Shown in pieces: positions 1 through 25,439 of a DNA stretch of 25,439 bases. Positions within the stretch are counted from its first letter, which is position 1. Every line of letters starts with the position of its first letter. The translations under genes and the position numbers were made by a program. A model generated the notes under the pieces. That model saw nothing but the letters and a program-made list of their open reading frames with translations. It had not been told where the DNA came from and made no database searches. The stretch comes from a virus: positions 1-25,439 of IMG/VR virus record IMGVR_UViG_3300030109_001033; one strand, written 5' to 3'.

Positions 1-161
1 GAAGTGTGTGTGTCTGCATTTGTTGTTATTGCTTCTGTGCCAAAACTTAATCCTTCTGCAATAAGTTCTAAATTTGTATTAGTGGTATCGCCCCAAGTTC
101 CTGACTGTTCACCTGTGGTTATTTCTTCTAATCTTAAATCGTTTACATATGTACTTGCCAT
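1..161 (-). CDS. Tail-fibre-like structural protein, N-terminal part (runs off left edge)
   Basis: The ATG is at 161-159 and the frame stays open to the window edge, so only about the first 53 residues are visible. They begin MASTYVNDLRLEEI and continue through a TGEQSGTWGDTTNTNLELI stretch and TNADTHT. From memory, this Thr/Asn-rich start with GTWG and TNADTHT motifs is common at the N terminus of tail-fibre or tail-associated proteins in marine phages. It is the most downstream gene visible in the late operon, consistent with a tail or fibre role. The C-terminal domain that would decide the function lies outside the window. The reading frame is certain; the role is inferred. Confidence 0.75.
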   Translation of the reverse strand, partial: MASTYVNDLRLEEITTGEQSGTWGDTTNTNLELIAEGLSFGTEAITTNADTHT

Positions 162-173
162 ATTTTATTCCTC

Positions 174-869
174 TTATGCTACTTCTTTCCAAGTTGGTGT
201 TTGTGAATCATCTATAGAACTCCAATTATCTGTTTGTGAATCATCTACTTGACTCCAATTAGGTGTTTGTGAATCATCTATTAAACCCCAAACATTAACT
301 ATTGTTGTTTGTCCTTCCCCTTCTACTCCTGTTGGTTCTACTAAAGCCTTACTTATATTAGTTACATTTCCAGTAGCAGTAGTTCCTGCAAAACCTGTAA
401 CCGCTAAATTATTGTTCGTTATTAAACTTTCATCACCAAGTCCACTTGTTGATGCTACAGCAGTTACACCAACTACAGCTACAGCCTGTACTACAACTTC
501 GCCTTGTTGTGTTGTTCCAGCATTACCAGTAACTTCTGTTAACGCTTTTGCTATTACAGTCTCAGCACCTAATGCTGTTGTTCCTACATTTCCTGTTACA
601 GCTATATTTGCAGCACATATAACACTTTCATCTCCGAGACCTGATGTCGATGTGACAGCAGATAATCCCTGTACTGCCTTACCTATTACAACAGAATTTC
701 CTAGTGCTGTTGTTCCTACATTTCCTGAAACTACAACTAATGATTTTGCAACTACTGTTTCTGAACCTAGTGCAGTAGTACCAACATTACCAGTAACTTC
801 TACAGGTGTGTGAGATCCCCAACTTCCAGCATTCCAAGTGCCTCTACCCCAACCTGCTACACTAGCCAT
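174..869 (-). CDS. Repetitive virion-associated protein (GNVGTTALG repeats)
   Basis: This 231-residue protein is built almost entirely of internal repeats. About five copies of a unit like VTGNVGTTALGxETVIAKAL alternate with two copies of a unit around TSTSGLGDES. The C terminus carries three tandem copies of an 11-residue unit IDDSQTPNWSQV, each with a conserved DDSQT and Trp. There is no signal peptide or membrane segment. Gly/Thr/Val-rich short repeats like these suggest a beta-rich fibre, spike or decoration protein. The start ATG overlaps the stop of the upstream gene by one base. No family is recognised with certainty; a structural role is inferred from repeats and position in the tail-side gene block. 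Confidence 0.75.
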   Translation of the reverse strand: MASVAGWGRGTWNAGSWGSHTPVEVTGNVGTTALGSETVVAKSLVVVSGNVGTTALGNSVVIGKAVQGLSAVTSTSGLGDESVICAANIAVTGNVGTTALGAETVIAKALTEVTGNAGTTQQGEVVVQAVAVVGVTAVASTSGLGDESLITNNNLAVTGFAGTTATGNVTNISKALVEPTGVEGEGQTTIVNVWGLIDDSQTPNWSQVDDSQTDNWSSIDDSQTPTWKEVA

Positions 870-1300
870 TAAGCTATTCTAATAATTGCGTTTGAAGCAT
901 CGGCTGTTGGAAACTGTATTGTAAAATCTCCGTTTGTGGAAGTTTTATCCCCTCCAAATGCTAAAATACAAACTGCTGGATCTCCAGAAGCTGAATCATT
1001 AAATATCATTGCACCATTAGCAGTAATTGTTGCAGAACTAAAAGTTAAATCTGCAAAATCAGTTAATGCTGTTGTTCCAGAAGTAGATGGATCTACTCTA
1101 GTTAGTGAACCGCCTTTAGCACTATAATTAGTTCCGCTAACTTCGTTAGAAGTTGTATATGCAGTTGTTGCAGCCCCTAATGAAGCCGAACTTGTATATA
1201 ACGCTAAATTAAAAGTGCTACCGCCTGAGTTTTTAAAATTATGGACCCCCTCAAGAAGTTCTTGCTTGAACGAAGTACACATAGCTTGCGATATAGCCAT
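869..1300 (-). CDS. Putative structural protein, beta-rich
   Basis: This 143-residue protein starts MAISQAMCTSFKQEL, has a short helical N terminus (about residues 5-20) and then a Thr/Ser/Ala/Gly-rich, beta-prone body ending IRIA. The start is well supported by a strong Shine-Dalgarno AAGGAG six bases upstream of the ATG. It overlaps the neighbouring starts and stops by one base on each side, so it is tightly coupled in the late operon. I recall similar proteins in uncultured marine phage genomes but no function for them. A minor head, tail or decoration role is likely from context only. Confidence 0.7.
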   Translation of the reverse strand: MAISQAMCTSFKQELLEGVHNFKNSGGSTFNLALYTSSASLGAATTAYTTSNEVSGTNYSAKGGSLTRVDPSTSGTTALTDFADLTFSSATITANGAMIFNDSASGDPAVCILAFGGDKTSTNGDFTIQFPTADASNAIIRIA

Positions 1301-1590
1301 TATAGTCTCCTTAAAATATCAGCCATATCTTTATGACCTTGTTTAGTTAAAAGATTGTGCATTGTAGTCCTATCGCTATTTATTGCATCTTTACAAGCTA
1401 ATACAATAACATGATACACCCTACTTTTGAAAGCTTCTGCTTGCGCTTTTACTTCAGGATTAGCTCCCTCTGCGACAGAAACTATTTTTTCCACGGCTCT
1501 TGCCGCAATTTCTTCTGGGGAAAACCCCCTATTTTTAGTAGTGTGTACGTTTACACTACTTATATCTGCTTTTACTTCTACGTTAAACAT
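1300..1590 (-). CDS. Hypothetical small helical phage protein
   Basis: This 96-residue protein is not recognised. The first 20 residues are polar and the remainder is predicted mainly helical, with EEIAARAVEKIVSVAEG and a C-terminal MADILRRL helix. There is no signal peptide or membrane segment. The stop overlaps the ATG of the downstream structural gene by one base and the upstream adaptor gene ends nine bases away, so it belongs to the same structural transcription unit. It may be a small connector, chaperone or tail-assembly factor; nothing in the sequence decides. Confidence 0.65.
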   Translation of the reverse strand: MFNVEVKADISSVNVHTTKNRGFSPEEIAARAVEKIVSVAEGANPEVKAQAEAFKSRVYHVIVLACKDAINSDRTTMHNLLTKQGHKDMADILRRL

Positions 1591-1598
1591 ATTTTCCC

Positions 1599-2246
1599 TT
1601 ATTGTTTATCCCGTATGACTTGCCCGGTCCTGTATTCATCTGTGCTTTCTCGGGACTCTCCAAGCATTTTAATAGAAATCATTGCTTCTGCAAAACGCTT
1701 TTCATACTCTTGTAAAACATCTGCTTCACCTTTCATAAAAGTATATGCTTCTACAAGGGATCCATAAAGCATAGCTTGTGTAGCATTTTCGCTTAACCAC
1801 GTAGTACCACTATCTGAACCAGCGGTTAAACTAGCTGGCCTGTAGTAATAATGTAACTCTGAAGAATAATTACTATCTGGCGTTGGACCAATAACAAACG
1901 TGTTAACGTCAAACTGAGCATAGTAACGCGGAGTTCCTGTGGTGCTACTGTTTGGATTAAACGTTTGTATAAAGTTCACGTCTTTAAAATCTAAAAAAGT
2001 TTTTACGCTACTGGATGTAATAGAAAGAGAAAAAGGGGACAAAAAATCGCTAGGACTACTTAAATACTCATTAGAAGCAGTCATTGTTCCAGTAACATTT
2101 TTTCTAAAAATATCTAAATGTGTGTTTTTTAAAATACGTTCTTCGGTATTTGTTATAAACGTGTTTAGTGTAGAGGTAAACGTAGTTTCATCATTCTCGG
2201 TATAATTTTGTATTGCTGTTTTTAATGTGGCTAATGTAAAACTCAT
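1599..2246 (-). CDS. Head-tail adaptor-like protein (SU10-adaptor/gp6-like)
   Basis: This 215-residue protein begins with a helical region (MSFTLATLKTAIQNYTEND) typical of head-tail adaptors. A central beta region follows, with FLDFKDVNFIQ and GTPRYYAQFDVNTFVIGPTP, then a C-terminal helix bundle where Tyr/Phe/Met-rich helices pass through EAYTFMKGEADVLQEYEKRF. This layout matches, as I remember them, phage adaptor proteins that form the ring under the portal (SU10-type adaptor). The ATG overlaps the last base of the upstream gene. It lies next to a second connector-type gene at 2551-3435. The family match is from memory and could not be tested by search. Confidence 0.65.
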   Translation of the reverse strand: MSFTLATLKTAIQNYTENDETTFTSTLNTFITNTEERILKNTHLDIFRKNVTGTMTASNEYLSSPSDFLSPFSLSITSSSVKTFLDFKDVNFIQTFNPNSSTTGTPRYYAQFDVNTFVIGPTPDSNYSSELHYYYRPASLTAGSDSGTTWLSENATQAMLYGSLVEAYTFMKGEADVLQEYEKRFAEAMISIKMLGESRESTDEYRTGQVIRDKQ

Positions 2247-2548
2247 TATGTACTCACCGTAACTTGACCAACAACAGCAAAAGCTCTTATTGGAGTAAAT
2301 GTTTTTTCAGACAGCAAAGGTGTTCCGACATAAGTAACAACGGGTTCTACTCTGTCTGGTCTTGGGTTTTTTAGAGCTTGAGGATCAAAAGTTTTTCGTC
2401 GTGGCTCTATTTGTGGGTGTTTTGTTTCAAACTCGTCAAAACCCACTAGCATACCGGTCCATTCTTTTCTCATTTTATTTAATGGATAACGAAATCCAGA
2501 TCTATCTGATATTCCGTAAGCATTTTTCCCAGTTGCATATTTAGCCAT
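2246..2548 (-). CDS. Conserved phage structural protein, hypothetical
   Basis: This 100-residue soluble protein begins MAKYATGKNAYGISDRSGFR and has a central KHPQIEPRRK segment, Pro-rich (ALKNPRPDRVEPV), followed by a beta-prone C terminus. Small proteins with this KNAYGISDRSG-type start sit between connector genes in other marine phages, as far as I recall; their role is unassigned. It lies between the two head-tail connector candidates and overlaps the downstream one by one base. A connector or stopper role is possible but only inferred from position. Confidence 0.65.
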   Translation of the reverse strand: MAKYATGKNAYGISDRSGFRYPLNKMRKEWTGMLVGFDEFETKHPQIEPRRKTFDPQALKNPRPDRVEPVVTYVGTPLLSEKTFTPIRAFAVVGQVTVST

Positions 2549-2550
2549 AA

Positions 2551-3435
2551 CTAACCGCCATAGTAACTAAAACTAGGTGTTATCTGCAAAGAAGCCCGAT
2601 CTCTGTCTTCTTCCCTAGCTCTATTAAATTCTTCTTCGTAAATAGCTTTTAGTATTTCAATTCTTTGCGGCGCACGTTTTATAGCTAAGTAATAAGCCAA
2701 ACCTGCGGCTAAACAAGGATAAAAACGAAAAGGTATCTGTAAAGTGTTGGTGTAATCGTCTGCGTCGTCCATACGAACTAAACGGTCAAATTTAACAATA
2801 TCTGTATTGTTTTCTGGAACAGGCCAAAGTTTTAAAGTTGGACTTATTTGGCGATCTAAAAAAAACTGAGAAGGTCTTCCAGTTTGCGATTTAGTAGGTA
2901 TGTTTAAATACTCACTTCGGCTTAAACGAGTTAAAGCATAGTCTGTTCCGTCTCGAGTAATTACCACGGATAAAACATCAATTGTTTTTTGCACCGGAGT
3001 TAAATCAACTGCAGCAGATAACGTAGTTGTAGCGGCACTTGTGCCGCCTGTTAAAGTTTCGCCATTGCTAAAAGTTCCAGAAGGAATTGTAATAGCCATA
3101 GAAGTAGACGAAGGTAAACTTGTTATTGAAGCAGTTGCTGCGCTAGTACCGCCGGTTATAGTTTCACCTACAGTAAAACTACCGCTTGCGCCAACTGTCA
3201 TGGTTAAATTACCGCCTGGATAATTACCTATATCCGAAGCTAAAGTAATTGAAGTTTGGTCTATAGTCCATTGATTTAAACCACGATTCGCCCAATCTGC
3301 TAAAAGCAGGTTCAAAGAACGTCTTGCTGTTTTTAAATCGTAACCCGTGCGTACTTCCAAACCACAACGCTCAAAAGCTTCTTCTACGTAGCTTGCTACG
3401 TCTAGTTCAAAGTTTACTGATGATGAAGTAGCCAT
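2551..3435 (-). CDS. Head-tail connector / tail accessory factor (P22 gp4-like) with inserted repeat domain
   Basis: The 294-residue protein begins with helices containing ARRSLNLLLADWANRG, a hallmark I associate with P22 gp4-type DNA-stabilisation and connector proteins. The usual continuation (VLSVVITRDGTDYALTRLSRSEY, residues about 154-176, then GRPSQFFLDRQ and LKLWPVPE at 187-208) follows only after an extra segment at about residues 72-147. That segment contains two copies of a FxxGETxTGGTSAAT motif (near 87-101 and 122-136) and looks like a small beta domain inserted in a loop. The C terminus is helical and charged. The role is to join the portal ring to the tail and keep packaged DNA inside; this is inferred from family resemblance and position. 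Confidence 0.7.
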   Translation of the reverse strand: MATSSSVNFELDVASYVEEAFERCGLEVRTGYDLKTARRSLNLLLADWANRGLNQWTIDQTSITLASDIGNYPGGNLTMTVGASGSFTVGETITGGTSAATASITSLPSSTSMAITIPSGTFSNGETLTGGTSAATTTLSAAVDLTPVQKTIDVLSVVITRDGTDYALTRLSRSEYLNIPTKSQTGRPSQFFLDRQISPTLKLWPVPENNTDIVKFDRLVRMDDADDYTNTLQIPFRFYPCLAAGLAYYLAIKRAPQRIEILKAIYEEEFNRAREEDRDRASLQITPSFSYYGG

Positions 3436-4068
3436 TTATTTTTTCAATTCTTTGTCTAAAATTTTCTGCATTTCTTTAGTACCAAAACTAGGAGTTTGAA
3501 TTTTACCTGTTTTGACCTTGCCAATTTCTTTGCCTAACTTAGTCCCAACGATTCTTGCCGCAGTTACTGCACCACCGGCTGCCATTTCAGCAAAATCATC
3601 AATTGCCGCGCCTGCAGCTACATAACCAACTGCTGCAGCAGGGTCTGCTGCGCCCAAATTAACTCGGCTTTTAGCTTTTGCCATTTTACTTTTAGGCGGC
3701 CTGCCCTTACGTTTTTGTTTATCAAATAACTTTTTACCGGCTTTACCAACTTCTTTAGCTGCTTTCATGCCTGCGGCTACTGCGCCACCGGCTGCCATGT
3801 AACCCATGTTGTTACGTACTTCTTCAGGTAACTTTTTAAGGCCTACCTGACCTTTACCGGGCTTTTTTAGGCTTTTCCCCTTGTTAACCATGCCACCGGC
3901 TCTCATTCTTTTCTTAACGCCGACTTTCTTAACCATGCCACCGCCGCGCATTTTCTTAACCATACCGCCGGCTCTCATTCTCTTTTTAACCATACCGCCT
4001 GAACGCATTTTTTTTACGCCGGTTTTTTTGACGGCACCGTTTCCTAAATTAACTCTGCTTCTGTTCAT
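3436..4068 (-). CDS. Lys/Gly-rich repeat protein with AT-hook-like motif
   Basis: This 210-residue, very basic protein opens with about four imperfect repeats of a KKRMRAGGMV unit (residues about 19-65). A helical middle follows, then a KRKGRPPKSK segment that matches the GRP core of an AT-hook, a minor-groove DNA-binding motif. A SRVNLG motif occurs twice, at the N terminus and mid-protein, suggesting internal duplication. Two AAGGAV segments add Ala/Gly-rich hinges. It probably binds DNA or nucleic acid inside the head or during assembly. It overlaps the upstream gene by four bases and abuts the connector gene. No named family is claimed. Confidence 0.65.
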   Translation of the reverse strand: MNRSRVNLGNGAVKKTGVKKMRSGGMVKKRMRAGGMVKKMRGGGMVKKVGVKKRMRAGGMVNKGKSLKKPGKGQVGLKKLPEEVRNNMGYMAAGGAVAAGMKAAKEVGKAGKKLFDKQKRKGRPPKSKMAKAKSRVNLGAADPAAAVGYVAAGAAIDDFAEMAAGGAVTAARIVGTKLGKEIGKVKTGKIQTPSFGTKEMQKILDKELKK

Positions 4069-4643
4069 GTTTTTTCCTTCGTAAGTTTATCGTAAAAATG
4101 TTGTCTTAATTCAAAAACATGGGGTGCATTATTATCCCCAAAGTAATATTTATAGTAACCTAATTTTTGTAGCTTGTTAGCAGATTCTTGTAACTTTTTT
4201 AATCTCTGAACAAATATCATAGCATATTCTTGCTGAACAATGGGCTCAAAACTACCGTCGTCTATTGTTTCATTTGTTTCGTCGGTTGGGTGAAAACCCA
4301 TTACCCATATATCTTCGTCTATAAACATTTTTTCAGAAATAGCTTCATTTAGGTCAACTAAATAATTGTGAAATTTTTCTGGATCTTCTTCATACGCTAA
4401 GTCTACTAAAATAATAACCTCGTACTTATCTTCAAAAGTAGAAATCAAAGAGTATAAAGATTGATAACCGGGATCATATTTAAAAGAAATACCGACGGTT
4501 TCTTGGCCCCAGGCTTTATTTGCGTAAGCGCAAACAGGTAAGTTGCCACATTCTTCGTTCGGAGTTTCTAAAGCATATTGCGACCATTGTTTAATTTCGT
4601 CGCAAATTTTTCTTTCTAAACCCGTGTAAGAAACGTGGCGCAT
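4065..4643 (-). CDS. Hypothetical phage protein in structural block
   Basis: This 192-residue protein is not recognised. It has an alpha/beta look: EVIILVDLAY is a buried beta strand, IDEDIWVMGFHP a second, and QEYAMIFVQRLKK a third strand or helix. It is acidic, has no signal peptide, and the last 40 residues are aromatic and charged. The stop overlaps the ATG of the basic repeat protein by four bases (ATGA type). Its position among connector genes suggests tail completion or head-tail joining, which is inference only. Confidence 0.65.
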   Translation of the reverse strand: MRHVSYTGLERKICDEIKQWSQYALETPNEECGNLPVCAYANKAWGQETVGISFKYDPGYQSLYSLISTFEDKYEVIILVDLAYEEDPEKFHNYLVDLNEAISEKMFIDEDIWVMGFHPTDETNETIDDGSFEPIVQQEYAMIFVQRLKKLQESANKLQKLGYYKYYFGDNNAPHVFELRQHFYDKLTKEKT

Positions 4644-4658
4644 AACTTACCTTATTTT

Positions 4659-5273
4659 TTAAGCATGAAATACCGTCATAGTATTAAACGTAGCAACGGT
4701 ATACTGCACATAAATACCACTAGCAAAAACTACACCCTCGTCCGGTATAGTTAAATCCCTGGTTACAGTAGCACTTGCTACCGTTCCTACTTTATACAAA
4801 GAAGTTCCTGTAGGAGAAGTAGTTAAAAAATCTAACACGCCTGCGGTAGCGGTACAAACTAAATTAATACCTTGAAATCTAGCTCTCCCAGCAAAAATTA
4901 CGTCGGCTGCCGCCGCGTTAACACCTGCTGAAACATTTCCTGCTGGATTACCTACTGCAGATATACCGGTTACTGTTTTAAAATACTTACTACCGGTAGC
5001 TGTACCAGCATTTGCACCTGTTATAGATTCTGTTTGAGAATCACCATTAACATCAGTGCCTGTTACAGTAAATGATATACCGGAATCGTCTCCGGCAGAT
5101 AAAATAGTTACTACTCTACCTGCGTCAAAAGTACAAGAACCGCCAGAAGCTAACGCACCACCTATAGTGAGTGCTGCATTGTTACCAACTGACGCTGCTG
5201 CAGAAATTCCATCAGCATCCAAAGCTTGAGTGTCGGCGGTAACGTGTACTGCTTTTACATCTGAACCAGCCAT
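4659..5273 (-). CDS. Putative head/tail structural protein, beta-rich
   Basis: This 204-residue protein is rich in Gly, Ala, Thr and Val with regular short strands (TVTGTDVNGDSQTESITGAN, then YFKTVTGISAV). It has no signal peptide or membrane helix. The composition is that of an extracellular or capsid-surface beta-sandwich, such as a decoration protein or tail-associated protein. The upstream gene at 5284-6189 has a similar composition, and both follow the capsid gene. No family name can be given. The ATG at 5273 is preceded on the minus strand by a GGAGTGA ribosome-binding region. Confidence 0.65.
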   Translation of the reverse strand: MAGSDVKAVHVTADTQALDADGISAAASVGNNAALTIGGALASGGSCTFDAGRVVTILSAGDDSGISFTVTGTDVNGDSQTESITGANAGTATGSKYFKTVTGISAVGNPAGNVSAGVNAAAADVIFAGRARFQGINLVCTATAGVLDFLTTSPTGTSLYKVGTVASATVTRDLTIPDEGVVFASGIYVQYTVATFNTMTVFHA

Positions 5274-5283
5274 AATTCACTCC

Positions 5284-6189
5284 TTACCCAAGATTCATGT
5301 TAATTAAAGAATACTCAGTGTTAGCCGAAACCGCCATTACGTCACCAACTTCTTGTAGTACGTTATCAGTTGCTGGTGCAACACCGCCTGCTGTACCGCC
5401 AGAGCGAACTGCCGCATTACCTACAACTAAAGTACCTACAGTAAGAAGTGCCGCCGGTCCCTTAATCACCGCCCAACCAAAGTAGTCAGCAGTCATATCA
5501 ATAACAGTAGCTCCCATTAACGCACCTGTTTCAGTTGCTGGTGCAACAATAAGGTTTGTGTTCGGGTTTTCGATTAAAGATAATTGTGAGCTTGTTGTTA
5601 AAGCAGTTACGAGTGCGTCATAACAAGTAATAACTACAGAAGGATCTGCTGAATGATCGTGTGCTGGATTAGATTTTACTCTAAGCATTTGACCTTCACC
5701 ATTTACGTCATTTACCCAAAGATAACCGTCTGCGTATTGATTAAGTGTTAAATCAGTTCCACCAGTTTCTACAGATATTGCAGTTTCACCAGCATCAACT
5801 GCGGCTGTTGCTGTCATGTTAGCGTGATCAGAAACGACTGCTGCGTGTTGCAAAAGTTTACCAGCAGTTACTGCTGTTCCACCAATTTCAACGTAACGAT
5901 AAACATTGTTACCATAAATTAATGTACTTCCTAGTGGAAATAACTGAGTTGCGCTTTCAGCGTATGGGTTAGCTGTGCCGTATTGACTACCGCCTTTACC
6001 TACGATTAAATCAGCCGGTCCGTAACCAGTTGCCGCTGCGTATTGAATATGTCCACCAGCATCATTGTAGAAATTACCGTCTGCATTAACCACCATGCCA
6101 TCAGTGACTGCACCTGTAGTAGAGTTTATATCAATGGTCTTAAAACCATTTTCGGACCGAACTGGTCCATTAAAAGTTGAATTTGCCAT
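5284..6189 (-). CDS. Putative structural protein, decoration- or tail-like
   Basis: This 301-residue protein starts MANSTFNGPVRSENGFKTID and is Gly/Ala/Thr/Val-rich with alternating strands. Middle segments such as YADGYLWVNDVNGEGQMLRV look like a compact beta domain. It is the first gene after the terminator that follows the capsid gene, so it may have its own control. Its ATG has a GAGG ribosome-binding site (6198-6201) eight bases upstream, and a hairpin-forming inverted repeat lies a little further upstream. I recall homologues annotated only as structural proteins in marine phages. A virion role is likely; the exact place is unknown. Confidence 0.7.
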   Translation of the reverse strand: MANSTFNGPVRSENGFKTIDINSTTGAVTDGMVVNADGNFYNDAGGHIQYAAATGYGPADLIVGKGGSQYGTANPYAESATQLFPLGSTLIYGNNVYRYVEIGGTAVTAGKLLQHAAVVSDHANMTATAAVDAGETAISVETGGTDLTLNQYADGYLWVNDVNGEGQMLRVKSNPAHDHSADPSVVITCYDALVTALTTSSQLSLIENPNTNLIVAPATETGALMGATVIDMTADYFGWAVIKGPAALLTVGTLVVGNAAVRSGGTAGGVAPATDNVLQEVGDVMAVSANTEYSLINMNLG

Positions 6190-6211
6190 ATTACTTTCCT
6201 CAAAAGAAAAA

Positions 6212-6251
6212 CTTTATCGTCTTGGCTTGTCTGCTAGGTCAGTCGATAAAG
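6212..6251 (-). promoter_or_regulatory. Inverted repeat in 5' leader of the structural gene at 5284-6189
   Basis: CTTTATCG (6212-6219) pairs with CGATAAAG (6244-6251), leaving a 24-base loop. On the minus strand it lies about 10 bases upstream of the GAGG ribosome-binding site and is followed by a T-rich run. It could be a leader hairpin that stabilises the message or a weak terminator. The repeat is seen directly; the function is inferred. Confidence 0.4.
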
Positions 6252-6291
6252 AAAATTTACCCTAGTTCTAAATTACTTTTTAAATATACCT

Positions 6292-6323
6292 TAAAAAGAA
6301 AAAGGCGGCAAGAAGCCGCCTTT
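6292..6323 (-). terminator. Rho-independent terminator after the major capsid gene
   Basis: On the minus strand AAAGGCGGC - TTCTT - GCCGCCTTT forms a 9-bp GC-rich stem with a 5-base loop, followed at once by a T-rich run (TTTTTCTTTTT). It starts about 20 bases after the capsid stop codon. It is the clearest terminator inside the late operon and probably sets different expression levels for capsid and downstream genes. Confidence 0.85.
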
Positions 6324-6343
6324 CTTTATAGCTCAATTTTAAA

Positions 6344-7249
6344 CTAAGCTCCTGGGGTTCCAAACACAGAGCGCCAGTCAGAAACTCCGAAACTGTAACG
6401 CTCTCTAGCTTTAAAGCGAGAGTTTCCAGTATCAAAGTCCCCTTCCATCGCAGTGCGAATAGGAGTTCTTTGGAATAGTTTAAAACCATTTGGCGCATCA
6501 GTTTTGATGAAAAACGCATCAGTATCTGTCAAGAAGTGGTTTACAACCGCTCCTTCGGGAAGCATACCCATAGAATTTACTGCGTTTACATCATTGTCTG
6601 AAGATCCTGGTCGCAAGTTTGAAGCGATAAGGCGCTCTGCAATAAACTGTAGCTCTTTAGGAATGATTAATTTCATTCCACGAACCGCAATTTTAAGACC
6701 GCGCTCGTCTGTTAAACCTGCAATATCAATCAACATTTGTTCCAAAGAAGTTTCATTTAGGTCTGAAGCCGTTGATAAAAGGTTTCTTTGGTTTCCGCTG
6801 ATTGATGGGTGAGAAGAAGAACAAAGTGCAGCACCGTCTCCTACTGGACTGCTAGTAGAAAAGGCGTTGTTTAATATCGAAGCAGCTTTGATCTGTTTGG
6901 ATTGACTCATAGATCGTGCTAGTGCGCGTGTGTAACGAGCCGCTAAACGGTCATATAAGTTATCTTCAATCGCTTCTTCTGTAATACTGAAAGCTAACGC
7001 AATAGTTTCATGCGTGTAACGTGCAGTAAATGTTTCTTGCGCATCATCAAAAGAAATTGCGCTTCCTTCGGCTTTAACCGGTGCGGTTCCAAAGCCTGAA
7101 AGCATTGTTTCTTCCTCGAACGCTCGATCAGAAGTTTCAGTTTCAAAGATCTGTTCGTGTTCTTTTTCATATCTATCATACTCGAGTCCGAATAAAGCAT
7201 TTAATCCGGGTTCGAGCTCTTTCGCTAGTTGTGCTCTTGAAATAGCCAT
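6344..7249 (-). CDS. Major capsid protein (HK97-fold, Mu gpT-like)
   Basis: This 301-residue protein has the features of a phage major head subunit of the Mu gpT type. An acidic helical N terminus (LAKELEPGLNALFGLEYDRY) is followed by the strand/helix core TFTARYTHETIALAFSITEE and AARYTRALARSMSQSKQ. GLKIAVRGMKLIIPKELQFIAE and NAVNSMGMLPEG form the A-domain region, and the protein ends FKARERYSFGVSDWRSVFG. It forms the icosahedral shell. It lies downstream of scaffold and GroES-like genes, as expected, and is followed by a strong terminator. The ATG has an AGAGGG ribosome-binding site. The assignment rests on length, motifs and context; the gpT comparison is from memory. Confidence 0.85.
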   Translation of the reverse strand: MAISRAQLAKELEPGLNALFGLEYDRYEKEHEQIFETETSDRAFEEETMLSGFGTAPVKAEGSAISFDDAQETFTARYTHETIALAFSITEEAIEDNLYDRLAARYTRALARSMSQSKQIKAASILNNAFSTSSPVGDGAALCSSSHPSISGNQRNLLSTASDLNETSLEQMLIDIAGLTDERGLKIAVRGMKLIIPKELQFIAERLIASNLRPGSSDNDVNAVNSMGMLPEGAVVNHFLTDTDAFFIKTDAPNGFKLFQRTPIRTAMEGDFDTGNSRFKARERYSFGVSDWRSVFGTPGA

Positions 7250-7266
7250 TTTTTATGCCCTCTTGA

Positions 7267-7917
7267 TTAAATGCCGGTTGAATCCGCAGTAGTCTGCGAA
7301 TCAAATCGACGAGTTGCTGCATTAAAGTGTGCGTTTAGTCTTACTAACAACGGAATACCCGCTGCAGAAAAGTCACTATTCGCGTCATCATCTACAATAC
7401 CTACAATACGCAACGGTAGTGTTGCTGTTGTAGCGATTGAAGATACGCTTAATGCTGAGTTAGAACGCCCCGTATCATCAGAACCTGTACGGGCAGAAGT
7501 ACCAAGTGTAGCGTTTGCGAACACGCCTGCTAGAGCAGTTGCTCTATTAGTAAGCGTAGCATCAGACGCAACTTGGAATAATTGATTTGGGTTATCAGCT
7601 ACAAACGCTTTTACAGGATGATTTGTATCAACGCTGACGCTGTTAGAACCCGGCCAGTAGTTTAGAAAAACTGGCTTTTTCTTAACGGAGTCATGGTACA
7701 TAACGCCTGTTAAGACACCTAAAGCTTGTGTAGTGCCACCACTTGTAGCTCCAGCATAAGTAATTACGCCAGCAGCAAGTGGGACCACAATACCATACTG
7801 GTATATAGCATTAGTGTTATCGGAAGCAATTTCATACTCGGTTACACCGGTAGAATTAGCGCCACTCCCAACAAGTCCAACAGGGCGAAGACCATAGGCA
7901 GTTTCTTGATTTGCCAT
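7267..7917 (-). CDS. Putative head decoration / capsid-associated protein
   Basis: This 216-residue protein begins MANQETAYGLRPVG, a start I recall from a marine phage head-protein family next to the capsid gene. It is rich in Ala, Thr, Gly and Val, has no signal peptide, and contains several beta-prone stretches (YQYGIVVPLAAGVITYAGA and LPLRIVGIVDDD). The last residues contain a Phe-Asp-Ser-Gln stretch after RLNAHFNAATR. The position immediately upstream of the major capsid gene suggests a decoration or minor head protein. A GAGGA ribosome-binding site precedes the ATG. The function is inferred. Confidence 0.7.
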   Translation of the reverse strand: MANQETAYGLRPVGLVGSGANSTGVTEYEIASDNTNAIYQYGIVVPLAAGVITYAGATSGGTTQALGVLTGVMYHDSVKKKPVFLNYWPGSNSVSVDTNHPVKAFVADNPNQLFQVASDATLTNRATALAGVFANATLGTSARTGSDDTGRSNSALSVSSIATTATLPLRIVGIVDDDANSDFSAAGIPLLVRLNAHFNAATRRFDSQTTADSTGI

Positions 7918-7937
7918 TTTATTGTCCTCAAATTAAT

Positions 7938-7968
7938 TAAAAATTAGCCCTACGTTTTTTTGCGTGGG
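7938..7968 (-). terminator. Weak terminator-like hairpin at the end of the 169-aa head gene
   Basis: On the minus strand CCCACG - loop of A-rich bases - CGTAGGG can pair with one bulge, followed by CTAATTTTTAATTA. It overlaps the stop codon at 7950-7952 and precedes the ribosome-binding site of the decoration gene. The stem is short and the T-run imperfect, so attenuation or chance are both possible. Confidence 0.3.
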
Positions 7969-8459
7969 CCACCAAAAGTTACTCTTGATTGACGGTCGGG
8001 TTTAGTGATCGCCATAGTAGAGTGTGCATTTTCTCGCATCATATCGTGATCTACAGCTTCTAATTGATCTGAGTGTCTTTTTGTAAAATACTCATTTCTT
8101 TCTGCTACTGTCTCTAACGGTATTCTAGCGAGAAGTAATCCGCCGACTCCAAAGACACCTTCATATTTACCTGACTCCACTACGGGAGCTTCAAAATCAG
8201 GGTATTCATCTTGACGAACAAGTTCGTAACCTTCTCGTATTCTTGCTGAAATATTGGCTTTATCTTCTCTGCCTCTAACTTCTGCTCGAATCCAACGGTG
8301 TTGATACCCGTCTGGTGCAGGTGGTGCATCTAGCATTGACGGTGGACGCCACGGCTTACGCCTTGTCGTAGCACTCCTAGTTTCTTTTGCACGCGAAGAT
8401 CGTGGAATTGTTTTTGAACCTTCTGTAGAACTATTTAATTCTTTAGTATTTTCAGTCAT
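7950..8459 (-). CDS. Hypothetical head-region protein
   Basis: This 169-residue protein has a disordered basic N terminus (TTRRKPWRPPSMLDAPPAPD) followed by a compact domain: YQHRWIRAEVRGREDKANIS, ARIREGYELV, and GVFGVGGLLLARIPLETV. The C terminus is Lys/Arg-rich and ends GGPRKKT. I recall this conserved RWIRAEVRG-type protein beside scaffold and capsid genes of marine phages, without a known role. Its position between scaffold and decoration genes suggests head assembly. No further function can be supported. Confidence 0.7.
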   Translation of the reverse strand: MTENTKELNSSTEGSKTIPRSSRAKETRSATTRRKPWRPPSMLDAPPAPDGYQHRWIRAEVRGREDKANISARIREGYELVRQDEYPDFEAPVVESGKYEGVFGVGGLLLARIPLETVAERNEYFTKRHSDQLEAVDHDMMRENAHSTMAITKPDRQSRVTFGGPRKKT

Positions 8460-8467
8460 AATTTCAC

Positions 8468-9376
8468 CTATCCTTTTACGTGTTTGGCGTATTCTTCTAG
8501 TGGCACACCTAATTTTTTTGCGATAGCTACTTGGCTTGGTGTGAGTTTTACCTTGTTGCGCCCAGTTTTTTTACTTCCTCGCGAAACTCCTGCAACTGTT
8601 TGGGCGGTTTTGTTACCGGTTTCGTTATTGTCTTTAAACTTATGAGAAAACTCATTTTTTATTCGTTTATCTAATTCATCATAATACGAATCAGACTTAG
8701 GATCAAATCCTTCTTCTTCAACAAGTTTTTTGTGTATACCAAAAGCAGCAAAAGTCATAGTGTAGTCACTACCAAACCAATCGTTTTTAGAAGCCCATGC
8801 CTCTGCCTTCGGATCAGGTTGTTTTGGTTGCTCTGGTTGTTGTTGTGGTGCTTGAGTTAAAGCTTCGCTGGCTGCTTTTTGTTGTTGTTCTTGTTGAGCT
8901 TTGGCTTGGTTGTATCTATCTTCTGCAACCGCTAATTGAGTTAATTTACGCTGTGCTTCTACGGTTGCTTGGGAGTCGCCTGTTTCAACAGCGTTTTTTA
9001 AAGCTGCTTCTGCTTGAGCTTGCTCTGCAGAAATACGACTGCCGTATTCTGAAATGTAGTTTTGATCTAGCGTTTGTAACCTAGACCTAACTTTATCGGC
9101 TTCTTCTTTCATACTCTGTGCGTAACGAACAGCTTCTTCTCGTTCTCGCTCAGTATCTTTTACGCGCCTTGTTAATTTATTTATTCTTTTCTGAACAGCT
9201 TTTCCATACTGTTCTTGTTCTTGTTCTTGCTCAGAAGCAGTTTCTCTAGATTCTTCTTCAGATTCTTCAACTTCAGTAACGTTATCTTTTATTTCGACCT
9301 CTACTGATTCTTCAGAAGTTTCTAAAGGAATTTCTGTTTGCTCTACTTCTGTTTCTTGTGTTTCTGTAGCAGACAT
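8468..9376 (-). CDS. Capsid scaffolding protein
   Basis: This 302-residue protein is highly charged and Glu/Gln-rich. Residues 1-55 are an acidic, disordered region. About 60-175 form a long coiled coil (KRINKLTRRVKDTERERE onward) ending in a poly-Gln stretch. A short conserved patch around KNDWFGSDYTMTFAAFGIHK follows. The last 40 residues are a basic helix-turn-helix-like tail (NKVKLTPSQVAIAKKLG), the type of segment that binds coat protein in scaffolds. It lies two genes upstream of the major capsid gene, the usual place. It would organise capsid subunits into a procapsid and then leave. Assignment is by composition and context, not by sequence identity. Confidence 0.75.
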   Translation of the reverse strand: MSATETQETEVEQTEIPLETSEESVEVEIKDNVTEVEESEEESRETASEQEQEQEQYGKAVQKRINKLTRRVKDTEREREEAVRYAQSMKEEADKVRSRLQTLDQNYISEYGSRISAEQAQAEAALKNAVETGDSQATVEAQRKLTQLAVAEDRYNQAKAQQEQQQKAASEALTQAPQQQPEQPKQPDPKAEAWASKNDWFGSDYTMTFAAFGIHKKLVEEEGFDPKSDSYYDELDKRIKNEFSHKFKDNNETGNKTAQTVAGVSRGSKKTGRNKVKLTPSQVAIAKKLGVPLEEYAKHVKG

Positions 9377-9389
9377 AGATCAGTTCCTT

Positions 9390-9833
9390 TTAGTTATGTA
9401 GTATATCTTCGGGGTTTTTAATTGTAGCTAGAACTTCGTCGTCATTAAGAATACGAACTTCTCCGCCCTCTATTTTAAATCTGGAACCAGCGTAACGAGC
9501 AAAAACAACCCATTGTTTTTCTTTGCACCACGGTCCCGTGGGAAACTTTTTTTTATCTTTATAAGCTAAAGGTCCCATTTTTAAAACGTAGCCAGCCACT
9601 GTTTGTACTTGAGCCTCATCTAAAGTATCTTCGGCTAACAATATTCCGCCTTTTGTAGTTTTTGGCGGTCGATAAGGAAGTATAAGCATACGCCACCCGG
9701 TAGGGGCGGGTAGTCTTTCTAATACGGGTTCGTCTATTAAGGAAGGATCTAACGTTTTTTCTTTTGCTTCGACATAAAGAGATTTTAATAAATCTTTTTT
9801 ATCGTCTTTTTTCTTTACTGCAGCTTCAGCCAT
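9390..9833 (-). CDS. GroES-like co-chaperonin
   Basis: This 147-residue protein has a Lys-rich N-terminal extension of about 40 residues, then a Cpn10 fold. The sequence runs LPAPTGWRMLILPYRPPKTT, with a mobile-loop-like KTTKGGILLAEDT, then QVQTVAGYVLKMGPLAY, an insertion with Lys-rich KDKKKFPTG, QWVVFARYAGSRF, and the terminal strand NDDEVLATI. The GGILL core matches the GroEL-binding IVL-type motif of GroES. It probably caps host GroEL to help fold the capsid protein, as phage T4 gp31 does. It lies immediately upstream of scaffold and capsid genes and overlaps the coiled-coil gene by eight bases. Confidence 0.85.
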   Translation of the reverse strand: MAEAAVKKKDDKKDLLKSLYVEAKEKTLDPSLIDEPVLERLPAPTGWRMLILPYRPPKTTKGGILLAEDTLDEAQVQTVAGYVLKMGPLAYKDKKKFPTGPWCKEKQWVVFARYAGSRFKIEGGEVRILNDDEVLATIKNPEDILHN

Positions 9834-10023
9834 CTAGCTTCTCCTGTTGTTCTAGCATATTTGAGAGCTCCTGGCGTACTAAATCTAAACCATTCAACTC
9901 CCCCATAAGTTCTCGATACTGCTCCATATTCTTTATTCCGTTATTTTCTAAAAGTTCTCTAATTTGAGTTCGTCTTTCTCTAATAACTTTTAAAGTAAAT
10001 TGAACAACATCTATTTCGTCCAT
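9826..10023 (-). CDS. Small coiled-coil protein
   Basis: This 65-residue protein is almost wholly helical and charged, with heptad-like spacing (LKVIRERRTQIRELLENNG and YRELMGELNGLDLVRQELS). It has no membrane segment and is not recognised. Its stop overlaps the start of the GroES-like gene by eight bases, so the two are coupled. A head-assembly helper or oligomerisation factor is possible; no function is claimed. Confidence 0.65.
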   Translation of the reverse strand: MDEIDVVQFTLKVIRERRTQIRELLENNGIKNMEQYRELMGELNGLDLVRQELSNMLEQQEKLDG

Positions 10024-10048
10024 ACTTCGGTCCTAATCTTACAGTAGA

Positions 10049-10492
10049 TTAAACTTGTTTCCAATCTTTACCTTCAAATAACAAAGACTCGGCCGTTCTG
10101 CGTCTTACTAAACCATGCAAAACCTTGCCGGCTGCCTTGTTCCATCTTTGGATTTGTTCTGGAACTTCTTCATACTTTCCTTCGTTAAGAACGCGAAGCA
10201 AAGTGGAAGAACTTAAATTACCTGAACCTAAGTTGAACACCCAAGACACCATTGCATCAAACTGGTGTTGTTCTAAAGGTACTTTAACCATATCGTTAAT
10301 GTAACCCTCATATTCGTGCATTTCCTCTTGTAGAAGCGTTTCTGCTTCTTCTTGAGTAATTTCCATATCCTCGGTTACACCCTTAGTTGAGCCATAGCCA
10401 ATTGTTAAAACATTTGCGGCGCATCTATAAGCTTTAAGTTCACAACCTTCAAACTTCTTTATAAGTGATAAACCTTCTTCGGATATATTCAT
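10049..10492 (-). CDS. Endolysin, GH24 muramidase (T4/P22 lysozyme family)
   Basis: This 147-residue enzyme cleaves the glycan backbone of peptidoglycan at the end of infection. The catalytic pattern is visible: Glu15, then eight residues, Cys24, then five residues, Thr30, followed by IGYG. GH24 enzymes use E-8-D-5-T or the Cys variant of it. Downstream landmarks are DAMVSWVFNLGSGNLSSST and GLVRRRTAESLLF, typical of the family's C-terminal lobe. There is no N-terminal signal or anchor, so a holin is needed for release. Its ATG overlaps the stop of the upstream Lys-rich gene in an ATGA arrangement. It closes a spanin-endolysin lysis block. Confidence 0.92.
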   Translation of the reverse strand: MNISEEGLSLIKKFEGCELKAYRCAANVLTIGYGSTKGVTEDMEITQEEAETLLQEEMHEYEGYINDMVKVPLEQHQFDAMVSWVFNLGSGNLSSSTLLRVLNEGKYEEVPEQIQRWNKAAGKVLHGLVRRRTAESLLFEGKDWKQV

Positions 10493-10725
10493 TTTTTTGC
10501 CTTTTTCTTTTTTGCCTTTTTCTTTTTTGCCTTTTTCTTTTTTGCCGATACTTTTGTATCTTTTTTCTTAACAGTCCATGCTTCATCTACATCAGGTGTG
10601 CTTGGATCGTCTCCTACAAATCTTCCTTTGCAGTCTTTAGCGCGAACTTTAACATACTCCGCTTCTGCTTCTTTTTTGTTTTCAACAATATTAAACAAAG
10701 ATTTAAACCAACCTACAAAACTCAT
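10489..10725 (-). CDS. Small protein with poly-Lys repeat tail
   Basis: This 78-residue protein has an amphipathic N-terminal helix (MSFVGWFKSLFNIVE), an acidic middle with a DPSTPDVDEAW segment, and a C terminus made of four near-identical KKKKA units. At DNA level this tail is a tandem repeat of about 15 bases (10494-10547). The N-terminal helix could touch a membrane, and the poly-Lys tail could bind nucleic acid or anionic lipid. It is not recognised. It lies between outer spanin and endolysin, so a lysis-associated role is possible but unsupported. Repeat number may vary between relatives. Confidence 0.65.
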   Translation of the reverse strand: MSFVGWFKSLFNIVENKKEAEAEYVKVRAKDCKGRFVGDDPSTPDVDEAWTVKKKDTKVSAKKKKAKKKKAKKKKAKK

Positions 10726-10748
10726 ATTAAACTCCTATATAATTAAAA

Positions 10749-11120
10749 TTAATCTTCTTGTTTATCTAAACTTCGATAGTATTCATTTATAGATAAAAGT
10801 TGTCTTATGTATCGTTTAACTTCCGCAATATTATTAGACAAATTTTCATAACCTTTATTTGTCAAACCATAGTAGGCTTGTGCTGGGGCCTCTTGATTTT
10901 CCAAATCGTTTAGATATTCTTGCATTGTTACCGGCGTTAGGACGGTCCACTCGACCGGCATGGCTGTAATTTGATTAGGTAAGGGTGGGTGATACATAGG
11001 AGCGGGTTTTTCTACAGTAACAATTTCAACCGGTTTTACGTCCGGTTTAGTAAAACGAGCATCAAGTGCGGTGCAACCGCTAAGAAGTGCTGTCAGTGTC
11101 AGTAGTCTCAGTATCTTCAT
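10749..11120 (-). CDS. Outer spanin (Rz1-like lipoprotein)
   Basis: This 123-residue protein has a short hydrophobic signal ending in the lipobox LSGC, giving lipidated Cys16, then a Pro-rich segment with KPAPMYHPPLPNQI. It would sit in the inner leaflet of the outer membrane and join the inner spanin across the periplasm to fuse the two membranes in the last lysis step. Its ATG lies 41 bases inside the end of the inner-spanin gene in another frame, an overlap architecture known for Rz/Rz1 pairs. The C-terminal helix ends RQLLSINEYYRSLD. Spanins diverge fast, so the call rests on topology and overlap. Confidence 0.8.
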   Translation of the reverse strand: MKILRLLTLTALLSGCTALDARFTKPDVKPVEIVTVEKPAPMYHPPLPNQITAMPVEWTVLTPVTMQEYLNDLENQEAPAQAYYGLTNKGYENLSNNIAEVKRYIRQLLSINEYYRSLDKQED

Positions 11121-11523
11121 TAAATTGTTCTGGATCAGTAAGTTCTTCTAAATCTTTCCCTACCCTAGCTGTCGCTCTATTTACTAAACGCTCGATCAAT
11201 CCGGGTTTAGCCATAGATAAAACGTTTAAATCGTGTTTTGCAAACTTTTGTTTTAAGTTATTTACTTGAACCTGTGCGGCACTATTTGCCAAAGTAAGTT
11301 CTGATATTTTTAATTTACTTTCTTTTTCGTTTTCTAAATACTTCTCTATTTCTTCATTCTGCTTTTTTATTGAGTTTTCTAATAAAACTTGGTTGTCCAT
11401 TGCTAACTGCAGTTGGGCTGTCAAAACAGCTTTTTGAGCCTCTGCACGATCGTAATAAAGTTTAAAAGAAACGATAGATGTTAAGAGTAGTGTGCCTAAA
11501 ATTGCCGATATTTTTAAATTCAT
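11080..11523 (-). CDS. Inner spanin (Rz-like)
   Basis: Starting at the ATG at 11523, this 147-residue protein begins MNLKISAILGTLLLTSIVSF, a single N-terminal membrane anchor. A long periplasmic coiled coil follows (about residues 25-90) with repeated Glu/Lys/Gln heptads, and a polar Thr/Asp-rich tail ends the protein. This is the topology of an inner-membrane spanin. The frame also extends upstream to a TTG at 11562, but those 13 residues lack a supported start and break the anchor, so I reject them. The tail is encoded in the same DNA as the outer-spanin signal peptide. It is the first lysis gene after the curli module. Confidence 0.78.
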   Translation of the reverse strand: MNLKISAILGTLLLTSIVSFKLYYDRAEAQKAVLTAQLQLAMDNQVLLENSIKKQNEEIEKYLENEKESKLKISELTLANSAAQVQVNNLKQKFAKHDLNVLSMAKPGLIERLVNRATARVGKDLEELTDPEQFNEDTETTDTDSTS

Positions 11524-11583
11524 GTTTGAGAGTATATACAACTTTTTAAAGATAATATACAACTTTATCAGAATTGTCCTTAA
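11524..11583 (-). promoter_or_regulatory. Short intergenic segment with 12-bp direct repeat before the lysis genes
   Basis: Between the second curlin gene and the inner spanin lies a 60-base AT-rich gap. It contains ATATACAACTTT twice (11534-11545 and 11555-11566), 21 bases apart, i.e. about two helical turns. A TATACT element reads on the minus strand at 11531-11536 without a good partner -35 box. It could be an operator or promoter that separates lysis from curli expression. Function is inferred. Confidence 0.3.
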
Positions 11584-12396
11584 TTAATATTGATTGACTG
11601 TAATTGTCTTATTACAGTTTGTTGTGCAATCTAAAGTAACTGTATAGTTTTGATTAGTAGAGCCTGACTGCGTTGCGTTTACTGTATAACTGCCTTGCTT
11701 TACTAATATATTTCCTACATGAGAACCTACACCGCTTTGTGTTAGGTTTACTGTATTATTATCTGATGGATTATTTCTAAACTCTATATCACCGTCTTTA
11801 GCGCCGCTTCCTGATTGCGTAATCGTGGCATCATTGTTGTTGCAGTTGCCACATGACTTAATATAAGCGTTATGGTTACCTGTGCCTGATTGCGTAATTG
11901 TCCATGCTGAGTCATCACCAAATGCTCTCATTTTTGCATAGAAGCTATTACCTGTTTGCGTGATGATATAGACATTATCATCACCTTGCATATATATTTC
12001 GCCATAGTTACTGTTGCCTGTCTGAACTATAGTAGCAATATTATCATCATCATCTAAATCCAAATACCCAGTATTATTATTACCATTTTGAGTAATGGTA
12101 TATTGGTTATCTGTATGGTTACTAACTTGAGAATAGGCTTTTGCTAAATTACTTGTTCCATCCTGGTCAATGTTAATGGTTGCATTTGAACAAGTATGTG
12201 TAGTGTATGTTCCATTTGATAAACCACACCAAACTGTTGTTGTATTGTTTGAACCGTTTTGATCTATAGTTATTGCTGTGCTTGAACCTTTAGTTTGTAT
12301 ATTTATTGTATTGTCATCAGCTTCTAAACTTATAAACCAAAGACCAAAAATCAAAATAATAAGATAACTAATTAGACTGATTAATGAATATTTCAC
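11584..12396 (-). CDS. Curlin-repeat protein 2 (CsgA/CsgB-like secreted amyloid subunit)
   Basis: From the GTG at 12396 this is a 270-residue secreted protein: MKYSLISLISYLIILIFGLW is a signal peptide, with the mature part starting near ADDNTINIQ. The mature region holds about ten imperfect repeats of roughly 22 residues of curlin type. Examples are ITIDQNGSNN, INIDQDGTSN, YTITQNGNNN, IITQTGNSF, WTITQSGTGN and VNLTQSGVGS, all with Gln-x-Gly-x-x-Asn cores that stack as a beta helix in curli. Start choice: an ATG exists at 12411, but a perfect GGAGG (12405-12409) sits eight bases before the GTG, which also gives a better signal peptide. It overlaps the FecR gene by 29 bases. Several Cys residues (for example SCGNCN) are unusual for classical CsgA. 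Confidence 0.88.
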   Translation of the reverse strand: MKYSLISLISYLIILIFGLWFISLEADDNTINIQTKGSSTAITIDQNGSNNTTTVWCGLSNGTYTTHTCSNATINIDQDGTSNLAKAYSQVSNHTDNQYTITQNGNNNTGYLDLDDDDNIATIVQTGNSNYGEIYMQGDDNVYIITQTGNSFYAKMRAFGDDSAWTITQSGTGNHNAYIKSCGNCNNNDATITQSGSGAKDGDIEFRNNPSDNNTVNLTQSGVGSHVGNILVKQGSYTVNATQSGSTNQNYTVTLDCTTNCNKTITVNQY

Positions 12397-13471
12397 TTTC
12401 ACCGCCTCCATTAATCGTTGCTTCTATTTGCTGTCCTGCTGATAAGATTGATATATTGTATGCACCATCTTTATCTAATTGTAAATCTATAGTATTTTCT
12501 ACTTGCCTAAATATTGTTAGCATCGAACCTTCTACAAATGTAAATGTTTGAGTAGTTGGATCAAATGGTGGTGTAATACCTTCTATTTCAACACCCTCTA
12601 GTATACTAACCTCTGTCTGTTTGTTTACATTAGTTTCAATTACATCTAACAAATCAACGAGAAAATCTATACTAAGCAAGTCTATAGATAAGCGATCTAT
12701 GTTTTCTAATTCATCTTCATCGAGATAATCTTTTTCAAGTTCTGTTTCTTCTAACAAATCAATATCAAGAATATTATTAGCTTGGGTATTTTGTTCTTCT
12801 ACAGCACGTTCTGTTTCTTCAGGTGGATTAACAATCAATAAGTTATCAATAAAATCTAAAGTCATATTGGTCAATGTTACTGGTCTTGTAGGCATTTGTT
12901 CAGCTACGGTAACTACTGTAGCTTGAAATGGTTTATTCATAACAACAGTACCTGCAAAAGTTGTAACAGTTATTTCGCCACTAGCTGTTCCGTCAGGGTT
13001 AGGCAAAAGTATAACCATCGTTCTCCCAATCTCATCACTTGTAATTGTAAAATCCGTACCCCTTATTCCGACGTATGCTCCGTTTGCTTTGATTTTAACG
13101 TTTTTATTTGGTATTCGTTTTGTTTTGCTTGAGATAAATCTTCCGGTTCCTCGTATAAAAGACAATGCGAGTTCGCTTTTTTCGGGGTTTGGATCGAAAA
13201 CAAATTTGTCAATAATAACCTTAGAGTGCTCAGTAAGCCGGATAGTAGTATCATCAACAAACCGAATAGCAATACGACCATTGCCAGTACGAACATCATC
13301 ATTTGAAAAAATATCGAGAGCAAGTTCTGCAAGTAATTTATCTGAACTGTTTTCACGGGTAACTTCTCCATTGCCTTTTAGTTCTGAAATAGCACCTATA
13401 TCTGCGTGTACTATTGGAAATAAAACAATTTGAAGTAATACAGAAAAAAGTATTAACAGCCAGAAGTGCAT
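12368..13471 (-). CDS. Secreted FecR-domain protein of the curli module
   Basis: This 367-residue protein starts with a signal peptide (MHFWLLILFSVLLQIVLFPI, cleavage near HA-D). Residues about 50-185 form a FecR domain of the secreted type: NDDVRTGNGRIAIRFVDDTT, LSFIRGTGRFIS, and the signature VGIRGTDF at 134-141. The next part (about 218-290) is strikingly acidic, with LDEDELENIDRLS. The last 40 residues (NTIDLQLDKDGAYNISI, then GGGESEIFINQSN) resemble a degenerate curlin-type strand pair. It has no DNA-binding or transmembrane sigma-regulator part, so it is not the usual FecR iron sensor. It sits between two curlin genes and overlaps both, so it may anchor or nucleate fibres or bind the cell wall. 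The exact role is inferred. Confidence 0.82.
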   Translation of the reverse strand: MHFWLLILFSVLLQIVLFPIVHADIGAISELKGNGEVTRENSSDKLLAELALDIFSNDDVRTGNGRIAIRFVDDTTIRLTEHSKVIIDKFVFDPNPEKSELALSFIRGTGRFISSKTKRIPNKNVKIKANGAYVGIRGTDFTITSDEIGRTMVILLPNPDGTASGEITVTTFAGTVVMNKPFQATVVTVAEQMPTRPVTLTNMTLDFIDNLLIVNPPEETERAVEEQNTQANNILDIDLLEETELEKDYLDEDELENIDRLSIDLLSIDFLVDLLDVIETNVNKQTEVSILEGVEIEGITPPFDPTTQTFTFVEGSMLTIFRQVENTIDLQLDKDGAYNISILSAGQQIEATINGGGESEIFINQSN

Positions 13472-14157
13472 TGGTCTATGTCAATAGTACCATTAGATGT
13501 TGTAGATATAAGACTTAATATACCACTTGTACTTCCGCCACTATTTGTTTGGTCTACATCTATATTATTACTGTTACCCGTTACTGATGCTGTAATACTG
13601 TGGTCAGCATTACCAGTTTGGGTAGTATCTATATCGTTACTGTTTCCACTAACTGTCCAGTTATTGATGCACCCCACTACTTCACATGATGCGTTTATAT
13701 CATTAGATGTACCTGTAACCGCAAAATCTTGATTACCTGCTGTTGCTGTTGAGCTTGCACCTTGAGTAAATGTTAAAACATTGCTATCACCTGTTGCGGC
13801 ATAATCAAAATCTGTATTAGCAATATCGCCACTTCCGCCACCTGTTAAAGTAGTAGTATTACTGTCGCCAGTTGTATTAACAGTAAAAGACGTACTGTTT
13901 CCTTGCGCTATGGTTGCCGCTAGAGTATTACTATCCCCCACTTGATCAACGTCTACAGTCATTGAAGTTCCAGTAAAAGTTGCTCTTGTTTGGCTTGTTC
14001 CTACTTTGTTTGTATTACCTATTTGATCTATATTCATTGTCAAACCAGTACCACTTTGCGTAATATATATTAAGTTGTTATCAGCAAAGGATATACTTGC
14101 AGCCAACGCTGCTGCTAAAAATATAGAACACCATACTCCTATATTAAAAACTTTCAT
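13453..14157 (-). CDS. Curlin-repeat protein 1 (CsgA/CsgB-like secreted amyloid subunit)
   Basis: Starting at the ATG at 14157 this is a 234-residue secreted protein with a signal peptide MKVFNIGVWCSIFLAAALAA and cleavage near SFA-DNN. The mature part is composed of Gly/Asn/Thr/Ser-rich repeats with Gln/Asn ladders: IYITQSGTG, NIDQIGNTNKV, VDVDQVGDSN, NTTGDSNTTTL, TQTGNADHSI, VTGNSNNIDVDQ. The repeats are looser than in the second curlin, which may indicate a CsgB-like nucleator and CsgA-like main subunit pair. An ATG also exists three codons upstream (14166), but AGAGGA is correctly spaced (eight bases) only for 14157, which lies one base after the csgG stop. It ends with a Cys pair (CTSGC). 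Confidence 0.87.
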   Translation of the reverse strand: MKVFNIGVWCSIFLAAALAASISFADNNLIYITQSGTGLTMNIDQIGNTNKVGTSQTRATFTGTSMTVDVDQVGDSNTLAATIAQGNSTSFTVNTTGDSNTTTLTGGGSGDIANTDFDYAATGDSNVLTFTQGASSTATAGNQDFAVTGTSNDINASCEVVGCINNWTVSGNSNDIDTTQTGNADHSITASVTGNSNNIDVDQTNSGGSTSGILSLISTTSNGTIDIDQCTSGC

Positions 14158-14158
14158 A

Positions 14159-14932
14159 TTATTCATCCTCTTTATAACTCCACATATTTAATTCTACACC
14201 TTGTATTATTAAAGCGTAAACCGCCGCTTCAATTGCAGACTTAACAGCATAACTCACAGTCTCATTTTCTGTTAAACCACTTTCAAGCTCTACAAGTTCA
14301 GTCCCACTTTCATAAAATTTAAATACATCTGAACCTGCTCCAGCAGAAAAAATTGTCTTGCTTGTACTTACATTCAACAATATTTCACCGGTTTGCACAA
14401 GCACGGCCCTTAAAGACACAGTAAGTCTATCCCTTCGGTATCTGTTATTAATTGAAATTCCTAACGTTCTTGCGCCAATTCCACCTGTCATATAATTGCT
14501 GTCATAAGAAATAATCCCACCTTCTAAAATAAGTCCAGCATACAACAAAGGCATTAATTTGTTAGAACCCTCTCCGTCATAACTTTCTCTAGTGTTTATT
14601 ATTAACTGCCGCTCCCTTGTTAAATTAGCCAAGCCTATTCGTTCTATCACAGTAAACCAACTGCCTTTGCCAGCGTTCATTAAAGCTTCCATTAAATACA
14701 GGTCAGCGCCCTGGGTAACTGCTGTTGAAAACAAAGCCATGTTGTCTGCGTTTTTTCTTTGTCCGGTAAAATCAGAAAATTTGTATACAGTAACAACGGC
14801 TTTTCTCTTTGGTTTTTTTAAATCAATTAAAGCCTGTAAGGAGGGTCTTTCTATTATTGGTCCTTCTTTTTTACCAAGCACCCCCACAGGTGCGCACCCA
14901 TATAAAAAGAATAATAATATTAAGGCACGCAT
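14159..14932 (-). CDS. csgG: CsgG, curli secretion pore lipoprotein
   Basis: This 257-residue protein is a clear CsgG homologue, the outer-membrane nonameric channel that exports curlins. The lipobox LYGC gives lipidated Cys13. Conserved blocks line up with E. coli CsgG as I remember it: VVTVYKFSDFTGQRK (47-60), FSTAVTQ (68-74), VIERIGLANLTRERQLI (95-111), GGIISYDSNYMTGGIGAR (138-155, first membrane hairpin) and TGEILLNVSTSKTIF (181-195, second hairpin). In the eyelet loop Phe68 (E. coli Phe56) is kept, but the preceding Asn is Leu and the Tyr is not conserved, and the loop seems one residue longer. The constriction may therefore differ. It overlaps csgF by 13 bases; the first curlin follows directly. 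Confidence 0.95.
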   Translation of the reverse strand: MRALILLFFLYGCAPVGVLGKKEGPIIERPSLQALIDLKKPKRKAVVTVYKFSDFTGQRKNADNMALFSTAVTQGADLYLMEALMNAGKGSWFTVIERIGLANLTRERQLIINTRESYDGEGSNKLMPLLYAGLILEGGIISYDSNYMTGGIGARTLGISINNRYRRDRLTVSLRAVLVQTGEILLNVSTSKTIFSAGAGSDVFKFYESGTELVELESGLTENETVSYAVKSAIEAAVYALIIQGVELNMWSYKEDE

Positions 14933-15426
14933 GGCTCGTCGGCACAGATACCGAATGAACCAATGGGTATTCGTATTTCTGTCGTTACTCCATCTATGTC
15001 AAGAATTGTTAAGACTATCTCTGTTCCGGTATTCATAAAATGAATTGTATTGCCTTCTAAATCAATACTACCACCACTGCCGCCGCTATCATCAAATAAT
15101 GACTCTGCTAAATCTTGAGATAAACGTGAGAACACTCTGGATTCTAAGTTTCTAATAAATTTAGAAAGCGTTGTATTTTCTGCTTCTCTGAGTGCTTCAT
15201 CTAGGGCAGACTCTATATCTTCAGTAATTTTAGCTTTCCGCGTTCTTTCTTGTTCATCAACAGTAAGTACGTGAGCAGAATAACCAATACCACTAAATGC
15301 TGGATTTTTGAATACAAAAACTAAATTATCTGCATTTAATTTACTAAAAAAAGAAGTGAGTATAAAAATAAAACAAAAATAACAAAATATATTGCAAAAT
15401 ATTTCTAGTTTATTTTTTCTTTTCAT
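14920..15426 (-). CDS. csgF: CsgF-like curli assembly factor
   Basis: This 168-residue secreted protein has a signal peptide ending near LNA-DN (residue 33). The mature N terminus LVFVFKNPAFSG (35-46) matches the E. coli CsgF start (MTFQFRNPNFGG), the segment that plugs into the CsgG barrel and forms the second constriction. A helical middle follows (SALDEALREAENTTLSKFIR, then LESRVFSRLSQDLAESLF), then a C-terminal beta domain (IDLEGNTIHF, EIVLTILDIDGVTTEIRI). The family usually has about 138 residues; this one has longer linkers and a C-terminal Cys pair (CADEPC). It overlaps csgG by 13 bases and the holin-like gene upstream by 17. CsgF normally places the nucleator at the cell surface. Confidence 0.88.
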   Translation of the reverse strand: MKRKNKLEIFCNIFCYFCFIFILTSFFSKLNADNLVFVFKNPAFSGIGYSAHVLTVDEQERTRKAKITEDIESALDEALREAENTTLSKFIRNLESRVFSRLSQDLAESLFDDSGGSGGSIDLEGNTIHFMNTGTEIVLTILDIDGVTTEIRIPIGSFGICADEPCVP

Positions 15427-15673
15427 TGTCCTCTACTAACCGATTTTCTTCTTTTAATTCTAAAACAGTGTTAACTTTCTGCTGTAATCGTATCATATCT
15501 TGGTCTAACAGTCGTAATTGATCCGTAAGTCTAATTATAGTCACTTTCATTTCTTGGACAGCCGGATCTATTTTATTCGTGATAGTTTGCCATACAAAAT
15601 AAACAAAGTAACCTAAACCCACTACCATTACTACCGGAAAGCCAAACTCGGATATAAGCGCAACTATATCCAT
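15410..15673 (-). CDS. Holin-like small membrane protein B (paralogue of 15839-16135)
   Basis: This 87-residue protein has one N-terminal membrane segment (LISEFGFPVVMVVGLGYFVY) followed by an amphipathic or coiled-coil helix (QEMKVTIIRLTDQLRLL, then DQDMIRLQQKVNTVLEL) and a charged tail. The layout resembles single-pass class III holins such as BhlA/UviB-type proteins, but no family match is proven. It resembles the protein at 15839-16135 segment by segment, so the two are probably a duplicated pair. It overlaps the csgF start by 17 bases and the upstream gene by one base, so lysis-type and curli genes are translated together. Confidence 0.68.
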   Translation of the reverse strand: MDIVALISEFGFPVVMVVGLGYFVYFVWQTITNKIDPAVQEMKVTIIRLTDQLRLLDQDMIRLQQKVNTVLELKEENRLVEDNEKKK

Positions 15674-15855
15674 TACTTAAACTTCTTTTGTATGTATTTG
15701 ATACCTGCATATATAGACAAACCATATATTGCAAATAAGGTTAAGGAACCAAATACAATTAAATAATCAGAGGGGTATAGGTATATTAACCCAAATAAAC
15801 CATCAACAACTGCTTCTGCATCACCTACCGGGGGTAAATTAATCTCGTCTTGCAT
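15673..15855 (-). CDS. Small single-pass membrane protein
   Basis: This 60-residue protein has an acidic N terminus (MQDEINLPPVGDAEAVV), a hydrophobic stretch (about residues 27-52, with YLIVFGSLTLFAIYGLSIYA), and a basic C-terminal KYIQKKFK tail. The charge pattern puts the C terminus in the cytoplasm. It sits between the two paralogous holin-like genes, overlapping one by one base and the other by 17. It could be a holin partner or antiholin; this is inference from size, topology and place. Confidence 0.62.
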   Translation of the reverse strand: MQDEINLPPVGDAEAVVDGLFGLIYLYPSDYLIVFGSLTLFAIYGLSIYAGIKYIQKKFK

Positions 15856-16135
15856 CTATCTTTCCGTCCTCAACAAAATTCTCTGCTCTAGCTATTCTAT
15901 CAAGATCGGGCGATAAATTTAAAGCAGCAGATACGCTAGTGTCTATACGTATCATATCGTTGTTCATTGTTGCTGCTCTGGTGATAAGCATTTTAGATAT
16001 GGATTGGACTGTTTGTATTTCGCCTACTAAACCATCCATCAGTTGTTTCATTACAAGAAAAATAAAGTAAGCCATGACAAGACCGCCAGCCACGGGCAGC
16101 CCTAACTCAGCTATTAATGTAAAACCCTGTTCCAT
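15839..16135 (-). CDS. Holin-like small membrane protein A (paralogue of 15410-15673)
   Basis: This 98-residue protein has one N-terminal membrane segment (LIAELGLPVAGGLVMAYFIF) and a following helix containing ISKMLITRAATMNNDMIRID and TSVSAALNL. Aligned by eye with the 87-residue neighbour, LIAELGLPV pairs with LISEFGFPV, NNDMIRI with DQDMIRL, and AALNL with TVLEL at the same spacing. This indicates duplication and divergence. Holins form the membrane hole that times lysis; holin-antiholin pairs can arise this way. It overlaps the upstream small gene by 22 bases. The holin role is inferred. Confidence 0.68.
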   Translation of the reverse strand: MEQGFTLIAELGLPVAGGLVMAYFIFLVMKQLMDGLVGEIQTVQSISKMLITRAATMNNDMIRIDTSVSAALNLSPDLDRIARAENFVEDGKIDARRD

Positions 16136-16320
16136 TGTTCTACTTTAAAGTCCATAGAAAAATCGTCTTCGTCAACAATTATGTCTAACACGCCAACGAC
16201 GCTACAATCGTATTCTTTTGCTTTTTGCTCTGCATCAAAAAAATCACTGGCTACGATACGTGGCCCTTCGTAAGGCGTACCTTCGTGATAAAACTCAGTC
16301 AAAAAGATTCTTTTAGGCAC
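16114..16320 (-). CDS. Hypothetical small soluble protein
   Basis: This 68-residue protein is acidic, with a strand-helix-strand look: RIFLTEFYHEG, IVASDFFDAEQKAKEYDCS, then VVGVLDIIVDEDDF. It has no signal peptide or membrane segment. It may be a small alpha/beta domain of regulatory type. It is sandwiched between two small membrane-protein genes, starting one base after the previous stop and overlapping the next gene by 22 bases. It is not recognised and no function is claimed. Confidence 0.6.
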   Translation of the reverse strand: MPKRIFLTEFYHEGTPYEGPRIVASDFFDAEQKAKEYDCSVVGVLDIIVDEDDFSMDFKVEQWNRVLH

Positions 16321-16674
16321 TTATTCTTCACCTTTAAAGTTTTTACTAGAGCTAGAACTTCCTGCATATAGTCCAAACCATGCTGCCCCTGCACCAACAA
16401 TTATGGAAATAAGACCAGACTGTTCTAAGTTAGGCTCCGGTAATTCCATAAACCACATAACAGAGTAATACAATAAAAATATATACACACTTAAAAACAT
16501 ACGAGGAAATATTCGCCAAGCATCTACTGCTCTAGCTAAATGGATCCATTTTTGATAAGGATTTATGCCACGGTTTACATGAGTAGATCCAACCTCTACT
16601 TCAATTTCTATTTTCTTTTTAAGTGTTTCTTGCTCGTCTATCATTTCGTTAGCCTCTGCGAGTTTTTCATTCAT
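16321..16674 (-). CDS. Two-helix membrane protein, candidate holin
   Basis: This 117-residue protein has a charged N-terminal coil (residues 1-30), a linker with NPYQKWIHLARAVDAWRI, then two hydrophobic helices: about 57-77 (RMFLSVYIFLLYYSVMWFM) and about 88-104 (SIIVGAGAAWFGLYAG). The tail is Ser-rich and charged. I recall the DAWRIFPR - AAWFGLY pattern from small membrane proteins of marine phages, where it is a holin candidate. It is the first membrane-protein gene of the lysis/curli stretch. Pore formation is not shown by the sequence alone. Confidence 0.65.
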   Translation of the reverse strand: MNEKLAEANEMIDEQETLKKKIEIEVEVGSTHVNRGINPYQKWIHLARAVDAWRIFPRMFLSVYIFLLYYSVMWFMELPEPNLEQSGLISIIVGAGAAWFGLYAGSSSSSKNFKGEE

Positions 16675-16679
16675 ATCGT

Positions 16680-16814
16680 CTACCTTTTTCTAGCTGTTCT
16701 AGCTGCTCTTTTAAAAGCACCTTTTTTGGGAGCACCTTTAGCACCCTTTTTACGCATCTTCCTGCCTTCTTTACGTTTTTTATTTATATTGTAATAAAGA
16801 CCTTTACCTGCCAT
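16680..16814 (-). CDS. Tiny basic protein, 44 aa
   Basis: An ATG at 16814 and a TAG ending at 16680 define a 44-residue, very basic protein. It starts MAGKGLYYNINKKRKEG, continues with KMRKKGAKGAPKKG and ends RAARTARKR. About 40 percent of residues are Lys or Arg. I recall proteins starting MAGKGLYxNIxxKR in many marine phages, always tiny and without function. The gene lies between the 96-residue basic protein and the two-helix membrane protein, with five bases to the latter. Its reading frame, position and resemblance support it as real. Nucleic-acid binding is inferred from charge. Confidence 0.75.
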   Translation of the reverse strand: MAGKGLYYNINKKRKEGRKMRKKGAKGAPKKGAFKRAARTARKR

Positions 16815-16826
16815 ATTTATCTCCTA

Positions 16827-17117
16827 TCACCATTTAACTCTATTAGCCCAATAAGCTGCAGACATTTTACCTTTAGCAATATTTTTTCCGTGCCGTGCTT
16901 TAAAAGACTTTCTTCTCATTTTTTGTTTACGAGACTCACCTTTTTTTGGCTTACCTGCGGTGCTAACGCCTTGTTGTCCAAAACGAATAGTCTTAATTTT
17001 ATCGCCTTGTTTAGCAACAACAACGTGTGATTTTTTAGGGTGAGAAGGAGTACGTTTAGGTTTGTTATAACCGCTAACCCCCGCTCTAGCTAATCTTGGA
17101 TCTTTTTTCTTTGCCAT
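16827..17117 (-). CDS. Small basic phage protein (DUF6321-like)
   Basis: This 96-residue basic protein starts MAKKKDPRLARAGVSGYNKP and contains KRTPSHPKKSHVVVAKQGDK, IKTIRFGQQGVSTAGKPKKG, and the C-terminal block FKARHGKNIAKGKMSAAYWA followed by NRVKW. I recall this pattern from the DUF6321 family in phages; the number is from memory. It could be a virion or nucleic-acid-binding protein. Its ATG lies inside the end of the preceding small gene (overlap 32 bases) and is preceded by the same GGAAACGTAGGTA leader found before that gene. Confidence 0.78.
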   Translation of the reverse strand: MAKKKDPRLARAGVSGYNKPKRTPSHPKKSHVVVAKQGDKIKTIRFGQQGVSTAGKPKKGESRKQKMRRKSFKARHGKNIAKGKMSAAYWANRVKW

Positions 17118-17244
17118 TACCTACGTTTCCTTCAATTACTTTAGCTCTCGCCTTCATAAATTCTTTAACTTCTTTTGTTCTTTCAATGTTTCTTTTTGCC
17201 ACTAATTGTTCAATTTGTTTTAAAATTGTAGAAGATACAGTCAT
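17086..17244 (-). CDS. Small helical protein, 52 aa
   Basis: An ATG at 17244 and a TAG ending at 17086 give a 52-residue protein, MTVSSTILKQIEQLVAKRNI onward, with two amphipathic helices (ending KEVKEFMKARAKVIEG) and a basic tail. The start shares one base with the stop of the upstream gene in a TAATG arrangement and has an AAGGAAACGTAGG leader. It is not recognised. Overlap at both ends with basic protein genes suggests coupled translation. It is less certain than its neighbours because it is short and shares 32 bases with the next gene. Confidence 0.55.
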   Translation of the reverse strand: MTVSSTILKQIEQLVAKRNIERTKEVKEFMKARAKVIEGNVGNGKEKRSKIS

Positions 17245-17501
17245 TACCTACGTTTCCTTCTTGTGGTTTTCTTTTTATGTAAACCATGTTTAGCGTGCTG
17301 CTTTCCTTTTGCAGTAGCCGCACGTTTTTTCCTATTGGCCGCAGCTAACTTACGCCTGCCAGCAGGAGTGGATTTCAGTCTTTTAATTTTTGCAGCCGGT
17401 GCATAAACTTCACCGGTTTCAGAAGATTTCTTACCGCTTGGTGTTCGCCATTTTTGTTTAGTCCATTTTTTAAGAGATCGCTGAGACTTTTTTAAAGCCA
17501 C
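17244..17501 (-). CDS. Small basic phage protein (DUF5872-like)
   Basis: This 85-residue protein is extremely Lys/Arg-rich. It starts MALKKSQRSLKKWTKQKWRT, then SGKKSSETGEVYAPAAKIK, and ends with NRKKRAATAKGKQHAKHG and a Lys/Arg tail. The LKKWTKQKWRTPSGKKSSETGE region is what I remember as the core of DUF5872, small proteins of cyanophages and other marine viruses. It may bind DNA or be packaged. The ATG overlaps the last base of the upstream gene. Family assignment is from memory. Confidence 0.8.
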   Translation of the reverse strand: MALKKSQRSLKKWTKQKWRTPSGKKSSETGEVYAPAAKIKRLKSTPAGRRKLAAANRKKRAATAKGKQHAKHGLHKKKTTRRKRR

Positions 17502-17680
17502 TATCTGTAACCCCCACCAGCAGCTTTGTATTGTCTTGCCAACATTTGTGCTTTTCTAGCACTCCATTGACCTGATCGACCACCTTTTGATCCAGCTTTA
17601 ATTTTGTTAAAAAGACGTTTTCTCATTGCAGGTTTAGTGTAGTTACCTGCTTTATTTACCGTAGATTTCTTCTTAGCCAT
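17501..17680 (-). CDS. Small basic phage protein with SGQWSARKAQ motif
   Basis: From the ATG at 17680 this is a 59-residue protein: MAKKKSTVNKAGNYTKPAMR, then FNKIKAGSKGGRSGQWSARK and a QMLARQYKAAGGGYR end. The KGGxxGQWSARKAQxLAxxYKxxGGGY pattern is widespread in marine phages as I recall, without a known function. The frame extends upstream to a GTG at 17707, but the ATG at 17680 lies one base after the stop of the previous gene (TAACATG), which fits translational coupling and the family's usual start. Likely nucleic-acid binding, inferred from charge. Confidence 0.82.
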   Translation of the reverse strand: MAKKKSTVNKAGNYTKPAMRKRLFNKIKAGSKGGRSGQWSARKAQMLARQYKAAGGGYR

Positions 17681-17681
17681 G

Positions 17682-17885
17682 TTAACAACTTTTAAATTTG
17701 CCGCCACGTAAAGCTGCTCTCATTCCCTTTTTCTTGCCCTTAACCATAATACCTTTTTCAGTATTAGGTGCTTCTGAAGCAACAGGACTTGAATAAGGAA
17801 TAGAGCCTTGTCCATCTACTACAAGTTTAGATACGGGTTTAGGCGCATCTTTTCCTGGACCGCTAATAATGTGTACTTTGCTCAT
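17682..17885 (-). CDS. Small hypothetical protein, basic C terminus
   Basis: This 67-residue protein starts MSKVHIISGPGKDAPKPVSK, has a Ser/Pro-rich middle, and ends with a basic stretch (MVKGKKKGMRAALRGGKFKS). It has no membrane segment. The KGMRAALRGG end resembles the Gly/Arg/Met-rich motifs seen in the repeat protein at 3436-4068. It is not recognised. It lies 12 bases after the 126-residue gene and one base before the SGQWSARK protein. The role is unknown. Confidence 0.65.
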   Translation of the reverse strand: MSKVHIISGPGKDAPKPVSKLVVDGQGSIPYSSPVASEAPNTEKGIMVKGKKKGMRAALRGGKFKSC

Positions 17886-17897
17886 ATATACCTCTCT

Positions 17898-18278
17898 TTA
17901 TTTTATAACCGCTCCGTGACCCCTAACAGCAAGACCACAAGATTTTTTTGAAATTACCGAACCCCCTTCACTATAATAAGACGTCGGATCAAAATCTTCA
18001 CCTTCTTTCTTTAACTTTTTTCTAAGTCTGTCTTCAGCAGTTTTTACCCTGTTTTTTAACTTTGTCTTTGGGTTTGCTTTTGTAAAACCATATCTCTCAG
18101 AATACTTTAATTCTCCTCTTGCCATATATAATTCATTTTCGGCTAATTCTACATCCCTGCTTTTTCCTTTAGGCGCTACGTAAGTTCCTTCTTTTTTCTT
18201 TCTAGCTATGTTTTTTTCAGCTTCTTTCGCTTTCTTTGCAACAAATTTTAAAGCATCTGATGTTGATTTAAGAACCAT
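17898..18278 (-). CDS. Hypothetical basic helical protein
   Basis: This 126-residue protein is Lys-rich and mostly helical: DALKFVAKKAKEAEKNIARK, then DVELAENELYMARGELKYSE, then RVKTAEDRLRKKLKKEGED. The end has a Gly-rich SEGGSVISKKSCGLAVRGHG segment. The start shares one base with the portal stop. It may be a packaged basic protein or a packaging helper beside the portal. It is not recognised; function is not claimed. Confidence 0.65.
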   Translation of the reverse strand: MVLKSTSDALKFVAKKAKEAEKNIARKKKEGTYVAPKGKSRDVELAENELYMARGELKYSERYGFTKANPKTKLKNRVKTAEDRLRKKLKKEGEDFDPTSYYSEGGSVISKKSCGLAVRGHGAVIK

Positions 18279-20773
18279 TACTTACCTCTCTGTTTCATTA
18301 TTTCACGTTCTTGTGCCGCTTGTATTCTAGCCGCAGTTTGACGTTCATTACTGGCTATACGCTCTTGTAGTTCAGCCGATCTCTGGTTCAAACGTTCGTA
18401 ATCAAATTGTAGTTCTTGTTGATCTTGTGCAAGATTACCTTGAACCTGTTGTTGCTTAATGGCAAGTTCTTGCTGTTTAAGTCCAATCAAAGGATCTGGT
18501 TTTTCTTGTCCTGCACCAGACAACTGCTGGCTAAGTATCTTAACTTCTTGCATACCTTGCGCGATAAACTGTGCTTTCAGTGCTTCAAACTCTAAACTTC
18601 TAGGCGGTTCTACTTCTCCACCCTCTGCCATAGTTTCTGGTGGCATCATGTTTTCTGGTGCTGCTTGCTCTATACCACCTAAAGGCATCTGCTGTTGTTG
18701 TGGCATAGGTTGTTGCATAGCTGCTTCTGCTTTTTCTTCGGCTTGCACTCTCACGTGTTCCATTACGTGTTTTTGTAAATCCATAGCAACTTTTGGCATT
18801 TGTGCAATCATAGGCGAACTACCAAAAATAAGGTGTGCTGTTATGTGTGCTTGGTGATCCTGTCCTTTAAACACTTTCAAAGGCACATTTTCCATAGCAT
18901 CTATATTCTCTTGGGCCGGGTCGCGTGGTTCGGCGTTATCGGTAGTATGTGAGACTAATATTTTATCTACATCACGTACCCCTAACGATTCATACATTCT
19001 TCTATACACTTCAGGTATGTTATGTATTTCAGGGGCTTGCATAGCTAACTGTAACTCAGTCTGAGCTACCGCTATACGTTGTGCTTGAGAAAATGTATTC
19101 GGGTTAGATACCGGCATAATGTCTACGCGATCATCAAAATCCATGCGTTTAACAGATTGATCTGCCCCCGCTACACTATACGGGTAGCTATCGGGTAAGT
19201 AATCCGACATAACTTTAGCCAGTAACTTAAACTCTACACGCATTGCGTAATGCAAGCGTTTGTGTATAGCACTCATTACCCGCGTGCCTTGTTCTAGCAT
19301 AGCAATGGTTGTACCCACTGCGGCCTGCTGATTACCGTCACCTACTTTAAGATCAGTAATCGTAGCAAATCTTTGCGCGGCATCTACAACAAAACCGAGT
19401 AATTGAAATAGTGTTTGATCCGGTCCCTTAAACGGCAACGTCATTAAGCTATCACGAATCGCGCCACCGGGAGCGTCAACGTCCCTAAACTCTCCGGGTT
19501 GTAACGGATCGTTATCGTCACGTATACGTAATCCGCGTGCTTTAAAACCAGCCGGTAAGTTAGATAAAGTACCTGCATCAATAAGTTGTCTTAACGCTGC
19601 TGTCGCAGTACGAGACAAACCACCTATTGTGTGTATTAAACCAAGTCCGTAGAAACCAAAGCCTGGGAGAAACTTATAATGTATAAAGTATTGTATTTTG
19701 CGTTTAATTTCGTCCTCGCGGCGATAGTTTCTACGGATAGAGAGAACTTGTCCGTTGTCTTCGCTAATTGTAACTATGTAAGGAACCTTAATTCCCGTTG
19801 ATTCTCCATCTTCGTCTGTTTCTTCGTAACCCGGTAAATCTAAATCAACGTGGCACTCTAGCAAAGTGCAATCGTAATCAATGTTAGAAGGTGCGGTTCC
19901 CGTAATATTATCAATCCCGTCTGTAACACTGTCGGCTTCTTCCTGTGCAGGAATAACCGGAATATCTCTGTAAAAACCAGCTACTTGTTTTTTACGTAAA
20001 TCGTTTAATGACATACGAACAACGTGCGTAATGTTAGGGCACGTTTCTAAATCATTTGCTTCGTAAGGTACAACCAAGCTTTCTGCTGGCACAAACTTAC
20101 TGACAGCCCGATCTAAACCTTCGTCGTAATAAACTTTCTTAAAGGTAGATCCCGCTAACGGTAAGTAAAATAACATTTGATCAAACTCAGGGGTGTATTC
20201 TTCCATTACATCTGTAATGTAGTAATTCATAAACTCTCTGACTCGCATTGCTTGTTCTTCTTTGGCGTGAGTCGGTGAACCTAGAACTACAGTCCTAACA
20301 GGCCCACTTGAAGGTAACAATTCATTAAATGCCTGCGCTTGGAACTGCACCGCGGCTTCTGCCAAAATAGGGTGAGTCACGCCTGTTGCACCACGAAAAG
20401 GTTCTGCTCGATCTTCGTAGTTAAAACCAAGTAACTCTAAACCTTTTGAGTATGCTTCTTCCCAATCTGAACGTGACGCTTTGTTAGCTTCAAACTCAGA
20501 CAAAAGATCGCTGGCTATAACACCCAGTTCGGTGTCGTCCATATCTTCAGCAAGGTTTTCGTAAAACTCACCTGATCCGCGGAGCGCGGACATTGGGTCG
20601 AAATCTAATATTACACTGCCGTCTTCTTCTTCGGTAATCTCAATATCCTCTGGCATATCCATAGGAATATCGCTGACCAAAGATTCTATTTCTAATTCTT
20701 CTGTTATTTCTTCGTCGGGACTCATGCCCTGTCTTTCTACTAAAGAAACTACTGGTTCTTTTTTTTCTGCCAT
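18278..20773 (-). CDS. Portal protein
   Basis: This 831-residue protein would form the dodecameric DNA channel at the capsid vertex. The N-terminal 65 residues are acidic. A core then carries SRSDWEEAYSKGLELLGF, RAEPFRGATGVTHPILAEAA, GSTFKKVYYDEGLDRAVSKF, EANDLETCPNITHVVRMSL and a long central portion with GIDNITGTAPSNIDYDCTLL. About residues 480-500 (VGDGNQQAAVGTTIAMLEQG) resemble the clip/stem region. The C-terminal 250 residues are Gln-rich and coiled coil, like an extended barrel. Length and motifs suit P22/SU10-type portals of marine podoviruses as I recall them. It follows terminase genes and one unknown gene, the usual order. Confidence 0.82.
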   Translation of the reverse strand: MAEKKEPVVSLVERQGMSPDEEITEELEIESLVSDIPMDMPEDIEITEEEDGSVILDFDPMSALRGSGEFYENLAEDMDDTELGVIASDLLSEFEANKASRSDWEEAYSKGLELLGFNYEDRAEPFRGATGVTHPILAEAAVQFQAQAFNELLPSSGPVRTVVLGSPTHAKEEQAMRVREFMNYYITDVMEEYTPEFDQMLFYLPLAGSTFKKVYYDEGLDRAVSKFVPAESLVVPYEANDLETCPNITHVVRMSLNDLRKKQVAGFYRDIPVIPAQEEADSVTDGIDNITGTAPSNIDYDCTLLECHVDLDLPGYEETDEDGESTGIKVPYIVTISEDNGQVLSIRRNYRREDEIKRKIQYFIHYKFLPGFGFYGLGLIHTIGGLSRTATAALRQLIDAGTLSNLPAGFKARGLRIRDDNDPLQPGEFRDVDAPGGAIRDSLMTLPFKGPDQTLFQLLGFVVDAAQRFATITDLKVGDGNQQAAVGTTIAMLEQGTRVMSAIHKRLHYAMRVEFKLLAKVMSDYLPDSYPYSVAGADQSVKRMDFDDRVDIMPVSNPNTFSQAQRIAVAQTELQLAMQAPEIHNIPEVYRRMYESLGVRDVDKILVSHTTDNAEPRDPAQENIDAMENVPLKVFKGQDHQAHITAHLIFGSSPMIAQMPKVAMDLQKHVMEHVRVQAEEKAEAAMQQPMPQQQQMPLGGIEQAAPENMMPPETMAEGGEVEPPRSLEFEALKAQFIAQGMQEVKILSQQLSGAGQEKPDPLIGLKQQELAIKQQQVQGNLAQDQQELQFDYERLNQRSAELQERIASNERQTAARIQAAQEREIMKQRGK

Positions 20774-20784
20774 GTTAAATACCT

Positions 20785-21807
20785 TTAATAGTTAGGGGTA
20801 AGACTCATAATCCCACCGCCCATTGCTTTTCTAGCTACACCGACTCCACTTCCTCCAAGACTTGCGATACCTTGTGGGTACCCTGGGTTTATAGGAAAAA
20901 AATCTCCGCCTGGGTCTGCTGGGCCCGGAATTATTGTGTAAGCTTCTTCCGGACTAATCCGCCTGTTATATCCAGAAATTAAATCAAACGGTAATTGTCG
21001 AGTGGTTGGCTCTACTCTTTCTGGTATGGTAATTGTAGGATTGTTAGCCGGTGCCATTGCACCACCAAAGCCTATTCTTGCTTGTAAGTCTGCTAATGCT
21101 CTTGCGGTTTCAATTGGTGTTAGCGGTGGCTTATCGCCTCTTTCTGCTGCACGCATTGCATCAAATGCCGCCTGCCTAGCTTCTCTGTCTCTGTCATATT
21201 GTCCCGATTCTGTATATTCGTTTCTGCCTGATTCAAACGAAGATCCCGCGCCACCGTATAACACATTTAGTGCTTGGGCTTTACTGAGTTGATCTGCAAA
21301 AGTGTCCATTGCGTTATCAAAGGTTCTTTGATTGCCTCTTACGTTTCTAAAAAACTCTGGGTCCGATATGGAGCCACCATAAGTTGCAGCAGCACTTGCA
21401 GCAGGATTGGCGGGTACACTGGTTAGGTTCATTACATTTACACCGCCCGTGCCATACATTCTATCTGGACTTGCAACCGGCATAGGTTCCGTGTCACCTT
21501 TAGTACCATAGCCAGCCATTATTTCGTCTAAAAATATAGAGGGATCAACAAGGGATAGTCCAGGGCTTGGCGATACTTGCGGAGTGAACACGGTGTCTTG
21601 TTCTGCAGGTATCACTATCGGTTGTCTCGGGTCTGACAAACCTTGTGGAGCAAGGTTAAGGTTGAAGGTGGGTGTGGTGATATTGTCGATAGACATACCG
21701 GGTGTCGTAGCAAATAGACCACCCCCTTGTTGAAACTTTGGGATTGTTTCACGTGAAACATTTAATGGTCCTTGTTTCGTGTTTCGTGGAACGTTAGTAA
21801 TACCCAT
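20785..21807 (-). CDS. Hypothetical protein between terminase and portal; gene carries parS
   Basis: This 340-residue protein is not recognised. It is Pro/Gly/Ala-rich and largely low-complexity, with a helical stretch around residues 150-245 (NAMDTFADQLSKAQALNVLY, ETARALADLQARIG). It ends AMGGGIMSLTPNY, a tail type common in marine phage proteins. The N terminus has a NVPRNT - NVSRET pair, encoded by DNA that includes a perfect parS palindrome (21745-21760) and two parS-like half sites. Its place between the large terminase and portal suggests a head or packaging role, or an ejected virion protein. The ATG at 21807 is preceded by AAAGAG. Confidence 0.65.
   Translation of the reverse strand: MGITNVPRNTKQGPLNVSRETIPKFQQGGGLFATTPGMSIDNITTPTFNLNLAPQGLSDPRQPIVIPAEQDTVFTPQVSPSPGLSLVDPSIFLDEIMAGYGTKGDTEPMPVASPDRMYGTGGVNVMNLTSVPANPAASAAATYGGSISDPEFFRNVRGNQRTFDNAMDTFADQLSKAQALNVLYGGAGSSFESGRNEYTESGQYDRDREARQAAFDAMRAAERGDKPPLTPIETARALADLQARIGFGGAMAPANNPTITIPERVEPTTRQLPFDLISGYNRRISPEEAYTIIPGPADPGGDFFPINPGYPQGIASLGGSGVGVARKAMGGGIMSLTPNY
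21745..21760. promoter_or_regulatory. Perfect parS-type ParB-binding palindrome
   Basis: TGTTTCACGTGAAACA is an exact match to the near-universal bacterial chromosomal parS site, where ParB loads and spreads. It is a perfect 16-bp palindrome inside the N-terminal coding region of the gene at 20785-21807 (encoding NVSRET). A degenerate half copy, TGTTTCGTGGAACG, lies at 21780-21793. A chance perfect match in 25 kb is very unlikely. Use of the site by host ParB is inferred. Confidence 0.8.
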
Positions 21808-21848
21808 AATAAAATCTCTTTATAAAATTTATATTAGTCTAGCATAAA

Positions 21849-23312
21849 TTAACCATAATACGCATTAACTTTCAAGCGTTCAGACGCATCTGTAATATCC
21901 CAATCATCAGACGGCGTTTGCACAAAATTACCTTGACGATACCGCATAAGTGCTTGTGTCATGCTATCCACCAAGTCGTCGTGTCTGCCATTGGGAAAAG
22001 CAGCACATTCTTCTATCATTTCTTCCGCCCACGGTTCGTCGGGGGCCCAAACCATTCCAGCTTCAAACAAAGGTGAAATGGAATGTACTCTGGAAAGTTT
22101 ATCGTTACCCTTACTTGGCGTAAAATTGACCACGGGTATACCCATTTGTCGCAATTCGTGCGTCAATGGCATACCGGACGCCTTTGCCTCAATAATTACC
22201 GTCTCAGGTTCCCAAAAACCGTACAGTTCTTTAGCAACGGCTTTTAACTCAGGAAAATCCCACCGTCCTTTCTTGACATCTAACAAGATAATGGCTGGTG
22301 AACCGCCTATTTCTTGTGGATAAAACACGCCCCAGGTGCTAATTGCACTAAAATCAGCCGTTTCTTTCTTAGAAAACGCCGTATCGTAGCTTTGAATAAC
22401 AAATTGTAGGTTAGGAACCTCTGGTTTTTCCCATTTTAACCACCATTCGCGTTTTAATATGGATAATTCTTCTGCAGTTGGATCTTGCTGGTACTGTGCG
22501 TTCCATTTATAGGGCGGAACGGACGCTTTTACGCTCAATAATTCGTCTTTTGACCAAAACTCCGGCCAACAAGGGTTTCCGGACGGCATCAAAGCGGGTA
22601 ATTCTACAATATCCCACTGATCTGCTCTTTCATCTTTAGCCTGCGCACGTATAAGTTGGCCTGTCATGTCTTTTTCTGACCAACGAGTTTGCACCAAAAC
22701 GATTGCGCCGCCCGGTTGGAGCCTTTGTCGGGGTCCCCCAGTGTACCAATCCCATGCTTGTTCAAAACCACTGTTAGATAACGCCGTTTGCTCCGAGTGC
22801 GGGTCGTCAATAATAATTAAATCACCACCACGACCGGCTAAGTTTGAACCTACACCCACCGCATAATACATACCACCGCTTTTTGTGTCCCAACGACCAG
22901 ACGCTTTACTGTCTGCAGCAAGTTCCGTTTTTGGAAAAACGTTGGAATAGTCTTCTGTTTCAATTAAATTTTTTACTTTACGGCCAAAGTTAACAGCAAG
23001 TTCCGTGGTGTGTGTTGCCTGAATAATTTTCATAGCAGGATTCCTACCGATCATCCATGCTGGAAACAAAAAGCTGGCAAACTCACTTTTTGTGTGTCGA
23101 GGTGGCATATTGATAATCAAACGTTTAATTTCACCTTTTGCTATTTGTTCTAATTTTTCTGCAACTATTCTGTGGTGATTTCCAGAAATAAACTCAGGCC
23201 ACATTGCTTTTACAAAATGTAAAAAATTATTTTGACAGTCCTCTACTTTTTGTAATTGAGCAAGCCGTAGCTTTAAACGTAATAATTTTGTTTCGTCTTC
23301 AAGGAGGTTCAT
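21849..23312 (-). CDS. terL: Terminase large subunit (ATPase-nuclease)
   Basis: This 487-residue motor packages DNA through the portal and cuts it. The ATPase domain has a Walker A variant MPPRHTKSE (69-77; Thr replaces the second Gly of PPRHGKS), Walker B DLIIIDD (164-170) with adjacent PHSE, and a coupling motif VLVQTRWSEKD (205-215). The nuclease domain shows the RNase-H-like acidic set: SYDTAF (Asp310), IIEAKASG (Glu375) and HDDLVDS (Asp445/446). Length is normal. The ATG overlaps the stop of the nuclease gene by four bases (ATGA). It lies in a classic terS-terL-portal order. Confidence 0.95.
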   Translation of the reverse strand: MNLLEDETKLLRLKLRLAQLQKVEDCQNNFLHFVKAMWPEFISGNHHRIVAEKLEQIAKGEIKRLIINMPPRHTKSEFASFLFPAWMIGRNPAMKIIQATHTTELAVNFGRKVKNLIETEDYSNVFPKTELAADSKASGRWDTKSGGMYYAVGVGSNLAGRGGDLIIIDDPHSEQTALSNSGFEQAWDWYTGGPRQRLQPGGAIVLVQTRWSEKDMTGQLIRAQAKDERADQWDIVELPALMPSGNPCWPEFWSKDELLSVKASVPPYKWNAQYQQDPTAEELSILKREWWLKWEKPEVPNLQFVIQSYDTAFSKKETADFSAISTWGVFYPQEIGGSPAIILLDVKKGRWDFPELKAVAKELYGFWEPETVIIEAKASGMPLTHELRQMGIPVVNFTPSKGNDKLSRVHSISPLFEAGMVWAPDEPWAEEMIEECAAFPNGRHDDLVDSMTQALMRYRQGNFVQTPSDDWDITDASERLKVNAYYG

Positions 23313-23758
23313 GGCGAAATTGTATTAAAAACAGATTCCCAGTCTATAAAAGGTCCTTTGAACTCAGCGGTTTTTTGGGACCCTTTTATTCCGTCCATGA
23401 CTAAATTGACAGCTTCTTCCCCTTTATAAAGAATTATACGAAAATCTTTTTCATTTATTTTTTGGTGTTTGACCAAAACCCAAACGCTTGCGTGTTGATG
23501 TCTAGTCAAAAAAGATACTTGATGGGGACGTAAACCAACCTTATTGCCGTTACAAAATTTTAATTCTACTAAATGAAGTTTGCCTTTTTCATCACAAAGC
23601 ATGACGTCCGGAACACCGGGCAAGGCCCACGATTCTAATCTAGTGGGTAATATTTTCGGACGAGTTCTTTTCAACGCTTCCCGAACTTGTTTCCAGAGTC
23701 CGGATTCTTTCGGAACCGCTGTCCTCGGTATCTGTTTGTTCTTCATTGGGCGGGGCAT
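23309..23758 (-). CDS. PD-(D/E)XK nuclease (VRR-NUC-like) beside terminase
   Basis: This 149-residue protein contains WALPGVPDVMLC (Pro50-Asp51) and LHLVELKFC (Glu65-Leu66-Lys67), together the PD...ExK catalytic core. RPHQVSFLTR follows, like the Gln-containing helix of VRR-NUC enzymes. The family cleaves branched or double-stranded DNA. A separate nuclease beside terminase could trim branched replication products before packaging or attack host DNA. It overlaps terL by four bases and the small terminase gene by about 119 bases in another frame. M5 (23746) is an alternative start, but both leave long overlap; later starts would lose the catalytic Asp. The role in packaging is inferred. Confidence 0.8.
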   Translation of the reverse strand: MPRPMKNKQIPRTAVPKESGLWKQVREALKRTRPKILPTRLESWALPGVPDVMLCDEKGKLHLVELKFCNGNKVGLRPHQVSFLTRHQHASVWVLVKHQKINEKDFRIILYKGEEAVNLVMDGIKGSQKTAEFKGPFIDWESVFNTISP

Positions 23759-24224
23759 AACCTTTTATTTCCTGTATTGCTTTTAAAACTTCTTCTTTTG
23801 ACATTTGATCTATACTGCCGTGACGGATCTCGCTTTTACTTATATAAATGTCTCCCTGTGCTTGTCCTCTGCGATACTCTGCTTGCACGGCTGCCGAGTA
23901 AGCACCGTTCTGCAAAGCTTCGTCTCTTATTCTTTGTAACTCGCGAACGTGTCTTCCGTACGTCACACCATATTTTGCGTCTAATTCTCTGCGATACTCT
24001 TTTATTGCAGCAACAACATGGGGACTTCTATCAGGATTTGTTAGTTCGTATGCTCGAGTATGAGCGGAACTTGCAGAGTAACCCGCGTTTATCGCAGCCT
24101 CTCTCAGGGTAATGTGACCATCATTGGCAACTATTTCACGAACGAATAGTTCTTGTTTACGTGTCAATCTAGTTTTTGCAGACAACCCAGGTCGTCCGTT
24201 CTTTTTAACTTTTTTATTGCTCAT
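23640..24224 (-). CDS. terS: Terminase small subunit
   Basis: This 194-residue protein begins with a basic segment (KKNGRPGLSAKTRLTRKQEL) that includes a GRP AT-hook-like core. A helix-turn-helix follows (HITLREAAINAGYSASSAH, TRAYEL), which would recognise the pac or cos site. A helical oligomerisation region (HVRELQRIRDEALQNGAYSA onward) and a polar tail end the protein. It recruits the large subunit to phage DNA. The ATG at 24224 lacks a Shine-Dalgarno, and a candidate promoter sits so close that the message may be nearly leaderless. The last 40 residues (Ser/Glu/Thr-rich) are dual-coding with the nuclease gene. Confidence 0.85.
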   Translation of the reverse strand: MSNKKVKKNGRPGLSAKTRLTRKQELFVREIVANDGHITLREAAINAGYSASSAHTRAYELTNPDRSPHVVAAIKEYRRELDAKYGVTYGRHVRELQRIRDEALQNGAYSAAVQAEYRRGQAQGDIYISKSEIRHGSIDQMSKEEVLKAIQEIKGYAPPNEEQTDTEDSGSERIRTLETSSGSVEKNSSENITH

Positions 24225-24233
24225 TTGAAAAAA

Positions 24234-24262
24234 ATTCTAAAATTTTTTTTCGCATAAAACAA
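24234..24262 (-). promoter_or_regulatory. Candidate late promoter before the terminase genes
   Basis: On the minus strand TTGTTT (24257-24262) is followed after exactly 17 bases by TAGAAT (24234-24239), a five-of-six match to a bacterial -10 box. The -35 match is weak. Transcription would start near 24227, almost at the terS ATG, so the transcript may be leaderless. A direct repeat further upstream could bind an activator. Confidence 0.35.
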
Positions 24263-24280
24263 GCTTTGGGACTCTAAAAA

Positions 24281-24298
24281 TAACGTCAGTTAACGTCA
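24281..24298. promoter_or_regulatory. Tandem TAACGTCA/TGACGTTA operator-like repeat
   Basis: TAACGTCA occurs at 24281-24288 and again at 24291-24298, with a 10-base period (one helical turn). It lies about 20 bases upstream of the -35 box of the terminase promoter candidate, an activator-like position. The repeat is seen; binding is inferred. Confidence 0.4.
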
Positions 24299-24532
24299 TA
24301 TCGTTTTTCACTGAAATGTTTGCGTAAAACTGAGTTATAACCGTCGCAGCCAGAGACACCTACCGCGGTCTGTAAGTCGTTGATTTATAAGGATTTAATC
24401 ACGGATCGTAAACAATGCTTTCAGGGGTCCCTAAACGTGTTGCAAATGAGTTGACAGTTGACCGCGCTTCGAGGGTCGCGGATCGCGGACCACGCATCTG
24501 GCCACTTTTTCCGCGATTGGATCTAAAATTCC

Positions 24533-24549
24533 GACGGGATCGGGTCCGA
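24533..24549 (+). repeat. 17-bp direct repeat, copy 1
   Basis: GACGGGATCGGGTCCGA is identical to a second copy at 25088-25104, 555 bases away. Both contain the GGATCGG motif that recurs across the region. Confidence 0.8.
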
Positions 24550-24619
24550 TCGGATCGGATCGGTAGCTTTTGAGCATGGATCGAGGGGCACGGATCGGCA
24601 AGTTTAACTGATAAACATA

Positions 24620-24648
24620 TTACCCACAGCTTGCGCGATTGTGGATAA
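24620..24648. promoter_or_regulatory. Pair of inverted DnaA-box-like sites
   Basis: TTACCCACA (24620-24628, one mismatch from TTATCCACA) faces TGTGGATAA (24640-24648, exact complement of TTATCCACA) across 11 bases. An outer inverted pair TTTAAC/GTTAAA (24603-24608 and 24655-24660) frames them. It resembles paired DnaA sites of origins. Confidence 0.55.
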
Positions 24649-24777
24649 CTAGCGGTTAAAAAATGATCAATTTGCGGTTATGTAACACTCGATAGCGGAC
24701 CGCATGAAAAAAACGGCTAAGATAAGCGATTCTTTTTCCTGGTAAGTGCTGCTGCAATCGACCCACCAGGGCAAAAG

Positions 24778-24830
24778 TTATTCACAGCGGCAAACTCCCG
24801 GACCAAAAAGTTATACACCAGTTATGCATA
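24778..24830 (+). promoter_or_regulatory. Row of DnaA-box-like sites
   Basis: TTATTCACA (24778-24786) fits the TTATNCACA consensus exactly. TTATACACC (24811-24819) and TTATGCATA (24822-24830) are degenerate copies in the same orientation, 33 and 11 bases apart, i.e. on one face of the helix. Confidence 0.5.
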
Positions 24831-24831
24831 T

Positions 24832-24900
24832 ATCGAGGGGCTATCGAACCCGAGGGGCTATCGAGGGGCTATCGAGGGGCTATCGAGGGGCTATCGAGCT
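24832..24900 (+). repeat. 11-bp tandem repeat (ATCGAGGGGCT)
   Basis: Four perfect 11-bp units lie at 24832-24842, 24860-24870, 24871-24881 and 24882-24892. An expanded unit with a 6-base insertion (24843-24859) and a final partial unit (24893-24900) complete the array. It directly follows the DnaA-box-like row. Iteron-like binding of a replication protein is possible. Confidence 0.85.
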
Positions 24901-25087
24901 CGGATCGGAAGTGCGGCAAGAATTCAGAAACGGCAAAAACGGGCTAGAACCCGCGCGGAGAGTGACTTCAAACGATTTTGGCAACACTCGAACCTTAACC
25001 AATGCAAAGAATGGGCCTATTATTCGAGGGTTTGAGCTCAGATCGGGAGTCAAAAAAGAATTTGTTTACAATAATTTGATATACATT

Positions 25088-25104
25088 GACGGGATCGGGT
25101 CCGA
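25088..25104 (+). repeat. 17-bp direct repeat, copy 2
   Basis: GACGGGATCGGGTCCGA, identical to 24533-24549. It is preceded by TTGACG-like sequence (25086-25091), which may be a weak -35 box. Confidence 0.8.
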
Positions 25105-25270
25105 ATTTAACATACAGATCGGGGAGCTTGCCCGGATCGGCTCACCTATCGAGGAAGGATCGAGAGCATATCGAGGGCAAAAGGTCCATTTTCAGGAATA
25201 GCACGGTAAGGGGTGGACCATTTAAACGCCTCAGATCGCAAATGCGGGAGCCCTTTATTCGATAATCCAT

Positions 25271-25295
25271 AAAAAAACCCGCCTTTTGGCGGGTT
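25271..25295 (-). terminator. Rho-independent terminator of the right-hand transcription unit
   Basis: On the minus strand AACCCGCC - AAAA - GGCGGGTT forms a GC-rich stem followed by a run of seven T. It lies about 33 bases after the stop codon of the partial gene at 25328-25439. It insulates the origin-like region from upstream transcription. Confidence 0.88.
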
Positions 25296-25327
25296 CTTGG
25301 TATTGCAGCCGAAAAAATACCGCGCCG

Positions 25328-25439
25328 TTAAAACTCGAGTTCTTGACGAATGGACAAAAACCGGCGTTCGTATTCCTCGAGTCTATCCTCGAGCCGTCGC
25401 AGTTCGCCGATAATGTTATCTATCAATTCATCAGGGATC
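25328..25439 (-). CDS. C-terminal end of a coiled-coil protein (runs off right edge)
   Basis: The last 36 codons of a minus-strand gene are visible, ending at TAA (25330-25328). The residues IPDELIDNIIGELRRLEDRL followed by EEYERRFLSIRQELEF form an amphipathic, highly charged coiled coil. The strong terminator just downstream supports this as the true end of a gene and transcription unit. The start and catalytic or binding domains are outside the window, so no function is proposed. It probably belongs to the replication or early region of the phage. Confidence 0.65.
   Translation of the reverse strand, partial: IPDELIDNIIGELRRLEDRLEEYERRFLSIRQELEF

Follow-up and report, generated by a model that had tools for sequence, protein, structure and literature searches.

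Constrained DnaA boxes and a recurrent IHF-type element upstream of the terminase genes of a metagenomic phage: a candidate replication origin

The window, that is, the whole stretch of 25,439 nucleotides analysed here, is a 25.4-kb linear virus fragment of metagenomic origin (IMG/VR record IMGVR_UViG_3300030109_001033). Nearly all of its genes lie on the minus strand, among them terS, an overlapping endonuclease-like ORF, terL and the genes for an SU10-type portal and a capsid protein. The ORF that overlaps terS (23309-23758, minus strand) resembles phage helicase/endonuclease families and shares about 119 bp with it, and proteins of the CsgG family (PF03783, E 2.4e-47; 14159-14932) and with a FecR domain (PF04773; 12368-13471) are encoded on the same strand amid the phage structural genes. 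The TerL of the window is 56-65% identical to those of phage 023Pt_psg01, Pelagibacter phages HTVC027P and HTVC023P and phage DSL-LC04, and no similarity of the window to known phages was found at the DNA level. Relatives with an annotation carry genes for a primase, a helicase and PolA, the last of these in complete relatives, and the window fragment stops short of any replication genes. Contigs from metagenome-assembled genomes that carry a related TerL belong to mixed taxa and gave no usable host assignment.

Directly upstream of terS lies a noncoding kilobase (24225-25270, about 1.05 kb), from which the terminase/structural operon reads away. Its only long ORF (24746-25201, 151 aa) is not conserved among relatives, so that the whole interval counts as noncoding, bearing out the initial annotation's description of about 1 kb without genes; searches of Rfam and for tRNAs returned no match. 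The best conserved part of the region is the approximately 200 bp next to terS. The features to which the following paragraphs refer are:

23640-24224, minus strand: terS, small terminase subunit (phrog_51, E 1.2e-12; Pfam Terminase_2 above cut-off)
24225-24398, no strand assigned: conserved leader adjoining terS; identity with the L009-L019 sub-lineage about 71-74% across some 200 bp (blastn and alignment)
24372-24391, plus strand: 20-mer GTAAGTCGTTGATTTATAAG, shared by 69 virus contigs, just left of the region (24404-25234) that was initially called origin-like
24373-24385, minus strand: perfect match to the IHF consensus WATCARNNNNTTR, present as AATCAACGACTTA on the reverse strand of the 20-mer, predicted from the sequence match
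24481-24598, plus strand: GATC cluster of oriented GGATCG / ATCGAGG words with 8 GATC
24620-24628, plus strand: DnaA box TTACCCACA with one mismatch, TTATCCACA in L002 (motif scan, alignment of relatives)
24640-24648, minus strand: exact DnaA box TTATCCACA, inverted relative to the box at 24620 and invariant across the five closest sequences
24778-24786, plus strand: DnaA box TTATTCACA, TTATCCACA in L005 and L006
24811-24819, plus strand: degenerate DnaA box TTATACACC, 33 bp past the box at 24778, with spacing kept and spacer diverged
24822-24830, plus strand: degenerate box TTATGCATA, 11 bp past the box at 24811
24851-24898, plus strand: 11-bp tandem array CGAGGGGCTAT, 4.4 perfect copies, without GATC
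25041-25237, plus strand: second group of repeats, GATCGGG / ATCGAGG words
25276-25295, plus strand: terminator-like hairpin seen in the sequence, closing the noncoding region on the right; the next gene ends to the right of the hairpin

The DnaA boxes were assessed in 12 upstream regions, comprising related TerL loci and the window itself. TTATCCACA occurs 22 times and in all 12 regions, ranking first among 1680 permutations of the same letters, the runner-up of which reaches 6 copies. The boxes can be aligned across the five closest sequences, and a comparison of the window type with the L005/L006 type finds 91-96% identity in the box columns and 53-57% in the remaining columns of 24605-24840, with the 33-bp spacing of the third and fourth boxes preserved although the spacer itself has changed. 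The DnaA-box part of the earlier reading withstands these strong comparative tests: the exact complement, the exact site and the degenerate partners that it had described are found at 24640-24648 (minus), 24778-24786 (plus) and 24620-24628 (plus), and the proposed spacing in multiples of 11 applies to the boxes at 24778, 24811 and 24822 (33 and 11 bp). Box cluster in excess of chance and constraint on both boxes and spacing, each of which would be looked for in an origin, are thus present together, and the alignments show that five predicted DnaA-type boxes are held under constraint. In the L009-L019 sub-lineage the boxes are shifted in position and still present, and the more distant L066 and G021 (L077) carry exact box pairs in noncoding DNA upstream of terL. 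Many other relatives have no DnaA-box pair in the region upstream of terL, and in the isolated relatives HTVC027P, DSL-LC04 and 023Pt_psg01 the stretches read contain neither the 20-bp element, hereafter the core, nor a box cluster. L066 also displays an iteron-like arrangement 610-540 bp upstream of terL, where AAAAAGTGAGGCTGCCTAATTTC is repeated three times in tandem next to two exact DnaA boxes. A second exact TTATCCACA of the window lies within terL (22315-22323, minus strand), in a position shared by most of the clade, and is probably a coding coincidence.

The GATC enrichment is equally real, and its behaviour across relatives is different. Between 24404 and 25234 there are 17 GATC starts, 16 of them wholly inside, where 2.9 are expected at the window-wide rate and 5.0 +/- 2.1 from the region's own dinucleotides (2000 simulations, maximum 13), so the initial count of 17 against about three holds as 16-17 against 3-5, as does that of eight sites within 24481-24596. 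The words that contain these sites run in one direction (GGATCG 11 forward and 0 reverse, ATCGAG 9 and 1), and the number of sites per upstream region varies from 2 to 17 among relatives that all keep DnaA boxes, with 2 copies in L012 and 7-10 in L015-L019. Elsewhere the repeat word itself has been swapped, for GCGCACCG in L032 and L033, GGGTCGCGGTCC in L081 and GGGTTCCGGGCTCTGG in G021. Regular 12-16-bp GATC arrays (GATCAGTTCCGG, GATCGAGTAGCTCCGG) were also seen in L022 and L024, in noncoding DNA between about 400 and 290 bp upstream of terL, and L022 has in addition CTCGAGGAG tandem repeats in its noncoding DNA upstream of terL.

The initial annotation had suggested methylation-sensitive replication, and in its full form the model would have the cluster time the origin through a methylation switch of Dam/SeqA type. 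The excess of sites speaks for such a switch, and so does a Dam homologue in the more distant G021 (40235-40588, minus strand; PF05869, E 4.4e-35), the same genome that carries two exact boxes upstream of terL. The search for a phage methylase that the annotation had proposed covered, nearer to hand, the window itself, HTVC027P and the incomplete relative G002 (42 kb), and found neither Dam (PF05869) nor a D12-class enzyme there. With boxes conserved and GATC density not, and with the sites confined to one-directional words, we regard this model as highly improbable. The idea that the GATC are conserved Dam sites was rejected because of the word orientation and the turnover between relatives; the cluster looks like a by-product of short oriented repeats rather than a set of independent sites or a methylation switch, and nothing in the data requires a role for methylation.

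GC skew, the absence of an inflection in which had been named as grounds for refuting an origin, shows none at the region: the cumulative curves of the window, G002 and G021 are essentially monotone, because nearly all genes lie on one strand. The distance between core and skew extremum was compared across genomes of other phages in a test that was stated ahead of its enlargement from 10 to 26 genomes. The core is nearer to the extremum than random positions are (p 8e-6 in all 26 genomes, p 0.02 in the 16 new ones) and shows no significant advantage over other intergenic gaps (p 0.18 and 0.56, respectively). GC skew was dropped as proof of an origin, since the strong result of the first ten genomes became modest on enlargement and non-significant against intergenic gaps, and the test appears to add little beyond the core being intergenic. 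AT-rich peaks lie at 24225-24300 and 25015-25115, and no clear AT-rich unwinding element is found directly beside the boxes.

The core lies within the conserved leader, and it also precedes terL in L032 and L033 of the same phage group, in imperfect form in L040 and reversed in L081. Its exact 20-mer GTAAGTCGTTGATTTATAAG occurs in 69 virus contigs, against 0 for the reversed control, and 40 of the 69 fall outside the window clade, most with unrelated flanks and a few resembling each other. The core is mostly intergenic and in many contigs has short repeats peculiar to each phage on either side, among them GAACAAT, GTCTGAC and ATTCCAA. Context statistics were drawn from 99 usable instances with the spacers GTCG, GTCA, GTTG or GTTA and compared with random positions in the same DNA. 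The surroundings of the core are 49% noncoding, against 14% at random positions; a 7-mer repeated at least 5 times is found near 21% of cores and 2.4% of random positions, and a DnaA box within 400 bp of 14% and 1.9%, the corresponding values at mostly noncoding control positions, which partly include core regions themselves, being 11% and 7%. Boxes near the core are 11-12 bp apart in L193 and L218 and 22 bp apart in L213, all unrelated contigs. Taken together, these comparisons show a recurrent, predicted IHF-type element that is common to many unrelated phages.

Several simpler or different explanations of the core were considered. That it is only a loose IHF match was set aside, the spacer being non-random (GTCA in 19 of 79 sampled), although chance may account for many of the hits to the degenerate pattern. 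A role as attP was rejected, as an integrase (PF00589) is encoded in only 1 of the 40 unrelated core contigs. In Curvibacter phage PCA1 (L301), two inverted cores flank a tRNA-Cys beside an integrase at about 3001-3100, which is an attachment-site context. In two other contigs (G065 and G069, belonging to L365 and L358) there are 7 and 12 copies of TAAGTYRTTGATTT, often in close inverted pairs, compared with a single copy elsewhere, and this may reflect promoter or terminator use; given so many paired copies in some genomes, several uses of the motif are conceivable. Among isolated phages, core or variant stands beside terminase genes in long intergenic gaps of 13VT501A and R8W.

DnaA and IHF are known as regulators of transcription, and the boxes and the IHF-type site might accordingly regulate a promoter of terS and the late genes, linking the packaging genes to the replication state. 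The position of the region directly before terS, with the terminase/structural operon reading away, and the conservation of the 200 bp adjoining terS would suit such a switch. We nevertheless consider it unlikely, as no sigma-70-like promoter better than chance was found on the terS strand, the boxes are 400-600 bp away from terS, which is far for simple promoter control, and the orientation of the core relative to terL differs between phages.

The same neighbourhood could be a cos or pac packaging region, in which TerS would bind the repeat array and IHF would bend the DNA as at lambda cosB, the GATC words recalling P1 pac. Oriented repeats and an IHF-type site directly upstream of terS are what this predicts, and in Wifcevirus Mansfield core-like matches fall within the predicted terminal repeat. 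The terL gene is also found within about 6 kb of the core in 18 of the 40 unrelated contigs, a weak figure since most contigs are short, and it is found there in both orientations, so that the orientation of the core relative to terL is not fixed. Conserved and phased DnaA boxes would be left unexplained, and the repeats change completely between relatives whose TerL are 75-80% identical; a packaging role thus seems quite unlikely to us.

A third alternative is that the region titrates DnaA or controls DNA entry: it would bind the DnaA of the host and have no origin activity. A role of this kind has been proposed for the T5 injection stop signal, which is described as containing repeats, inverted repeats and DnaA boxes (PMC13250531). 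In the T5-like Vibrio phage VCPH, two inverted boxes lie about 100 bp from a core variant, with core and pair near A1 and A2-A3. The window phage, however, gives no sign of two-step DNA entry and the T5 function is itself poorly understood, which makes this reading very unlikely in our judgement.

We put at roughly even chances the reading that the region is a replication origin of DnaA/IHF type, or the regulatory core of one, recognised by the DnaA of the host. From the motifs we infer binding of IHF and DnaA here, and an origin function would follow if host DnaA bound cooperatively to the inverted boxes at 24620 and 24640 and to the phased ones at 24778, 24811 and 24822 while IHF bent the DNA at 24372-24391. 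The resulting complex would open the DNA nearby, after which the primase, UvrD-like helicase and PolA of the phage, present in complete relatives, would take over. The GATC-rich words would form a lineage-specific repeat array, possibly serving as iterons for a phage protein, and methylation control would be unnecessary. In favour of an origin we count the rank and constraint of the boxes, the box pairs of L066 and G021, the PolA of relatives, the recurrence of the core with its enrichment in noncoding DNA, repeats and boxes, the near absence of integrase genes from core contigs, the box spacings in L193, L213 and L218 and the inverted pair of VCPH; an IHF-type element nearby that is common to many unrelated phages fits an origin. 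Core or variant also adjoins primase genes, in long intergenic gaps, in Redjac, FtMidnight and vB_VnaS-L3. Counted against it are the lack of a skew inflection and of an adjacent AT-rich element, the lack of core and box cluster in the stretches read of isolated relatives, the location of replication genes off the fragment, and the occurrence of the core elsewhere near terminases or in multi-copy pairs, by which it is not tied to replication genes.

A wider proposal sees in GTAAGTYRTTGATTTATAAGG an origin element common to many unrelated tailed phages, each of which would surround the IHF-type core with an iteron word of its own and some of which would add phased DnaA boxes. A search by motif in the literature library used retrieved no paper describing GTAAGTYRTTGATTTATAAGG as a shared element. 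We hold this proposal to be possible though doubtful; if true, the replication origins of phages with no other relationship would share a single short marker motif. For most environmental phages the origin is unmapped. Should the origin reading of the window be right, a marine phage group would depend on host DnaA although its relatives encode primase, helicase and PolA, and a 20-bp intergenic motif could help to locate candidate origins in many phage genomes. A GATC cluster beside DnaA boxes, moreover, need not imply methylation control.

Among known systems, the T5 injection stop signal resembles the region in being noncoding and in its repeats and DnaA boxes (PMC13250531), but it lies at the genome end by A1/A2, whereas the window region sits beside terminase genes. 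The HTVC023P-type phages (HTVC027P, 023Pt_psg01, DSL-LC04) are the relatives by TerL and as a group possess primase, helicase and PolA, yet differ by the absence of core and box cluster from the stretches read. Lambda cosB and P1 pac are packaging sites upstream of terS with an IHF-type site and repeats, and P1 pac contains GATC clusters. The window region matches them in its place upstream of terS, its IHF-type site, its repeats and, for P1 pac, its GATC clusters, while conserved phased DnaA boxes belong to the window region and not to those sites. The P1 plasmid origin oriR consists of DnaA boxes, GATC repeats and RepA iterons; no RepA-like initiator has been identified for the window and its GATC words vary between close relatives, whereas both place DnaA boxes next to longer repeats and to short ones rich in GATC. 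Bacterial oriC of the E. coli type differs in that the window region lacks a clear duplex-unwinding element next to its boxes, a change of skew and conserved GATC, and belongs to a phage that probably encodes a primase, a helicase and a polymerase itself; what the two have in common are TTATCCACA boxes, some of them in helical phase, accompanied by an IHF-type site.
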